Below, in pieces: positions 1-64,000 of a stretch of DNA of 64,000 nucleotides. Every line of letters begins with the position of its first letter. The first letter of the stretch is position 1. This DNA comes from Thermobaculum terrenum ATCC BAA-798 (GTDB lineage Bacteria > Chloroflexota > Chloroflexia > Thermobaculales > Thermobaculaceae). Location: the NCBI RefSeq assembly GCF_000025005.1, contig NC_013526.1:806001-870000 (forward strand), written 5' to 3'. The notes under the pieces were generated by a model. That model saw only the letters and a list, made by a program, of their open reading frames with translations. It made no database searches and had not been told where the DNA came from. Position numbers and translations under genes: made by a program.

Positions 1-92
1 ACTATAATGCCGCCCGGGTCGTCACCTGGCATGATCCACTTGGCGAGTACGCCTGCAATAAGCCCTATAACGATCCAAGATATGATTCCCAT
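1..92 (-). CDS. GlsB/YeaQ/YmgE family stress membrane protein (N-terminal part, runs off the window edge)
   Basis: The minus strand opens with ATG at 92-90, about 9 bases after a GGAGG at 106-102. The first thirty residues contain GIISWIVIGLIAGVLAKWIM followed by PGDDPGG. This is the characteristic start of the small transglycosylase-associated / GlsB-YeaQ family: a first membrane helix, then a short PGxDPGG loop. Family members are roughly 80-90 residues with three helices and respond to stress in several bacteria; their biochemical role is not firmly known. Only the first helix and loop lie inside the window. The gene is too short here to appear as a long open frame, but the start, ribosome site and motif all agree. 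Confidence 0.8.
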   Translation of the reverse strand, partial: MGIISWIVIGLIAGVLAKWIMPGDDPGGII

Positions 93-136
93 TCCTTTCG
101 CCTCCTTATTGTTCCGATATATAAGACAATGCTACG

Positions 137-153
137 GGCTGTTTGTTACAGCC
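137..153. other. Small inverted repeat upstream of the sigma factor gene
   Basis: GGCTGT and ACAGCC flank a TTGTT loop (6-bp perfect stem). It lies in the 183-base gap between the divergent GlsB-like gene and the sigma factor gene. It may be an operator or a weak structure; nothing else is evident in the gap. Confidence 0.25.
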
Positions 154-275
154 TCTAGACTTTATCTCCGGCCGCTCCAGCGACCACCCGCTATATAGCA
201 GGTAATGTGCCATGCTGGTGCACTTCTTGCTAAGAATCGGTGTGATCTATTGTTGGGGAGGAAGGCACCTCACAG

Positions 276-836
276 TTGGAGAATCCTGAGGGTACCAGAG
301 AACTCTTGGCAGAGATGGAGCTGGTGAGAGCAGCACGTGATGGCGACAAGGAAGCCTTCTCGGCGCTCGTACGGCTCTACCAGCAGGACGTGTACCGTCT
401 CTGCTACCGTGTGCTGGGCAACCACCACAATGCCGAAGACGCATCCCAGGAGGTGTTCCTGCGGGCGTACGATCGTCTCAAACAGCTAGAAAGCAACGAT
501 AAGTTTCGCAGCTGGCTAATGCGCATCGCGGTCAACATCTGCCTAAACGAGCGTCGACGTCGCCACCCTATCACAGAGATAGAGGAGTGGCACCATCCCG
601 ATACACAGGATCCAGAGACCAACACGCTCCGCTCGGAGAGACTACAGCTAGTAGAGAGGGCTATTCAGGAGCTGCCAAGAAACCATAGAATAGCATTGGT
701 GCTCAAGGATCTGGAAGGGGTAGATTACGCGCAGATCGCAGACTATCTGGAGGTGCAGGAGGGCACAGCCCGCGTGTGGGTCTACAGGGGCAGACAGAAG
801 CTGAAGGAGATCATAGAGCGATGGAATGGGACATGA
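276..836 (+). CDS. ECF-type RNA polymerase sigma factor
   Basis: A 186-residue sigma-70 family protein of extracytoplasmic-function size. Region 2 lies around residues 30-70 (AEDASQEVFLRAY is the typical core- and -10-binding helix). Region 4 lies around 130-180 (LPRNHRIALVLKDLEG, then a helix-turn-helix with EGTARVWVYRGRQKL). The chosen start is TTG at 276, since GGGGAGGAAGG sits about 11 bases ahead; an ATG at 315 has no clear ribosome site. The next gene starts inside the end of this one, and a third overlaps the second. This suggests a translationally coupled operon of sigma factor, candidate anti-sigma and small-conductance channel. Target promoters cannot be inferred. Confidence 0.92.
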   Translation: MENPEGTRELLAEMELVRAARDGDKEAFSALVRLYQQDVYRLCYRVLGNHHNAEDASQEVFLRAYDRLKQLESNDKFRSWLMRIAVNICLNERRRRHPITEIEEWHHPDTQDPETNTLRSERLQLVERAIQELPRNHRIALVLKDLEGVDYAQIADYLEVQEGTARVWVYRGRQKLKEIIERWNGT

Positions 837-1123
837 TCCTCCAAAGATACGTCTGGGGAGAGCTAAGCGAGGAGGAGAGGGCTTCGCTTGAGCTCGAGCT
901 GGAGCACAGCCCTGAGCTGAGGGCCACGCTGGAGGCTTATGTCCGCCTGCACTCTGCCCTGGAGGATATCTCCAAACAGGGGGTGACAGCCCCCGACCTG
1001 AGCAGATCAATCGAGAGGAGGGTACAGTTGGCATCGTACTTACGCGGCATGCTGCAGCTGTGTGGGGGGGTAGTAGCCTCCTACGCAAGGGCTATCCTCG
1101 CCATGCTGGGGTTGAGCCGATGA
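821..1123 (+). CDS. Putative anti-sigma factor-like protein
   Basis: A protein of about 100 residues that begins within the end of the sigma factor gene. ATG at 821 follows AGGAGA at 805-810; an alternative ATG at 833 overlaps the sigma stop as ATGA. The N-terminal part (LQRYVWGELSEEERASLE) resembles the helical start of anti-sigma proteins that bind ECF sigma factors. The zinc ligands of the HxxxCxxC class are absent. The C-terminus has a modestly hydrophobic stretch (residues about 80-100) that could touch the membrane but is not a convincing helix. The assignment rests mainly on position and overlap with the sigma gene and is inference. Confidence 0.55.
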   Translation: MEWDMILQRYVWGELSEEERASLELELEHSPELRATLEAYVRLHSALEDISKQGVTAPDLSRSIERRVQLASYLRGMLQLCGGVVASYARAILAMLGLSR

Positions 1124-1941
1124 TCACCATGGCAGACCTGAGGGAGGTCCTCGTAAACTACATCCCACGGGTGACCGTAGCGCTCCTGGTGTTCATCATC
1201 GGGGTGATCGTCGCCCTGGTCATCCGACGGCTACTCGTGTTCATGCTGCGGCGAGCGCAGTTCGACCGTCTATGTCAGCGCCTGGGCATCGCGGAGGTAC
1301 TGGGCGTTGTGGGGCGTAGCCCCTCCAGCACGGTGGGGGCGATCGCCTTTTACCTCCTGTTGGGGCTGGCTTTCCTGCTAGCTCTGGGGCCTCTGGGCGC
1401 GCAGTTTATATCAGATACCCTGAGCCAGCTGCTGCTCTACGTACCCAGGGTGCTGGCCGCAGCGCTACTATTGGTGCTGGGGATCGCCATCGCGCGAGTC
1501 CTTGCCGAGATGGCAGACAGAACCCTGCTAGGGTTCGGAGTATCAGGCAGTAGGTGGCTGCAAGGGGCCGTACAGGGTTTTGTGTTGTTCGTAGCTGCCC
1601 TGCTGGCTGCCACGATGCTCGGGATAGATGTCACCGTCATCGTCGTGCTGATGGTGGTAGCACTGGGCGGAGTCGTGCTCACGGTAGCCCTGGCGCTAGG
1701 GCTGGGCCTGCGCACCATGTCGGAGAATATAGCCGCCGGAAGGTACATCTCTCAGGAGGTATCCAAGGGCGATGAGATAGCCGTAGAGGGATACGTGGGT
1801 CGCGTGCAAAAGATCAGCTACACATTCACAGTTATCAGCGCGCGCGATGGTAGGACGTACATAGTACCCAATGCCTACCTCATGCGGCACGTAGTGGAGA
1901 AGAGGAGTCCCGGCCAAGATACCACACAGGACAATCTATAG
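1120..1941 (+). CDS. MscS-type small-conductance mechanosensitive channel family protein
   Basis: A 273-residue membrane protein. ATG at 1120 overlaps the preceding stop (ATGA), so it is probably coupled to the anti-sigma-like gene. Several hydrophobic segments (around residues 15-35, 65-90, 100-125, 145-165 and 170-195) are followed by a soluble beta-rich tail. That tail (GDEIAVEGYVGRVQKI, then GRTYIVPNAYLM) matches the start of the MscS beta domain. The repeated helical part resembles the conserved TM-helix family found in bacterial MscS-like proteins. It probably relieves turgor or senses membrane state. Its presence in a sigma/anti-sigma operon suggests envelope-stress control, which is inference. 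Confidence 0.8.
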   Translation: MITMADLREVLVNYIPRVTVALLVFIIGVIVALVIRRLLVFMLRRAQFDRLCQRLGIAEVLGVVGRSPSSTVGAIAFYLLLGLAFLLALGPLGAQFISDTLSQLLLYVPRVLAAALLLVLGIAIARVLAEMADRTLLGFGVSGSRWLQGAVQGFVLFVAALLAATMLGIDVTVIVVLMVVALGGVVLTVALALGLGLRTMSENIAAGRYISQEVSKGDEIAVEGYVGRVQKISYTFTVISARDGRTYIVPNAYLMRHVVEKRSPGQDTTQDNL

Positions 1942-2031
1942 GCAAAGCTAGTCACGCGATTGCCTGGCCTTAAGCCGATCTTAATGCACCCGCTCTATCC
2001 TCCCAAGTAGAGCAAGCTCTTAGGAGGTAAC

Positions 2032-3630
2032 GTGGTGTTCGCTAGAGAGGTAGCGCATACGATCAGGCTGGCCACAAGCAGGCGCCGGTTCTTGCTTTCC
2101 ACGGGGTGGTTAGCAGGGATAGCCCTCTCCGCCGGTCCCATCTCCCAAACACGACCGGTACAACCCCCACGTGGCAGCTACCCGTTCACTCTGGGGATAG
2201 CCTCAGGAGACCCTTTGGAGAGCTCGGTCGTCTTGTGGACCAGGCTGGCCCCAGATCCCCTGGCACCCGACGGAGGCATGCCCCCTCGCCCAATACCTGT
2301 CAGGTGGGAGGTGTATGCAGATGCCCATATGCAGAGAGTGGTCAGGAGAGGTACTGCCATCGCCAGGCCGGAGTATGCCCACTCGGTGCACGTTGACGTG
2401 CAGGGTCTCAGTCCCGACCGCGAGTATTACTATCGCTTTATGGCAGGCAAGGAGGAGAGCCCCCTAGGCAGGACGCGTACCGCTCCTTCTCGTGGATCGC
2501 AGATCAATCGCTTAGCTTTCGCCTTTGCCTCCTGCCAGGAGTTTCACTCGTACTATCCTGCATACGGCCACATGGCCAGGGAGGATCTGCACTTCGTGGT
2601 GCATTTGGGCGACTACATCTACGAGAACGTACTGCGCGCCCCAAGGGGTTTGAGCCTGCCGGCGGAAGTCGCTCTCGAGCCCCAGGAACTGGCATCCTAC
2701 AGGATAAGGCACGCATTGTACAAGTCAGATCCCCAGCTACAGGCGGCTCATGCTGCCTTCCCATGGATAGTGACCTGGGACGACCACGAGGTAGAGAACA
2801 ACTACGCCAGCGAGTACTCCGAGGACTATCCAAGCGTGTCTCCAGAGGAGTTCCTGGTCCGCAGGGCCGCTGCCTATAGAGCCTACTGGGAACATATGCC
2901 GCTACGGGTACCCTCTCCAGAGGGTCCCAGTCTAAGGCTGTACAGGCAGCTATCCTTTGGAGACTTGTTGAAGCTGCATGTGCTGGACACGCGCCAGTAC
3001 AGGGACAGGCAGACTAGCTGCGCAGGCGAAGCAATGGTCGAAGGCTACTGTCGATCCGCGACCGACCCAACAAGAACCATCCTAGGGGAGGAGCAGCTGC
3101 AATGGCTAATGCAATCACTGGACAGCTCCCGAGCGACCTGGAACGTCCTCGCTCAGCAGATCATCTTCTCGCAGCGGGACAACCTACCAGGACCGGGGAT
3201 GAACTACGTGGGCAACGGAGATCAGTGGGATGGCTACAAGTCAGACCGCGACAGGCTGCTGGATTTCCTCCGAACGCGCAGGCCATCTAATCCGATAATC
3301 ATCACCGGGGACGTGCACCGCAACTACGCCTATGAGGTCAAGGCCGACTTCGCCGACCCCAACTCCCAGACACTGGGAGCGGAGTACGTGGGTACGTCCA
3401 TCAGTTCTGGAGGTACCCCCACCAAGCGGGAGATGGTGCTGGGCGGTACGCAGGACGATCCACACCAGGTAATGTACAACAACTCCAGAGGCTACGTGCG
3501 TTGCAGGATCACCAGAGAAGTATGGCAAGCGGACTACAGGGTGGTGGATACCGTAAGCAGGCCGGAATCTCCCATATCCACCTTGATCACCCTGACTAGC
3601 GAGGACGGCGACCCTGGGATAAAGCTCTAA
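2032..3630 (+). CDS. phoD: Tat-exported PhoD-like alkaline phosphatase/phosphodiesterase
   Basis: A 532-residue protein starting at GTG 2032 after TAGGAGGTAA. The N-terminus has a twin-arginine signal (SRRRFLLSTG then a hydrophobic run), as in PhoD enzymes exported folded by Tat. The mature part shows the family order: GIASGDPLESSVVLWTRLAP near 62-81, ASCQEF near 165, VHLGDYIYE near 190, WDDHEVENNY near 249, LDTRQYR near 317 and ITGDVHRNY near 424. These hold the Asp, His, Asn and Tyr ligands of the Fe/Ca centre. The enzyme releases phosphate from phosphomono- and diesters outside the cytoplasm. It stands alone and ends at a strong bidirectional hairpin. No PhoB box was recognised upstream. 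Confidence 0.93.
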   Translation: MVFAREVAHTIRLATSRRRFLLSTGWLAGIALSAGPISQTRPVQPPRGSYPFTLGIASGDPLESSVVLWTRLAPDPLAPDGGMPPRPIPVRWEVYADAHMQRVVRRGTAIARPEYAHSVHVDVQGLSPDREYYYRFMAGKEESPLGRTRTAPSRGSQINRLAFAFASCQEFHSYYPAYGHMAREDLHFVVHLGDYIYENVLRAPRGLSLPAEVALEPQELASYRIRHALYKSDPQLQAAHAAFPWIVTWDDHEVENNYASEYSEDYPSVSPEEFLVRRAAAYRAYWEHMPLRVPSPEGPSLRLYRQLSFGDLLKLHVLDTRQYRDRQTSCAGEAMVEGYCRSATDPTRTILGEEQLQWLMQSLDSSRATWNVLAQQIIFSQRDNLPGPGMNYVGNGDQWDGYKSDRDRLLDFLRTRRPSNPIIITGDVHRNYAYEVKADFADPNSQTLGAEYVGTSISSGGTPTKREMVLGGTQDDPHQVMYNNSRGYVRCRITREVWQADYRVVDTVSRPESPISTLITLTSEDGDPGIKL

Positions 3631-3638
3631 CAGGGACA

Positions 3639-3668
3639 AGTGGGTCGGGGGATATCCCCCGACCCACT
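3639..3668. terminator. Bidirectional terminator hairpin between phoD and the TauE/SafE gene
   Basis: AGTGGGTCGGGG and CCCCGACCCACT form a perfect 12-bp stem around GATATC. It lies between two convergent stop codons. There is no long T-run on either side. Confidence 0.7.
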
Positions 3669-3683
3669 CGATGGATCCTCTAC

Positions 3684-4589
3684 CTAGCTCGAGTACTCGT
3701 ACTCTCTCGAGATCTCCACGTGCCTCTCACCCGACTCCTGACGAGAGGCAACGAAGGCTGTGACACATGCTGCCAACCACACCACGCCGATCACGCCGTA
3801 GGCGGTGGCGGCGATGGATTGGCTGGCATCCAAGGATGTCAGCAGCGTGCGGGCGTTGGTCAGCAGGATGAGCCCTCCCACTGCGGACCCGAGCACGCGC
3901 GGGTGCATCTTTCGCACCAGCCAGGCCGCGATCGGAGCGGCGATCATACCCCCTATCAGCAGCGCCAGCACGAGCTGCAGGGCTATCTGGCTGCGATCCA
4001 GGGACACTAGGAAGCCGGCGCTGGCGGCTATCGCCACCAGAAACTCGCTCGTGTCCACCGTGCCCACAGTGCGGCGGGGATCGAGCCTACCTGAGGCCAA
4101 TATGGTGGGGGTGGATATTGGTCCCCAGCCACCGCCACCGGCCGCATCCAGGAAGCCGGCCAACGCCCCAAGGGGGACCAGGAACTTCGGGGTGAGCTGC
4201 TTCTTTATCTGAGGAGTGCTCTGGCCCAGGAAGGCAAAACGGATCAGGATATAGGTCCCCAGGAGGAAAAGGAACAAAGCTATCCAGGGCTTGGCGGCCT
4301 CAGCAGACACCGAGCTGAGCACCACAGCCCCGCAGAAGGCCCCTACGGCCCCCGGCACAGCTAGCCAGCCTACTGCCGACCAGCTGACGTTGCCCAGCTT
4401 CCAGTGCGAGAGGCCCGACACCAGCGTAGTCCCCACCTCCGCAAGGTGCACGCTGGCGGAGGCAAAGGCTGGCGCTATCCCAGCCAGCACCAGCAACGTG
4501 GTCGAGGTCACACCGTAGGCCATACCCAGGGAGCCGTCGACCAACTGCGCGGCCAACCCCACTATGGCCAGTATCAACAACTTGCGCAA
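3684..4589 (-). CDS. Sulfite exporter TauE/SafE family permease
   Basis: A 301-residue integral membrane protein. The opening (AAQLVDGSLGMAYGVTSTTLL) and the internal repeat (AGFLDAAGGGGWGPISTPTI) are the paired signatures of the TauE/SafE (TSUP) family, which has two homologous halves and about eight helices. Members move sulfite, sulfoacetate or other organosulfur anions; the substrate here cannot be told. The start is ATG at 4589. A perfect 6-1-6 palindrome (TCAACT, T, AGTTGA) at 4629-4641 lies just upstream and could be an operator. The charged tail after the last helix is unremarkable. Confidence 0.88.
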   Translation of the reverse strand: MRKLLILAIVGLAAQLVDGSLGMAYGVTSTTLLVLAGIAPAFASASVHLAEVGTTLVSGLSHWKLGNVSWSAVGWLAVPGAVGAFCGAVVLSSVSAEAAKPWIALFLFLLGTYILIRFAFLGQSTPQIKKQLTPKFLVPLGALAGFLDAAGGGGWGPISTPTILASGRLDPRRTVGTVDTSEFLVAIAASAGFLVSLDRSQIALQLVLALLIGGMIAAPIAAWLVRKMHPRVLGSAVGGLILLTNARTLLTSLDASQSIAATAYGVIGVVWLAACVTAFVASRQESGERHVEISREYEYSS

Positions 4590-4746
4590 CTTACAACCTC
4601 CAGATCGCGAGATTCTCTACTGTGTCAGTCAACTTAGTTGAGAGTTTACAACCTGGCCTCCAAAGATGGAAGATCAAACGCTAAAGTATTAGTATTGAAA
4701 CTTAGGCAGGCTATAAAACTTTCTTATAGCATCTTGGGAGGCTAGG

Positions 4747-5136
4747 ATGCGCAAGGGGTGCTTTCGAGCGGGTCTCCACCGGCAGCTCTTCCCCCTGGAG
4801 GGGGCCAGCGACCTCAGGGTCGTCCTGCTCGTGGCCTATCTGCCGGTGCTGCTCTGGTTGGTGGGGCTGGAGCTGCCGGCATCGGTGGCCAGCATGGCGT
4901 TCGCGATCTCCCTGGTCAGCATAGGGCTAGGTGCGCTCCTCGGACGGCGGCTGGGGGTGAGCCCTTGGGGCACTATCTGGAGGTCGGGGATGTTGGCCGA
5001 GGCCTTCTTCATCACCTACATCGGCAGGTCGCTCTGGGGCAAGTGGTGGCTGGGTATGGGGCTGGCGATAGCTGGCCTGGGGGTGATGGTCGTGGCGGCC
5101 GCCCTGCTGCGGTGTCTGCTGCCCTCAAGGGACTGA
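4747..5136 (+). CDS. Hypothetical membrane protein
   Basis: A 129-residue protein starting at ATG 4747 after TTGGGAGGCTAGG. Three or four hydrophobic segments are visible (around residues 24-45, 47-65, 78-92 and 97-120), separated by short Arg/Trp-rich loops. No family was recognised. It stands between divergent and convergent neighbours, so it is probably a single-gene unit. The preceding 110 bases are AT-rich and likely hold its promoter, but no unambiguous -35/-10 pair was found. Confidence 0.6.
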   Translation: MRKGCFRAGLHRQLFPLEGASDLRVVLLVAYLPVLLWLVGLELPASVASMAFAISLVSIGLGALLGRRLGVSPWGTIWRSGMLAEAFFITYIGRSLWGKWWLGMGLAIAGLGVMVVAAALLRCLLPSRD

Positions 5137-5139
5137 CCC

Positions 5140-5625
5140 CTATCGCGAGCCCTCCGTCGTGGCCCTGGCGGTGACCCAGGGCACCCAGCTGGGGATGATG
5201 GATATGTGACCGTCCCTCTCGAGCACCGCGTACTTGATCTGCTCCATCCGCTCCAGCCCGTGGATGGTGCGGGCGTTCTCCAGCACGTCATCCAGGCTGA
5301 CCCTGGCGCGCCTCAGCCGGTCGTGGTGCACCACTCCGTTCTCCACCAGCACGAGGGGCACATCGTTCACCAGCTTATCCAGGGCGCGAAAGCGCAGGGT
5401 GAGGAAGGAGAGCACGAGATCCGTGCCCACCAGCGTCAGCACGATGAGGAAGGCGTTGGTCAAGGAGTTGTCCCCGTCGATCATCGCCTGCTGGATCGCT
5501 TCGGAGATGATCAGCAGGAGCACCGCGTCGAAGGTGGTGATCTGCGCGAGCGATCGCTTGCCGTTGATCCGAAAGATCACCAGCAGGAAGAGGTACACCG
5601 CCAGTCCCCTGAGTATAGAGTTCAT
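5140..5625 (-). CDS. DUF421 (YetF-like) membrane protein
   Basis: A 161-residue protein. The N-terminal hydrophobic part contains FRINGKRSLAQITTFDAVLLL and ISEAIQQAMIDGDNSLTNA. The cytoplasmic part contains PLVLVENGVV, SLDDVLENAR and IKYAVLERDGHISIIP. These are the ordered motifs of the DUF421/YetF family. Members have two or three helices and a soluble domain that folds from two repeats; their function is not established. The gene starts at ATG 5625, and 12 bases separate it from the upstream gene on the same strand, so the two are probably an operon. Confidence 0.88.
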   Translation of the reverse strand: MNSILRGLAVYLFLLVIFRINGKRSLAQITTFDAVLLLIISEAIQQAMIDGDNSLTNAFLIVLTLVGTDLVLSFLTLRFRALDKLVNDVPLVLVENGVVHHDRLRRARVSLDDVLENARTIHGLERMEQIKYAVLERDGHISIIPSWVPWVTARATTEGSR

Positions 5626-5637
5626 ACTACCCTCCCA

Positions 5638-6141
5638 CTATGGCCATACTATCTGCTTGAGGCTCACGCGGCTGCCCTCATTGAGGAGCACCTCACCCGA
5701 AGCTACCCCCGCCCTGTCGAACTGGAAGCTGAAGATCACCTCGGGGCGCGTCACGCCTCTGCCCACCTGGAACTCGAAGACCGTGTAGCCCTCCTCGCTC
5801 CTGGCGCTGGACGGCAGGGGCACTATGTTGGAGATGTCCACCTCGTCCAGGTAGGAGCGCGGCAGCGCCAGGCTGAATCGCCCATCCCGCGTGGCGCTGC
5901 CGTCCACCTCAAGGGACATCCGCGCGGGCGTCTCCAACCGAGCGAAACGAGGGTAGCGGACCAGCAGCCGGCCGTCAGCGGACCTGGCCTGCCCCCAGCT
6001 CAGCGGCCCTCCGCCCAGGATACCGAGCAGCCCCGCCAGGAAGGCCACGAGCAACAGCAGCCTCCCAGCGTACTCCACCAGCCACTCTCGCCGCTGAAAC
6101 CGCAGGTCCTGCTCCAGCTCTAGGCCGTCCACCCTCTCCAT
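5638..6141 (-). CDS. Hypothetical membrane-anchored protein
   Basis: A 167-residue protein with a charged N-terminus (residues 1-24), one clear membrane helix (about 27-45: LLLLVAFLAGLLGILGGG) and an extracellular beta-rich remainder. The latter has phrases such as GRFSLALPRSYLDEVDI and EVIFSFQFDRAG. No family was recognised. It precedes the DUF421 gene by 12 bases on the same strand, so they are probably co-expressed. The pairing of a one-helix extracytoplasmic protein with a YetF-like protein suggests they act together at the membrane, which is inference. Confidence 0.65.
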   Translation of the reverse strand: MERVDGLELEQDLRFQRREWLVEYAGRLLLLVAFLAGLLGILGGGPLSWGQARSADGRLLVRYPRFARLETPARMSLEVDGSATRDGRFSLALPRSYLDEVDISNIVPLPSSARSEEGYTVFEFQVGRGVTRPEVIFSFQFDRAGVASGEVLLNEGSRVSLKQIVWP

Positions 6142-6222
6142 AACCTCTATGCCCCCATCAGAGATATCTAATAAGAGGATGCAGGAAAACTGGCACGGAT
6201 GGAAGGACTATCGCGCTGTAGA

Positions 6223-6228
6223 TATAAT
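6223..6228 (+). promoter_or_regulatory. Candidate -10 box (TATAAT) for the receiver gene
   Basis: A consensus TATAAT lies 44 bases before the ATG at 6272. It argues that a possible in-frame ATG at 6227 is not the start. No good -35 element is seen at the right spacing. Confidence 0.4.
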
Positions 6229-6271
6229 GTCTCAGACTCTATCTGCGCCGGGAGCGCGACCAGGGGGTAGC

Positions 6272-6652
6272 ATGCACAGGGGAAAGATATTCGTGGTGGA
6301 CGACCTGGAGGACTTCAGGCAGCTGCTGGAGGATGTGCTGTCGGAGCAGGGGTACGAGGTGCTGAGCTTCGAGCGAGCAGCCGATGCCCTGGCAGCGCTG
6401 CAGGCCCAGGCACCTGACCTGCTCATAACCGACATAAGGCTGGGGAACGAGAACGGTTTGGGGCTGGTACGCACAATCAGGGCCAACGCGGAGACCCGGC
6501 AGCTACCGGTCATCATCTGCACCGCGGCCATCCTGGACCTGGAGGAGGTTGAGCCGATCGCGGACCCATGCCTACACGTCCTACCGAAGCCGTTCGAGAT
6601 CGCTGACTTGGTGCGAGATGTGAGCGACCTGCTGGCGAGGGGATGTAAGTGA
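6272..6652 (+). CDS. Receiver-only response regulator (CheY-like)
   Basis: A 126-residue stand-alone receiver domain. It shows the acidic pair in IFVVDDLEDF, the phosphoacceptor Asp in LLITDIRLGNENG, a Thr in VIICTA and the Lys in VLPKPF. No output domain follows, so it probably works by protein contact or as a phosphorelay intermediate. No histidine kinase lies nearby. ATG 6272 was chosen because it follows GGGGGT and because a TATAAT box overlaps an upstream alternative at 6227. Confidence 0.87.
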   Translation: MHRGKIFVVDDLEDFRQLLEDVLSEQGYEVLSFERAADALAALQAQAPDLLITDIRLGNENGLGLVRTIRANAETRQLPVIICTAAILDLEEVEPIADPCLHVLPKPFEIADLVRDVSDLLARGCK

Positions 6653-6710
6653 GCAGGGTGGAACGGGTCTTGCGATAGCAAGCCGTGACGTTATATAGGA
6701 GGCAGTAAAG

Positions 6711-7199
6711 ATGGCTACCGTAATCAAGAGCATAGACGTGAACGTGCCGGTGCGCACCGCCTACAATCAGTGGACCCAGTTCGAGGAGTTCCCCAGGTTC
6801 ATGGAGGGCGTCAAGGAAGTGAGGCAGCTGGATGACAAGCGCCTCCACTGGCGCGCCGAGATAGGCGGCAAGGAGGAGGAGTGGGACGCCGAGATCACCG
6901 AGCAGATTCCGGACGAGCGCGTGGCCTGGACCAGCACCACGGGCGCGCGCAACGCCGGCGTGGTGACCTTCCACTACATTGACGACAACACCACCCGAGT
7001 GACTCTGCAGCTGGAGTACGAGCCCGAGGGCTTGGTGGAGAACATAGGCAGCATGGTCGGCGCGGTGGACCGCAGGGTGGAAGGCGATCTCAAGCGCTTC
7101 AAGGAGTTCATAGAGAGCCGCGGCGTGGAGACCGGTGGCTGGAGGGGCACCATACAGGACCACCCGGAGGCCGGCCACGATCCCTCCGAGAGGATGTGA
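6711..7199 (+). CDS. SRPBCC (START-like) family protein
   Basis: A 162-residue protein starting at ATG 6711 after AGGAGGCAG. The N-terminus (IDVNVPVRTAYNQWTQFEEFPRFM) is typical of the polyketide cyclase/dehydrase branch of the SRPBCC fold. The middle contains WDAEITEQIPDERVAWTS and GVVTFHYIDDNTTRVTL, the usual strand pattern of the hydrophobic cavity. The C-terminus is an amphipathic helix followed by a polar tail. Members bind small hydrophobic ligands; substrate and reaction are unknown. It lies 58 bases after the receiver gene and could be read through from it. Confidence 0.85.
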   Translation: MATVIKSIDVNVPVRTAYNQWTQFEEFPRFMEGVKEVRQLDDKRLHWRAEIGGKEEEWDAEITEQIPDERVAWTSTTGARNAGVVTFHYIDDNTTRVTLQLEYEPEGLVENIGSMVGAVDRRVEGDLKRFKEFIESRGVETGGWRGTIQDHPEAGHDPSERM

Positions 7200-7209
7200 T
7201 CGCTGGATA

Positions 7210-7244
7210 GGGGGGCGATGCTGGGCACCTGGGCACCGCCCCCC
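7210..7244 (+). terminator. GC-rich hairpin after the SRPBCC gene
   Basis: GGGGGGCG (7210-7217) can pair with CGCCCCCC (7237-7244) just after the stop codon. There is no T-run. Further on, AAATCGTT (7291-7298) and AACGATTT (7318-7325) form a second inverted repeat ending in a short T-run. The gap 7200-7446 holds nothing else recognisable. Confidence 0.5.
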
Positions 7245-7446
7245 GCACGGCAGGTAGAAGGGATCTCCCCGCCAAGTACAATTATCTCTGAAATCGTTTC
7301 CCATGTCTAGATCTGGCAACGATTTTCTCCCATTGTAGGCTCAAGGGGCAAGCTATCCCCAGAGATGAAAGGTTTTACGTCGCCCCCCACCTGCTACCCC
7401 TATCGTGTATCATCTCTAGGAGAGACCGCGAAAGGGGTAGGAAAGA

Positions 7447-8550
7447 GTGGACAAGCAAGACAGGTACGCCTCCGCTGGCGTGGACTACGATGTGCTGGAC
7501 AGGGTGAAGCGGTTGGCGCTCGCGGAGGCCGGCCGCACGGGCGGGCTTCTGTCACGGTTGGGCATGAGCGAGATCCCCGAGAGTCGAGGGGAGACCGCCT
7601 ACGTAGTGGATGCCGGAGACCACTACATCGCCACGGTGCTGGAGTGCCTGGGCACGAAGAGCCTCGTAGCGGACGCGATGAGGCCCCACCTAGGCAGGTC
7701 CTCCTACGACCGCATCGCTCAGGACGCCGTGGCCGCGATCGTCAACGACCTCGTCGCCGTCGGCGCCACCCCGCTGGTGGTGCACGCCTACTTCGCGGTG
7801 GGGGCCTCGGAGTGGTTCGCGGACGAGGAGAGGGCCTCGGACCTGGTGCGCGGCTGGGCGCGGGCCTGCTTGGAGGCCGGGGCCTCCTGGGGTGGCGGGG
7901 AGTCGCCGGCCCTCGGGGGCATCATCCGCACGGACGCGATAGACCTCGCGGGCTCGGCGGTGGGGATCGTGCGCCCCAAGAGCCGGCTGGTGACCTCGGA
8001 CAAGCTGCGGGAGGGAGACGCGATCGTGCTGCTGGCCAGCACGGGGATACACACCAACGGGCTGAGCCTGGCGCGCAAGCTCGCCGCCGAGCTGCCCGAC
8101 GGCTACCTCACCCCCATGGAAGACGGCAGGTACTTCGGTGACGCCCTCCTGGACCCCGCCCCCCTCTACTCGCGCGTGGTAGAGGGCGCCCAGCAGGCAG
8201 GGCTAGAGATCCACTACATGGTGCACATCACCGGCCACGGCTGGCGCAAGCTGATGCGCGCCCCCCAGGACCTGACCTACCTCCTGGAAGAGGTGCCCAC
8301 GGTACCCCCAGTACTTGAGTTCATCTGTCGCGAGGGACGCATCCCGGAGGCCGAGGCCTACGCGCTGTTCAACATGGGAGCTGGCTTTGCGATCTTCCTG
8401 CCGCCGGCGCAGGCCGACGAGCTGGTGCGCCTGGCCTCCCAGCAGGGCGTTGATGCCCTGGTGGCGGGCAGGGTGATCGAGGGGCCGCGCAGGGTGGTGA
8501 TCCAGCCCAAGGGCATAGAGTACTCCGCCGAGGACCTCCGGATACGCTAG
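7447..8550 (+). CDS. PurM-like (AIR synthase-related) protein
   Basis: A 367-residue protein starting at GTG 7447 after GGGGTAGG. It resembles phosphoribosylformylglycinamidine cyclo-ligase: KSLVADAM and DAVAAIVNDLVAVGATPLVV in the N-terminal half, GGGESPALGG where true PurM has GGETAEMP, then STGIHTNGLSLARKL and HITGHGWRKLMR. The fold and ATP-binding layout look intact. The altered GGGES motif and the absence of any purine gene nearby suggest a paralogue rather than the housekeeping enzyme. It ends 4 bases inside the convergent DUF72 gene. Function uncertain. Confidence 0.8.
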   Translation: MDKQDRYASAGVDYDVLDRVKRLALAEAGRTGGLLSRLGMSEIPESRGETAYVVDAGDHYIATVLECLGTKSLVADAMRPHLGRSSYDRIAQDAVAAIVNDLVAVGATPLVVHAYFAVGASEWFADEERASDLVRGWARACLEAGASWGGGESPALGGIIRTDAIDLAGSAVGIVRPKSRLVTSDKLREGDAIVLLASTGIHTNGLSLARKLAAELPDGYLTPMEDGRYFGDALLDPAPLYSRVVEGAQQAGLEIHYMVHITGHGWRKLMRAPQDLTYLLEEVPTVPPVLEFICREGRIPEAEAYALFNMGAGFAIFLPPAQADELVRLASQQGVDALVAGRVIEGPRRVVIQPKGIEYSAEDLRIR

Positions 8551-9272
8551 AGCAGGCCCCGCAGGGTCGCGGCGTTCTCGACCGCGTAGGCGCGCACGTC
8601 GTTGTTGAAGTAGACGTAGACATCCCGCTCGCGGAGGCGCTCCCTGATCCAGTCAGCCCAGGACCGCAGCTGCTCCTCGGTGTACCGCGAAGCGTACAGC
8701 TCTCCCGGGCCGTGCATCCTGATGTAGGTAAAGCCGCCCATCTCGATCCGCCAGGATGGGAGGTGAGGGGAGTCGTTGAGCACCAGCGACGCCTCCAGCG
8801 CCCGCAGCGGCTCGAGGGCCCCCTCCGCGAGCCAGGAATCGTGTCGAAACTCAAAAGCGTACCTCAGACCCCTCGGCAGCAGCCGACAGAAGGCCGCGAG
8901 CCTCTCCACGTGCTCCTCGTCGGCGCGCATGGAGGCCGGGAACTGCCACAGGACCACCCCCAGCTTGCTTCCCAAACCCCTGGCTCCGAAGAGAAAAGCC
9001 TCCAGGGGAGCCTCCACCTCCCGCAGGCGCCGCACGTGCGTGATCAGCCTCGGGCCCTTGAGCGCGAAGCGAAAGCGCTCGGGGGTGGACTCGCCCCAGC
9101 GCTCGAACACCCCGCGCGAGAACCTGCCGTAGAAGGTGGCGTTGATCTCCACGGTGTCGAAGCGCTCGGCGTAGAACCCGAGCCACTCCCGCTGCGGCAG
9201 GGACTGCGGATAGAACCTGCCGCGCCAATCCCTGTACACGTAGCCGGAGGTGCCCACGTAAGGGGTGCCCAC
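8547..9272 (-). CDS. DUF72 (YecE-like) protein
   Basis: A 241-residue protein with the ordered DUF72 motifs: YVGTSGYVYRDWRGRFYP at the start, FDTVEINATFYGRF near 40, FRFALKGPRLITH near 70, VLWQFPASM near 108, YAFEFRHDSWL near 137 and YIRMHGPGELYASRY near 185. It ends with YVYFNNDVRAYAVENA, the conserved YFNND signature. The family adopts a TIM-barrel fold; its substrate is not known. It lies 10 bases downstream of the GH42 gene on the same strand and is likely co-transcribed with it. Confidence 0.92.
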   Translation of the reverse strand: MGTPYVGTSGYVYRDWRGRFYPQSLPQREWLGFYAERFDTVEINATFYGRFSRGVFERWGESTPERFRFALKGPRLITHVRRLREVEAPLEAFLFGARGLGSKLGVVLWQFPASMRADEEHVERLAAFCRLLPRGLRYAFEFRHDSWLAEGALEPLRALEASLVLNDSPHLPSWRIEMGGFTYIRMHGPGELYASRYTEEQLRSWADWIRERLRERDVYVYFNNDVRAYAVENAATLRGLL

Positions 9273-9282
9273 GGCCCCGCCC

Positions 9283-11298
9283 TCAGGCGTCGGCCCGGAG
9301 GATCCGCACGTCGTAGGCGGCCATCACGATCTCTCCCCGGAGCTCCTCGCCGCTCAACAGCTCCAGGAAGGCCTCGCCCTCGGGCAGGCGAACGGTCACC
9401 TCCTCCGGGTTGTGGTTGAGCAGGAACACCAGGCGCGCGCCGTCCTTCTCCCGCAGCGCCGCCTCCACCCCTGCGGGGGTCTCCATCACGGGCTGGACTC
9501 CCTGCTCGAGCAGCAGCAGGCCGTAGAACTCGTCCAGGAAGCGGTCCTCCGGGTGGCTGGCGATGTAGTAGGCCCTCCCCTCGCCGAAGCGGTTCTCGGT
9601 CACCACCGGCGTGCCGGCGTAGAAGTCCTCGCCGTAGGTGGCCACGACCCTGGCGGTCTCCGTCCGCACGATGTCGCACATGCGGCCACACTCGTAGGTG
9701 CCCGTGCCGTCGGCCATCACGATGTGGTTGACCTGACCCTCATACAGGGCATCTATCTCCTCCACCCAGATGCCCAGCACCCTCCGCAGCGGCCCGGGAT
9801 AGCCCTCGAACGCCAGGTCGTGCTCGTCGGCCACGCCCGAGAACTGGGTGGCCACGAACACGCCCCCGCCGCGCACGAAGCCCTCTATCCGCTCGGCCAC
9901 GCCGGGCTTCACCATGTACAGCATCGGGGCTATCACCAGGTCGTAGCGGGACAGGTCCGAGTCGCTGAAGACCACGTCCACGGGCACGTTCTTCCGCCAG
10001 ATCGCCCGGTAGTGCTGGCGCACGGTCTCGACGTACCTCTTCTCCCGGACGGGCCCCACAGCGTCGTCTATCGCCCACCAGTTGTTCCAGTCGAACATCA
10101 CGGCCACCCTGGCGGGCGTGGCGGCCCCGATGGTCGCATCACCTAGGCGCTCGAGCTCGGCGCCCAGCTCCGAGACCTCCCGGAACACGCGGGCGTCCGT
10201 CCTGCCGTGGTGCTCCACCACGGCCCCATGGAACTTCTCGCAACCACCCCTGCCGCGGCGCCATTGGAAGTACATCACCGTCTCCGCCCCGTGGGCCACC
10301 GCCAGGTAGCTCCACAGCCTGAGGACTCCCGGCCGCTTGAGCTGGTTGACCGGCTGCCAGTTCTGGCTACTGGGCGTCTGCTCCATGAGGATGAAGGGCC
10401 TGCCGTCCTTCAACCCCCTGTTGAGGTCGTGCAGGAAGGCGATGTCGCCGGGATCGGCCGTGGGCCATGGGTAGCAGTCCCAGGAGACCACGTCCATCTC
10501 CTTAGCCCACTCGCGGTAGTCCAGCAGCGGGTAGGTGCCCATGAGGTTGGTGGTGACGGGCACGTCCGGGGAATGCTCCCGGATGGCGTCGCGCTCGATC
10601 TTGAAGCACTCGAGCATAGCCTCGCTCTGGAAACGCTTGTAGTCGATCGTCAGGCCGTGCGTCAGGTTCTCGCCGTTGGCGTAAGGCGGTGTGATCTGCG
10701 ACCAGTCGGTGTAGGTATGTCCCCAGAACCGGGTCCACCAGCTGCGGTTGACCTCCTCGAGGCTGCCGTAGCGCCTCCGCAGCCAGGCCCTGAACGCCTC
10801 CGCGCACACTTCGCACATGCAGGTGCCGCCGTACTCGTTGGAGACGTGCCAGGCCAGCAGGCCGGGATGCCCACCGTAGCGCTGCGCGAGCCGGCTCGCC
10901 ACCTCGCGGATGAACCGCCGGTAGTTGGGGGAGTTGGGGCAGTAGTTGACCCTGCGGCCGTGGTGGTGCCTGCGGCCGGTGTTGTCCGCGCGCAGCACGT
11001 CGGGGTAGCGCTGCGACATCCAGGCGGGCTGCGCCGCCGTGGGCGTCGCCAGCACGAAGTACCTGCCCGAGGCGTGCAGCATCTCCAGCACCCTATCCAG
11101 CCACTCGAAGTCCCAGGTGTGCTCGTCGGGCTGGAGGGACACCCAGCTGAACACCCCGACGGTGGGGACGTTGTAGTGGGCCTCCTGCATGAGACGCACA
11201 TCCTCCACCCACACCTCAGGGGGCCATTGCTCGGGGTTGTAGTCACCGCCGTGCCAGATGAAGGGAGCTTTGGGGTTTATGGGACCGTACAACTTCAC
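9283..11298 (-). CDS. Beta-galactosidase, glycoside hydrolase family 42
   Basis: A 671-residue cytoplasmic enzyme with no signal peptide. The (beta/alpha)8 domain opens with FIWHGGDYNPEQWP and carries GVFSWVSLQPDE. The acid/base Glu155 lies in WHVSNEYGG and the nucleophile Glu306 in FILMEQTPS, matching GH42 spacing. Cysteines in NYCPNS and in the CMCEVC group fit the structural zinc site. The trimerisation domain (around 400-600) and a small C-terminal beta domain follow. It hydrolyses terminal beta-galactosides imported as oligosaccharides. The neighbouring divergent ABC importer and the GHMP kinase fit a galactoside-use locus. It overlaps the upstream DUF4129 gene by 4 bases. Confidence 0.95.
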   Translation of the reverse strand: MKLYGPINPKAPFIWHGGDYNPEQWPPEVWVEDVRLMQEAHYNVPTVGVFSWVSLQPDEHTWDFEWLDRVLEMLHASGRYFVLATPTAAQPAWMSQRYPDVLRADNTGRRHHHGRRVNYCPNSPNYRRFIREVASRLAQRYGGHPGLLAWHVSNEYGGTCMCEVCAEAFRAWLRRRYGSLEEVNRSWWTRFWGHTYTDWSQITPPYANGENLTHGLTIDYKRFQSEAMLECFKIERDAIREHSPDVPVTTNLMGTYPLLDYREWAKEMDVVSWDCYPWPTADPGDIAFLHDLNRGLKDGRPFILMEQTPSSQNWQPVNQLKRPGVLRLWSYLAVAHGAETVMYFQWRRGRGGCEKFHGAVVEHHGRTDARVFREVSELGAELERLGDATIGAATPARVAVMFDWNNWWAIDDAVGPVREKRYVETVRQHYRAIWRKNVPVDVVFSDSDLSRYDLVIAPMLYMVKPGVAERIEGFVRGGGVFVATQFSGVADEHDLAFEGYPGPLRRVLGIWVEEIDALYEGQVNHIVMADGTGTYECGRMCDIVRTETARVVATYGEDFYAGTPVVTENRFGEGRAYYIASHPEDRFLDEFYGLLLLEQGVQPVMETPAGVEAALREKDGARLVFLLNHNPEEVTVRLPEGEAFLELLSGEELRGEIVMAAYDVRILRADA

Positions 11299-12821
11299 CT
11301 CCTTGGAGAGCTTTGATCGGTATCACGGGCTTCCTGCTTGCGTCTGAGCTCCTCCTGGATGCGTTCTACATCGGCCCTGGCGCGCTCGGCCTCCTCCTCG
11401 GAGAGGGGTTGCCGGCTGTAGCGAGCGCGCACGAACTCCGAGGTGAGGTCGTCCAGCGCGGGCTCGGCCTCGGGCACCTCCGGCCTGAGGGTGCGCTCGA
11501 AGTCGTAGGGCGTCTGCGAGCGCCGGCGGGGATGCCCCGCGCCCTCGGCCACCTCCAGCATCCGCAGGTAGTAGTACCTCACCCTCCCCCTGGGGTCCAA
11601 CCTGCTGGGGTCTATCCTCTCGCCGCGGGCAACGCCTCCGAGGGTGCGGCCCGCGGCCCTGAACCGCTCGGCGAGCCGTCGGGAAGCGCTGGACGCTGCG
11701 CCGGTGATCCGGGCCCACAGCGACCGCCACCAGGCGCGCAGCACCTCGAGGAGGCGCAGGCGGGCCAGCGGCGCCAGCAGGTCCGGGCGAGTGCGCAGGT
11801 ACGCCCGCAGCACGTAGACCAGGATCGCCGCCACTATCGCCCAGAAGATCAGGGAGTTCAGGAAACCGGGCCAGCTGAAGCCCCCGTCCTGAGGCCGGCG
11901 CATGAACTCGGGCAGCTCGCGCGGGGGAGGGGGATTATCTCCCGTCCGCCCGCCGCCGAAGAGGTGCGCTATCACCCATAGGAAGGGCAGCGATATCAGG
12001 AACCAGATGGCGCCTATCGTCCAGATGATGGCATTGAGGACGAGGGCGAGCGTCTCCAGCAGCCCCATCGTGTAGGTGGTCGGCAGCAGGGCCACCAACA
12101 GGAGCACCGACACCAGGAAGAGCAGGCTGTACCGCAGCCAGCGGGAGCCCAGCGCCGGCTGGACCCTGGCGCCCACCTGTTCCCAGTGGGCGCGCAGCGT
12201 GGAGTACCTGATCTGCCCCAGCATCAGGAAGCCCAACAGGAAGTACACCAGCACGTTCAGGATGACCCCGCCCACCGGCGGCCGCGAGAGCTGGAACAGG
12301 CTGCGCAGCCCCAGATGGGTCATCCCGGCGAAGATGAGCAGGATGACCGCCCCGAAGAGGAAGCGCGAGGCCAGCCGCTCCTCCGGGGGCACGTAGGTGG
12401 CGGACCTCTCGGGCGTCTCCCCCAACGCCTCCAGATCCCTGGCGGTGAGCGTGCCCCCGAGCCAGCACGCCACGACCACCCCGTAAGCCACCAGCGCCGG
12501 GGGGCTGAAGTCGGGGATGCCCGCCAAGGGGTTGGCGCTACCCTCGTTGAGGCCCTCCGCCAGCTGCAGCACGAGGAACAGTCCCACCAGCTCCATCAGG
12601 CGATAGCGCAGGGTGGGGTAGCTCCGGGGGAGCCGCTCCCTTATCAGCCGATAGGAGACCTGCGCCTCCAGCGCCGCCAGCGCCGAGATCACCACCAGGT
12701 AGCCCCCGCGCCACTGGGGCTGGAGCAGCTCGATGAGCTGCACTATGGAGACCACTATGCAGCCGAACAGCACGGCCACGGCCAGTGGTCTGTAGACTGT
12801 CACCAGCAGCCTGTCCCTCAT
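11295..12821 (-). CDS. DUF4129-containing multi-pass membrane protein
   Basis: A 508-residue protein. The first two thirds hold about eight hydrophobic segments (around residues 10-30, 38-55, 75-92, 105-122, 150-170, 180-200, 230-285 and 320-345). The soluble C-terminal third contains VRYYYLRMLEVAEGAGHPRR, then PYDFERTLRP and LTSEFVRARYSRQPLSEEEA. That tail is the DUF4129 domain, often found with transglutaminase-like proteins and MoxR/DUF58 clusters, none of which is here. The start codon ATG is at 12821 and the stop overlaps the GH42 start, so both belong to one operon. Function unknown. Confidence 0.8.
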   Translation of the reverse strand: MRDRLLVTVYRPLAVAVLFGCIVVSIVQLIELLQPQWRGGYLVVISALAALEAQVSYRLIRERLPRSYPTLRYRLMELVGLFLVLQLAEGLNEGSANPLAGIPDFSPPALVAYGVVVACWLGGTLTARDLEALGETPERSATYVPPEERLASRFLFGAVILLIFAGMTHLGLRSLFQLSRPPVGGVILNVLVYFLLGFLMLGQIRYSTLRAHWEQVGARVQPALGSRWLRYSLLFLVSVLLLVALLPTTYTMGLLETLALVLNAIIWTIGAIWFLISLPFLWVIAHLFGGGRTGDNPPPPRELPEFMRRPQDGGFSWPGFLNSLIFWAIVAAILVYVLRAYLRTRPDLLAPLARLRLLEVLRAWWRSLWARITGAASSASRRLAERFRAAGRTLGGVARGERIDPSRLDPRGRVRYYYLRMLEVAEGAGHPRRRSQTPYDFERTLRPEVPEAEPALDDLTSEFVRARYSRQPLSEEEAERARADVERIQEELRRKQEARDTDQSSPRR

Positions 12822-12886
12822 CGTACTCGCATGTTACTCCCATCCCGGCCAGCAGGTCAAATATCTAGCCAGCACCACGACACGTG

Positions 12887-12915
12887 TTGACTCAAAACTA
12901 AAGTAGATATACACT
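12887..12915 (+). promoter_or_regulatory. Candidate promoter of the first sugar ABC operon
   Basis: TTGACT (12887-12892) and TACACT (12910-12915) are separated by 17 bases, 50 bases ahead of the binding-protein ATG. ACTAAA occurs twice here (12898-12903 and 12913-12918) and could be part of an operator. Confidence 0.5.
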
Positions 12916-12966
12916 AAACTCCGCGTTACCTGTATATAGGATATATGCAGAGAAAGGAGTGTTGAG

Positions 12967-14262
12967 ATGCCGAAGGTCCTATCACGGCGCGACTTCCTGG
13001 CCAGGGCCGCTGCCGGCCTGGTGGGGTGCGCGCTGGCGTCGATGGGCTGCGGCACCCAGACGCAGGGAGGCACGGGAGGCGGCCGTACCACCCTCAACCT
13101 GTGGTACTGGAACCGCTCGATCGACGACAACATCCTCGAGCAGGTGAACAAGCGCTTCCCCAAGGCCAACCTCGTGCCGCAGAAGATCGGCGGCGACTAC
13201 CGATCGAAGCTGCTGATCACCTTCGCCGGCAAGTCGTACGTCCCCGACATCGCCGGCATCAACGTGGACATCGCGACCTACTTCCCGGACGCCGACCAGT
13301 TCGTGGACCTCCAGAGCGTGGGGGCCAACGAGGTGAAGTCCGATTACCTGGAGTGGAAGTGGTTGCAGGGCATCACCCCTGAGGGCAAGATGATAGGCTT
13401 CCCGATGGACATCGGCCCCATAGCGCTCTTCTACCGCGAGGACATCCTGCGGAAGGCCGGAGTACCCACCGATCCTGACCAGCTCTACGAGCGGATCAAG
13501 ACCTGGGAGGAGTACTTCGAGCTGGGCGAGTTCCTCAAGTCCAAGCTGCCCCAGAGGGTGTCCCTCGCCGACGAGATCACGCAGATCTTCCAGCACGTGA
13601 TGGCTCAGGGTGCCGATTGGTACCAAGACAAGAGCGGGCACTTCATCGGCGACCAGGCCCACGTCAAGCGCGCCTGGGACCTGGCGGTCACCGCCCACAG
13701 GAAGGGGCTCCTGGCCAACTCAGCCCGCTACTCCACCGACTGGAACGCCTCCGCCGACACCGGCAGGTTCATCACCTTCCACGGTGCGGTGTGGATGAAG
13801 CTCATCCTCAAGGACGCTGCTCCAGACACCACCGGTCTGTGGCGGGTGTGCCCCGCGCCGGGCGGAGCGGGCAACAGCGGTGGCTCCTTCCTGTCGATCA
13901 CCCGCTACTGCAAAGATCCGCAGCTGGCGTTCGACATCATCAGCTGGGTGCAGAACCCCGAGAACCAGCTCAAGGCTTACGTGGAGATAGACCTCTACCC
14001 CTCCACACCCAGCATCTACAACCGCCCCGAGATGAACCACCCAGAGGAGTTCTTCGGCGGGCAGAACACGAACCCCATCTTCAGCGAGTCCGCCCGCCAG
14101 GTGAAGCCCTTCTACCTGGGGACGGAGTACAACATCATCAACCCCATCTACGCCAAGGAGCTCACCAACGTCGCCACCCAGGGGAAAGACCCCGAGCGGG
14201 CCTGGGAGGACGCCCTGCACGAGATACAGAAGAGACTACAGCTGAGAGGTGCATGGAAATGA
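12967..14262 (+). CDS. Sugar ABC transporter substrate-binding lipoprotein
   Basis: A 431-residue solute-binding protein of the carbohydrate (CUT1) type, starting at ATG 12967 after AAAGGAGTG. The signal combines a twin-arginine-like SRRDFLARAA with a lipobox ending in SMGC, so it is probably a Tat-exported lipoprotein. The mature part has the usual family features: TLNLWYWNRS, FPMDIGPIALFYREDIL and GGSFLSITRYCKDPQLAFDII. It captures sugars outside the cell for the two permeases that follow. The gene stop overlaps the next start (ATGA). No ATPase is encoded in the operon, so a shared MsmK/UgpC-type ATPase elsewhere is expected. Confidence 0.92.
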   Translation: MPKVLSRRDFLARAAAGLVGCALASMGCGTQTQGGTGGGRTTLNLWYWNRSIDDNILEQVNKRFPKANLVPQKIGGDYRSKLLITFAGKSYVPDIAGINVDIATYFPDADQFVDLQSVGANEVKSDYLEWKWLQGITPEGKMIGFPMDIGPIALFYREDILRKAGVPTDPDQLYERIKTWEEYFELGEFLKSKLPQRVSLADEITQIFQHVMAQGADWYQDKSGHFIGDQAHVKRAWDLAVTAHRKGLLANSARYSTDWNASADTGRFITFHGAVWMKLILKDAAPDTTGLWRVCPAPGGAGNSGGSFLSITRYCKDPQLAFDIISWVQNPENQLKAYVEIDLYPSTPSIYNRPEMNHPEEFFGGQNTNPIFSESARQVKPFYLGTEYNIINPIYAKELTNVATQGKDPERAWEDALHEIQKRLQLRGAWK

Positions 14263-15194
14263 GCACAGTAGGAGTGGCCACCAAGGAGAAGGAGGCGGGC
14301 AGGAAGTCCTGGCGGACCTGGAGCACGTACGTGCCGATGTACATCGCCATCGCCCCCTTCTACATCCTGTTCGCGGTGTTCGGGCTGTTCCCGATATTCT
14401 TCTCCCTCTACCTGTCCTTCCACAGCTGGGACGGCATAGGGGAGATGCGGTTCGTGGGGCTGGAGAACTTCCGCTACCTCGTGACTGACCCCAACTTCTG
14501 GCAGTCGATAGTCAACACCTTCGTCATCTGGATCATCTCGACGATCCCGATGCTCGTGCTCGCCCTGGTCCTGGCGTTCCTGCTCAACTGGCCGATCAGG
14601 GGCAAGGGCTTCTACCGGGCGGCGTACTTCATCCCGAACGTGACCTCGATCGTCGCGATCGCGATCATCTTCGGCTCGATCTTCGGCAACAACGCCGGCC
14701 TCCTCAACGCCGCGCTGCAGGCCGTGGGGCTGCCCACGGTGCAGTGGCTGAACAACGCCTGGGGCATCAAGATCGCGATAGCCTCCATGGTAATCTGGAG
14801 ATGGACCGGCTACAATGCGATCATCTATCTAGCAGGGCTGCAGGCCATCCCCTCAGCGCTGTACGAGGCCGCCAGGGTCGACGGCGCTACTGGTCCACAG
14901 ATCTTCTACCACATCACCCTGCCGATGCTGCGGCCGGTGATCCTCTTCACGGTGATCACCTCCACCATCGGCGGCATGCAGCTCTTCACTGAGCCTCAGG
15001 TGCTGGTGGGCAACGGCGGTGGTCCCGGCCAGTCGGGACTGACGATGGTGCTGTACCTCTACCAGCAGGCGTTCACCCAGAACATGTTCGGCTACGGCGC
15101 GGCGATCGGCTGGGGGCTGTTCGTCATCATCGTGCTCTTCTCGGCCTTCAACTGGCGGGTGGTCCAGAGGGCCGGCACGGTAGGTCTGAGATAG
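14259..15194 (+). CDS. Sugar ABC transporter permease (MalF/UgpA-like)
   Basis: A 311-residue membrane protein with six predicted helices. The start ATG 14259 overlaps the upstream stop and lies about 9 bases after GAGAGGT; an ATG at 14253 sits too close to that site. The EAA loop that contacts the ATPase is present (ALYEAARVDGATGPQIFYHI). Helix-rich stretches such as YIAIAPFYILFAVFGLFPIF are typical of CUT1 inner-membrane subunits. It forms a heterodimer with the next gene product. Confidence 0.93.
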   Translation: MSTVGVATKEKEAGRKSWRTWSTYVPMYIAIAPFYILFAVFGLFPIFFSLYLSFHSWDGIGEMRFVGLENFRYLVTDPNFWQSIVNTFVIWIISTIPMLVLALVLAFLLNWPIRGKGFYRAAYFIPNVTSIVAIAIIFGSIFGNNAGLLNAALQAVGLPTVQWLNNAWGIKIAIASMVIWRWTGYNAIIYLAGLQAIPSALYEAARVDGATGPQIFYHITLPMLRPVILFTVITSTIGGMQLFTEPQVLVGNGGGPGQSGLTMVLYLYQQAFTQNMFGYGAAIGWGLFVIIVLFSAFNWRVVQRAGTVGLR

Positions 15195-15203
15195 GAGGCG
15201 GCC

Positions 15204-16031
15204 ATGGCAAAGCGCTACTTCACGAGCTCGATCATCCACATCCTCCTCCTGCTGGGGGTGGTGATCTCCATATTCCCGTTCTACTGGCTGGTGGTCATGT
15301 CGACCAACACCACGGGCGACATCTTCCGCTACCCCCCGAAGCTCACCTTCGGGGACCAGCTGGTGACCAACGTCCAGCACGTGTTCCAGAGCATCAACTT
15401 CCTGGACTCCTTCATTAATACTCTGATCGTGTCGGTGGTCACCACCATCCTGCTGCTGGTGTTCGACTCGCTCGCCGGCTTCACCTTCGCGAAGTTCGAC
15501 TTCCCGGGCAAGAACATCCTGTTCCTCATCCTGCTGGCGACGTTCATGGTGCCCGGCCAGCTCTCCACGGTGCCGATGTTCGCCATCATGGCGACCCTGG
15601 GCTGGGTGGGTTCCCTCAAGGCGCTGATCATCCCGGGGGCGGCCAACGCCTTCGGCATCTTCTGGATCCGCCAGTACGCGCAGGAGGCCGTGCACGACGA
15701 GCTGCTAGAGGCGGGCAGGCTGGACGGCTGCGGGCACTTCCGCCTGTGGTGGCACGTGGGCCTGCCGGCGCTGCGGCCGGCGCTGGCTTTCCTGGGCATC
15801 TTCAGCTTCATCTACACCTGGAACGACTACTTCTGGCCCCTGGTGGTGCTGATCAACCCCGAGCACATCACCCTGCAGGTGGCGCTCTCGCAGCTCAACG
15901 GCATCTACAACACCGACTACAGCATGGTGATGGCGGGCACGCTACTTGCTACCTTACCCCTGATCGTGATATTCCTGCTGGGCAGCCAGCAGTTCATATC
16001 CGACCTAACGGCAGGTGCCGTGAGGGAATAG
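15204..16031 (+). CDS. Sugar ABC transporter permease (MalG/UgpE-like)
   Basis: A 275-residue protein with six predicted helices, starting at ATG 15204 after GATAGGAGGC. It carries the EAA loop (ELLEAGRLDGCGHFRLWWHV) and the usual C-terminal phrase SDLTAGAVRE of MalG-type subunits. It lies 9 bases after the partner permease. The operon ends at a hairpin at 16083-16107 before the kinase gene. Confidence 0.93.
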   Translation: MAKRYFTSSIIHILLLLGVVISIFPFYWLVVMSTNTTGDIFRYPPKLTFGDQLVTNVQHVFQSINFLDSFINTLIVSVVTTILLLVFDSLAGFTFAKFDFPGKNILFLILLATFMVPGQLSTVPMFAIMATLGWVGSLKALIIPGAANAFGIFWIRQYAQEAVHDELLEAGRLDGCGHFRLWWHVGLPALRPALAFLGIFSFIYTWNDYFWPLVVLINPEHITLQVALSQLNGIYNTDYSMVMAGTLLATLPLIVIFLLGSQQFISDLTAGAVRE

Positions 16032-16082
16032 AGAACACCAACCGTGGGCACCAAGCCCGCATGGCTACTACCTCCCCGCTCA

Positions 16083-16107
16083 AGGGCCTCCCGCAAGGGG
16101 GCCCTTT
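16083..16107 (+). terminator. Rho-independent terminator after the ABC operon
   Basis: AGGGCC pairs with GGCCCT, extended by CCC/GGG around a GCAA tetraloop with a single bulge, and is followed by TTTCTC. Confidence 0.65.
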
Positions 16108-16173
16108 CTCATGCCCGCGGGCTTGGCGCGACTCCTGCTAATGGCGAGTCAGAACCTTCCGGAGGATAAGAGG

Positions 16174-17055
16174 ATGTCAGAGGATGAAGCTATCAGGGTG
16201 AGGATCCCAGTGCGGGTGGACTTCGCGGGCGGGTGGACCGACGTCCACTACTTCTCCAGCCAGGAGGGGGGCGAGGTGCTCAACGCCGCCGTGCTCCCCT
16301 GCGTGGAGGGCGAGGCCAGGTGGCGGGGCACGCAGCTGGACCTGCGGTACAGCCTGGACCTGCCGCCCGGCACGGGGCTGGGGACTTCGGCATCGGTGGA
16401 CGTGGCCTGGCTGGCGATGACCTACCGGCTGATGGGGCGCGAGCTCACCGCCGTCCAGCTGGCCGAGGACGCTTACCGGCTCGAGAAGCTGCTCGGCGTG
16501 GAGGGCGGCAAGCAGGACCAGTACGCCGCCGCCCTGGGAGGCTTCAACTACCTGCGCTTCGGGCCCGAGGACGAGCCGGCGGAGGTGGAGCAGCTGGACA
16601 TCCCGCTGGAGGTCAGGGCCGAGCTGGAGGGAAGGCTCCTGCTGGCCTACACGGGTCAGGCCCACGCCTCGGGCGACCTCCACGAGCGGGTGTGGGAGGC
16701 CTTCCGCAGCGGCGACCGCGACAAGCACGAGGTGCTCTGCCGCATGCGCGACCTGGTGCCCGTCGCCCGCCAGGCGCTCCTGGACGCCCGGTTCGAGGAG
16801 CTGGCGCGCGTGATGACCGAGACGTACGAGCTCTCGCTCCGCCTCGACAGGGGGCTCGTGACGCCCGAGATGGACCGCCTCGCCGAGGCCGCCCACCACG
16901 CCGGCGCGATCGGCTGGAAGGCTTGCGGCGCCGGAGGGGGCGGCTGCATGCTCTTCCTCTGCCAGGAGGGCGCGCTCCCCAGGCTGGTGGAGCGCTTCGG
17001 GCGGATGGACGTGCAGGTCATCCCCGTGCGCTTCCAGCCCAGCTCCGAATGGTGA
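16174..17055 (+). CDS. GHMP family sugar kinase
   Basis: A 293-residue kinase. ATG 16174 was chosen because GGAGG lies 8 bases ahead; upstream ATGs at 16111 and 16141 lack such a site. Motif 1 (RIPVRVDFAGGWTDVHYF) and motif 2, the ATP loop (PPGTGLGTSASVDVAWL near 64-80), are intact. So is motif 3 (CGAGGGGCMLF near 251). The LDFAGGWTD-type start is typical of fucokinase / heptose-7-phosphate kinase-like GHMP proteins that phosphorylate the anomeric hydroxyl of a sugar. The linked GH42 enzyme and importer suggest it acts on the released monosaccharide; the exact substrate is not evident. Confidence 0.85.
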   Translation: MSEDEAIRVRIPVRVDFAGGWTDVHYFSSQEGGEVLNAAVLPCVEGEARWRGTQLDLRYSLDLPPGTGLGTSASVDVAWLAMTYRLMGRELTAVQLAEDAYRLEKLLGVEGGKQDQYAAALGGFNYLRFGPEDEPAEVEQLDIPLEVRAELEGRLLLAYTGQAHASGDLHERVWEAFRSGDRDKHEVLCRMRDLVPVARQALLDARFEELARVMTETYELSLRLDRGLVTPEMDRLAEAAHHAGAIGWKACGAGGGGCMLFLCQEGALPRLVERFGRMDVQVIPVRFQPSSEW

Positions 17056-17079
17056 GCCCCGCCGCCATACCCCACAGCT

Positions 17080-17106
17080 GAGTGTGGTATATTGTGTACC
17101 ACACTC
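17080..17106. promoter_or_regulatory. Perfect palindrome upstream of drmD (candidate operator)
   Basis: GAGTGTGGTA (17080-17089) and TACCACACTC (17097-17106) are exact inverted repeats around TATTGTG, 29 bases before the drmD ATG. A TATATT (17088-17093) inside it could be a -10 box, so a bound protein would block transcription. No T-run follows, which argues against a terminator for the kinase gene. Confidence 0.6.
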
Positions 17107-17134
17107 TACATGATGTACAGGCGGAGGTATTGTT

Positions 17135-19986
<2,852 letters not shown>

Positions 19987-19987
<1 letters not shown>

Positions 19988-22900
19988 TGGCCTACACCAC
20001 GATCACGATCGAGGGCGGACTCTTCCCATCCGACCTGCTGGACCGGCTCGTGCCGCAGGCCGGCGCGACGCTCGAGGGCCAGAAGCCGGCCGACTTCGGC
20101 TGCCAAGACCTGTCGGCGCTGCTGGCCGACATGCAGGCCGCGTTCAACGACATGCGTACCTACTGGGAGTCCTTCCAGCGCAGGCTCCAGCACGCCTCCG
20201 GCACGAGCCACACCAGCGTGACCCGCGAGAGCTGGGTGCTGCCCGTCCTGGAGCTGCTGGGGTTTGCAGAGGTCAGGTACGTGCAGGCCGCCACGGCCGT
20301 CGGGCAGGAGACGTACAACATCTCCCACTTCTACGGCGACGTCCCCATCCATATAGTGGGCTGCCACCAGCAGCTGGACCAGCGCCTCGTCGGCCGCGAG
20401 CGCCGTAGCCCCCACTCCACCGTGCAGGAGTACCTCAACCGCTCGGACGCCCTCTGGGGCATCGTGACCAACGGCCTCAGGCTCCGCCTGCTGCGCGACT
20501 CCGCGCTCGTATCGCACCCCGTGTACCTGGAGTTCGACCTGGAGGCGATGGTCCGTGGAGAGCTGTACAGCGAGTTCGTCCTGCTGTACAGGCTGCTCCA
20601 CAGCACGCGCTTCCCAAGGCCGGGCTCGCCTCCCAACGAGTGCCTGCTGGAGCGCTACTACCAGCAGGGCATAGAGGAGGGCGGCAGGGTCCGCGAGCGC
20701 CTGCGAGAGGGGGTGGAGCGCGCCCTGGGCATCCTGGGGCGTGCGCTCCTGGCACACCCCGAGAGCGTTGCCCTGCGAGAGGCCATGGTCTCCGGAGAGC
20801 TCTCCCCCGTGGGCTACTACCGCGAGCTGCTCAGGCTGATCTACCGGCTGCTCTTCCTCTTCGTGGTGGAGGAGAGGAGGCTCCTGCTGCCGCCGGCCGA
20901 GGACGAGCGCACCCGGCGCCTCCACGAGGTGTACCTCCAGCACTACAGCGCCTCCCGCCTGCGCGCCCGCAGCGAGGCGCACCACGCCGGCGATACCTAC
21001 TGCGACCTCTGGCACGGCCTCATGCGGACCTTCGAGCTCCTGCGCGACGACGAGCGGGCGCGCAAGCTGGGCATGTCCGCCCTCAACGGCGAGCTCTTCG
21101 GTCCCAACGCCTGTGCCCACATCGAGCGGGCGGTCTGCACCAACCAGGACCTGCTGGATGCCATCGCCAGCCTCACCCTCTTCCAGGACGAGGGCACCTA
21201 CCGCAGGGTCAACTTCGCTTGGCTGGACGTCGAGGAGCTGGGCTCCGTCTACGAGAGCCTGCTGGACTACCACCCCAGGGTGGAGATCACGCCCGCCGGC
21301 ACGGACGCGCAGGGCGCCGTGACGCCCCCGGAGCGCAAAGCAGGCGAGTCCTCCCCCGCGAGGATCGAGGCCAGCGCAGGCGTCATCTGTAGCTTCGAGC
21401 TGGTGATGGGCTCCGAGCGCAAGCAGACCGGCTCTTACTACACACCGCCCTCTCTAGTGCGCCAGCTCATCAAGACAGCCCTCGAGCCGGTCATAGAGCA
21501 GCGACTGAAGGAAGCTGGGCATGACAGGCAGAGGCAGGAAGAGGCGCTGCTCAACTTACGCGTGTGCGACCCTGCCTCGGGCTCGGGACACTTCCTGCTA
21601 GCGGCCGCCAGGCGCATCGCCCGGGAGCTCGCGCGCGTCCGTACCGGCGAGGAAGAGCCCTCGCCACAGGCCTACCGCCAGGCCCTGCGCGACGTGATCC
21701 GCGAGTGCATCTACGCCGTCGATAAGAACCCCCTGGCGGTGGACCTCTGCAAGGTCGCGCTGTGGATCGAGGGCTACAACACCGGCATGCCCCTCAGCTT
21801 CCTGGACAACCACATCAAGTGCGGCGACTCCCTCGTGGGCATCTTCGACATTCAGGCGCTGGTCGAGGGCGTGCCCGACGGAGCCTACGAGGCCGTGGAG
21901 GGCGACAGCAAGGCCATCGCCTCCGCCATCAGGAAGCGCAACAAGGAGGAGAGGCTCCAGTCTACCCTGTGGGGGGCGAGCAGCGTGCCGGACATCACCG
22001 ATATCGCCAGGGATTTTGCGCAGCTGTCGACCCTTGCCGAGAGTACGCCTGAGGAAGTGCGCCGCAAGGAGCAGTGCTACAGCAACCTCCGCAAGCCCAG
22101 CACCAGGTGGTGGGACCTGAAAGTGGCGTGCGACCTGTGGACCTACGCCTTCTTCGCGCCCCTGCGCAGCGGCGAGCCCGTGTCCACCACCACAAACGTC
22201 TGGGCGGCGCTGGAGAGGTCCGGCAAGGATCCGCAGGTGGAGGGGCAGGCCATCGCGTACTCGCAGGAGCACCCTTTCTTCCACTGGCCGCTCGAGTTCC
22301 CAGAGGTGTTCGACCGCGGCGGCTTCGACGTCGTCCTCGGTAACCCCCCGTGGGAGCGCCTCAAGCTCCAGCAGCAGGAGTTCTTCGCCTCCCGCGACCT
22401 TCAAATAGCCAAGGCGCGCAACAAGGCCGAGCGCAATAAGCTCATCAAGCAGCTGCCGCAGACCAACCCCGAGCTGGCCAGGGAGTACGATCGGGCATTG
22501 CATGCCTCCGAGGCACAGAGCAAATTCGTGCGCCTAAGCGGGCGCTTCCCCCTCTGTGGGCGCGGCGACGTCAACACCTACAGCGTCTTCGCCGAAAACT
22601 TCCTGCAACTAATGTCGCCAAAGGGTAGAGCCGGACTGATCGTGCCCACGGGCATCGCCACCGACGACACCAACAAGCACTTCTTCGCGGAGCTCGTGCG
22701 CACCGGCCGCCTCGCCAGCCTGTACGACTTCGAGAACAAGGGCATATTCCCTGCCGTAGATGATCGCTACAAGTTCTGCCTGCTCACGCTCGGGGGTGAC
22801 GGGCAGCGGTCGAGCGCCGCGGAGTTCGCCTTCTTCCTGCACAGCGTCGAGGAGCTGGAGGGCGGGTCGCCCGAGGTCCTGGCCGCAAGGGGCACACCCT

Positions 22901-25125
22901 CGCAAGGGGCCAGCGGCGCACCGGCGGCCCCGGCGGCCGACAAGCGCTTCATCCTCACGCCCGAGGAGATCTCGCTGATCAACCCCAACACCCGCACCTG
23001 CCCTATCTTCCGCTCCCGTCGCGACGCCGAGCTCACACTCGATATCTACAGGCGCGTGCCCGTGCTCGTCAGAGAAGGCCCCCCGGAGGAGAATCCATGG
23101 GGAGTTAGCTTCCTGCGCATGTTCGACATGTCCAACGACTCCCACCTCTTCCGCACGCGGGGGGAGCTGGAGGCCGCGGGGTACACCCTCGTGGGCAACG
23201 TGTTCGTGAGAAGGGCCTCGCACCCGACCCCTCGCCCTGAGGGTGATGGCAGCGATGGCCCGGCACCCGCCTCCCCATCAGGACACGGGGATCCCGCTCG
23301 CCCGACAGCCGCCACGCAACCCATGGGGGAGGAAGGTAAAAACCAAACGTCCCCCGAGCCCAGAAGCGGACATGAGCCCCACAACCATAGCTCGCACGGC
23401 TACATCTCCGCCCGCAACGGGGGATTTGAGGGTCAAATCGCACCTCCGTCCCTCGGGAGAAGAGGCGATCGGTCCTCCCACAGCTCTTCTCATCCGATGT
23501 GGCTGGGGAGAGAGGGTGTGCCCACGCCTCGCGCCCGCGAATTCCGCCGAGCTTCTACCCGCAGCAAGGAGCTCCTTTGGCATGTGCTGCGCGGCCTGCA
23601 GGTAGACGGCTACAGGTTCCGTCGCCAGCACCCCTTTGGACCGTTTATCCTGGAGTTCTACTGCCCCGAGGCCAGGCTAGCTATCGAGGTCGATGGGCCA
23701 ATACCTGGGGAGCGACGTGAGGTGGCACTGGAGCGCCAACGCTGGCTGGAGCGCCACGGGCTGCAGGTGATTCGGGTCTCCCCCGAAGAGGTCGAGCACT
23801 CCCTGCCCACGGTGGTCAGGAAGATAAGGGCAAAGCTGTCTCAACGCCTCTCACAGGCCGCACCTCTGCCTGGCCGAAGTGAGGACGGTCACACCCCCAG
23901 CCGACCAATAGCGGCCAACACAGCCGCGAGGAGTGCAGGCCCGGACACCGAGGATATCGGGAACGCATCGACCAACAACAGGCCAACCCAGCATGTCGGA
24001 AGCAACAGCGGCACCGAACCAGGCAGTACGGCCACGATGAGCGCCGCCGGTAACGAGCCCGCCCTATCCGCCCAGGCAAGCACCACCGGGACCACACAGG
24101 CTGACAACAGCCCACACGCCCCCCTCACCTCGGAGGAGGGCGGGCAAGAAGAGGAGGCAACACCCGCCCGCCCTGCCGAGAACTGGGAGAGCGACGATGT
24201 CTACCTGCCGCTCTACGAGGGCAAGATGTTACAACAGTTCAACCACCGCTGGGCCACCTACCAGCCCATGCCCGCTAGTGCTCACTCTAAGCGTATGGCC
24301 AAGACTAAAAAGGATGGCGCCGAACGAAACTCTACACCTGATGAGCTGGCTGACCCCAACTTCGTCGTCATACCTCAATACTGGGTCGCCGCCTCCGAGG
24401 TATCCAAGCGGCTCTCCGGCCGCTGGCCTTACCGCTGGCTGGTAGCATTTCGAGATATCACTAACTCTACTAACGAGCGCACCGCCATCTTCAGCTTCAT
24501 CCCCCGGGTCGCAGTGGGGAACACAGCTCCCTTAGTTATGACTTCAAAAACTGAAAACACCACCAAACTAACCTCTTACCTTGCTAACACGAACAGCTTC
24601 CTGTTTGATTACGTTGCTCGACAGAAAGTTGGCGGTACACATTTGACTTTTACTTTGCTAAATCAATTCCCCGTGCTGCCGCCCTCTACCTATGAGAGGC
24701 AGGCGCCGTGGGACGGGGGGGTCACGCTGGCCGAGTGGATCACCCCCAGGGTGATGGAGCTGGTGTACACGGCGTGGGACCTGCGACCGTTCGCCCAGGA
24801 CATGGGGTACGACTGCCCACCCTTCCGGTGGGACAAGGAGCGGCGCTTCATCCTGCGGTGCGAGCTCGACGCCGCCTACTTCCACCTCTACGGCATCCGG
24901 CGCGAGGACGTCGACTACATTATGGAGACCTTCCCGATCGTCAGGCGCAGGGACATGGAGCAGCACGGCGAGTACCGCACGAAGCGCGTCATCCTGGAGA
25001 TCTATGACGAGATGGAGCGCTGCATGCAGACGGACGCACCCTACACCACCCGCCTCCATCCGCCACCCGCCGACCCCTCCCTCACCCACCCCTGGGATCG
25101 GCGCGCAGTCCGGGAAGGCGCTTGA
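19987..25125 (+). CDS. drmMI: DISARM N6-adenine methyltransferase DrmMI with an inserted DUF559 nuclease-like domain
   Basis: A 1712-residue protein, much longer than a usual DrmMI. The N-terminal helical region (1-480) leads to GSYYTPPSLVRQLIKTAL, the SAM motif CDPASGSGHFL near 526 and the catalytic VVLGNPPWERLKL near 785. These define the gamma-type N6-adenine class. The target-recognition part resumes with DVYLPLYEGKMLQQFNHRWATY near 1405 and continues to the end. Between about 1077 and 1400 lies an extra block of Pro/Ser/Gly-rich linkers around a complete DUF559-like domain. The protein should methylate host sites so that DISARM spares self DNA. It is in frame throughout. Confidence 0.88.
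23215..24189 (+). other. In-frame insertion carrying a DUF559 (Vsr-like, PD-(D/E)XK) endonuclease domain inside drmMI
   Basis: The inserted domain spans about 23536-23856. It shows TRSKELLWHVLRGLQVDGYRFRRQHPFGPF split as in DUF559, then ILEFYCPEARLAIEVDGPIPG and RQRWLERHGLQVIRVSPEEV. The usual first catalytic Asp (DFYC) is Glu here and the usual EVDGxxH reads EVDGPIPG, so activity is uncertain. The flanks are low-complexity: one Pro/Gly/His-rich, with the phrase TPRPEGDGSDG, and one Thr/Asn/Ala-rich. Flanking DNA such as CCTCGCCCTGAGGGTGATGG resembles the dispersed repeats that often accompany DUF559 genes, hinting at acquisition as a mobile block. That origin is inference. Confidence 0.7.
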
Positions 25126-25156
25126 GAACAGCACCACAGGTGTGCTAGTCTGCCAT

Positions 25157-25221
25157 GGGGGCGGCCACCTTCACGCCCAGTCCCGAAAAAAGAGATCCAC
25201 CGAAGGTGGCCGCCCCCTTTT
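25157..25221 (+). terminator. Long-stem terminator-like inverted repeat after drmMI
   Basis: GGGGGCGGCCACCTTC (25157-25172) and GAAGGTGGCCGCCCCC (25202-25217) are perfect 16-bp arms with a 29-base loop, followed by TTTT. It closes the drmD-drmMI unit. The rest of 25222-25500 shows nothing recognisable. Confidence 0.7.
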
Positions 25222-25500
25222 GGGCACAGAGAAGCCCGGCTCAGGGATGTTTGAAATCTGTTGCGGGGAGGATAGACGCCGGGCTCTCCGTCGGGTGCGG
25301 GGATGCCACCCTTCATAGCGTTAACTACGTCCCCTCCAGGAGGGTTACGAGCGCAACGTAGAAGTGGTGCCCCTTTCCCTCAACACGACTTATATTAGCA
25401 TAGTATTGCAGTATATGGCATTAGAAATAATGTGCAATTAGCAGATGAGTATCGACTTGGCCCCGGCGCTTGGGGAAGCCCTAGAGCACCGGGGCCACAG

Positions 25501-25950
25501 CTACGGCAGGAAAGGCTCGACGCACACCGCCTGCACGAAGTCCTTGCCGGTAGAGGTCTTGCTGTCCACCTTCTTGCCGTCCACCCACAGCTCGCAGGAC
25601 ACCGTCGCTCTGCCGTTCGCCATGGAGGTGACGCTCAGGCTGAGCATATTATCGGTATCGTTGGCGTCGATGGTGATCTCCTTCGTCCAGGAGTCGGTGA
25701 AGTCCTCCTCGGAATCGCCACCTGTGGGGTTGGTGTAGAGCACGCTCGCGGGCTTGTTGGACTTCGCCACGTACTTGACCGTGTGCTTGTCCGAAGGGAC
25801 GTCCACCAAGGGGTTACTGTCTCCGTTGGTGTTGGTCTCCTTGGTGCCGTCGTTGCCCCCTGTGCCACCGGTCGCCAGGGCAGATATCCCCACGACCACC
25901 ATACACAGCAGCACTAGGAGTATGGCCAGAGCTGATACGATCTTCTTCAT
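25501..25950 (-). CDS. MmpS-like secreted/membrane-anchored protein
   Basis: A 149-residue protein starting at ATG 25950 after AAGGAGTG. Residues 5-27 form a membrane or signal helix (VSALAILLVLLCMVVVGISA). A Gly/Thr/Asn-rich linker follows, then a single beta-sandwich with VKYVAKSNKPASVLYTNPTG, SWTKEITIDAND and ATVSCELWVDGKKVDSK. This pattern matches the MmpS-type fold. In mycobacteria such proteins accompany MmpL transporters, but none is present here. It sits on the minus strand between the two halves of the DISARM island. Its ribosome site and codon pattern look like a genuine gene. Confidence 0.72.
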   Translation of the reverse strand: MKKIVSALAILLVLLCMVVVGISALATGGTGGNDGTKETNTNGDSNPLVDVPSDKHTVKYVAKSNKPASVLYTNPTGGDSEEDFTDSWTKEITIDANDTDNMLSLSVTSMANGRATVSCELWVDGKKVDSKTSTGKDFVQAVCVEPFLP

Positions 25951-26099
25951 GATTGCACTCCTTCCAAACGCTCGATGTGACCCATCCGGGATACAAGGGC
26001 CGGGGATAGGGGCCGCGACGGTACCCGATGGCCGGCCAGGGGATCGAGCCCGCCGCGGACCCCTCACCCAGTCCCAGTAACAACTATAGGGATGGACGT

Positions 26100-26126
26100 T
26101 GTCAGCTACCGTGTCACAACACGTCA
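26100..26126. promoter_or_regulatory. TGTCA-type motifs upstream of the MmpS-like gene
   Basis: TGTCA at 26100-26104 and 26112-26116 and CGTCA at 26122-26126 lie about 150 bases upstream of the MmpS-like start. The same pentamer clusters at 26416-26450 before the next divergent gene. Confidence 0.25.
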
Positions 26127-26275
26127 AAATTCGTGGAAAATCTCTCATCTAGCCCCTTGAGCGATCGCGGGGCGCTCCGTATCTGCCCTGGCTTACGTGT
26201 AGCAGGTGGGAGCAGGCGGTCGGGAGCTGGGGTCTCGAGGGCGCGGGCAGATCACCTCTCCAGGGCAGTTGGCCA

Positions 26276-26314
26276 CCAGGCTTCGCGGATGGGCGGGTCA
26301 GCCGCGAGGCCTGG
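26276..26314. repeat. Inverted repeat in the divergent intergenic region
   Basis: CCAGGCTTCGCGG (26276-26288) and CCGCGAGGCCTGG (26302-26314) pair at 12 of 13 positions around a 13-base loop. It lies in the 615-base gap 25951-26565, which has no convincing gene on either strand. Confidence 0.4.
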
Positions 26315-26415
26315 ACCCTGCCCCTACCGCATTCGGCAATCAGGGCACCTTAGACCACATCCGGCCTGCACTCACCACCCCTCGCCCGTCCGCGGAGGAG
26401 ATTTTACCGAACCCT

Positions 26416-26450
26416 TGTCAGGAAGTGACAGGATAGCTGTCATAGTGTCA
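26416..26450. promoter_or_regulatory. Cluster of TGTCA half-sites before the second DISARM unit
   Basis: TGTCA (26416-26420), TGACA (26426-26430), TGTCA (26438-26442) and TGTCA (26446-26450) make nested inverted pairs with 5- and 7-base spacers, about 60-95 bases upstream of a good promoter. They look like a multi-site operator for an activator or repressor. Confidence 0.4.
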
Positions 26451-26510
26451 ACCTATTATGGTATATAGAGGTCCCGACTACATCTGGGAGCAAAATGCAA
26501 GGGCAGGTAT

Positions 26511-26538
26511 TTGCATGCTTTATAAATCGTGCTACAAT
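26511..26538 (+). promoter_or_regulatory. Promoter of the second DISARM transcription unit
   Basis: TTGCAT (26511-26516) and TACAAT (26533-26538) are separated by 16 bases. Transcription would begin near 26545, giving a leader of about 20 bases before the ATG at 26566. Confidence 0.6.
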
Positions 26539-26565
26539 CCAGCTCAATGGTCACGGGGTGCAGCC

Positions 26566-27582
26566 ATGAGGATTGCAGGAGGGGGAAGGAAAGCAGCTCA
26601 GAGTGAAATCGTTATCAAGGGTGCTGATCCCGGTTCCTGGCAGCTGTTGGAAGACGGTGTATGTGTGCACATGCCGGAATGGGCACAGTTCTTCCTGGAG
26701 CTGGGGCAAGAGATCGCTTGTTACGAAGTCCGGGACCGCGTACCGGTAGTCGCGGTCTCTCTGCCTGCCAGAAGCTACGCGGCGATGTTTGCGGCCGTTG
26801 GGGTGGTGCGTTCGCGCGCCAGGATCAACACCATCGCCGACAACGAAGAGTACTTCGAGCAGCTGTGGGCCCTGGCCGGCAAAGGCGACCGGATACCTGT
26901 GGAGTACAGGGAGGCCGGGAAGCGCATCCAGGGCTACCTGACCGGGCGTAGCCAGGACGGAGAGGTGCGCCGGCTGCACATCGACCTCGGCAAGGAAGGC
27001 GTGCGCAAGATCACCCCCCAGATAGCCTCCAGGATCGTCCTCAAGGAGAAGATAGGCAAGCAGGGTCGGGGCAAAGCTAACCGTAACCCAGCTCTGAGCG
27101 CAGTACTCGATCTGCCGGACCTGACAGACTTCCTTGGGCGCGCTCGCCTGGACTGCATCATCGTTGCTCAGAAGAACGAGATCCGGCCAGAATCCGGACT
27201 CCGCATACGCCCCTACCAGTCAGCGAATATTGAGGTAGAGGTCAACGACATCCTGAGGGTAAAGGAGTGGTTAGTAGACTGGGGTGCCTATCGCACGCAC
27301 ATAGTCTCTGAGAGGTTGAGGGATAACGGCAGGGTTCCTCAGGAGAGCTTGCGACACGCTCCAGTCGTGATCTTTGACGGTGCCAAGGGGTTCATCCAGC
27401 GCAGGGGAGAGTTTACCGGGCTACCATGGCTGATCCTCCTGGATCGCACAGAACGAGGGTACAGAGACGCCGCCCAAGAGGTAGATGCCCTGGACAGCAC
27501 CCGCGTGGGCGACGCGGAGAAGCTAAGGATACCACACATACCTCAGGGCGTGGAGCTAGTCGCTTTCGAGGTGCGAAGATGA
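26566..27582 (+). CDS. Unknown DISARM-associated protein (candidate N-terminal half of a split DrmE-like protein)
   Basis: A 338-residue protein starting at ATG 26566 after GGGGTG. A longer frame runs upstream, but the promoter at 26511-26538 lies inside that extension, so it is not translated. No domain was recognised. Visible features are a mixed alpha/beta layout, SLPARSYAAMFAAVGVVRSR near 65-84, a basic GKQGRGKANRN segment near 165-175 and a hydrophobic LPWLILLDRTERGYRDAAQE near 288-307. The stop overlaps the next start (ATGA), so both products are made together. Position directly ahead of drmA matches that of drmE in class 2 DISARM. That identity is a positional inference needing a profile search. 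Confidence 0.6.
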   Translation: MRIAGGGRKAAQSEIVIKGADPGSWQLLEDGVCVHMPEWAQFFLELGQEIACYEVRDRVPVVAVSLPARSYAAMFAAVGVVRSRARINTIADNEEYFEQLWALAGKGDRIPVEYREAGKRIQGYLTGRSQDGEVRRLHIDLGKEGVRKITPQIASRIVLKEKIGKQGRGKANRNPALSAVLDLPDLTDFLGRARLDCIIVAQKNEIRPESGLRIRPYQSANIEVEVNDILRVKEWLVDWGAYRTHIVSERLRDNGRVPQESLRHAPVVIFDGAKGFIQRRGEFTGLPWLILLDRTERGYRDAAQEVDALDSTRVGDAEKLRIPHIPQGVELVAFEVRR

Positions 27583-29099
27583 TAGCAAGGCTTACAGATG
27601 TTAACCGCGTCTACGAGCTGGCGGGACAAGCCAGGATACATCGCTACCGGATCGCCTACCAGCCGCTACGGGACTACGCACGCAGCTTGAGGCGGTTGAT
27701 GCGCGCTGTGGGTGACCAGTATGACAGCTTGGCATGGAGGGAATTCGTGCGCCGGGCAAGAGGCTACTACCACAGGTGCCTCGCCTTACCCCTGCCGTTC
27801 CACCACGAGGCCCTGGGTGGGCGTGCGACGCTTGCAGCCTTGCAAGAGGCATTCGAGTCCCCCGAGATCCGCTACTCTACTCCCGCTGATATGGCGCTGG
27901 AGGTGATACAACATCTGGAAGATCTGGTAGCCCGCAGGGATAACCCCCTGCTGGAGAAGATCCTGGAGATAGCCGAGCGGGAACAGGGGGATATCGCCCT
28001 GGTTACAAGCGAGACAAAGATGCAGGACTCTATCGCTGAGGAGCTGCGCAGATATCAACAAACATCCGAGATAAGGGTCGTATCCCCGGAGAGGCTTCGA
28101 GATCCCACAGCCTTCGATGTCCTGTGCGTGCTGGGCACGGCATCCTGGTATGAGCTGAGGGAGCAGGATTATATATTCACGGCTCCGAGAGCCAGGGAGA
28201 TCCATCTACTGCGCTACACCTTCCAAAGAGATAGTTGGGAGGAAGACCGATCGTTCACGCGGCTCAGCAGAGGCAGCAGGGAGAAGCCTCAACTGCTGCC
28301 GGATGAGCCCCAGGAGGAGTACGTGGAGATCGAGCCTGAGCTCCCCAGCAGAAGCGTCGTGGAAATAGCACGAAGGTCGGGCACCGACGAGCGATACGAA
28401 CAAGAGGTGCCCGCGTTCGCAGTATACCTTGAAGGGGAGCGGGCAACTCTTCTGGAGGACGACGACAACGCCAGGGTGTTCATCATCGATCCCAGGGAAG
28501 AAGGGGATGAACGCGTCCAAAGGATTCCATCCACGAGCGTAGAGCCAGGAACTTTTCTCTTGCTACGCATCGACTCTAAAGAGAGGGATTATATCTTGCC
28601 CGTCGCCAATGAGCTGCTCGGCTCGGACGCCGAGGTGCTGCGGCAGGCACAGCGCAGGTGGAAGGAGAAGCTGCGCGAACGGATCAAAGTGTACGGGCAC
28701 ACTTGGGTCGCCGAAAGAATTAAGGAGTCGGGATGCGAGATATCCACCCCCACGAACGTCCGCAACTGGGCTTCCGAACGTTTCATACGTCACAACGACA
28801 AGCAGCACTTTGTAAGCGTGATGCGATACCTGGGGTTCGGGCCTGAGGCCGATGAGCTGTGGGAGATGATGACCAGGATCAGGCACGCTCACCAGGAGGC
28901 CGGGCACAAGCTGCGCAAGATGCTGCTTCAGCATGTGGCATCGATGGACCTGTCCGCCCTGCTGGACAAGGGCTACATGGAGTTCAATCTGCCGGAGTAC
29001 CAGGACTTCCGGATGGGCGCCTTCCGGGTGATAGAGGTAGACCGGAGATCCGAGGAGGTGCCTGAAGCACAGATCGGCAGGTTGATAGATCTCGAGTAA
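27579..29099 (+). CDS. Unknown DISARM-associated protein (candidate C-terminal half of a split DrmE-like protein)
   Basis: A 506-residue protein whose ATG at 27579 overlaps the previous stop. Around residues 145-215 it shows strand-helix units such as GDIALVTSETKM, AFDVLCVLGTASWYEL and FTAPRAREIHLLRYTF. These resemble the second lobe of a helicase-like or nucleotide-binding fold without recognisable helicase motifs. An acidic beta-rich middle follows. The C-terminal 140 residues look helical and DNA-binding: HTWVAERIKESGCEI, TNVRNWASERFI and VSVMRYLGFGPEADELWEMM. It ends 17 bases before drmA. No family was confirmed; the DrmE relation is inference from position and layout. Confidence 0.6.
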   Translation: MIARLTDVNRVYELAGQARIHRYRIAYQPLRDYARSLRRLMRAVGDQYDSLAWREFVRRARGYYHRCLALPLPFHHEALGGRATLAALQEAFESPEIRYSTPADMALEVIQHLEDLVARRDNPLLEKILEIAEREQGDIALVTSETKMQDSIAEELRRYQQTSEIRVVSPERLRDPTAFDVLCVLGTASWYELREQDYIFTAPRAREIHLLRYTFQRDSWEEDRSFTRLSRGSREKPQLLPDEPQEEYVEIEPELPSRSVVEIARRSGTDERYEQEVPAFAVYLEGERATLLEDDDNARVFIIDPREEGDERVQRIPSTSVEPGTFLLLRIDSKERDYILPVANELLGSDAEVLRQAQRRWKEKLRERIKVYGHTWVAERIKESGCEISTPTNVRNWASERFIRHNDKQHFVSVMRYLGFGPEADELWEMMTRIRHAHQEAGHKLRKMLLQHVASMDLSALLDKGYMEFNLPEYQDFRMGAFRVIEVDRRSEEVPEAQIGRLIDLE

Positions 29100-29116
29100 A
29101 CTAGCTGGAGGGAGCG

Positions 29117-32100
29117 ATGGAGCCATATCAACTGTATGATCCCACACGCAACCGGCAGATGACCGGCAGGGAAGCCAGGGACAAGCTGTACGACTTCCTG
29201 CGCAGAGGGCTAATGGGACCTGCCCCCTATGGTGCTCCTCTGGACATCAACCAGCCGATCTCCTTTCAGTCCTGGGAGGAAGCCGCTGGGCCCTGGGTAC
29301 AGCAGGGCACCGGCGAGGAGATCCTGTGGCGCGACCCGCCACTGGTACGCTACAGCGTGGGAGTGCTCTTCCCAAGGGACATGCCCAGGGATGAAGTAGA
29401 GCAGGAGCTGGAGGAAGCTGCGGAGGAGTGGGCTACTTCGGAGGCAACTCCTCCACAGAGCCGGAACCATGACAGCAGTAGCAGGGGAGATATGGACCAG
29501 GTGTCGAGCGACCCCCTCGAAGAGGATGAAGAAGGCGATATATCTCTCTCGAGATACAGACAACCCTCGAGCATGGGCATCAGCTTACTGGCGAGGCTCC
29601 GCCGCGGCTCCCGCCTGGTGGTCACTGTTACCGGGGGGCAGTACTCCTTCCTGGAAGCCCAAGTGATGGGCCAACAACGTGCCATGTACCTCAGGCGACC
29701 GGTCACGCTGTTGGCCGAGGCCGGACCTGAGGACATAGCTCAAAGGGGTATCCACAAATTGGTACCAGCCGCAAGCGAGACCCATGGCCTCGAGCTCGAG
29801 GTGCTCGTTACCTCGCGCCCTATGCGGGACGACCAGTACCTGCTGACCGTGTCGCTAGTCAATAACACTCCTTACGATCACCCCGGCAGCGATGAATACA
29901 GGCGCTACAAGTCCGAGAGGTGCCTCTTCCAGTCAAGCTTAGAGGTCGAGGTGCGGGGAGATGGTGATTCGGGCATACTGCCCTACCCCTCCAGAGAGCT
30001 GCAATCGATGGTCGACGATGAGGAGGAGTCCATTAGGCTACTGTACCGCAAGCACCAAATCTTCGGTGTGGGGCACGGCTGCGCTGCCGACTGGGAGCTG
30101 GACCCCTCAGGCGAGCGAGCGCGCAAGGTCATGGCCGAGTGCATGCCCAAGGTGGAGGTGCCGAGCGTCACCCCCGACATCCGGCTGGAAGACGGCTCGC
30201 TGCTGGAGATACCTATGGCGCCGCTGGCGGGACTGGTACCAGGCGACGACGGGCTGCGCTCGCTGGAGAGGATGCTCGACCTCTACGCCAGATGGATCGC
30301 AGATCGCAAGCGGGAGATCGAGACGCTGGAGGACACATACCAGGAGGCAGCCTACAGGCACATGGAGGAATGCGAGCGCTGCCTGGCTCGCATGCGAGAA
30401 GGTCTACGCTACCTGCAGGAGAACACCATGGCCAGAAGGGCCTTCCAGCTCGCCAACCGCGCCATGCTCCTCCAGCAGATAACGTCCCGCAGGCCGACTC
30501 GCGCGGCCACCATCACCGAGGATAACCGCCTGCAATTCAGGGGTGAGTACGTCCCCCCGGATCCCGCATCGCCAGGAAGGGGTATAGGGAGGTGGCGCCC
30601 CTTCCAGGCAGCTTTTATCCTGATGAATCTGCGCTCCATCGCCGAGGGGAACCACCCCGATCGCGAGACGGTGGAGCTGATATGGTTCCCCACTGGCGGA
30701 GGCAAGACCGAAGCTTACCTCGGGCTGACGGCGTTCTCGCTCTTCCTACGCCGGCTCAGGGACCCAGAGGATTGTGGGGTGCACGTGATCATGCGCTATA
30801 CCCTGAGGCTGCTCACCACTCAGCAGTTCCAGCGTGCTTCGAGCCTCATCCTCGCCATGGAGAAGATCCGCAGGGAGAACCCCGCAGAGCTGGGGCAAGA
30901 ACCCTTCTCCATAGGTATCTGGCTTGGCCAAAGCACAACCCCCAACACCCGTAAGGACGCCGTTAGTAGCTTAGGTCAACTGCAAAGATCTGACAAAAGC
31001 ACCGAGAATCCCTTCCTCCTGCAGAAATGCCCCTGGTGCGGCGCACAAATGGGGCCCATAGATCGAGGTAACTCCAGCAGGAGGAGAGGGAATAACACCA
31101 GGCGAGTGCTGGGTTACGAGAGGATAGGCAATACCGTAGCCTTCTGCTGTCCAGATAAGAGCTGCGAGTTCTCGGACAGGCTGCCAATCTACGTCATCGA
31201 TGAGGACATCTACGAGTTTCGCCCATCGCTCGTGATAGGCACAGTAGATAAGTTCGCCATGCTGGCTTGGCGCCCAGAAGCCAGGACCCTATTTGGGTTG
31301 GACGATCAAGGCCAGAGGATTCTATCTCCACCAGGGCTTATCATCCAGGACGAGCTCCACCTCATATCCGGTCCCCTCGGGTCCATGGTGGGACTCTTCG
31401 AGGCCGTGATAGAAGACCTCTGCACCGACAGGCGCGGCGCCCAACCCATCAAGCCCAAGATCATAAGCTCCACAGCGACGGTACGCCGCCACAAGGAGCA
31501 GATCAAAGCGCTGTACAACCGCGATCGGGTGACCCTGTTTCCGTCACCCGGGCTGGAGGTGAACGAGTCATTCTTCAGCAGCATAGATAGAATGGATGAT
31601 GGCAGCCTGGCCCCCGGCAGGATGTACGTGGGAGTGTTCTCCCCAGGCACCAGGTCCCTGGTCACCACCAGCGTGCGAACCTTTGGCTCGCTGCTGCAGG
31701 CAAGTTACGAACTGCCTGAAGACAAGCGAGATCCCTGGTGGACCCTGATGATCTTCTACAACAGCCTAAGGGAGCTGGGAACCGGTCTGTCCCTGTTCGA
31801 CTACAGGATCGGAGAGTACATGAGGGCGATGAACAGGCGCCGCGGCCGGGAAAACAGCACACGGTTCATCTACCGCAACAGAGTCATCGAGCTCACCAGC
31901 CGCATCCGTAACGACCAGGTCCCTCAAGCGCTCGAGGAGCTGGCCAGAAGATACAGTCCTGCGGACGAGAGGAGCGATGGGGTCCGTGCCCTGGATGCCT
32001 GCCTGGCCTCCAACATAATCGAGGTGGGGATCGACGTAGAGCGGCTGTCGCTCATGGCAGTGGTCTGCCAACCCAAGGCCACGGCCCAGTACATTCAGGT

Positions 32101-32638
32101 GACCGGACGTGTGGGGCGCCGCTGGCGAGACCAACCAGGCCTGGTCGTGATCTTATATAATCAGGCACGTCCGAGGGATCGCTCGCACTTCGAGCACTTC
32201 CGTGCCTACCACGAGCGCCTGTACGCCCAGATAGAGCCGATGACGCTCACGCCGTTCTCCCAGCCGGCGATGGAGCGGTCGCTTCACGCCGCACTCGTGG
32301 CCTATGTGCGGCAGTACAGCAGGATCGACCAGCCTCCTTCGCCTGTGCCTGAGGACCTCATAGCCAGCTTCCGGTCACTTGTGCGGGAGCGGGTTAGGTC
32401 GGTGGACCCAGATGAGCTGCCTGCCCTGGAGAAGATCCTGGAGATGCGCCTCAGGCAGTGGCGGGCCTGGGAACCCGAGCACTGGGAGGTAAAGAAGGAC
32501 GATCTGGGACTCATGTACCGTGCCGGAGAGTACATCGATCCCGAGATAGCCAGCATCTCCTGGGAGGTACAGCAGTCGATGCGCAGCGTTGATGCTGAGT
32601 GTAGATTAAAGATCACATACAGCTACATCAAAGACTAA
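29117..32638 (+). CDS. drmA: DISARM helicase DrmA
   Basis: A 1173-residue protein starting at ATG 29117 after GGAGGGAGCG. The central ATPase motif is WFPTGGGKTEAYLGL (near 522-536), with RYTLRLLTTQQFQR after it and LIIQDELHLISGP (near 741) as the DExH box. STATVRRHKEQI is motif III. A zinc ribbon of CPWCGAQM and CCPDKSCEF (637-685) interrupts the lobes. The second lobe ends with NIIEVGIDVERLSLM and TGRVGRRWRDQPGLV (near 970-1000). This set and order are specific for DrmA, the SF2 helicase common to all DISARM classes, which acts with DrmB on incoming DNA. An acidic insert lies at 105-150. Confidence 0.9.
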   Translation: MEPYQLYDPTRNRQMTGREARDKLYDFLRRGLMGPAPYGAPLDINQPISFQSWEEAAGPWVQQGTGEEILWRDPPLVRYSVGVLFPRDMPRDEVEQELEEAAEEWATSEATPPQSRNHDSSSRGDMDQVSSDPLEEDEEGDISLSRYRQPSSMGISLLARLRRGSRLVVTVTGGQYSFLEAQVMGQQRAMYLRRPVTLLAEAGPEDIAQRGIHKLVPAASETHGLELEVLVTSRPMRDDQYLLTVSLVNNTPYDHPGSDEYRRYKSERCLFQSSLEVEVRGDGDSGILPYPSRELQSMVDDEEESIRLLYRKHQIFGVGHGCAADWELDPSGERARKVMAECMPKVEVPSVTPDIRLEDGSLLEIPMAPLAGLVPGDDGLRSLERMLDLYARWIADRKREIETLEDTYQEAAYRHMEECERCLARMREGLRYLQENTMARRAFQLANRAMLLQQITSRRPTRAATITEDNRLQFRGEYVPPDPASPGRGIGRWRPFQAAFILMNLRSIAEGNHPDRETVELIWFPTGGGKTEAYLGLTAFSLFLRRLRDPEDCGVHVIMRYTLRLLTTQQFQRASSLILAMEKIRRENPAELGQEPFSIGIWLGQSTTPNTRKDAVSSLGQLQRSDKSTENPFLLQKCPWCGAQMGPIDRGNSSRRRGNNTRRVLGYERIGNTVAFCCPDKSCEFSDRLPIYVIDEDIYEFRPSLVIGTVDKFAMLAWRPEARTLFGLDDQGQRILSPPGLIIQDELHLISGPLGSMVGLFEAVIEDLCTDRRGAQPIKPKIISSTATVRRHKEQIKALYNRDRVTLFPSPGLEVNESFFSSIDRMDDGSLAPGRMYVGVFSPGTRSLVTTSVRTFGSLLQASYELPEDKRDPWWTLMIFYNSLRELGTGLSLFDYRIGEYMRAMNRRRGRENSTRFIYRNRVIELTSRIRNDQVPQALEELARRYSPADERSDGVRALDACLASNIIEVGIDVERLSLMAVVCQPKATAQYIQVTGRVGRRWRDQPGLVVILYNQARPRDRSHFEHFRAYHERLYAQIEPMTLTPFSQPAMERSLHAALVAYVRQYSRIDQPPSPVPEDLIASFRSLVRERVRSVDPDELPALEKILEMRLRQWRAWEPEHWEVKKDDLGLMYRAGEYIDPEIASISWEVQQSMRSVDAECRLKITYSYIKD

Positions 32639-32673
32639 GAGCTCAGTGGATCGAACATCTTGGAGGTCAACCA

Positions 32674-34599
32674 GTGAACGAGGCACCCATACGAAGAAGA
32701 CAACTCATCACGACTTCTGGCGTGGGCGGTATGATCACAGCCCCGGACGGTACATCCCTGCTGATCGCCGGCCTGGACCACTGGTACGAGAGCCGAGACG
32801 GCGAGCTCAAAGAGGATGAGTTCGTGGTCCGGGAGTGGAGGCTGGAGCGCTTGTTAGGGGTCAGCCACTTCCGTCTGCCCCCCGATTTTCGCAAGGGAGG
32901 GGGTGACAACCTATACATCAGCATACCGGCGCTGCGCTTCCCAAGGTGGCATAGATGCATCCTATGCAATAAGCTGGTCAAGCGCAAACTAACCGACTCC
33001 TCACGGGACAGGGATCACAAATGTCCAAAGAACAATTACGGTCCATGCCGGCTTTACCAGGTGCCAATGGTCGCCGTGTGCCCCAAAGGACATATGGAGG
33101 ACTTCCCTTTCGTGGAGTGGGTGCACAGGACTTTGCATCCCACCTGCCAAGGGCCGCTTAAGATGTACGCCACTGGCACGGGGTTCTCTCTAGGTTCCAT
33201 AGAGATCAGTTGCGAGGGGTGCGGCAAGAAACGCACCCTCTATGGGCTGGTGGGATCAGACGTCACCCGTCGTAGTATAAGCATCTTGGGCAGTAAGCAG
33301 GATATACAGGACACAAGCGACATGGACGTGGAACCTGGTAAAGGCTACACGTGCCGGGGTCACAAGCCATGGCTGGGGGATGGAGTCCCTACCAGTGGGT
33401 GTGGCGAAGACATGTCCCTTTCCATGCGCACCTCCACCAACGTCTACTTTCCTAACACCATCGCCTCGCTCTTCATCCCCAAGGACACGGATACAGACCA
33501 TCTACGCCGGCTGCTGGAATCCCCCTCTTATATAAGGACCATAGAGACCCTGCTGCGTGCGAATCTGAGACCCAGCGCGCAGCTGCTGAGAAGGCATCAC
33601 CGACCTGATCCCCTCGAACCATACACGGACGAGGATATAGACGCAGTCCTTGAGCAGATCATTCAGGAGATGAACACTGGGCAGCCGGACACCAAGCCCG
33701 AGCCCAGTGGAGAGGCAAGCCTGCTGCAGTCTGAGTACCAGGTCCTCAGCAGCGCCAAGAGCAGGAAAAACCCATCAGCAAAGGCTCAGGAGCTCATCAC
33801 CGAAAAGATGGATCTGGACGCCTACGATGCGAAGGTAGCCGAGTACCTCGAGAGCGTGGTGTTGGTCAAGAAGCTCAGGGTCACCCGAGTGTTCGTAGGC
33901 TTCAGCCGCTACGAGTCCTTGGAGATCGAATTCGACCCCAGCATGCTCTGGCGCAACCCCCCTGATCCAGAGAATAGGTGGCTGCCGGCCGACGTCAGCT
34001 ACGGTGAGGGCATATTCCTCGCGCTCAACAGCGGCAGGTTGCAACAGTGGGAGTCGGCAGAGACTGTCGGTCAGAGGGTAGAGCGGATCAAGGCTAACCT
34101 CCGCAGATTCCGAGGCATGTCCTTCCTCAAACGACACGCCCATCCCAGGCACGTGCTCCTGCACACCCTGGCCCATCTGCTCATGCGCCGCCTGGCATTC
34201 GAATCCGGCTACAGCCTCACATCCCTGCACGAGAGGATATACAGCGAGGGTGACATGGCTGGCATACTCATATATACCTCTGAGGGGGATGTCAAGGGAA
34301 CGTTGGGAGGATTGGTGCGCATGGGACTTCCCCAGAAGCTCGAGGGAATATTCCTGCGCGCGCTGGAGGAGGCCACATGGTGCTCCTCAGATCCTGTATG
34401 CATGGAGTCGGTAGGTGGCGACGTCTTGGGGCTGCCTAGCTTCAACCTGGCGGCCTGCCACGCATGCGCCCTCCTGCCGGAGACCTCTTGCCAGGAGATG
34501 AACCACCTGCTGGATCGCGCCCTTGTGGTGGGCACGCCCGAGGATCAAGATATAGGCTTCTTCAAGGATTTGGTAAAAACCGCTATCGGCATAACCTAG
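32674..34599 (+). CDS. drmB: DISARM DUF1998 protein DrmB
   Basis: A 641-residue protein starting at GTG 32674 after TTGGAGGTC. The N-terminus RRRQLITTSGVGGMITAPDG and the following Cys groups (CILCNKLV, CPKNNYGPC, CEGCGKK and a Cys near 249) are typical. The C-terminal DUF1998 region has HVLLHTLAHLLMRRLAFESG, GILIYTSEGDVKGTLGGLVR and CHACALLPETSCQEMNHLLD, with probable zinc ligands near 608-617. DrmB is the second core DISARM subunit and forms a complex with DrmA. The gene lies 35 bases after drmA and ends at a bidirectional terminator, so it closes the operon. No drmC follows. Confidence 0.9.
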   Translation: MNEAPIRRRQLITTSGVGGMITAPDGTSLLIAGLDHWYESRDGELKEDEFVVREWRLERLLGVSHFRLPPDFRKGGGDNLYISIPALRFPRWHRCILCNKLVKRKLTDSSRDRDHKCPKNNYGPCRLYQVPMVAVCPKGHMEDFPFVEWVHRTLHPTCQGPLKMYATGTGFSLGSIEISCEGCGKKRTLYGLVGSDVTRRSISILGSKQDIQDTSDMDVEPGKGYTCRGHKPWLGDGVPTSGCGEDMSLSMRTSTNVYFPNTIASLFIPKDTDTDHLRRLLESPSYIRTIETLLRANLRPSAQLLRRHHRPDPLEPYTDEDIDAVLEQIIQEMNTGQPDTKPEPSGEASLLQSEYQVLSSAKSRKNPSAKAQELITEKMDLDAYDAKVAEYLESVVLVKKLRVTRVFVGFSRYESLEIEFDPSMLWRNPPDPENRWLPADVSYGEGIFLALNSGRLQQWESAETVGQRVERIKANLRRFRGMSFLKRHAHPRHVLLHTLAHLLMRRLAFESGYSLTSLHERIYSEGDMAGILIYTSEGDVKGTLGGLVRMGLPQKLEGIFLRALEEATWCSSDPVCMESVGGDVLGLPSFNLAACHACALLPETSCQEMNHLLDRALVVGTPEDQDIGFFKDLVKTAIGIT

Positions 34600-34601
34600 A
34601 G

Positions 34602-34635
34602 GATGGTGCAGCCCGATAGATGGGGCTGCACCATC
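34602..34635. terminator. Bidirectional terminator after drmB
   Basis: GATGGTGCAGCCC (34602-34614) and GGGCTGCACCATC (34623-34635) form a perfect 13-bp stem with an 8-base loop, between convergent genes. Confidence 0.75.
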
Positions 34636-34668
34636 GCACTTCACCGGCGACATCCCAGGGGGAATAGC

Positions 34669-34977
34669 CTACATGAGAGGCCTGCCCCAGTAAGGCGGGA
34701 CCACGCCCAGGTCACACAGCACATCGCGCAAGTACCACCAAAACTCGTCCGTGTCCACAAAATCAAAGCCCTGGGTCTCTATGGCTACCTGCTGGAGCAC
34801 GCTGTAGTTACGATCGACGTTCACCTTAACGCGGATGTTGTAGTCCTTCAGGTAATCTATCACCATGTGCTGGAGCAGCAGGAGCTGGAAGTCATCGGTT
34901 ATGCCTCCGATCAAGGTAAGCGTCAACACGCCCTGAGGCTCGTGCATGATCACTAGATCGTCCTCGCGCCCCCACAT
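34669..34977 (-). CDS. Small hypothetical protein
   Basis: A 102-residue soluble protein starting at ATG 34977 after GGGAGGTGTG, a strong ribosome site. The sequence is rich in hydrophobic and acidic residues: TLTLIGGITDDFQLLLLQHM near 19-38, then IDYLKDYNIRVKVNVDRNY, ending with Trp/Tyr-rich EFWWYLRDVL. No family was recognised. It converges on drmB with a shared terminator and is probably not part of that operon. It follows the ROK gene in the same orientation, but a 123-base gap separates them. Confidence 0.6.
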   Translation of the reverse strand: MWGREDDLVIMHEPQGVLTLTLIGGITDDFQLLLLQHMVIDYLKDYNIRVKVNVDRNYSVLQQVAIETQGFDFVDTDEFWWYLRDVLCDLGVVPPYWGRPLM

Positions 34978-35100
34978 AACACACCTCCCTATAAAGCCCT
35001 GGGTGGAGTAACCCCTACCCTAATTTCTATTGTCCACCACCCCCGTGACAGCTATTATGTCAATGGGGCAATAGAGGCGCGAAGGCTCACCTCGTGGAAG

Positions 35101-36357
35101 CTAGGGAATAGAAGTACGGCGGCGTCCCTGAGCTACCTTGGGAATAGCTTCCACAGGCTGGCTGAGGACCCTGTCGTACACGGTAGCGATGCCTCCGAGG
35201 ACGCAAGACTCCCTGCCCAGCGCTGCCAGCTCCAAGCGCAGGGGCTGCACCAGCCACCTGAGCCCGCGATGCTCCAAGGTCTCCCGTATGGTCGGGAGCA
35301 TGAGATCTCCCCCCATGCTCAGCATCCCACCCAGCACTACGATCTCAGGATTGAGCACGTTCACCAGGTTGGCTATACCAAGCCCCACGTCCCGAGCGAC
35401 CTCGTTGAGCACCCCCCGCGCCAGGCGATCGCCTGCGCGGGCGGCCTCGAGCACCGTAGGCACCGTGAGGTGATCATCCCGAGCCCAACTCGGGGTCTCG
35501 CCTGCACGCCGCAGCGCCTCAAGCATCCGGCGCACGAGAGCACTCTCGCTAGCCAGGGTCTCCCAGCAACCCCTGTTACCGCACCCACATATGGGACCGT
35601 CTTCGACCATCGTCATATGGCCGACCTCGCCCGAGAAGCCCATCGCACCGCGCATGATCTGGCCGCCAAGCACGATCCCCCCGCCCACCCCTACTCCAGC
35701 GCTTATGTAGAGCACGCAGTTGTAGCCGCGAGCGACCCCGAAGTAGCTCTCACCCAGTGCCGCCATGTTCGCCTCGTTCTCCACGTACACGGTGAACGGG
35801 AAGCGCTCCTCGAACATCGATCGAACAGGTACGTCCCGCCATCCCAAGTTGGGCGCAAATAACAGGTGGCCTCTGGGCACATCCACCAGCCCGGGCACAC
35901 CCACGCCCAGCCCGAGCACCTGCCCGTATTCCTTGTCGGTAAGCTCTACACCCTCTTGTATGAGGTCCGCAGCTAGCCCGAGCACCTCCTCCGGCGACTT
36001 GCCATCTGTGAGCTCAACCCAGCGCTTCCATATGATTTGTGAGCTGAAGTCAGCAATGGCCAAAGCTATGAAATCCACCCCCACTTCCATCCCAATGATC
36101 CGTCCAGCATGCGGATCCAGCTCCAGCAGCCTGCCCGGCCGTCCCACATCATCCGTGGCCTCTATGCCCACCTCCCACACAAGTCCTGCGCGGGTGAGCT
36201 CGTTGATGAGGCTGGATACGGTGGCCCTGTTGAGGCCGGTAATGGCCGCCAAGGATGCCCTGGAGAGGGGTGAATGCTCCCGTAGGACGTTGAGGACTAT
36301 CGAGAGGTTCAGCTCCCTCACCAGGGCCTGATCACCCGTATGCTTACCCGTAGGCAA
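35101..36357 (-). CDS. ROK family transcriptional regulator
   Basis: A 418-residue protein. Residues about 15-75 form a winged helix-turn-helix (SRASLAAITGLNRATVSSLINELTRAGLV). The remainder is the ROK sugar-kinase-like domain: GLGVGVPGLVD, VYVENEANMAALGE, ISAGVGVGGGIVLGGQI and the zinc-binding GHMTMVEDGPICGCGNRGCWE. This is the NagC/XylR/Mlc type of repressor, relieved by a sugar. It is downstream of, and in line with, the ABC importer genes on the minus strand. An inverted repeat with TTGTTTG and CAAACAA arms upstream of that operon is a plausible operator. Confidence 0.9.
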   Translation of the reverse strand: MPTGKHTGDQALVRELNLSIVLNVLREHSPLSRASLAAITGLNRATVSSLINELTRAGLVWEVGIEATDDVGRPGRLLELDPHAGRIIGMEVGVDFIALAIADFSSQIIWKRWVELTDGKSPEEVLGLAADLIQEGVELTDKEYGQVLGLGVGVPGLVDVPRGHLLFAPNLGWRDVPVRSMFEERFPFTVYVENEANMAALGESYFGVARGYNCVLYISAGVGVGGGIVLGGQIMRGAMGFSGEVGHMTMVEDGPICGCGNRGCWETLASESALVRRMLEALRRAGETPSWARDDHLTVPTVLEAARAGDRLARGVLNEVARDVGLGIANLVNVLNPEIVVLGGMLSMGGDLMLPTIRETLEHRGLRWLVQPLRLELAALGRESCVLGGIATVYDRVLSQPVEAIPKVAQGRRRTSIP

Positions 36358-36440
36358 TATCCTCCACCCCCTTCGCTGTGTTGAGTCTGCACTCCTGCGA
36401 GCAGCTTAGGACAATTATAATGCCTGCCTACCGCAAGTCA

Positions 36441-37295
36441 TCATCCCTTGACAGCCCCAGCTGTCAGCCCAGAGACTATGTGCCGCTCGGCGAATAGGTA
36501 GAAGATGATCGTAGGCACTAGCGACAGAGTCACGAAAGCCAGCACCATCGCCCAATCTGTGCTGTGCTGGCCCTGGAACTGCATGATCCCCAGCGGCAGG
36601 GTGTAGTTCTGCTGGCTGTTGAGCACGAGCAGAGGCAGGAAGAAGTTGTTCCAGCTAGCAACCAACGTCAGCACGAACACTGCAGCCAGGGCCGGCCGCA
36701 CCAGCGGGAGGAGGATGCGCAAGAAGAAGCCTACATACCCCACACCGTCGATAAAGGCCGCCTCCTCGAGCTCCTTGGGTACAGCGGCAAAAAACCCTCG
36801 CAGGATGACTATGTTGCTGGGCAACCCGAACGCTACCTGGGGCAACACCACCGCCCACAGGGTGTCTATCAAGTGAAACTGACGAAGGGTGATGTAGAGA
36901 GGCAGGATCGCCACGGCTATAGGGAAGAGCAAGCCCAAGGTGAAGAACCCAAACAGCAGCTCCCTGCCTGGAAACTGGAGACGCGAGAAGACGAAAGCTG
37001 GCATGCTGGACAGCACCAGCACACCGATGGCCGTCAGCAGCATGACGATCGTGCTATTGCGCAGCTCCTGCCAGAAGGTGGGCTCGGAAAGCACCGAACG
37101 GTAGTTGGACCATTGGGGAGTGGACGGTAGCCCGAACGGGTTGGCGAACAACTCAGCGTTCGTCTTGAGACCCCCTAGTGCCGCGGTCACCAGCGGGACC
37201 AGCACCAGTAATGCAACGAACAAGCAGAGCCCGAACCTGATGAACTTGAGCGCCTGCCTGGAAGCAGGCGGGGAATAGCTAACACTTGCCACCAC
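36441..37295 (-). CDS. Sugar ABC transporter permease (MalG-like), second system
   Basis: A protein of about 284 residues with six helices and the EAA loop (ELEEAAFIDGVGYVGFFLRI). It ends with SGLTAGAVKG, the usual tail of CUT1 MalG-type subunits. Two tandem GTG codons (37295 and 37292) follow GGAGG by 3 and 6 bases, so the second may be the real start. It lies close behind its partner permease. Confidence 0.92.
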   Translation of the reverse strand: MVASVSYSPPASRQALKFIRFGLCLFVALLVLVPLVTAALGGLKTNAELFANPFGLPSTPQWSNYRSVLSEPTFWQELRNSTIVMLLTAIGVLVLSSMPAFVFSRLQFPGRELLFGFFTLGLLFPIAVAILPLYITLRQFHLIDTLWAVVLPQVAFGLPSNIVILRGFFAAVPKELEEAAFIDGVGYVGFFLRILLPLVRPALAAVFVLTLVASWNNFFLPLLVLNSQQNYTLPLGIMQFQGQHSTDWAMVLAFVTLSLVPTIIFYLFAERHIVSGLTAGAVKG

Positions 37296-37303
37296 ACACC
37301 TCC

Positions 37304-38233
37304 TTAGGAGTAATCCCTGCTCATTATCTGGCGCTGATAGAAGATCGCGAACGCCAGACAGATCACGAACAGCACCACGGCCACAGCCGAGCCGTAACCT
37401 ATGGCAAATCTCTGGAAGCCAAACTTATATAGATAAGTGGCCATCGTCTCGCTGGCGTTGACGGGACCGCCTGTCGTCATCACCCATATAAGGTCGAATA
37501 TCTGCAGCGAGCCCAGCACCGAGAGGAAAACGCTCAGGCGGATCGTCCTACCCAGCAGCGGGATGGTGACATAGCGCAGCTTCCGCCAGGTGCTGGCGCC
37601 ATCGATCTCAGCTGCCTCCTCCAGCTCCGAGGGTATGTCCTGCAGTCCGGCCGTGTACAGGATGAAGTGCAGACCAAAGTACTTCCAGGTGATCACCACG
37701 AACAGGGCGTAGAGGACGATACCTGGATCTCCTAACCATCCTATGGGCTTGAAGCCCGGGATCACCGCCCCTAGCAGGGCGTTCATCAACCCGTTCTGAG
37801 GGTTATAGATGAAGGACCATATCACGCCGGTGACGACCTCCGAGAGGACGTAAGGCAGGAAGAATATCATTCGGAAGGCTGCCCTACCTGGCACCCCACC
37901 CCGGAGCAGCAGCGCCAGCGCCAGCGCCAAGGGCAGCTGGATACATATCGATAGCGCGACTATGATCAGGTTATGCCCCAAGGCAGATATGAATACCCTG
38001 TCCCGCAGGATAAGCTCATAGTTGCCCAGCCCCACGAAGTGTTGCAAAGGGCCCAGGCCGTTCCACCTGTACAGGCTATAGAACACCGCCTGGGCCATGG
38101 GCAAAAGAACCAGCCAGATGTATATAACGGCCGGTGGCACCAGAAAACCCAGCACTACTAACAGCTTGCTCCACCGAATACTCCTAGCACGCACACCGTA
38201 GGCCACAGCGGACTTGGTAGCTCCTGAGCTCAT
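37304..38233 (-). CDS. Sugar ABC transporter permease (MalF-like), second system
   Basis: A 309-residue protein with six helices. ATG 38233 was chosen because GGAGGAG lies five bases ahead; an in-frame TTG at 38248 lies inside that site. It carries the EAA loop (SELEEAAEIDGASTWRKLRY) and MalF-type helices such as VLGFLVPPAVIYIWLVLLPM. It pairs with the following permease. A 10-bp hairpin between the binding-protein stop and this start may lower its expression relative to the binding protein. Confidence 0.92.
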   Translation of the reverse strand: MSSGATKSAVAYGVRARSIRWSKLLVVLGFLVPPAVIYIWLVLLPMAQAVFYSLYRWNGLGPLQHFVGLGNYELILRDRVFISALGHNLIIVALSICIQLPLALALALLLRGGVPGRAAFRMIFFLPYVLSEVVTGVIWSFIYNPQNGLMNALLGAVIPGFKPIGWLGDPGIVLYALFVVITWKYFGLHFILYTAGLQDIPSELEEAAEIDGASTWRKLRYVTIPLLGRTIRLSVFLSVLGSLQIFDLIWVMTTGGPVNASETMATYLYKFGFQRFAIGYGSAVAVVLFVICLAFAIFYQRQIMSRDYS

Positions 38234-38251
38234 GTAATCTCCTCCCAAAAG

Positions 38252-38275
38252 GGCGCCCGGGAGTTCCCGGGCGCC
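38252..38275 (-). terminator. Intra-operon hairpin (partial terminator) between binding protein and permease
   Basis: GGCGCCCGGG and CCCGGGCGCC form a perfect stem with a four-base loop just after the binding-protein stop codon. Such stems commonly protect the upstream message and limit read-through. Confidence 0.65.
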
Positions 38276-38286
38276 TATCTTAAGAT

Positions 38287-39774
38287 CTAACCCAGCTCCG
38301 TGGCAGCGACCTGCTCTATGGCCTTGGCCACGTCCTCCGGAGAGGCTGTGCCAGCGAACAACCGCTGCGTGTTATCGTTAACCGCCGCTCCGGTAGCTGG
38401 CGGCAGGAACTGATCGTAGTACAGCTGGTAGTAGGTAGCCTTGCTCAGGGCCTGCTGGATCTTCCTCAGAGCCGGCTGCTTGACAGACGATGCCGCCGCT
38501 TTGACCGTGGGAAGCGAGGCCAGACCGGTAGCACCCATCTGCTTCTGCAGCTCAGGCCTGGTCAGGAAACGAACGAAATCGATCGTCTCCGGAGGAGCAT
38601 CCTTGCCAATAGCGAAGCCATCGGCCCCTCCCAGCGCATCGGTGGGTTTGCCAGCGCCTCCCTTGACCTCCGGGAACGGGAACCAATCCAGCTTCTTCTC
38701 GAACTCCTCCGGCTTCTTCGCCAGCCCTGAGTCGACTATCAAAGCCCACTGCCCCATCAGCTCCATTGCGGCCTTTTCGTTGGCCATCAACGCCTGATGG
38801 TCGCTGTAGCTAGCACCCAGGAAGCCCGTCTGGAACGGCTTGAGGTCGACCAGCTGCTTGAGCAACTTGCCCGCCTCAACGAACGGCTCATCGGCAAACG
38901 ACCCCTGGCGGTTATATGCCTTCTCGAACGCTTCCTTACCACCCACGCGCAGTGCCAGGTACTCCCACCAGAAGGCACCAGTCCAGCTATCCTTCTCGCC
39001 CAAAGCTATCGGCGTAATGCCCGCAGCCTTCAGCTGCTTGACCACGTCCAGGAGCTCGTCCCAGGTGGTGGGCAGCTGCTTGATACCCGCCTTGTCGAAC
39101 AGCTCCTTGTTGTACCAGAAGCCCACCATGCCAGCCTGCCAGGGGACGCCGTAGTACTTGCCATCGATCTTGTACAGGTCCAGCGGCCCCTGCAGGAAGG
39201 AGTCGCCCCAGCCATTTTGCTGGAGATCGGCGGTGATGTCCTTGACGAGGCCAGCGCGAGCATACTCGCCCAGCACTCCACCACCCCAGCTCTGGAAGAC
39301 GTCTGGCGGGCTGCCGGACTGCATCACGGTGGCCAACTTGTTCTTGAAGGCCTGGTTCTCGAGGATCGTGATCTTGATGGAGACGTTGGGATGCTGCTTG
39401 GTAAACAGCTGCGCCTGCTTGGTCCAGTTATCCTTGCCCTCGCCAGAGGTCGTGATATGCCACCAGTCGATCTGCACTGAGCCACTACCTGTAGTGATCT
39501 CAGCAGGCGTCGGCGAGGCAGCTGGCTTGGATGGTGAAGGCGAGGGGCTGGCTGATGCCGCCGCTTGCGTAGGTGACGGGCTAGCTGATGCCGCCGCCTG
39601 GGAGGGCGATGGTGAGGGTGAGGCTCCACCCACGGCAGCCGTGGGGGTGGAGCCAGCGGACTGCCCACATGCAGCCAGCACGCTGGCCAGGGGCCCCGCT
39701 ACGACCGCCGCCACGGAAGCTCTACGTAGCAGCTCCCGTCTAGTTAGCTTGGGATTTCTATTATCCTCCTGCAT
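38287..39774 (-). CDS. Sugar ABC transporter substrate-binding lipoprotein, second system
   Basis: A 495-residue CUT1-type binding protein. The signal has twin arginines (TRRELLRRASVAAVVAG) and a lipobox ending in LAAC near residue 36. A linker rich in Ala, Ser and Pro with two SASPSP units tethers the domain to the membrane. The mature part shows VQIDWWHITTSGEGKDNW, GVPWQAGMVGFWYNKELFD and GGADGFAIGKDAPPETIDFV, typical of carbohydrate-binding proteins. The start is ATG at 39774 and it leads the operon with two permeases and the ROK regulator. No ATPase is encoded here. Confidence 0.93.
   Translation of the reverse strand: MQEDNRNPKLTRRELLRRASVAAVVAGPLASVLAACGQSAGSTPTAAVGGASPSPSPSQAAASASPSPTQAAASASPSPSPSKPAASPTPAEITTGSGSVQIDWWHITTSGEGKDNWTKQAQLFTKQHPNVSIKITILENQAFKNKLATVMQSGSPPDVFQSWGGGVLGEYARAGLVKDITADLQQNGWGDSFLQGPLDLYKIDGKYYGVPWQAGMVGFWYNKELFDKAGIKQLPTTWDELLDVVKQLKAAGITPIALGEKDSWTGAFWWEYLALRVGGKEAFEKAYNRQGSFADEPFVEAGKLLKQLVDLKPFQTGFLGASYSDHQALMANEKAAMELMGQWALIVDSGLAKKPEEFEKKLDWFPFPEVKGGAGKPTDALGGADGFAIGKDAPPETIDFVRFLTRPELQKQMGATGLASLPTVKAAASSVKQPALRKIQQALSKATYYQLYYDQFLPPATGAAVNDNTQRLFAGTASPEDVAKAIEQVAATELG
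39544..39609 (-). repeat. Tandem 33-bp repeat coding for the lipoprotein linker
   Basis: Two 33-base units (39544-39576 and 39577-39609) share GCTGATGCCGCCGC and encode near-identical QAAASASPSP segments of the flexible linker. Unit number may vary between strains. Confidence 0.6.
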
Positions 39775-39870
39775 CTATATCTACCTCCTGTTTGCTGATC
39801 GTATCTATCTCAAAGCTACCGGGTACAAAGCCGAGCCACGACAGCCCCTAGTCACCACCTCCCTTATGTG

Positions 39871-39901
39871 AATAAGTTAATCACTATTAATAAGTTAGTG
39901 A
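39871..39901. promoter_or_regulatory. Direct repeat upstream of the second ABC operon
   Basis: AATAAGTTAATCACT (39871-39885) is repeated as AATAAGTTAGTGA (39889-39901) with an 18-base period, 100-125 bases before the binding-protein ATG. It may be a regulator site or part of the AT-rich promoter. Confidence 0.35.
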
Positions 39902-39913
39902 GGAAAACGCTAT

Positions 39914-39936
39914 TTGTTTGGTTATGCAACAAACAA
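39914..39936. promoter_or_regulatory. Candidate ROK/XylR-type operator
   Basis: TTGTTTG (39914-39920) and CAAACAA (39930-39936) are inverted repeats with a 9-base centre. They resemble known XylR operators (TTTGTTT...AAACAAA type). It lies about 140 bases upstream of the importer operon that also encodes a ROK repressor. Confidence 0.5.
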
Positions 39937-40430
39937 TTTACGTGGAGAATTATATCTACCCCTACGGGATTGTCAATACCCAAAATCCTTGTGTCTTACA
40001 TCTACGAGCCGCATCCACGCCATCAGCAGGCTGGTATTTTGTGACATTAAGTGACAACCCAGTAGAGGAAACCCCAATCCTTACCTGGACAAGCACCACA
40101 GACAAGCTCGAACATAGCCTGCTCGCCTATCTATTATGTTTTATGCAAAGCCTTAGTTCTCCGTCCCCACCGTTTCTGGAAAGTGTCTCTGCCTACAAGG
40201 CAAAAACCAGTCATAAATCGCTATGCCTTGGAGCACGCACCCAGGACGCAAGGCATAGACCACCCAAAACCCAGCAACAACTTGGCATATAGGAGAGAAA
40301 ACCCTACGGGCTTACTTGGGCCTGCCAGCAAAATCTATCTGCGTGGTGACAGGAGTAAAGGCTACTGTTGCCAGGATTTGGCACTTAGTTGTTACGTTCC
40401 CTAAATGTAGAAGCAGTTACGGTATAGTCA
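39937..40430. other. AT-rich intergenic region without a convincing gene
   Basis: A 124-codon frame at 39918-40292 has no ribosome site or protein-like composition. The stretch holds a strong hairpin, CTATGCCTTG (40221-40230) with CAAGGCATAG (40249-40258), preceded by a small GCCT-ACA-AGGC hairpin. This could be a structured RNA, but no known class was matched. Confidence 0.4.
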
Positions 40431-40433
40431 TGG

Positions 40434-40979
40434 TTAACTCACCTCGAGCGGGTCGGAGAAGTGGGTGATGAGGCGGCCGTCCTCGACGACAGCTACTCTC
40501 CCGAAGCCTATCCCGCGCCACAGCTCGAAAGGGTCTGTCCCGTCCAGGGCCGCAAGATACAGCGTCAGGAGCAGCCCGTGGGAGACCACGGCCACGCGCT
40601 GCCCCGAGCACTCGATCTCCTGGATACACTCAAGCACCCTCTCTCTGGCAGCCTCCACGGGCTCCCACCGCTCCGGACCATTTCCTGAAAGGTACTCCCG
40701 CACGGCACCTTCGTAGTCCTCGATCCACTCAGAGCCACGCCGGACCTCTGCAAGCCGCGGGTCTGTGTGGAGCTTGAGTCCGTAGCGCTCGACCGCTGGC
40801 TGCACCGTCCACAGCGCCTTCTCCTCCGGGCTGGACCAGACGCAGCCTACCGACTCCCAGAACGGAGCAAGGGCGAGCCGCCCAGCCTGATCCCGCCCTC
40901 TCGCCGATAGACCCCAGGTAGCGGCATCAGGGCCAGAGGGCTCTGTATGGCCGTGGCGGATCAGGTAAAGAATAGCCAT
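40434..40979 (-). CDS. Histidine phosphatase family protein (phosphoglycerate mutase-like)
   Basis: A 181-residue protein. The catalytic LIRHGHTE lies at residues 6-13, WSSPEEKALWT near 47 and the second His in VAVVSHGLLL near 130. These define the branch-1 histidine phosphatases, which work through a phosphohistidine intermediate. The usual RHGxT and SHG motifs are intact. The substrate is not evident. It follows the tyrosine phosphatase-like gene by 12 bases on the same strand. Confidence 0.9.
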   Translation of the reverse strand: MAILYLIRHGHTEPSGPDAATWGLSARGRDQAGRLALAPFWESVGCVWSSPEEKALWTVQPAVERYGLKLHTDPRLAEVRRGSEWIEDYEGAVREYLSGNGPERWEPVEAARERVLECIQEIECSGQRVAVVSHGLLLTLYLAALDGTDPFELWRGIGFGRVAVVEDGRLITHFSDPLEVS

Positions 40980-40991
40980 AAATGAAAGAAC

Positions 40992-41741
40992 TCAATCCTC
41001 GATCGGCACGAGCCTGGCGCGGATGCGCTCGAGCTCCTCTTCGGAGACGCCCGCACGCCGCAGGTACTCTATCGGCCCGCCGTAGCGCTCGTCCAGATAC
41101 TCCAGGACCTCGAGCATGACCTCCTTGGTGGGCATGTACTTGGCCAGCTCGCGCTCCCGCTCCTCCCGCTTGTCGGGCTCGCTCTCCAGCCACGCCTCCC
41201 ACTCCGGCCTGAGGCACTCCTGCGTGAGTGCGTAGTCGGCGGCTATCGTCTCTCGGTCCACGCCCGCCACCTCCAGCAGGAGCGCGGAGATCAGGCCTGT
41301 GCGGTCCTTACCGCCCATGCAGTGGAACAGCACGGCCCCTTCGGGCGCAGAGGCGATCACCCTCATCACCTCGGCGACCGAGGCGCTGAAGGTGTCCAGC
41401 ATCCACTTGTAGTCGTTGGCTAACGTGGTGAAGTCCTCCTTGGGCACCGCGGGATCCAGGAAGGATATGTTGTGGTACCTCACCCCGTGCTCGCCTTCCT
41501 TGGCGAACGGGTTGGGGTGTAGCCTGACCTCCTCGGGCATGCGCAGATCTATCACCGTGCGCACCCCGTGTGCTAGCAGGTCCCTCCTGCCCGCCTCCGT
41601 CAGGCGAGCGAGGTTGTCCGCCCTGATCACGGCTCCCCAACGGGTCTCCCCGCCATAGCGGCTGGCGTAACCTCCCAGATCCCTGACGTTGAGGCAACCC
41701 TCCCATCCAAGCACTCGGACTCTCTCCTCACCTATCGCCAT
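40992..41741 (-). CDS. Tyrosine-protein phosphatase (Y_phosphatase3 / PTP-like)
   Basis: A protein of about 249 residues. It has NVRDLGGYASRYGGETRWGA near the start, a hallmark of the family, and the phosphate loop HCMGGKDRTGL with catalytic Cys and Arg (CX5R). GVRYHNISFLDP and VRTVIDLRMPEEVRLHP fit as well. ATG 41741 follows AAGGGGGT; a TTG at 41747 is less likely. Members dephosphorylate phosphotyrosine or, in some cases, phosphoinositides. It is probably co-transcribed with the following histidine phosphatase. Confidence 0.9.
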   Translation of the reverse strand: MAIGEERVRVLGWEGCLNVRDLGGYASRYGGETRWGAVIRADNLARLTEAGRRDLLAHGVRTVIDLRMPEEVRLHPNPFAKEGEHGVRYHNISFLDPAVPKEDFTTLANDYKWMLDTFSASVAEVMRVIASAPEGAVLFHCMGGKDRTGLISALLLEVAGVDRETIAADYALTQECLRPEWEAWLESEPDKREERERELAKYMPTKEVMLEVLEYLDERYGGPIEYLRRAGVSEEELERIRARLVPIED

Positions 41742-41825
41742 ACGCAACCCCCTTCACAGCTTACAACTCCCACGATTCCATGATATCATGACCTACAATC
41801 TTCATCGGTAAGGAGACCTAGGCAG

Positions 41826-42797
41826 ATGGCAGATATCCAGCCCATAACCCCATACCTGGACTACAGAGGCAGGGACGACGTCCTCTCCGGGGGCGTCAGG
41901 TTGATTCCCATAGACACCCCCAAGGGCAGCTTCAAGGTCTGGACCAAGCGGGTCGGCAACTCCCCCTCGATGCGCCTGCTCCTGCTCCACGGGGGGCCAG
42001 GAGCTACGCACGAGTACTTCGAGGCTTTCGACTCCTACCTGCCCGCCGCCGGCATCGAGTACTACTACTACGATCAACTGGGATCTTTCTACAGCGACCA
42101 GCCGGACGACCCCGATCTGTGGGAGATCCCTCGCTTCGTGGAGGAGGTGGAGCAGGTGAGGAGGGCCCTCGGGCTGGACAGGGACAACTTCTACCTTTTG
42201 GGGCACTCCTGGGGAGGCATCCTCGCTATGGAGTACGCCCTCCGCTACCAGCAACACATCAAAGGGCTCATCATCTCCAACATGATGGCCTCCATCCCTG
42301 CGTACAACGATTACGCCCACAACGTGCTCATGCCGGCGATGGATCAGGAGGCGCTGGCAGAGATCCAACGTTACGAGTCGGAGGGAGACTACGAGAACCC
42401 GCGGTACATGGAGCTGTTGATGCAGCATCACTACGTGTACCACATCCTCCGCATGCCCCTGGAGGATTGGCCCGACCCTGTCAACCGGGCGTTCGCGCAC
42501 ATCAACCCCAAGATATACGTGCCTATGCAGGGCCCGAGCGAGCTGGGGGCTAGCGGCAAGCTCGAGAGGTGGGACCGCACGGCGGATCTGGGGAGGATAG
42601 AGGTGCCCACGCTCGTCATAGGCGCCGAGCACGACACGATGGATCCCAAGCACATGAGGTGGATGGCCGACCAAATCCCCCGCGCACGGTACCTGCACTG
42701 CCCTAACGGCAGCCACATGGCGATGTACGACGATCAGGAGACCTACTGCTACGGGCTGATAGCGTTCATCCTGGACGTCGATGCCGGCAGGATATAG
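41826..42797 (+). CDS. pip: Proline iminopeptidase-like alpha/beta hydrolase
   Basis: A 323-residue alpha/beta hydrolase starting at ATG 41826 after AAGGAGA. It has the oxyanion LLLHGGPGATHEY near 48-60, YYYDQLGSFYSDQP near 78 and the nucleophile GHSWGGILAMEYAL (Ser near 126), then the acid VIGAEHDTM and His in NGSHMAM. HGGPG with DQxGxxxS is the proline-iminopeptidase signature. It releases N-terminal proline or similar residues from peptides. It is cytoplasmic. A TACAAT box lies at 41794-41799. Confidence 0.88.
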   Translation: MADIQPITPYLDYRGRDDVLSGGVRLIPIDTPKGSFKVWTKRVGNSPSMRLLLLHGGPGATHEYFEAFDSYLPAAGIEYYYYDQLGSFYSDQPDDPDLWEIPRFVEEVEQVRRALGLDRDNFYLLGHSWGGILAMEYALRYQQHIKGLIISNMMASIPAYNDYAHNVLMPAMDQEALAEIQRYESEGDYENPRYMELLMQHHYVYHILRMPLEDWPDPVNRAFAHINPKIYVPMQGPSELGASGKLERWDRTADLGRIEVPTLVIGAEHDTMDPKHMRWMADQIPRARYLHCPNGSHMAMYDDQETYCYGLIAFILDVDAGRI

Positions 42798-42827
42798 CGC
42801 ATAGGTGCAGCGGCTACGGGGGACAAG

Positions 42828-43994
<1,167 letters not shown>

Positions 43995-44228
43995 CGCACG
44001 CCTCCAAACATCTCAACAAGAGGATTACATTGATTATCCCATAAGGAGTACTCAATCCACAAATCTCAGTGTCTTTGCAGGGCCATGGCAACCCGTAAAT
44101 TACATCCCGTGAACTTCACTCTTGAGCACAATGCTATGTCATGCTGTGCATACTAAACCCTAATAAGGTACATGCTGATGGTGGGAATCAAGTCTCTGTC
44201 TATTTAGCCCGAAAACCATCGCAACAGC

Positions 44229-44257
44229 TTGACATCTTGGACGCTACTGTAGATAAT
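44229..44257 (+). promoter_or_regulatory. Strong promoter of the beta-helix gene
   Basis: TTGACA (44229-44234), 17 bases, GATAAT (44252-44257). It sits inside a longer open frame and therefore rules out upstream start codons for the next gene. Confidence 0.7.
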
Positions 44258-44317
44258 AGTATCGTCTATGCCAATAGACAGACATTTATTATTGCCCTGA
44301 TAGGAGAACAGATACTC

Positions 44318-47068
44318 TTGTACCGCTATTGTCATGGTCGTTTGCCCTATGTGTTAGCTGGGGGATTACTTTTAGCTGCGATCGTGCTCTTAGCGCTCCT
44401 CAGCAACCACCAGGTAACGCATGCTGCGGACTGCAGCCAGCCCCTACAAGAGCTGATAGATCGTGCCGCGCCAGGAGCTGTAGTACACGTACCCCCGTGC
44501 ATCTACCGGGAGACTGTGGTGATCGATAAACCTTTAACTCTAGAGGCAGAGCCTGGGGCCGAGATCAGGGGTAGCGATGTCTGGACTGGATGGCAGAGGG
44601 TAGGCTCACTATGGGTACACGGTGGGGCCCCAGATTTTCCACAGGAAGGCTGGTGCAGTCCCGGCTACCAAAGATGCGCCTGGCCACACCAGGTATTCTA
44701 TGACGGCAAGCCTCTCCTTCAAGTAGCACCAACGCAGACTCCTCAGAAGGGGCAGTTCAAGGTCAGCGGTGGCAAGATATTCATAGCGGATGATCCAGTA
44801 GGACACACGATAGAGGTAACCACACGCACACAGTGGGTCGTGGGTAAGGCCGATCATGTCACCATCCGTGGGTTCGTAATGCGCCACTCTGCCTCAAACG
44901 ATGGTCTGGGGGCAATAGCCAACAACTCACACTCTTGGTGGACCCTAGAGAACAATAAGCTGCTGTATGCCCACAATGCAGCCGTCATGCTATATAGGGG
45001 CTCGGGCCACAGGGTGGTGAACAACGAGATCGCCTTCTGTGGCAAGATGGGACTGGGAGCCAGACAGATCTCTAACTCGACAATAGAGGGTAACCGCATC
45101 CACGACAATAACACCGAGATGTTCCATCCTCAACAGGTCGCTGCTGGGATGAAGACGGTGATCCTGTTGAACTCAGTCATCCGTAACAACAACGTGTACT
45201 CCAACAACTCCCCTGGTATATGGTGTGATCTGGACTGCCAGAACGTGACTATAGTCGGCAATCGCGTGCACGATAATAAGTGGCAAGGTATATGGTATGA
45301 GCTGAGTTCCTCGGCCAAGATCTACGACAACGTGGTGTGGAGCAATGGCTGGAGCCACATAGGGTGGGGATGGGGAGCAGGCATATTGGTACATAACAGC
45401 AAGCGGGTGGAGGTATACCACAATACCGTGGCGTGGAACAGGGCTGGTATATGGGTAAAGCGGCAGGATCGTCGAGGCTCCGCATGGCACGATCCCAACT
45501 GGAACCATATGTTCGACATATACATCCACGACAACTGGATCATATCAGACTCCAACAAGAACAATCCCACAGCCTCGGGATGGAGCGATTCCTTCGATGG
45601 CGACCTATTCAACCCAGCCAACAACAACCGTGGCTACCACAACCTCTACTGGTACCCCACCCGGGAAGGTCTAGGACCCAGGTTCGCATGGAAGGCACCT
45701 CTGGCCACGCTGGCAAGCTACAATCGTACCCCCGGCGAGGAAAGTGCCAGATACATGTCCGATAGCGAGAAAGCACAAGTGCTCGACAGCGCTCACATTC
45801 CTGCCCCTCCAGACAGAACTGCTCCCATAGGGCGAGTAGTTATAGCCGACGGACGAGGTTACACCAAATTTACAACCGTATCCATCGCCCTGGCCGCCAC
45901 TGACCCAGCAGGAGTGGCGCTTGTCAGGGTCTCTAATATCCCAGACTCCAAGAACGGCTTGCTTGCCTATGCCAAAACCTCTGGGTACTCTCCCAACATG
46001 CAATGGTCATTGACCAATACAGCTTATGGAGGGTCCAATATCAATGGTAAGCGTACAGTGTACGTGCAATGGATGGACAAACTAGGCAATTGGTCCAACA
46101 TTTACAGTGATCAGATATTCCTGGACACAAAGGCGCCCATCGGCGCTATCCATATCAACTCGGGAGATAAGTACACCAAGAGCAGGTATGTCCTCTTATC
46201 AGCTACTGCCCGAGATCCCTCCCCAGGATCTGGAGCATACAGAGTACGCTTCTCCAACAACGCACGCACATGGTCCAAGTGGAGGCAGTTCTCAGGATCA
46301 ATGAGCATTAAGTGGACACTTATCAAGGGGCAGGGGACTAGGACTGTCTACGTCCAGTATCGGGATCGTGCGGGTAATGTCCTTACAACCAAGGACAGTA
46401 TACTCCTAGACAGCATGCCTCCCTATACCTATCGTCCGTGGGTGGGATTTGTGCGCAACACGCCAGCTGCCAGTGGCGTGCCGTTCAAGGTTGGATGGAG
46501 AGAGGCTACCGACCCTGCACCCGCAAGCGGGGTCGATAGATACATCGTGCAGGTGAGCGTCAACGACGGTAAGTGGCAGAGCGTGGACACAACCAGTGGC
46601 CGGAGCCTACCATTTACCGGGTCCAGCGGAAAGCACTACAGGTTTAGAGTACGGGCTATAGATCACGCAGGCAACGCAGGAGCTTATGCCTACGGCACTA
46701 CGTTTATGGCACGAAGGATAGAGGATGGCAGTGCCAACATCAGATATATCCGAACCTGGAGCAAGGGCAGCACCTCGAGATATGCGAGCACTAGAGGTGC
46801 TGCTATGGTGATGCGCTTTTGGGGTACGGATGTTGCCTGGATAGCAACTAAGGGGCCAAACAGGGGGAAGGCGGCTGTGTACCTGGACGGAGTAAGAGTA
46901 GCAGTTGTGAACCTCTACTCAAGCCAGCTGCGTGGCCCTTCTATAGTCTACGCATGGAGCTGGGACGAACTAGGCAGCCATTCGATCGAGATCAGGGTAC
47001 TTGGAACACATGATATACGCTCTAAGGGGAACAGGGTGGATATCGATGCCCTGCTGACATTGAAGTAG
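44318..47068 (+). CDS. Secreted right-handed parallel beta-helix protein with C-terminal Ig-like repeats
   Basis: A protein of about 916 residues from TTG 44318, 10 bases after TAGGAGAAC. Residues about 12-32 form a signal helix. A pectin-lyase-like fold follows, with repeating rungs: HVTIRGFVMRHSASNDG, NSHSWWTLENNKLLYAHNA, GSGHRVVNNEIAFCGKMGLG, NSTIEGNRIHDNNTE and QNVTIVGNRVHDNKWQGIW. From residue 530 on, repeats with TAPIGRVVIADG, KAPIGAIHINSGDKYT and PASGVDRYIVQVS suggest three Ig/FN3-like domains, then a jelly-roll-like tail. Family members bind or cleave polysaccharides; catalytic residues are not evident. Base composition is lower in GC than neighbours. Confidence 0.75.
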   Translation: MYRYCHGRLPYVLAGGLLLAAIVLLALLSNHQVTHAADCSQPLQELIDRAAPGAVVHVPPCIYRETVVIDKPLTLEAEPGAEIRGSDVWTGWQRVGSLWVHGGAPDFPQEGWCSPGYQRCAWPHQVFYDGKPLLQVAPTQTPQKGQFKVSGGKIFIADDPVGHTIEVTTRTQWVVGKADHVTIRGFVMRHSASNDGLGAIANNSHSWWTLENNKLLYAHNAAVMLYRGSGHRVVNNEIAFCGKMGLGARQISNSTIEGNRIHDNNTEMFHPQQVAAGMKTVILLNSVIRNNNVYSNNSPGIWCDLDCQNVTIVGNRVHDNKWQGIWYELSSSAKIYDNVVWSNGWSHIGWGWGAGILVHNSKRVEVYHNTVAWNRAGIWVKRQDRRGSAWHDPNWNHMFDIYIHDNWIISDSNKNNPTASGWSDSFDGDLFNPANNNRGYHNLYWYPTREGLGPRFAWKAPLATLASYNRTPGEESARYMSDSEKAQVLDSAHIPAPPDRTAPIGRVVIADGRGYTKFTTVSIALAATDPAGVALVRVSNIPDSKNGLLAYAKTSGYSPNMQWSLTNTAYGGSNINGKRTVYVQWMDKLGNWSNIYSDQIFLDTKAPIGAIHINSGDKYTKSRYVLLSATARDPSPGSGAYRVRFSNNARTWSKWRQFSGSMSIKWTLIKGQGTRTVYVQYRDRAGNVLTTKDSILLDSMPPYTYRPWVGFVRNTPAASGVPFKVGWREATDPAPASGVDRYIVQVSVNDGKWQSVDTTSGRSLPFTGSSGKHYRFRVRAIDHAGNAGAYAYGTTFMARRIEDGSANIRYIRTWSKGSTSRYASTRGAAMVMRFWGTDVAWIATKGPNRGKAAVYLDGVRVAVVNLYSSQLRGPSIVYAWSWDELGSHSIEIRVLGTHDIRSKGNRVDIDALLTLK

Positions 47069-47149
47069 TTCCTTCCCCAACGTACTTCTTTGATCCCAAT
47101 AGAGGTCTTATAATGAGTAATCATCTGCTCTAAGCTTGGGGGAAGGTGC

Positions 47150-50100
47150 ATGGACATCTTTGCGCTAAGGGACCAGATAGTCGATGACTACCAGCGCTAC
47201 TACAGAAGCCTGATCAAGATCCACGACGCGGGGATCGAGCAGTTCGTCCAGCAGGAGCTCGACAAGGGACTGGTGTGGCCCGATGCGGTCCTGCAGCTCA
47301 ATCCCTCGTACGAGCCTGCCCACACCCTGGAGGAGCTGGCCCAGCAGGGGGTCATCACCTGGGAGACGGCACGATTCTTTGGTCCCCAACTCAGGCTGTA
47401 TCACCATCAGGAGGCAGCGGTCCACAAAGCAGCCAGGGGGGAGTCCTACGTGGTGAGCACCGGCACGGGCTCCGGGAAGTCCATGACCTACCTCGTGCCC
47501 ATAGTGGACCACATCTTCAGGCACGATCCCCAGGAGCGCTCGGTGAGAGCCGTGATCGTCTATCCCATAAACGCCCTGGTGAACAGCCAGCTGGAGGCTC
47601 TCAGGCGCTTCCAGGAGCGTTGGCAAGGATGCCCCGTGACCTTCGCCAGGTATACGGGGCAGGAGAGCGATGAGGACCGCAACAACATCATCAACGACCC
47701 GCCCCACATCCTGCTGACCAACTACGTGATGCTGGAGTACATGCTGCTGCGGCCGCAGGAGAGGCCCATGCTCAAGCAAGCCACATCTCGATTGCGGTTT
47801 ATAGTGGTGGATGAGCTCCACTACTACCGCGGTAGACAGGGGGCGGACGTGGCTATGCTGCTGCGACGGCTGAGGTCCAAGAGCGCGAGGGACATCACGT
47901 TCATAGGCACCTCCGCCACGCTGACCACCAGCGGCAGCCGCGCCGAGCGCAGGGAACAGATAGCCAGGACAGGGGCCCGCATCTTCGGCGTCGAACTAGG
48001 GCAGGACGCGGTGATAGAAGAGAGGCTGCAGCGCATAGCCCTCTCTTCGGTACCTCGCACCCAGCAGGAGCTGGCAGATGCGGTGCTGTCCCCCACCCCC
48101 TCGGCGGAAGAGAGCGCCGTGCGCGCCCATCCCCTCACCGCCTGGGTGGAGCACGCCTTCGGCATCAGGGAGGAAGAGGACGGCTGGCTCGTACGGCGCG
48201 AGCCCAGGAGCTATCAGGATGGCCTACAGGAGCTGAGCAGGAGCTCGGGGCTGCCCGAAGATCAGTGCAACAGGCAGCTCAAGGCGCTGCTGGACGCCGG
48301 CAGCAGCGCGCAGACCCCGTCGGGCGACCCCGTGCTCGCGTTTCGCCTACACCAGTTCATATCATCCGGCAAGACGCTCTACGGCCCTATAATGCCTCCC
48401 AGCACCAGGCTGCAGCACCTCACTTTCGATGGCCAGCAAAGATCCCCGAGGGACCCGCAGGTGGCCCTGTTCCCCATGGTCTTCTGCCGGGAGTGCGGCC
48501 AGGAGTACTACATGGTCACCAAGCTGTCCTCGAGCGCCGATGGTGAGCTCGAGCTCAGGCAGCGCTCGCCGAGGCTGCTGCCGATCACCAGCGAGGAGGA
48601 AGAGGACAGCGAGGAAGGTTATGTCGCCATAGCGGATGCAGAGCTGTGGAACGGGCGTGAGGAGGATCTGCCCGATGAGTGGCTCGAGGAAGAGACCCGC
48701 GGGGTACGGCTCAAACCCAGCTACAAAAAATACCGGCCTCGGGAGATATGGGTGCACCCCAGCGGCATGGCCCACGAGTGGGAAAGGATCGATGATGCTA
48801 TAGCCTGCTGGTACGTGCCCAGACCATTCGTCCTGTGCCTGCGCTGCATGACCACGTTCGACCCCAGGGAGGGCGACTTCGCGAAGCTGTCCACCCTGAG
48901 CCAGGTGGGGAGGTCCACAGCCACCACCATCCTCACGAGCGACGCCGTGCTCGACATGGCCGACCTGGGAGAGGCTCCAGAGGCTCGCAAGATCCTCAGC
49001 TTCACAGACGTCCGTCAGGATGCTTCGCTGCAGGCAGGTCACCTCAACGACTTCGCCCAGCTGGTCACAGTGCGCGGGGCCTTGCTGAGGGCGCTGGAGC
49101 AGCATGGGCGTCTGGAGGCTTGGGAGCTTGGTAAGCAGATCTTCGAGGCCCTGGACCTCCAGCCGGAGGAGTTCATGAGGAGCGAGACCCAAACGACGGT
49201 TCCCTACTACAGGGCTCGCGAGGCGATGACCGACCTGCTGCAGTACCTGGCGCTCACCGACCTGCGATCAGGTTGGCGCTTGTCCCTGCCCAACCTGGAG
49301 CAGTGCGGGCTAGCTAAGGTCACCTACAGAGACCTCGAGGCCCTCAGCTTGGATGAACCAACTTGGAAGGGTCTACCCTTCTTCGAGGAAGCGACACCCG
49401 AGCGCCGGCAGGAGGTGCTGCGCCACGTCCTGGATTACCTGCGCCAGAGGTTGGTCATCCGCTCCGAACACCTCCAACGTGAATGGCTGCGCAGCAATCT
49501 CTGCCGCCGCACCGCGGAGTACCTCAAGGACAACTGGGCGCTGACCCCCGAGGATATTTACCTTACATCCAGGACTGCCCTGCTGCCAGGGGCCCAGGTA
49601 CCCAGGTTCGAGGAAGACGGCAGGACAACCATAGGCCTGGGCGCGCGCTCTAAGGTGGGCAGGTACCTCCGCAGCACGCTGGGCAATCACCTGGGGATCG
49701 GGGAGCTCGATGAGATAATCAAACAGCTGTGCCTCCGGCTGGACGGCAGCCTGTTTTACGTCCTCAAGTCAGGGGGTGAGCCCTGGGGCATCATGCTCAA
49801 CCTAGACCAGCTCGTGTGGGAGCCCGGCGATGGCACCCCACCGGCACCCAATCCCATCAACCAGAAATCCGTGCACAAGGTGCGCACGGAGCACCTCAAG
49901 GAGCGCTCCTCCGACTACTTCACCTACATGTACAGGCAGCGCGCCAGGCACATGAAGAACATCCGTGCCGGCGAACATACCGGCCAGGTGGATCTGGAGC
50001 GGAGGCGCCAGAGGGAGGACCAGTTCCGGAAGGGAGAGCTGCCCATCCTGTACTGCTCGCCCACCATGGAGCTGGGTATAGATATAGCGGACCTGTCGGC

Positions 50101-52246
50101 GGTGCACATGCGCAACGTGCCCCCCACCCCCGCCAACTACGCCCAGCGCAGCGGACGCGCCGGTCGGGGCGGCAAGCCAGCCCTCATCCTCACGTTCAGC
50201 AGCGAGGGCAATCCGCACGATGCCTTCTTCTTCCGTAGGAAGGACAGGATGATCCACGGCGCGGTGCTGCCCCCGAGGATCGACCTCTCGAACCAGAAGC
50301 TTATCGAGGCGCACATCCATTCCATATGGCTGAGCACGATACAGGTGGGCTTGGGCAGGAGCATAGGCGACGTGCTCAGTATAGAGCAGGAGGGTTATCC
50401 CATCCAAGCGCAGCTGTGGGCGGACATAGAGCGTCTCACGAGGAACCTCCTGGAGGAGATAGTGCGCACAGCCAAGGACGTGGTGGAGCGCACTCCGGAT
50501 GCACCTCCGGAGTGGTTCGGAGAGGACTGGATACGGAACATCGTGATCAACTCCCCCCAGGCGTTCGACAGGGCTTTCGACCGCTGGAGGGAGCTGTACG
50601 GCGCGGCCCAGAGACAGCTGCAGGAGGCTCTCACCAAACAAAGCGTCCCAAGGCTCAGCAAGGAGGAGAGGGATAAGCTGACCAGGCAGCAGACCGAGGC
50701 CGCTCGCGAGATCGACCTACTGCTCGGGGAGACCGAAGAGGAAGGCATGTCCGAGTTCTACCCCTACAGATACCTGGCCTCCGAGGGCTTCATCCCATCC
50801 TACAGCTTCCCCAACCTGCCGCTGCGGGCCATCGTACGCACCGAGGACAAGGTCCAGGTCATAGAGAGGCGCAAGAGCCTGGGGATCACCGAGTTTGGAC
50901 CGCTCACCTTCATCTACCATGAGGGGAAGAAGCACAGGGTGAGATACTGCTTTGTACCTGCAGGAGGCATAGAGAGGTACATCAGCAGGGCCCTGGTCTG
51001 CAAGGCCTGTGGCTACCTGTACGACACGGAGGTGGAAACCAGGCAGGTGTGCCAGCAATGCGACAACCTCCTGGACGGCACCAGCTCGCAGCTCATCGAT
51101 CGCTTCATGGAGCAGCCCGCCGTGCGCACGGTGCCCGAGGGCCGCATAAGCTCCTCAGAGGAGTACAGGGTCAGGCGAAACTTCCACATGGAGACCTACT
51201 ACCAGGTCGCCGAGGGCAAACGACCGCAGAGGTTCATCGTGAAGGACAGGGACGGCAATACCCTCCTGGAGCTACAGCACATCCCGCAGGGCGAGATCTA
51301 CAGAGTCAATATGGGATCCACCCCGCGGAGAAGGGAGCAGGGCTTCAGGATAGATAGCCTCTCCGGTGAGTGGCAGCCACCCGACGACAACGGTCACCAG
51401 AGCAAGCAGAGGGGCAACTTGATCACCGGCGTGCACCCGTATGTGCGCAGCACCAGCGACATCCTCCTGGTGGCTCCCTCGGCACAGGAGGACGCGAACG
51501 AGGTCTGGATGTACACGCTGGGCACGGTCCTTCACCGAGCCATACAGATCCACTACGAGCTGGAGGAGGACGAGCTAGGGCTGAGCTTCATTGGGCAGCA
51601 GGAGCACTCCAAGATCCTGCTGTACGACCCCTCCGACGTTGGAGCATGTGTGTGGGAGCGCCTGCTGAGCTCGCAGGAGGATCTGCAAGCGGTTGCCAGG
51701 CTGGCGCTGGAGATATGCCACTACGACCCAGATACGGGAGATGAGAAGCCGGAGTGGGTCGAGCGCTGTGCCCTGGCGTGCTACGACTGCCTGCTGAGCT
51801 ACGGCAACCAGCAGTATCACCACCTGCTGGACCGTAGGGAGGTGCGCCAGACCCTCCTGGCGCTCGCGGGCAGCACGGTCGAGCCCGTGGGCGCCGTGTC
51901 CCGGGAAGAGCAGTACAGGCAGCTGCTGCAGGTAGCGGACTCCGAGCTGGAGGAGGAGTTCCTTACCTACCTGTACGAACATGGCTTCAGGCTGCCCAAC
52001 CACGCGCAGTACAGGCCTCCCGGCGACGTCTACGTCCAGGCGGACTTCTACTACGACCGCGAGGGGATACCTGGGATATGCGTGTTCGTTGATGGGCCAC
52101 ATCATGACGAGCCCCAGCAGGCCCACAAGGACGCCCAAGTAAGGGCCCAGCTGCGGGACCTGGGCTACGCAGTGGTGACCATCAGGTACGATCGTCCCCT
52201 CGAGCAGCAGCTCAGTTGCTACGCAGAGCTGCTCGGCAGACAATAA
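47150..52246 (+). CDS. Giant DUF1998/MrfA-like DEAH helicase with C-terminal nuclease-like domain
   Basis: A 1698-residue protein starting at ATG 47150 after GGGGGAAGG. The first helicase lobe has VVSTGTGSGKSMTYLVP (near 101-117), FIVVDELHYYRGRQG (near 216) and IGTSATLTTSG (near 251). The second has MELGIDIADLSAVHM (near 973) and RSGRAGRGGKPALIL (near 1000). Between them is a long insert of about 700 residues. Zinc groups CKACGYLY with CQQC (near 1283-1304) and CALACYDCLLSYGN (near 1540) fit the MZB/DUF1998 module of YprA/MrfA. The last 100 residues (ADFYY, VFVDGPHHDEPQQ, RAQLRDLGYAVVTIRYD) resemble a PD-(D/E)XK or Vsr-like nuclease. It is either a repair or a defence enzyme. Confidence 0.8.
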   Translation: MDIFALRDQIVDDYQRYYRSLIKIHDAGIEQFVQQELDKGLVWPDAVLQLNPSYEPAHTLEELAQQGVITWETARFFGPQLRLYHHQEAAVHKAARGESYVVSTGTGSGKSMTYLVPIVDHIFRHDPQERSVRAVIVYPINALVNSQLEALRRFQERWQGCPVTFARYTGQESDEDRNNIINDPPHILLTNYVMLEYMLLRPQERPMLKQATSRLRFIVVDELHYYRGRQGADVAMLLRRLRSKSARDITFIGTSATLTTSGSRAERREQIARTGARIFGVELGQDAVIEERLQRIALSSVPRTQQELADAVLSPTPSAEESAVRAHPLTAWVEHAFGIREEEDGWLVRREPRSYQDGLQELSRSSGLPEDQCNRQLKALLDAGSSAQTPSGDPVLAFRLHQFISSGKTLYGPIMPPSTRLQHLTFDGQQRSPRDPQVALFPMVFCRECGQEYYMVTKLSSSADGELELRQRSPRLLPITSEEEEDSEEGYVAIADAELWNGREEDLPDEWLEEETRGVRLKPSYKKYRPREIWVHPSGMAHEWERIDDAIACWYVPRPFVLCLRCMTTFDPREGDFAKLSTLSQVGRSTATTILTSDAVLDMADLGEAPEARKILSFTDVRQDASLQAGHLNDFAQLVTVRGALLRALEQHGRLEAWELGKQIFEALDLQPEEFMRSETQTTVPYYRAREAMTDLLQYLALTDLRSGWRLSLPNLEQCGLAKVTYRDLEALSLDEPTWKGLPFFEEATPERRQEVLRHVLDYLRQRLVIRSEHLQREWLRSNLCRRTAEYLKDNWALTPEDIYLTSRTALLPGAQVPRFEEDGRTTIGLGARSKVGRYLRSTLGNHLGIGELDEIIKQLCLRLDGSLFYVLKSGGEPWGIMLNLDQLVWEPGDGTPPAPNPINQKSVHKVRTEHLKERSSDYFTYMYRQRARHMKNIRAGEHTGQVDLERRRQREDQFRKGELPILYCSPTMELGIDIADLSAVHMRNVPPTPANYAQRSGRAGRGGKPALILTFSSEGNPHDAFFFRRKDRMIHGAVLPPRIDLSNQKLIEAHIHSIWLSTIQVGLGRSIGDVLSIEQEGYPIQAQLWADIERLTRNLLEEIVRTAKDVVERTPDAPPEWFGEDWIRNIVINSPQAFDRAFDRWRELYGAAQRQLQEALTKQSVPRLSKEERDKLTRQQTEAAREIDLLLGETEEEGMSEFYPYRYLASEGFIPSYSFPNLPLRAIVRTEDKVQVIERRKSLGITEFGPLTFIYHEGKKHRVRYCFVPAGGIERYISRALVCKACGYLYDTEVETRQVCQQCDNLLDGTSSQLIDRFMEQPAVRTVPEGRISSSEEYRVRRNFHMETYYQVAEGKRPQRFIVKDRDGNTLLELQHIPQGEIYRVNMGSTPRRREQGFRIDSLSGEWQPPDDNGHQSKQRGNLITGVHPYVRSTSDILLVAPSAQEDANEVWMYTLGTVLHRAIQIHYELEEDELGLSFIGQQEHSKILLYDPSDVGACVWERLLSSQEDLQAVARLALEICHYDPDTGDEKPEWVERCALACYDCLLSYGNQQYHHLLDRREVRQTLLALAGSTVEPVGAVSREEQYRQLLQVADSELEEEFLTYLYEHGFRLPNHAQYRPPGDVYVQADFYYDREGIPGICVFVDGPHHDEPQQAHKDAQVRAQLRDLGYAVVTIRYDRPLEQQLSCYAELLGRQ

Positions 52247-52267
52247 ACACCTTGGGAGGTCAAGCTG

Positions 52268-53593
52268 TTGATCAGAGTAAGTCACAACCACAGGTTCCTG
52301 GTGCACCCAGACAGCACACCCTTCTTCTACCTGGGAGATACCGCCTGGGAACTCTTCCACCGCTGCACACTGCATGAGGCCGAGATGTACCTACGGGACC
52401 GAGCGGCCAAGGGCTTCACCGTCATCCAGGCAGTGGTCCTCGCCGAGCTGGATGGACTCACCGTCCCCAACCCCAACGGCGACCTGCCCCTGATCGATCA
52501 CGATCCCTCACGCCCTAACGAGGCCTACTTCAAGCACGTGGACGCGATAGTAGACCTGGCCGCCTCGCTGGGCATCCATATAGGCATGTTGCCCACCTGG
52601 GGAGATAAGTGGAACAGGAAGTGGGGGGTAGGCCCGGAGATCTTTACCCCAGAGAACGCGCGCAATTATGGCAAGTGGCTCGGACAGCGCTACAAGGACG
52701 CCCCCATCATCTGGATCCTGGGAGGCGATCGCCCCGTGGAGTCGGAGACTCACAGGCTGATCCTGCGCGCCATGGCGCAGGGGCTGCGGGAGGGCGATGG
52801 GGGCAACCACCTGATGGGCTTCCACACCTGGGGACAGCACTCCTCCTCCGACTACCTGCACGAGGAAGAGTGGCTCGACCTGCACATGTGCCAGAGCGGC
52901 CACATCCGCAACATCGGCAACTGGCGCTGGATCGAGCGCGACTACGCCCTCTCCCCCACCAGACCCTGCATGGATGCCGAGCCAGGCTACGAGGACATGG
53001 CCTCCCAGTTCAAGCTGGAGGAGGGCTACCTGGACGACTACGATGTGCGCAAGTCCCTCTACTGGGCGCTGTTTGCAGGAGCTCACGGCCACACCTACGG
53101 CTGCAACCCCGTGTGGCAGATGTGGCTGCCGGGAAGAAACCCCATGCTGGCGACCAGACGCTCCTGGTACGAGGCCCTCCACCTGCCGGGAGCCTCCCAG
53201 GTGCAACATGCCCGCTGGCTCATGCTGTCCAGACCCTACCTCTCACGCATCCCGGACCAGTCCGTCATCCTCTCGGAGGTGGGCGAGGGCACCCACCATG
53301 TCAGGGCCACCCGCGATGCCCACGGCTCCTACCTCATGGTGTACATCCCCTCCGGCAGGACCGTGGACATCGATCTGAGCCCCCTGCAAGGGGAGAGGGT
53401 GAGCGCCTGGTGGTATGACCCCCGCAGGGGCACCGCCCAGCACATAGGCGTCATGCCCAAGGGCCCCCACGTGGCCTTCTCCCCACCAGGAGGGGGGCCC
53501 GACTGGGTGCTGGTGCTGGACGACGCCGATGCCCACTTCCCACGCCCCGGACAACCCAGGCTGACAGCTGAGGACTCCCCGGAAAGAGGATGA
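52268..53593 (+). CDS. GH140/DUF4038-type glycoside hydrolase (apiosidase-like)
   Basis: A 441-residue protein starting at TTG 52268 after CTTGGGAGGTC. The DUF4038 barrel begins NHRFLVHPDSTPFFYLGDTA and carries GFTVIQAVVLAELDG, PIIWILGGDRP near 151, HTWGQHSSSD and RPCMDAEPGYEDM near 237, with Asp/Glu residues in positions used for catalysis in GH140. A C-terminal beta domain (HGSYLMVYIPSGRTVDIDLS, VSAWWYDPRRG) corresponds to the collagen-binding-like module. No signal peptide is visible, so it may act inside the cell. It follows the helicase gene by 21 bases but is probably unrelated to it. Confidence 0.82.
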   Translation: MIRVSHNHRFLVHPDSTPFFYLGDTAWELFHRCTLHEAEMYLRDRAAKGFTVIQAVVLAELDGLTVPNPNGDLPLIDHDPSRPNEAYFKHVDAIVDLAASLGIHIGMLPTWGDKWNRKWGVGPEIFTPENARNYGKWLGQRYKDAPIIWILGGDRPVESETHRLILRAMAQGLREGDGGNHLMGFHTWGQHSSSDYLHEEEWLDLHMCQSGHIRNIGNWRWIERDYALSPTRPCMDAEPGYEDMASQFKLEEGYLDDYDVRKSLYWALFAGAHGHTYGCNPVWQMWLPGRNPMLATRRSWYEALHLPGASQVQHARWLMLSRPYLSRIPDQSVILSEVGEGTHHVRATRDAHGSYLMVYIPSGRTVDIDLSPLQGERVSAWWYDPRRGTAQHIGVMPKGPHVAFSPPGGGPDWVLVLDDADAHFPRPGQPRLTAEDSPERG

Positions 53594-53604
53594 CCCCACA
53601 GGCA

Positions 53605-53649
53605 GCCCACCTCCCACCCCAGGCTCCCCGGCAGGGCTGGGAGGTGGGC
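53605..53649. terminator. Bidirectional terminator between the GH140 and arsC genes
   Basis: GCCCACCTCCCA (53605-53616) and TGGGAGGTGGGC (53638-53649) form a perfect 12-bp stem between convergent genes. Confidence 0.7.
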
Positions 53650-53651
53650 TC

Positions 53652-54083
53652 CTAGCCCTCCGACCCAGCCAGGAGCTCGGACTCTATCTTCTCCCTGAGC
53701 ATGTCCCTGGCCAGCCTGTAGGCCCTCATCCTCTCCTGCTGGCTCCCACCAGCTTGCGAGGGATCGGGGATGGACCAGTGCAGCCTCCGCGCAGCCCCCG
53801 GAAAGAAGGGACATGCCTCCCTGGCTCGATCGCACACCGTGATCACGTAGTCCCACCTCTCCCCTAGGTAGCGATCCAGCGTCTTGCTCTCTTGTCCCGA
53901 TATGTCCACTCCCACCTCCCTCATGGCCTCTATCGCCAGGGGCTGCACGCGGGTCGCCTGCGTGCCGGCACTGTGGACCTCGAACCTGTCTCCAGCCAGA
54001 TGGCGCAGCCAACCCTCGGCCATCTGGGAGCGCGCCGAGTTGTGAGTGCACAGGAACAGGACCCTAGATCGACGTTCAGACAT
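53652..54083 (-). CDS. arsC: Arsenate reductase, low-molecular-weight phosphatase type (thioredoxin-linked)
   Basis: A 143-residue protein starting at ATG 54083 after GGAGGAGAG. The P-loop [18 protein letters not shown] holds nucleophile Cys12. The redox pair Cys84 and Cys91 is in [12 protein letters not shown] and the general acid Asp107 in IPDPSQ. This set is that of thioredoxin-coupled ArsC of the Bacillus type: arsenate is reduced to arsenite through a Cys relay. It is the last gene of the arsR-led operon. No arsenite efflux pump (ArsB/Acr3) is in the operon. Confidence 0.92.
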
Positions 54084-54094
54084 GTCTCTCCTCC

Positions 54095-55096
54095 TTAGCT
54101 CAGCAGCGATCGCAACACCACCAGGTACAGCCACCCTAGCACCATCGTGGCCGGCACGGTCAGCATCCAGGAGAGCATGATATTGCCCGCGAGCCCCCAA
54201 CTGACCGCGGTGGTCCTGCGCGTGACGCCCACGCCGACTATCGACGAGGTGATCGCGTGCGTGGTGCTGATGGGGATGCCCAGCTCCGAGGCCACCTGGA
54301 TGACGGAAGCCCCGGACACCTCCGCGGCGAAGCCCTCAACTGGTTTGAGGTCCACCATCTTGATACCGATGGTGCGTATGATGCGCCAGCCGCCATAAGC
54401 CGTACCTATCGCAGCCACCGTGGCGGCGGACGCCGCCACCCACAGCGGCACGACCAGCTCCTCCCAGCCGAAGTGCAACGTCATCGCCAGCGCGAGCACG
54501 CCCATGGGCTTCTGCGCATCGTTCCTCCCATGGCTGAAGGCCATGTACGCCGCCGATAGCCTCTGCAGATGGCCAAAGAGCCTGTTGGCCTGCCTTCTTC
54601 CCATGCCCCTGCAGAGCCAGTAGATCAGCGTGATGAGCAGCATCCCGCCGATGAAACCCAGGCTGGGGGAGGTGAAGATGGCCAGCAGCACCTTCGTCAC
54701 CCCCTGCCACTGCACCACGTCCAGCCCAGCGGTCGCCACGCCGGCCCCCACCAACCCGCCAACCAGGCCGTGCGTCTCGCTCACGGGTATCCCGAAGCGA
54801 TAGGTGATGAGGCTCCAGGACATAGCCCCTCCCAACGCGGCCACCACCGTCAGCAGCGTCAGCACGTCCGGATCCACTATACCCCTACCTATAGTCACCG
54901 CCACGGCCGTGCCGGTCATGCCTCCCAGCAGGTTGCAGACGCCAGCCATGATGACCGCGGCCCTGGGAGAGAGCACCCTGGTGCCCACCGACGTCGCGAT
55001 CGCGTTGGCGGCATCGGTGAACCCCCCGACGAAGGCATACACGTAACCCAGGAACATCGCAAGCAGAAATAGTACTACACCTTCGCCCAAGAGCAC
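54095..55096 (-). CDS. pit: Inorganic phosphate transporter, Pit family
   Basis: A 333-residue membrane protein with the two inverted PHO4 repeats: [20 protein letters not shown] near 24-43 and [20 protein letters not shown] near 188, and paired [16 protein letters not shown] and [19 protein letters not shown]. These are the phosphate/sodium-binding repeats. It imports phosphate (and probably arsenate) with protons or sodium. It lies between a small membrane protein and arsC in an arsR-led operon, so it may be arsenic-controlled; transport of arsenate or a switch of phosphate uptake are both possible. Confidence 0.92.
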
Positions 55097-55105
55097 CCTC
55101 CTAAT

Positions 55106-55321
55106 CTATCTTCTCACTGCTCCCAGCACCCACAGGGTCACCAGCAAGCAGGTGATGATGACGGTCACGAGCTCCCCTCCCCCGGACCTGATGCCCGGAT
55201 ACCACTTGCTGAGCCCTAGAGAGATGGTTATCCCCAGCAGGGCTCCAAGGCCCACTATCAGGACCAGGAGTCCGATCGCCCCCCTCAGCCCTCCCAACCG
55301 GTCTATGAAGCCAGGATCCAT
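55106..55321 (-). CDS. Small two-helix membrane protein in the arsenic operon
   Basis: A 71-residue protein starting at ATG 55321 after GGAGGGTC. Two hydrophobic segments (LRGAIGLLVLIVGLGALLGI and ELVTVIITCLLVTLWVLGAV) flank a polar loop with Lys, Tyr and Arg. No family was recognised. It lies 9 bases before the Pit gene and could be a small partner of that transporter. Confidence 0.65.
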   Translation of the reverse strand: MDPGFIDRLGGLRGAIGLLVLIVGLGALLGITISLGLSKWYPGIRSGGGELVTVIITCLLVTLWVLGAVRR

Positions 55322-55392
55322 CCAACGACCCTCCTATCACAGGACGCACCTTCTCTAGATGATAGCAGGAAAACCCCCCGTCCAGCAGCTAA

Positions 55393-55435
55393 GGCCCGCG
55401 GACGCTTTTCCTCTAATGGCGCGCGTCCGCGGGCC
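55393..55435 (-). terminator. Strong hairpin between the Cys-rich peptide and the small membrane protein
   Basis: GGCCCGCGGACGC (55393-55405) and GCGTCCGCGGGCC (55423-55435) form a perfect 13-bp stem. It may end most transcripts after the short peptide gene, leaving partial read-through to the transporter genes. Confidence 0.65.
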
Positions 55436-55452
55436 CGGCAGCGAGCGCGTGC

Positions 55453-55512
55453 CTAGCAGCAGGGCGGGCAGCATCCGCCGCAACAGCCGTCGTCACAACA
55501 GCTATCGTACAT
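55453..55512 (-). CDS. 19-residue cysteine-rich peptide (four Cys-Cys pairs)
   Basis: A tiny gene on the minus strand: ATG 55512 after AAAGGAGGTGCGCC, a near-consensus ribosome site, and a TAG stop at 55455-55453. The product is MYDSCCDDGCCGGCCPPCC, eight Cys in 19 residues. It lies between arsR and the transporter genes, next to a palindrome of the ArsR type. It could chelate As(III) or other soft metals, or act as a leader that senses metal through translation. No family is known to me; function is inference. Confidence 0.7.
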   Translation of the reverse strand: MYDSCCDDGCCGGCCPPCC

Positions 55513-55560
55513 GGCGCACCTCCTTTCAGTAGTAGTCACGGGAGCTCCAAACACGGACAC

Positions 55561-55582
55561 TATATCGATAAACATCGATATA
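55561..55582. promoter_or_regulatory. ArsR-type operator before the Cys-rich peptide gene
   Basis: TATATCGAT (55561-55569) and ATCGATATA (55574-55582) are perfect 9-bp arms with a four-base centre. The same spacing is seen at 55995-56014 before arsR. Confidence 0.65.
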
Positions 55583-55601
55583 GGGAGCCACAAAATGCGC
55601 C

Positions 55602-55964
55602 TCACTCGTCCACGGATACGAGCTCCCCCAGGCATGCGAGGGCGTCCCTCACCCTGGACCGCTGGATCTGGTAGTACATCCACGTGCCCTGCCTGTAGGC
55701 GCTCACGAGCCCGGCCTTGCGCAGCACGCCCAGGTGGTGCGAGATGGTGGGCTGCCCTAAGGGGAACCTGTCGACCAGCTCGCAGACGCACACCGGTCGG
55801 TCGCTTGCCGCCAAGAGCTTGAGTATGCCCAGGCGGGTGGGGTCGGCCAGGGCGCGCAGCAGGGATGCCTCCTGCTCGAGCTCCTCCCGCTCCAGCAAGC
55901 TCTGGGGATCACCCCCCACGCAGATGCACTCCCGATCGTCCTGCCCAGTAGCCGCGTGCTCCAT
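55602..55964 (-). CDS. arsR: ArsR family metalloregulator
   Basis: A 120-residue winged helix-turn-helix repressor. The DNA-reading helix lies in PLGQPTISHHLGVLRKAGLV. The metal motif is DRPVCVCELVDRF with Cys59 and Cys61, the ArsR alpha-3 arsenite site; another pair, Cys13 and Cys15, lies in RECICVGG near the N-terminus and may supply the third ligand. The start is ATG at 55964. Its promoter overlaps an inverted repeat, so it is autoregulated. It should release DNA on binding As(III) or Sb(III) and induce the downstream genes. Confidence 0.9.
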   Translation of the reverse strand: MEHAATGQDDRECICVGGDPQSLLEREELEQEASLLRALADPTRLGILKLLAASDRPVCVCELVDRFPLGQPTISHHLGVLRKAGLVSAYRQGTWMYYQIQRSRVRDALACLGELVSVDE

Positions 55965-55982
55965 AACGTCCTCGCTTAGGTC

Positions 55983-56014
55983 ATGCTAGCCCAAATATCG
56001 ACGTTTGTCAATAT
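55983..56014 (-). promoter_or_regulatory. arsR promoter with overlapping ArsR operator
   Basis: On the minus strand TTGACA (56011-56006), 17 bases and TAGCAT (55988-55983) form a good promoter. ATATCGAC (55995-56002) and GTCAATAT (56007-56014) form an inverted repeat with a four-base centre overlapping the -35 box and spacer. Confidence 0.7.
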
Positions 56015-56053
56015 ATTGGCGCGCGATGCCGAGGCCGTCTTGTAGGTGGCCGC

Positions 56054-57172
56054 TTACAGCGCAGCGGCCACCTCCGCCTGTCGCCTCATGTAGCGCACGG
56101 CGGCCACCCCGAACAATAGGGCAAACCCCAGCGAGATCAGGAGATCCACCACCAGGCGGGCGCCCCCCGACGGACTCTGCAGCACGGAGGCCGAGATGCC
56201 GTCCGTCAGCCAGTAGGTTGGCAGTACCCGGATCCAGCGCCCGAGGTCCCCCTGAGCTGTGGGTAGCAGCGGGTTGGCCAGGAACACCGGTAGCATGTAG
56301 GCGAAGACGCTCATCCCGGAGAACGCCTGCACCGCCCCTTGCGAGCGCAGGATGCCGCCTATCAGCAGCCCAAGGGCCACGCTGAAGAGCGTGCCACCCA
56401 GGATGAACAGCAGCAACCACGGCAGGTGCGCGACCTCCTGCCACATGATGACCGGCACCAGGAGGGACATGGCCAACTGGTAGGTGCCCGCCACGAGCGC
56501 CTTGGCCAGCACTATATCCCACCACGAAGCCGGTGATACCATCAGCACCTTGATGGTCTTCTTCTCGACCTCCTCCACCAGCAGCCAGGGCGCCAGCATG
56601 GACCCCAGCACGAAGGAGAAGGCAAGGGCGGTGACCAGGTAGAACTTGTTGATGTCCGCCACGGGGCTGGAGCGCGGAGGGTTGACCACCTGAGCCTCTA
56701 TCCGGACGGGATCCGGCGCCAGCAGACCCCTCGCGTAGTTCACTAGGGCGGCCTGCAGGAGCTGTGCCCGGGACTCCCCCACCTCATCCCCGTTCAGGTA
56801 GAGACGGACGATCGGGCGCTCTCCGGCGCGCAGGGACTCCTCAAAGCCCCCTGGCACCACCAGGCCGACCGCGTAGGAGCCGTCGCGGTCCGGGCCAAAC
56901 GCCCTGGCGACATCCTCTGGCGAGTCCGCGAGCGTCACCTTGACGTCGCCAAACCCCTGAGACACCACGCCCACGAGGCCCGCATCGGCACCCTTGTAAT
57001 CCGGGTCGTACACCAGCAAGTTAGTCACAGTCTCCCGACCTATAATCCTGCCCATGAACAGGAAGAAGGCCGACATGATCGGTATCATCAGCACCACTAT
57101 CAGCAGCTGCTTGTTGAGCAGCACCTCCAGGACGTCCTTTCTGGCTATCGCCAGGATCGCGCGCGAGTTCAT
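56054..57172 (-). CDS. ABC-2 family transporter permease
   Basis: A 372-residue protein. ATG 57172 lies seven bases after GGAGG; GTG 57178 is too close to it. The first helix (IVVLMIPIMSAFFLFMGRII) is followed by a large extracytoplasmic domain (about 45-175) and then five or six helices from 190 on. EEVEKKTIKVLMVSPASWWDIVLAK is the ABC-2 coupling motif region. This is the NatB/YhaP type with a periplasmic-side insert. It works with the ATPase encoded 19 bases upstream. The exported substrate is unknown. Confidence 0.88.
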   Translation of the reverse strand: MNSRAILAIARKDVLEVLLNKQLLIVVLMIPIMSAFFLFMGRIIGRETVTNLLVYDPDYKGADAGLVGVVSQGFGDVKVTLADSPEDVARAFGPDRDGSYAVGLVVPGGFEESLRAGERPIVRLYLNGDEVGESRAQLLQAALVNYARGLLAPDPVRIEAQVVNPPRSSPVADINKFYLVTALAFSFVLGSMLAPWLLVEEVEKKTIKVLMVSPASWWDIVLAKALVAGTYQLAMSLLVPVIMWQEVAHLPWLLLFILGGTLFSVALGLLIGGILRSQGAVQAFSGMSVFAYMLPVFLANPLLPTAQGDLGRWIRVLPTYWLTDGISASVLQSPSGGARLVVDLLISLGFALLFGVAAVRYMRRQAEVAAAL

Positions 57173-57191
57173 ACCCACACCTCCGGATCGA

Positions 57192-58049
57192 TCATTCTAG
57201 CTTAGCACCAGCCACCCGCAGGAACACATCCGCCATGGAGTCCTCCATCGTGTGCGCCGACCGCACGCGCCCCCCAGCTATCCAGCTCATCAGCTGGCCC
57301 ACCTGCCCTGGATTGTCCAGGTCCAACACCCGCTCCTTGAGGTCCTCGTCCAGCAGCACCCGCATCCGAGGCTGTGCGTGCCGCAGGCGCAGCTCGAGGG
57401 GCGTGCCGACGGCCACCACGCGCCCCCTCACTATGAACCCCAGGCGATCGCACAGCTTCTCGGCTTCCTCCATGTAGTGAGTGGTGAGCAGGATGGTGGT
57501 GCCCGACCTTTTGAGCTCGAGCACGGCTGCGTGCACCACCGCGGCCGCAGCTGGATCCAAACCCCTGCTGGGCTCGTCCAGGAAGAGTACCTCCGGACGA
57601 TGGATCAGCGCCCGCGCTATCATCAGCCTCTGCCTCATGCCGCTGGAGAAGCTCGAGACCTTATCCTTGGCGCGGTCCCTCAGGCCCACCAGCTCCAGCA
57701 CCTCGTCCACCCTGCTGGGATCGACCCCGTACAGGCCGCAGGCGAACTCGAGGTTCATCCGAGCCGACAGGCGCTCGTAGAGCAGCTGCTCCTCGAACAC
57801 CACCCCTATCCGACGCTGCAGCAGTGTCCGGTCGCGCACTACGTCACAACCGGCCACCAGCGCCTCCCCGGCTTGCGGAGCTATCTGGCCGGTGAGCACC
57901 CGGATGGTGGTGGTCTTGCCGGCCCCGTTCGGGCCCAATAGACCGAATATCTCCCCCCGACGCACCTCGAAGCTGACGCCGTCCAGGGCGCGATTTGTGC
58001 CGAAGCAGCGCACCACGCCCCTTACACGTATAGCGAGATCTGCCTCCAT
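57192..58049 (-). CDS. ABC transporter ATP-binding protein
   Basis: A 285-residue ATPase. ATG 58049 follows GGGAGGTGGC and replaces an upstream alternative without a site. Walker A is GLLGPNGAGKTTTIRVL, the signature SSFSSGMRQRLMIARAL, Walker B VLFLDEPSRGLDP and the switch His LLTTHYMEEAE, all intact. A C-terminal extension of about 60 residues is typical of exporters of the CcmA/NatA type. It powers the ABC-2 permease that follows on the same strand. Confidence 0.93.
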   Translation of the reverse strand: MEADLAIRVRGVVRCFGTNRALDGVSFEVRRGEIFGLLGPNGAGKTTTIRVLTGQIAPQAGEALVAGCDVVRDRTLLQRRIGVVFEEQLLYERLSARMNLEFACGLYGVDPSRVDEVLELVGLRDRAKDKVSSFSSGMRQRLMIARALIHRPEVLFLDEPSRGLDPAAAAVVHAAVLELKRSGTTILLTTHYMEEAEKLCDRLGFIVRGRVVAVGTPLELRLRHAQPRMRVLLDEDLKERVLDLDNPGQVGQLMSWIAGGRVRSAHTMEDSMADVFLRVAGAKLE

Positions 58050-58219
58050 TAGCCACCTCCCAACGCTGTTACTACCGCTAGTGTAGGACTCCCAAGATGC
58101 TGGAGCCACAAAGGAGCGCCGAAAGGCTCTATCCGGGGCACGAGAGGCTCACGTAGGACGGTGAGAGGAGCGGCTCCGAGGCTGTGCTAGAATAATGCAC
58201 TAACGCCCTGGGGAAGCAG

Positions 58220-59212
58220 ATGCTCTGCGTGGCACAGCTCGAGAAGATAGATGGAGGCCGCACCGTGCTGGCGATCGACTCCCTGCAGCTCGCCGACGGT
58301 GAGGTGCTGGCCGTGACCGGGCCCGGAGGCAGCGGCAAGACCCTGCTCATACACCTGCTGGGGGGGCTGGTGCCCCCCAGCAGGGGCAAGGTATTGCTCG
58401 ATGGCGAGGACGTGCACCGCTCCCCGAGCGCCCGGTCCAAGATCGGCATCGTGTTCGAGGAAGACCTCCTGTACGATCGCCTGAGCGTGAGGGCCAACGT
58501 GCTCATGACCTGCAGGCTGCACGCTGCCCCGCCCCGGCAGGCGATGGAGGCCATAGGGCTGCTGGGGCTGGACGACCAGGCCAACACACAGGTGGGCAAA
58601 CTCCCCGCCAGCCGCAGGCGGCGCGTGGCGATCGCCCGCGCCCTGTCGATAAGGCCGAAGCTGCTGCTCCTGGACCAGCCCTCGCTGCGCACCGACTTCG
58701 ACACCAGGGAGTTGCTGTCCCAGCTGCTGAGGCAGCGAGCCGCAGAGGGGGGCATAACGGTCATAGCGGAGGAGGACGTCTCCTGGGCGGGCAAGCTCTG
58801 CACCCAGGTGGTGGAGCTCGCGGGCGGCAGGGTGGTGGCCCGAGCCAACGCCTCGAACGCGGTCGGTGAGCAGCACGTCCCCTACAGGATACCTGGGCGC
58901 AGGGGCGACCACATCGTCTTCTTGGACCCCGCGGACGTGCTGTACATCACCACGCAGGAGGGGCAGACCATCCTGCGCACGGACACCGACGAGGCGTACA
59001 CCCAGATGACGCTGCAGGAGCTGGAGCGGCGCCTGGCCGGCAGAGGCTTCTTCAGGGCCCACAGGGCCTACCTGGTGAACCTGCAGCGGGTCAGGTCCGT
59101 CGTGCAGTACACCCGCAACAGCTTCACCCTGCAGCTGGACGACCCGGCGGGCACGATGGTGCCCCTCAGCAAGCAGTCCGAGAGGGAGCTACAGGATCTC
59201 CTGGGGTACTAG
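58220..59212 (+). CDS. Degenerate ABC ATPase fused to a LytTR DNA-binding domain
   Basis: A 330-residue protein starting at ATG 58220. Residues 1-210 form an ABC ATPase domain: Walker A VTGPGGSGKTLLI (33-45) is intact, but Walker B reads LLLLDQPS with Gln153 in place of the catalytic Glu. The signature is LPASRRRRVA instead of LSGGQ, and the switch His is replaced (VIAEED). Residues about 222-328 form a LytTR domain: HIVFLDPADVLYITTQEG, GRGFFRAHRAYLVNLQRVRS and GTMVPLSKQSERELQ. It probably binds ATP without efficient hydrolysis and controls transcription. It is divergent from the ABC-2 exporter operon, whose promoter it likely regulates. Confidence 0.87.
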   Translation: MLCVAQLEKIDGGRTVLAIDSLQLADGEVLAVTGPGGSGKTLLIHLLGGLVPPSRGKVLLDGEDVHRSPSARSKIGIVFEEDLLYDRLSVRANVLMTCRLHAAPPRQAMEAIGLLGLDDQANTQVGKLPASRRRRVAIARALSIRPKLLLLDQPSLRTDFDTRELLSQLLRQRAAEGGITVIAEEDVSWAGKLCTQVVELAGGRVVARANASNAVGEQHVPYRIPGRRGDHIVFLDPADVLYITTQEGQTILRTDTDEAYTQMTLQELERRLAGRGFFRAHRAYLVNLQRVRSVVQYTRNSFTLQLDDPAGTMVPLSKQSERELQDLLGY

Positions 59213-59297
59213 CCTCCGCCATCCTGGACAGCTCTTGACACCATACCGATGCATCTCTATCATGCCCTCTAGCATCAACACCTTCTAGGAGGATGGT

Positions 59298-60071
59298 ATG
59301 TCCTTACTGCAACAGCTTGTCGATAGCCTGTCAGGGGGGAGCGTGGAGGTGATCGATCTCACCTCGCCCCTCTCGGAGAACACACCGGTCATCCAGCTGC
59401 CCCCACCTTTTGCCAACACCCAGAGCTTCACACGACGGGTGGTCAGCAGGTACGATGACAAGGGCCCGGCATGGTTCTGGCACGACCTCTCGCTGGGGGA
59501 GCACGTGGGCACGCACTTCGACGCGCCCATACACTGGATCACCGGCAAGGACGGCCTGGACGTGTCGCAGGTGCCGGTACACCACCTGGTGGCTCCTGCC
59601 GTGGTGATAGATAAGAGCAAGGAGTGCGCCGAGAACCCCGACTTCCTCCTTGAGGTAGAGCACATCCAACAGTGGCAGCAGGAGCACGGCCCCATACCCC
59701 GGGGCTCCTGGTTACTGTTCCGCACCGGCTGGGACGCCAGGGCAGGAGACCCCAAGGCGTTCCTCAACGTCGATGAGAGCGGCTCCCACACCCCCGGGGT
59801 ATCGGTGGAGTGCGCCAAGTGGCTCGCGGAGGAGGTGCCGATCGTGGGCATAGGCGTGGAGACCGTGGGCACCGACGCGGGCCTGGCGGGGTCGTTCGAC
59901 CCGCCTTTCCCCTGCCACGCCTTCCTGTTGGGCGCGGGCAAGTACGGCCTCACACAGCTGGCCAACCTGTCCAAGCTGCCCCCGAAGGGCGCGCTGCTGA
60001 TCGTCGCACCGCTGCCGATAGTAGGTGGGACCGGAAGCCCTGCTCGAGTGCTTGCGCTGGTGGAGAGGTAG
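59298..60071 (+). CDS. Cyclase family protein (kynurenine formamidase-like metal hydrolase)
   Basis: A 257-residue protein starting at ATG 59298 after TAGGAGGATGG. It has the metal motif LGEHVGTHFDAPIHW (HxGTHxDxPxH) near 65-80, VEVIDLTSPLSENTPV near 16 and a C-terminal PFPCHAFLLGAGKYGLTQLAN. These define the Pfam Cyclase family, which includes kynurenine formamidase and isatin hydrolase. It opens an amide or cyclic bond in a small molecule; the substrate is not evident. The next gene, a ThDP enzyme, starts within a few bases of the stop, so the pair forms an operon and probably a pathway. Confidence 0.88.
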   Translation: MSLLQQLVDSLSGGSVEVIDLTSPLSENTPVIQLPPPFANTQSFTRRVVSRYDDKGPAWFWHDLSLGEHVGTHFDAPIHWITGKDGLDVSQVPVHHLVAPAVVIDKSKECAENPDFLLEVEHIQQWQQEHGPIPRGSWLLFRTGWDARAGDPKAFLNVDESGSHTPGVSVECAKWLAEEVPIVGIGVETVGTDAGLAGSFDPPFPCHAFLLGAGKYGLTQLANLSKLPPKGALLIVAPLPIVGGTGSPARVLALVER

Positions 60072-60075
60072 TCAG

Positions 60076-61728
60076 GTGGAGAGAAAGATCTACGACGCGG
60101 TAGCTGAGACACTGACCTATCTAGGAGTGAAGGTCTTTTTCGGTCTCATCGGCAGCGGGAACTTCCACGTGAGCAACGCCCTCTGCGAGTGGGGTGCCCA
60201 GTTCATCCCGGCCCGCCACGAGGGTGGCGCCATCACCATGGCCGACGCCTGGGCCCGCCTCACAGGACTGGTGGGAGTGTGCACCGTCCACCAGGGTCCC
60301 GGGCTGACCAACACGATGACGGGCCTGACCGAGGCCGTCAAGAGCCGCACCCCCCTGCTGCTGCTCGCGGCGGACACGGCGGGAGCGGCCGTCCACTCGA
60401 ATTTCAAGATAGATCAGGAGGGTCTCGTGCGCTCCGTGGGCGCCATCGCTGAGCGGGTGCACGGCCCCGCCACGGTGGTGGAGGACACGGTGCGCGCCTG
60501 GTGGAGGGCACAGGTGGAGAGGCGCCCTGTGGTGCTCATGCTGCCCCTGGACGTGCAGTCAGCCCCCTTCGAGGGGAAGGTGAGCATCCCACCGATCGCG
60601 CCGATCTATCCGGCCCGACCCTCAGGGGAGGCCGTGACGAGGACCCTCTACGCGCTGGAGGCCGCCCAGAGGCCGCTGATCATCGCCGGCCGAGGGGCCG
60701 TGATCTCCGGAGCGAGGGACGCGCTGGAGGCGCTTGGAGAGCAGGTGGGGGCATTAATGGCTACGTCCGCGGCGGCCAACGGCCTGTTCGCCGGCAACCC
60801 CTGGTACGTGGGCATCTCGGGAGGCTTCGCCTCGCCAGCTGCCGCCGAGCTCATCGCTAGCGCCGACCTCGTGCTGGCCTTCGGCGCCTCGCTCAACATG
60901 TGGACCACCCGGCACGGCAAGCTCATCAACCCGGGAGCTACGGTCGTGCAGGTCGACCATGAACCCCAGGCACTGGGCTACCACCACAGGGTGGACATCG
61001 CAGTGCTGGGCGACGCCCGCCAGACCGCCCTCGAGCTCCTGCGAGAGCTCCTGGGGCACGACATCTCTCGCCAGGGATGGAGGACCGATGAGGTCGCCAG
61101 GAAGCTGGCCGAGGGCTGCTGGCAGCGGGCCCCGTACGAGGACCGCAGCAGCGAGCTGCAGATCGACCCTCGCACCCTATCCCGCGCGCTCGACGAGATG
61201 CTGCCCGAGGAGAAGGTGCTGGTCACCGACTCCGGCCACTTCATGGGCTACCCCGCGATGTACATCCGGGTGCCGGACGCCCAGGGCTTCGTGTTCACCC
61301 AAGCCTACCAATCCGTCGGCCTGGGCCTGGCTACGGCGATAGGCGCCGCCATCGCCCGTCCCGACAGGCTCACCGTGGCCGCTCTGGGGGACGGCGGCGC
61401 GCTGATGGGGCTCTCCGAGCTGGAGACCGTCGCGCGCCTGGGGCTGCACATGTTGATCGTGATCTACAACGACTCCGCCTACGGCGCCGAGGTGCACCAC
61501 TTCGGTCCCGAGGGCGCGCCGCTGGACATCGTCCGCTTCCCGGACTTCGACTTCGCGCCGTTGGCCGAGGCCGTGGGCATCCGAGGCGTGACCGTGCGCA
61601 AGCTCGAGGACCTGGAGGCCGTCGGGCAGTGGCTGGAAGCGGAGGCCGAGGGAGCCATGCTGGTGGACGCCAAGGTCGTCCCCGATGTGGTCGCCGAATG
61701 GCTCGAGGAGGCCTTCCGAGGCCACTAA
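60076..61728 (+). CDS. Thiamine diphosphate-dependent enzyme (acetolactate synthase-like)
   Basis: A 550-residue protein starting at GTG 60076 after GAGAGGT. The N-terminal Pyr domain has KVFFGLIGSGNFHVSNAL and the catalytic Glu in FIPARHEGGAITMADAWAR; the middle domain and the C-terminal PP domain follow with LGDGGALMGLSELETVAR and IYNDSAYGAEVHHF (the GDG...N ThDP/Mg motif). Family members form or cleave C-C bonds next to a carbonyl (acetolactate synthase, benzoylformate decarboxylase). Coupling with the cyclase suggests a joint small-molecule pathway. Substrate unknown. Confidence 0.88.
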   Translation: MERKIYDAVAETLTYLGVKVFFGLIGSGNFHVSNALCEWGAQFIPARHEGGAITMADAWARLTGLVGVCTVHQGPGLTNTMTGLTEAVKSRTPLLLLAADTAGAAVHSNFKIDQEGLVRSVGAIAERVHGPATVVEDTVRAWWRAQVERRPVVLMLPLDVQSAPFEGKVSIPPIAPIYPARPSGEAVTRTLYALEAAQRPLIIAGRGAVISGARDALEALGEQVGALMATSAAANGLFAGNPWYVGISGGFASPAAAELIASADLVLAFGASLNMWTTRHGKLINPGATVVQVDHEPQALGYHHRVDIAVLGDARQTALELLRELLGHDISRQGWRTDEVARKLAEGCWQRAPYEDRSSELQIDPRTLSRALDEMLPEEKVLVTDSGHFMGYPAMYIRVPDAQGFVFTQAYQSVGLGLATAIGAAIARPDRLTVAALGDGGALMGLSELETVARLGLHMLIVIYNDSAYGAEVHHFGPEGAPLDIVRFPDFDFAPLAEAVGIRGVTVRKLEDLEAVGQWLEAEAEGAMLVDAKVVPDVVAEWLEEAFRGH

Positions 61729-61736
61729 CTAGACCT

Positions 61737-61775
61737 ACATAGCTGGGGATTAGATGCTCTAATCCCCAGCTATGT
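61737..61775 (+). terminator. Long perfect terminator stem after the ThDP enzyme
   Basis: ACATAGCTGGGGATTAG (61737-61753) and CTAATCCCCAGCTATGT (61759-61775) are perfect 17-bp arms with a five-base loop. Confidence 0.75.
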
Positions 61776-61872
61776 GTTGGCCAACATACTTACTTAAACC
61801 CTTCCACGCAACATACGAAAAAAGTCCCTGATCTATATGTCAGAAGTTAACTTTTTAGGATCTCGGAATGCC

Positions 61873-62073
61873 TTAGATACATCCTTCCTTGGCAAGGACT
61901 AGAGAATTCTTGGAATAGTCAAACTGGAGCCGGATGAACACCTTTGTGCCTAGATCAGGGGCAACTACCAAAATCAGTTCGTCCATCCCTTTATAGACAG
62001 GACTAAGTACACCTGGTACATGCTGCTGGATGTCTAGCGTGAGGACCTTGCCACAAGATGGGCAGATGTACAC
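61873..62073 (-). CDS. Possible small zinc-ribbon-like protein (weak)
   Basis: A 66-residue frame from GTG 62073 with YICPSCGKVLTLD at its start, a single CxxC knuckle, then a beta-rich rest. No clear ribosome site precedes it and an in-frame stop lies seven codons upstream of the GTG. It may be a gene fragment. The AT-rich stretch 61776-62170 otherwise holds nothing recognisable. Confidence 0.25.
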   Translation of the reverse strand: MYICPSCGKVLTLDIQQHVPGVLSPVYKGMDELILVVAPDLGTKVFIRLQFDYSKNSLVLAKEGCI

Positions 62074-62173
62074 AGCTAGACGCCAAGGTCACACCTGGTA
62101 GAAGGCATTATGCGGGGAGATCCACAAGATACTTAGCAAGCAATTATATGTCTCGGCAGTCCTCACAGGGCTC

Positions 62174-62830
62174 TCACCAGCACCTATCCTCTGCCAGGAT
62201 GCGTACGGCACGCGTAAGCGCCGTGTGCCTAGGTGATGTCCGTTCCACATGGTCAAGTAGTGTGCGCAGCGCAGGGCCCAAGTCCGCCTCCTGGGGAGGG
62301 GTCAGGCCCACCTTCTGAAATCCATTGGCCAATAGATGGGCTGCCTCGGAATGTCTACCTCTCAGCTCTGCCTTTATAGCCGCCACAGCGTTGGCTAGTG
62401 CACTCTCGACATAGTCCCAGTCTTCTCCCCTAGCCTCGGGGTTTCCCAGGTCGTAACTCTCATCGCCCGCAACAGAGGTCGCTCGCACCTCGAGGTCCAG
62501 CCTCCAGAAGAGCGGCAAGCCTGCAAAGCGAACGAATACTAACCGGCGCTTGCGCGAGCGCTGCAAGTCAGGATCATATCTCAGGGATTCGACCGGATGA
62601 ACGCGCCACAGGATAGATGGGAGCATAGCCAAGCATTGATCGAATCTTTCATCAGGCACCACCCACAGTAGGTCTATGTCGCTATACGCATCGGCCACGC
62701 CCTGGGCAAGAGAGCCACGTAGTCTTACTTCGGAGCCTTTGCAAGCATGCAGCAGCAATGCCTCGACATCACCCCGTACCCTGTCACGCTCCATAAGATC
62801 TATTGGTGCCTGACGAGGATATTTACTCAT
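62174..62830 (-). CDS. Nucleotidyltransferase domain protein
   Basis: A 218-residue protein whose ATG 62830 lies inside the end of the upstream gene. The MNT-type motif GSLAQGVADAYSDIDLLWVV (near 39-58) supplies the GS and two Asp residues; a third Asp is in WRLDLEVRA near 110. The C-terminal half is helical (VESALANAVAAIKAEL, AAHLLANGFQKVGL), as in aminoglycoside- or MNT-type transferases. It would add a nucleotide to a small molecule or protein. Tight coupling to the HTH gene suggests a functional unit. Confidence 0.8.
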   Translation of the reverse strand: MSKYPRQAPIDLMERDRVRGDVEALLLHACKGSEVRLRGSLAQGVADAYSDIDLLWVVPDERFDQCLAMLPSILWRVHPVESLRYDPDLQRSRKRRLVFVRFAGLPLFWRLDLEVRATSVAGDESYDLGNPEARGEDWDYVESALANAVAAIKAELRGRHSEAAHLLANGFQKVGLTPPQEADLGPALRTLLDHVERTSPRHTALTRAVRILAEDRCW

Positions 62831-63569
62831 GGGGTAGGGGCACTATGCGCGTGAGGTGGACATGATCATCGGTGGCCCATATCACCCCGTCGAAAGCCTC
62901 CTCCATGCGCAGCCTGTCCCGAGCCGGCCAGGACTCCACCACCTCCGACAGCACGGCGGTCTTGAGCACCAGCTCCCTGTTGCCGGTGGACCTGGACAGG
63001 TCCTCCTGCTGCCTGAGGGCGGTGTCGAGGTCCACATCCTCCGTCCAGTCAAAGCTGCCCCAGATGGGCATGCCCAGCTCGCTCTTCTCGTCTATCACGC
63101 GCTTGAGCGTGCTGGCCCGTCCGTGCAGCGGGTCGAGCTCCCGCACGAAGATCATCCTGCCCTCATGCTCGAGCCGACGGACGTCCAGGCCGAAGCGCGT
63201 ATAGGCGGCACGGAGCTGGTCGGCGTTGATGTCCTCACCTACGTAGAACTTGGCTAGGAACGCCCCCCGAGCCTCCCCCACCTGGAAGAAGGCAGCGTCG
63301 ACCCTGTGCATCAGCTCCTGGCTGCCCACCACCGCGACCAGCCTATCGGGGGTGCGGATGAAGGAGTTGAGGAATCCCGTGAGCGTGCGCGCCTGCTCCC
63401 TGCCGCGGATGAACTCCTCGAGGGAGGAGCGGCGTATGCGCCACACCTTCCCCAGCTTCACGCACGGCAGCCGCCCCTCCCTGCACCACCGGTAGATGGT
63501 CACAGGGCGCACCCCCAGGTACTGGGCCACCTCTTCTACCCCTAGCAGATCCTTCTCCGGACTCTCCAT
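62823..63569 (-). CDS. HTH (excisionase/MerR-like) regulator with a MEDS/DcmR-like sensor domain
   Basis: A 248-residue protein. Residues 8-55 form an excisionase-type winged HTH (LLGVEEVAQYLGVRPVTIYRWCREGRLPCVKLG, then RIRRSSLEEFI). The rest contains a sensor-like alpha/beta domain: LTGFLNSFIRTPDRLVAVVG, GAFLAKFYVGEDINADQLRAAY, RSLKR-type linker and WGSFDWTEDVDLDTAL. This pattern resembles the MEDS domain of DcmR-like regulators, but the match is by layout only. It overlaps the nucleotidyltransferase gene by 8 bases. Confidence 0.75.
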   Translation of the reverse strand: MESPEKDLLGVEEVAQYLGVRPVTIYRWCREGRLPCVKLGKVWRIRRSSLEEFIRGREQARTLTGFLNSFIRTPDRLVAVVGSQELMHRVDAAFFQVGEARGAFLAKFYVGEDINADQLRAAYTRFGLDVRRLEHEGRMIFVRELDPLHGRASTLKRVIDEKSELGMPIWGSFDWTEDVDLDTALRQQEDLSRSTGNRELVLKTAVLSEVVESWPARDRLRMEEAFDGVIWATDDHVHLTRIVPLPHE

Positions 63570-63603
63570 CAGCTCACTTCCAACTAATCGTGACCAAAGC
63601 GTA

Positions 63604-63632
63604 TTGACAGGCCGCGGCCTTTCCTGTACTAT
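63604..63632 (+). promoter_or_regulatory. Strong promoter toward the edge receiver gene
   Basis: TTGACA (63604-63609), 17 bases, TACTAT (63627-63632). The leader to the next start codon would be about 155 bases. Confidence 0.65.
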
Positions 63633-63794
63633 TTAGAACTAGAGTGTACTTTTTTATACATTGAGTATCTCTAATACCAGGCTACTCGAGATTACACAGC
63701 AAGAACATAGCCATCAAGCTGTGTTTGTTGGTGTTGCTTTCTCCATGATATAGGATTTGCTGTTTTTCCGCGAGGGCCGTGCTGGGGGAAGGTT

Positions 63795-64000
63795 TTGTCC
63801 GCGAAGATAGTGCTGTTTGAGGACAACCCCGATATTCGGGAGTTCGTGAGCATGGTGCTCCGGGAGGAGGGCTACGAGGTCGTGGTCCCGGAGAGCCTAA
63901 CCGAGGCGCTGGAGCACATCGAGCTCCACGGCGCCGACCTCTTCCTGCTGGATTCCGAGGGAGACGACCCCCAGGCGGCGATCGACAGCCTGCGCCTGGG
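63795..64000 (+). CDS. Response regulator receiver protein (N-terminal part, runs off the window)
   Basis: A receiver domain starting at TTG 63795 after GGGGGAAGG. It shows IVLFEDNPDIREFVSMVLRE with the acidic residues of the phosphorylation pocket, then EGYEVVVPESLTEAL and the phosphoacceptor strand DLFLLDSEGDD. The rest, including the Thr and Lys positions and any output domain, lies outside the window. Confidence 0.7.
   Translation, partial: MSAKIVLFEDNPDIREFVSMVLREEGYEVVVPESLTEALEHIELHGADLFLLDSEGDDPQAAIDSLRL

What the first reader, a model, noticed from the sequence alone, without database searches (positions are those of the whole stretch)
23215..24189. DUF559 nuclease-like domain inserted in frame inside the DISARM methyltransferase
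The DrmMI reading frame continues uninterrupted through about 320 extra residues: two low-complexity linkers around a full DUF559-like domain. It lands between the NPPW catalytic domain and the target-recognition region. It could join nuclease and methylase in one polypeptide, explaining the missing drmC, or be a selfish insertion tolerated at a surface loop. The first catalytic Asp is replaced by Glu and the DGxxH is altered.
Basis: partly seen in the sequence, partly recalled or inferred. Interest (0 to 1): 0.8.

Follow-up and report, generated by a model that had tools for sequence, protein, structure and literature searches.

The report
Dead homing-nuclease insert in DISARM methylase
A ~330-residue block carrying a homing-endonuclease-type (DUF559) domain sits in frame inside a phage-defence DNA methylase; it looks like the catalytically dead remains of a palindrome-flanked selfish element of a kind found in frame, sometimes with other cargo, inside many unrelated bacterial genes.

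Summary
Window 19987-25125 encodes a 1712-aa DrmMI-like methylase whose frame runs through a ~328-aa block (residues ~1076-1403, bases ~23212-24195) holding a complete DUF559 domain between two disordered linkers. Where the loop could be measured in its 106 homologues, nearly all lack the block (24-46 residues). The block splits a beta-hairpin loop. The idea that it restores a nuclease replacing drmC is not supported: the residues matching E, D, H and D of the EDxHD homing-nuclease motif, present in 42/42 other DUF559 domains compared, are K, E, P and A here. The idea of a tolerated selfish insertion is supported. On the host tree DUF559 entered this methylase family at least three times, once more into the same loop; a fourth case, at another site, shows dense tandem palindromes. 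DUF559 genes are generally flanked by C-rich palindromes (3.5-4.7/kb against 0.5-0.6). The window insert keeps four decayed ones. DUF559 also sits in frame in other methylases, in MetH and in inteins. A second cargo, the 23S-IVP four-helix-bundle gene, sits out of frame in five family members and one other methylase. I read this as a dead, decaying copy of a palindrome-bounded mobile coding element.

The parts
17135..19987 (+). SNF2-type helicase (best PADLOC model DpdE, next DrmD) directly upstream of the methylase
19987..25125 (+). DrmMI-like Eco57I-type N6 adenine methyltransferase, 1712 aa, hosting the insert; motif I (DPASGSGHFL) and NPPW intact
23212..24195 (+). whole insert (residues ~1076-1403), absent from nearly all homologues
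23212..23526 (+). linker 1: low complexity, predicted disordered, base composition equal at all three codon positions (0.66/0.67/0.67)
23229..23249 (.). decayed C-rich palindrome CCCTCGCCCT-G-AGGGTGATGG near the left border
23527..23847 (+). DUF559 (EDxHD/Vsr-fold) domain; catalytic positions E1196K, D1225E, H1242P, D1249A
23800..23822 (.). weak C-rich imperfect palindrome at the 3' end of the domain
23848..24195 (+). linker 2: low complexity, predicted disordered, little codon periodicity (0.64/0.66/0.72)
23861..23881 (.). decayed palindrome CACCTCTGCC-T-GGCCGAAGTG just after the domain
24118..24141 (.). decayed palindrome GCCCCCCTCA-CCTC-GGAGGAGGGC near the right border
27426..29099 (+). DrmE-like protein (PF24957 DrmE_C)
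29117..32638 (+). DrmA helicase
32674..34599 (+). DrmB (MZB/DUF1998-type)

Best explanation
The block is the relic of a palindrome-bounded mobile coding element with a DUF559 (EDxHD-type) nuclease as cargo. It inserted in frame into a beta-hairpin loop of the DrmMI-like methylase. C-rich palindrome arrays can be read through without stops and encode disordered Pro/Gly/Ser linkers, so the host frame continued and the protein was made with an extra tethered domain. Afterwards the nuclease lost all four catalytic residues and the palindromes decayed; selection on the methylase alone would suffice to keep the frame open. Shown here: in-frame insertion, hairpin-loop location, separate insertions into the same and other sites, palindromic flanks of related elements, catalytic loss in this copy. 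Inferred: that the element moved itself (by nuclease-triggered copying or palindrome-mediated recombination), that the methylase still works, and that the insert is neutral.
For: 106 homologues: block absent from nearly all. On a host tree built on shared core columns, DUF559 presence needs three separate changes (window, L060, L106) and the four-helix-bundle cargo five; L153 is a further DUF559 case. L060 carries DUF559 in exactly the same loop, flanked by perfect palindromes such as CCCCCTCTCCCGC/GCGGGAGAGGGGG. L153 has palindrome arrays at three places in one methylase gene; the one in the window's own loop holds no DUF559. Palindrome density beside DUF559: 4.65/kb (embedded) and 3.52/kb (free-standing) against 0.53-0.58/kb elsewhere in the same loci; the insert has 4 in 984 bp, a density reached by 0.4% of window positions. 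Both linkers lack codon-position structure, the domain keeps it. AF2: strands before and after the block are confident, linkers pLDDT ~25-45, domain ~75-94. Catalytic loss: 0 of 4 here against all four in 42 of 42 others. Fold match to I-Bth0305I. In-frame DUF559 also in MetH, DUF1156, MmeI, type ISP and N6/N4 methylases. Second cargo read in the other frame.
Against: In the window the palindromes are weak: the exact-arm test gave no significant excess, the imperfect-palindrome rule was set after seeing the left border, and the best alignment of a real repeat unit at the border is not exceptional in C-rich DNA. No target-site duplication was found, there is no second DUF559 in the genome and no second copy of the insert DNA. 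The AU test does not formally reject grouping the window and L060 DUF559 domains (p 0.083). No movement was observed.
Confidence: 0.74

Rival explanations
1. Domesticated module: the dead nuclease domain was kept as an extra DNA-binding or recognition part of the methylase, as happens with dead homing-endonuclease domains.
For: Fold-defining residues (W1200, FRRQ 1213-1216, E1236, D1238, G1239, R1252) and codon periodicity survive although the catalytic residues are gone. The block lies next to the target-recognition part.
Against: Long flexible linkers, no homologue keeps such a module, and frame and fold could be retained simply because a stop or an aggregating domain would destroy the methylase.
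Confidence: 0.15
2. Functional nuclease-methylase fusion that replaces DrmC.
For: DUF559 domains recur inside methylases of several families, and this genome lacks PLDc_2 proteins.
Against: All four EDxHD positions lost; DrmC is dispensable and often missing; the same element sits in methionine synthase, where no DNA target makes sense.
Confidence: 0.03
3. Plain domain shuffling or recombination that brought in a DUF559 gene once, without any mobile element; the palindromes are coincidental.
For: Weak palindromes and no duplication at the borders of this copy.
Against: Repeated entry into the family, including the same loop, and strongly palindromic flanks of sister cases.
Confidence: 0.07
4. 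Intein or intron remnant.
For: DUF559 does serve in intein-like elements (L034, L036, L039).
Against: No Hint/intein model matches in the window protein; no conserved-motif insertion site.
Confidence: 0.01

Closest known systems
EDxHD homing endonucleases (I-Bth0305I) / DUF559 (COG2852) / Vsr fold
   Same: Same fold by Foldseek (3hrl E 8e-7; 3r3p, I-Bth0305I catalytic domain, E 6.6e-5) and by profile; DUF559 is assigned to the EDxHD family in PMC9403480.
   Different: Catalytic motif lost; not in an intron, intein or free-standing gene; no extra DNA-binding region recognised.
Rickettsia palindromic elements (RPE) and other in-frame bacterial MITEs
   Same: Palindromic DNA inserted in frame in protein genes, with the host product still made; an RPE-containing guanylate kinase is active (review PMC2229807; PMC10969869).
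   Different: RPEs are about 100-150 bp and are not described in these reviews as carrying a nuclease domain; here about 1 kb with a folded nuclease cargo.
[quoted passage not shown]
   Same: Palindromic coding repeats spread horizontally (PMC2996958).
   Different: Unrelated 25-residue amphipathic repeat arrays, no nuclease domain.
23S rRNA intervening-sequence protein (PF05635) elements
   Same: Second cargo found at other sites of the same methylase family, also among palindromes.
   Different: Four-helix bundle, out of frame with the host.
DISARM DrmMI
   Same: Methylase core, and DrmE, DrmA and DrmB genes alongside.
   Different: 328-aa insert; no DrmC.

Membership tests
DUF559 / EDxHD homing endonuclease | DUF559 profile and PD-(D/E)XK/Vsr-like fold | tested here: met
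   PF04480 E 3.5e-22; Foldseek 3hrl and 3r3p; profile search 3hrl 1.3e-37
DUF559 / EDxHD homing endonuclease | E, D, H, D catalytic residues | tested here: not met
   K1196, E1225, P1242, A1249; all four intact in 42 of 42 others
DUF559 / EDxHD homing endonuclease | site-specific cleavage and homing | not testable with these tools
   needs biochemistry
In-frame palindromic mobile element (RPE-like) | in-frame insertion with homologues lacking it | tested here: met
In-frame palindromic mobile element (RPE-like) | palindromic DNA at the borders | tested here: inconclusive
   4 imperfect palindromes, 0.4% of window positions reach this, but not significant with exact arms; strong in L060 and L153
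In-frame palindromic mobile element (RPE-like) | several copies in the same genome | tested here: not met
   single DUF559 and single copy of the insert DNA
DISARM DrmMI | DrmMI profile, methylase motifs, DrmA/DrmB neighbours | tested here: met
DISARM DrmMI | DrmC (PLD nuclease) in the system | tested here: not met
   none among the six cluster ORFs; PF13091 absent from the whole genome; DrmC known to be dispensable
Intein | Hint splicing blocks around the nuclease | tested here: not met
   no intein model in the window protein, unlike L036 and L039

The most novel reading that the evidence does not exclude
There is a widespread, undescribed class of mobile coding elements: C-rich palindrome arrays carrying either a DUF559 (EDxHD) nuclease or a 23S-IVP four-helix-bundle gene, which enter protein-coding genes (above all DNA methylases, also metH) at loop or linker sites and leave the host frame open without splicing, in the host's frame (DUF559) or in another frame (four-helix bundle). 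The window holds a dead, decayed member.
Probability: 0.5. Interest if true: 0.8.

Novelty: new variant of a known kind. Interest (0 to 1): 0.6.

Why it matters
It shows how a nuclease domain can enter a defence methylase without being a designed fusion: as selfish DNA that keeps the reading frame. It warns annotators that a DUF559-methylase fusion need not be a restriction-modification enzyme. It makes a little-explored question testable: whether palindrome-bounded DUF559 and 23S-IVP elements move, and how proteins such as DrmMI and MetH tolerate 100-330 extra residues. The out-of-frame four-helix-bundle genes inside methylase genes are natural overlapping-gene experiments.

Tried and rejected
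Exact-arm palindrome excess in the window flanks: not significant. Matching a real repeat unit from L153 to the window by local alignment: a gapped match at the left border, but not exceptional across the C-rich window. Target-site duplication: none. Further DUF559 or insert copies in the genome: none. Intein: no Hint model. AU test of joint origin with L060: p 0.083, undecided. Sampling cyanobacterial genomes through the genome search was not possible ('of' accepts only G handles); the plasmid collection gave 39 DUF559 records, mostly annotated as ordinary small endonuclease-domain proteins or not annotated at all. One protein search failed on the server. No paper found links DUF559 to palindromic in-frame elements, nor 23S-IVP genes to insertion in protein genes; the library holds only open-licence papers, so this is weak evidence of novelty. 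Taylor et al. 2011 (I-Bth0305I) was not available.

Full report
What is there. Window 19987-25125 is one 1712-aa ORF that matches DrmMI (PADLOC E 1.3e-80), Eco57I and N6_Mtase, with a complete DUF559 domain at residues 1182-1284. Neighbours are a DpdE/DrmD-like helicase upstream and DrmE_C, DrmA and DrmB downstream, so the DISARM label is reasonable. DrmC is missing: none of the six cluster ORFs matches it, and no PLDc_2 gene was found in the genome. The window's genome has 3,101,581 bases in two contigs, the size of the Thermobaculum terrenum genome as I remember it; this identity was not tested.

The insert. I collected 106 homologous methylases from bacterial genomes. Between the conserved strings FDMSNDSHLF and YLPLYEGKM most measurable homologues have 24-46 residues and the window has 350. 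The insert is thus residues ~1076-1403. Its closest host relatives (L124, L044, L056) have no block there, and L129 has a short Pro-rich stretch. AlphaFold2 on residues 790-1640 with 58 homologues gives confident strands just before (1072-1075) and just after (1405-1410) the insert, disordered linkers (pLDDT ~25-45) and a folded DUF559 domain (~75-94): the block splits a beta-hairpin loop.

The domain is dead. The window domain folds like NGO0050 (3hrl) and the homing endonuclease I-Bth0305I (3r3p). A published account places DUF559 in the EDxHD homing-endonuclease family (PMC9403480; review PMC3943268). Across 42 other DUF559 domains the E, D, H and D are invariant; in the window they are K1196, E1225, P1242 and A1249, while W1200, FRRQ, E1236, D1238, G1239 and R1252 are kept. 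A metal-dependent nuclease is therefore very unlikely. Equating these four positions with the EDxHD motif is my reading of the alignment; the original paper was not available.

It happened repeatedly. L060 (a MAG) carries a DUF559 block in exactly the same loop, L106 (Spirulina) at window residue ~508, and L153 (same class as the window's genome) just before the NPPW motif. On a 107-tip host tree the DUF559 state of window, L060 and L106 needs three changes, and the hosts lie far apart. In the DUF559 tree the window domain groups with L106 and with L045, a free-standing DUF559 downstream of a DrmMI homologue (99/96), and L060 with L040; joint origin of window and L060 is not formally rejected (AU p 0.083).

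Palindromes. In L153 the gene carries tandem C-rich palindromes at three sites; the array in the window's own loop (GNVF-VPAMHPHPRPLPHQGGGESVHPHSRPLPHQGGGELTPPSPLVGEGG...-LYIPLYEAKM) has no DUF559. In 250-bp flanks most of the DUF559 loci show an excess of exact palindromes over dinucleotide shuffles, and the domains themselves do not. With one fixed imperfect-palindrome rule the flanks have 4.65/kb (embedded) and 3.52/kb (free-standing) against 0.53-0.58/kb in the rest of the same loci; the window insert has four in 984 bp, near the left border, at and just after the domain, and near the right border, a density reached by 0.4% of window positions. That rule was chosen after seeing the left border, so the window figure is suggestive only. 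The linkers have the same G+C at all three codon positions, or nearly so, unlike the domain and the methylase, as expected of DNA that was not selected as protein.

The wider pattern. Among DUF559 matches in 400 genomes of the window's phylum, I looked at those in long open frames. Hosts are DUF1156 methylases (L023, L024, L027, L035, L040), an MmeI-type and a type ISP methylase (L025, L029), N6/N4 methylases (L034, L036, L038, L039), and methionine synthase MetH (Pfam-checked in L026, L030, L031, L032 and L037; L028 and L033 placed there by sequence and by the tree). In L036 and L039 the DUF559 lies inside an intein-like segment, where homing endonucleases usually sit. This selection sees only in-frame cases. 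A second cargo was found by chance: in DrmMI homologues L146, L054, L127 (site ~1610) and L067, L070 (site ~517), and in methylase L027, the inserted stretch encodes in the +1 frame a 23S-IVP four-helix bundle (PF05635, E down to 2e-42 for the five tested), while the host frame stays open through it. An insert that encodes a normal protein in a frame the host does not use cannot be a designed domain fusion, and it is the best argument that these blocks are selfish DNA.

Mechanism proposed. Palindrome arrays with a cargo ORF enter loop-coding DNA. Arrays can be free of stops and encode disordered linkers, so in-frame copies are tolerated and kept. How they move is unknown: nuclease-triggered copying is the natural guess for DUF559, but IVP cargo and empty arrays suggest that the palindromes themselves, or a trans-acting function, matter more. 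In the window the nuclease has died and the palindromes have decayed.

Against what is known. In-frame palindromic insertions are known from Rickettsia (RPE) and other MITEs, and an RPE-containing enzyme is active (PMC2229807, PMC10969869); PARCELs are another palindromic coding repeat (PMC2996958). I found no description of DUF559 or IVP genes as cargo of such in-frame elements, with the limits of an open-licence library. The DrmC explanation is unnecessary, since DrmC is dispensable and often missing (PMC9142583).

Verdict. Observation confirmed; of the two readings, selfish insertion supported, nuclease replacement not. A new variant of a known kind, with a general phenomenon behind it that deserves a systematic survey.

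Noticed in passing
L146:3679-4305, L054:8371-8988, L127:3850-4443, L067:6247-6852, L070:4380-4775, L027:3152-3697: A 23S-IVP four-helix-bundle gene (PF05635) lies in the +1 frame inside methylase genes whose own frame stays open; in several of them the flanks encode palindrome-like peptides (GSGEWG..., SPLPTPHSPLP).
   Followed up: partly
L153:3200-5130: One DrmMI homologue carries palindrome arrays at three sites, one with DUF559 (with a run of N inside) and one in the same loop as the window insert.
   Followed up: yes
L034:1158-4913, L036:2987-7057, L039:3264-7031: N6/N4 methylases with DUF559 in one clade; in L036 and L039 it lies inside an intein-like segment (Pfam Intein_splicing, weak).
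   Followed up: partly
L026, L028, L030-L033, L037: Chloroflexota methionine synthase (MetH) genes with a DUF559 block between the pterin-binding and B12-binding parts, EDxHD residues intact, one clade in the DUF559 tree.
   Followed up: partly
17135-19987; L048, L054, L058, L060, L062: The window helicase scores best as DpdE rather than DrmD, as does the upstream helicase of L060; in L048, L054, L058 and L062 the related methylase is followed by a DruE-like helicase, not by DrmA/DrmB, so the methylase family is shared by several defence systems.
   Followed up: partly
L045:7766-8218, L148:4240-4497: Separate DUF559 ORFs downstream of DrmMI homologues.
   Followed up: no
26458-27582: ORF between the methylase and the DrmE-like gene with no Pfam or PADLOC match.
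   Followed up: no
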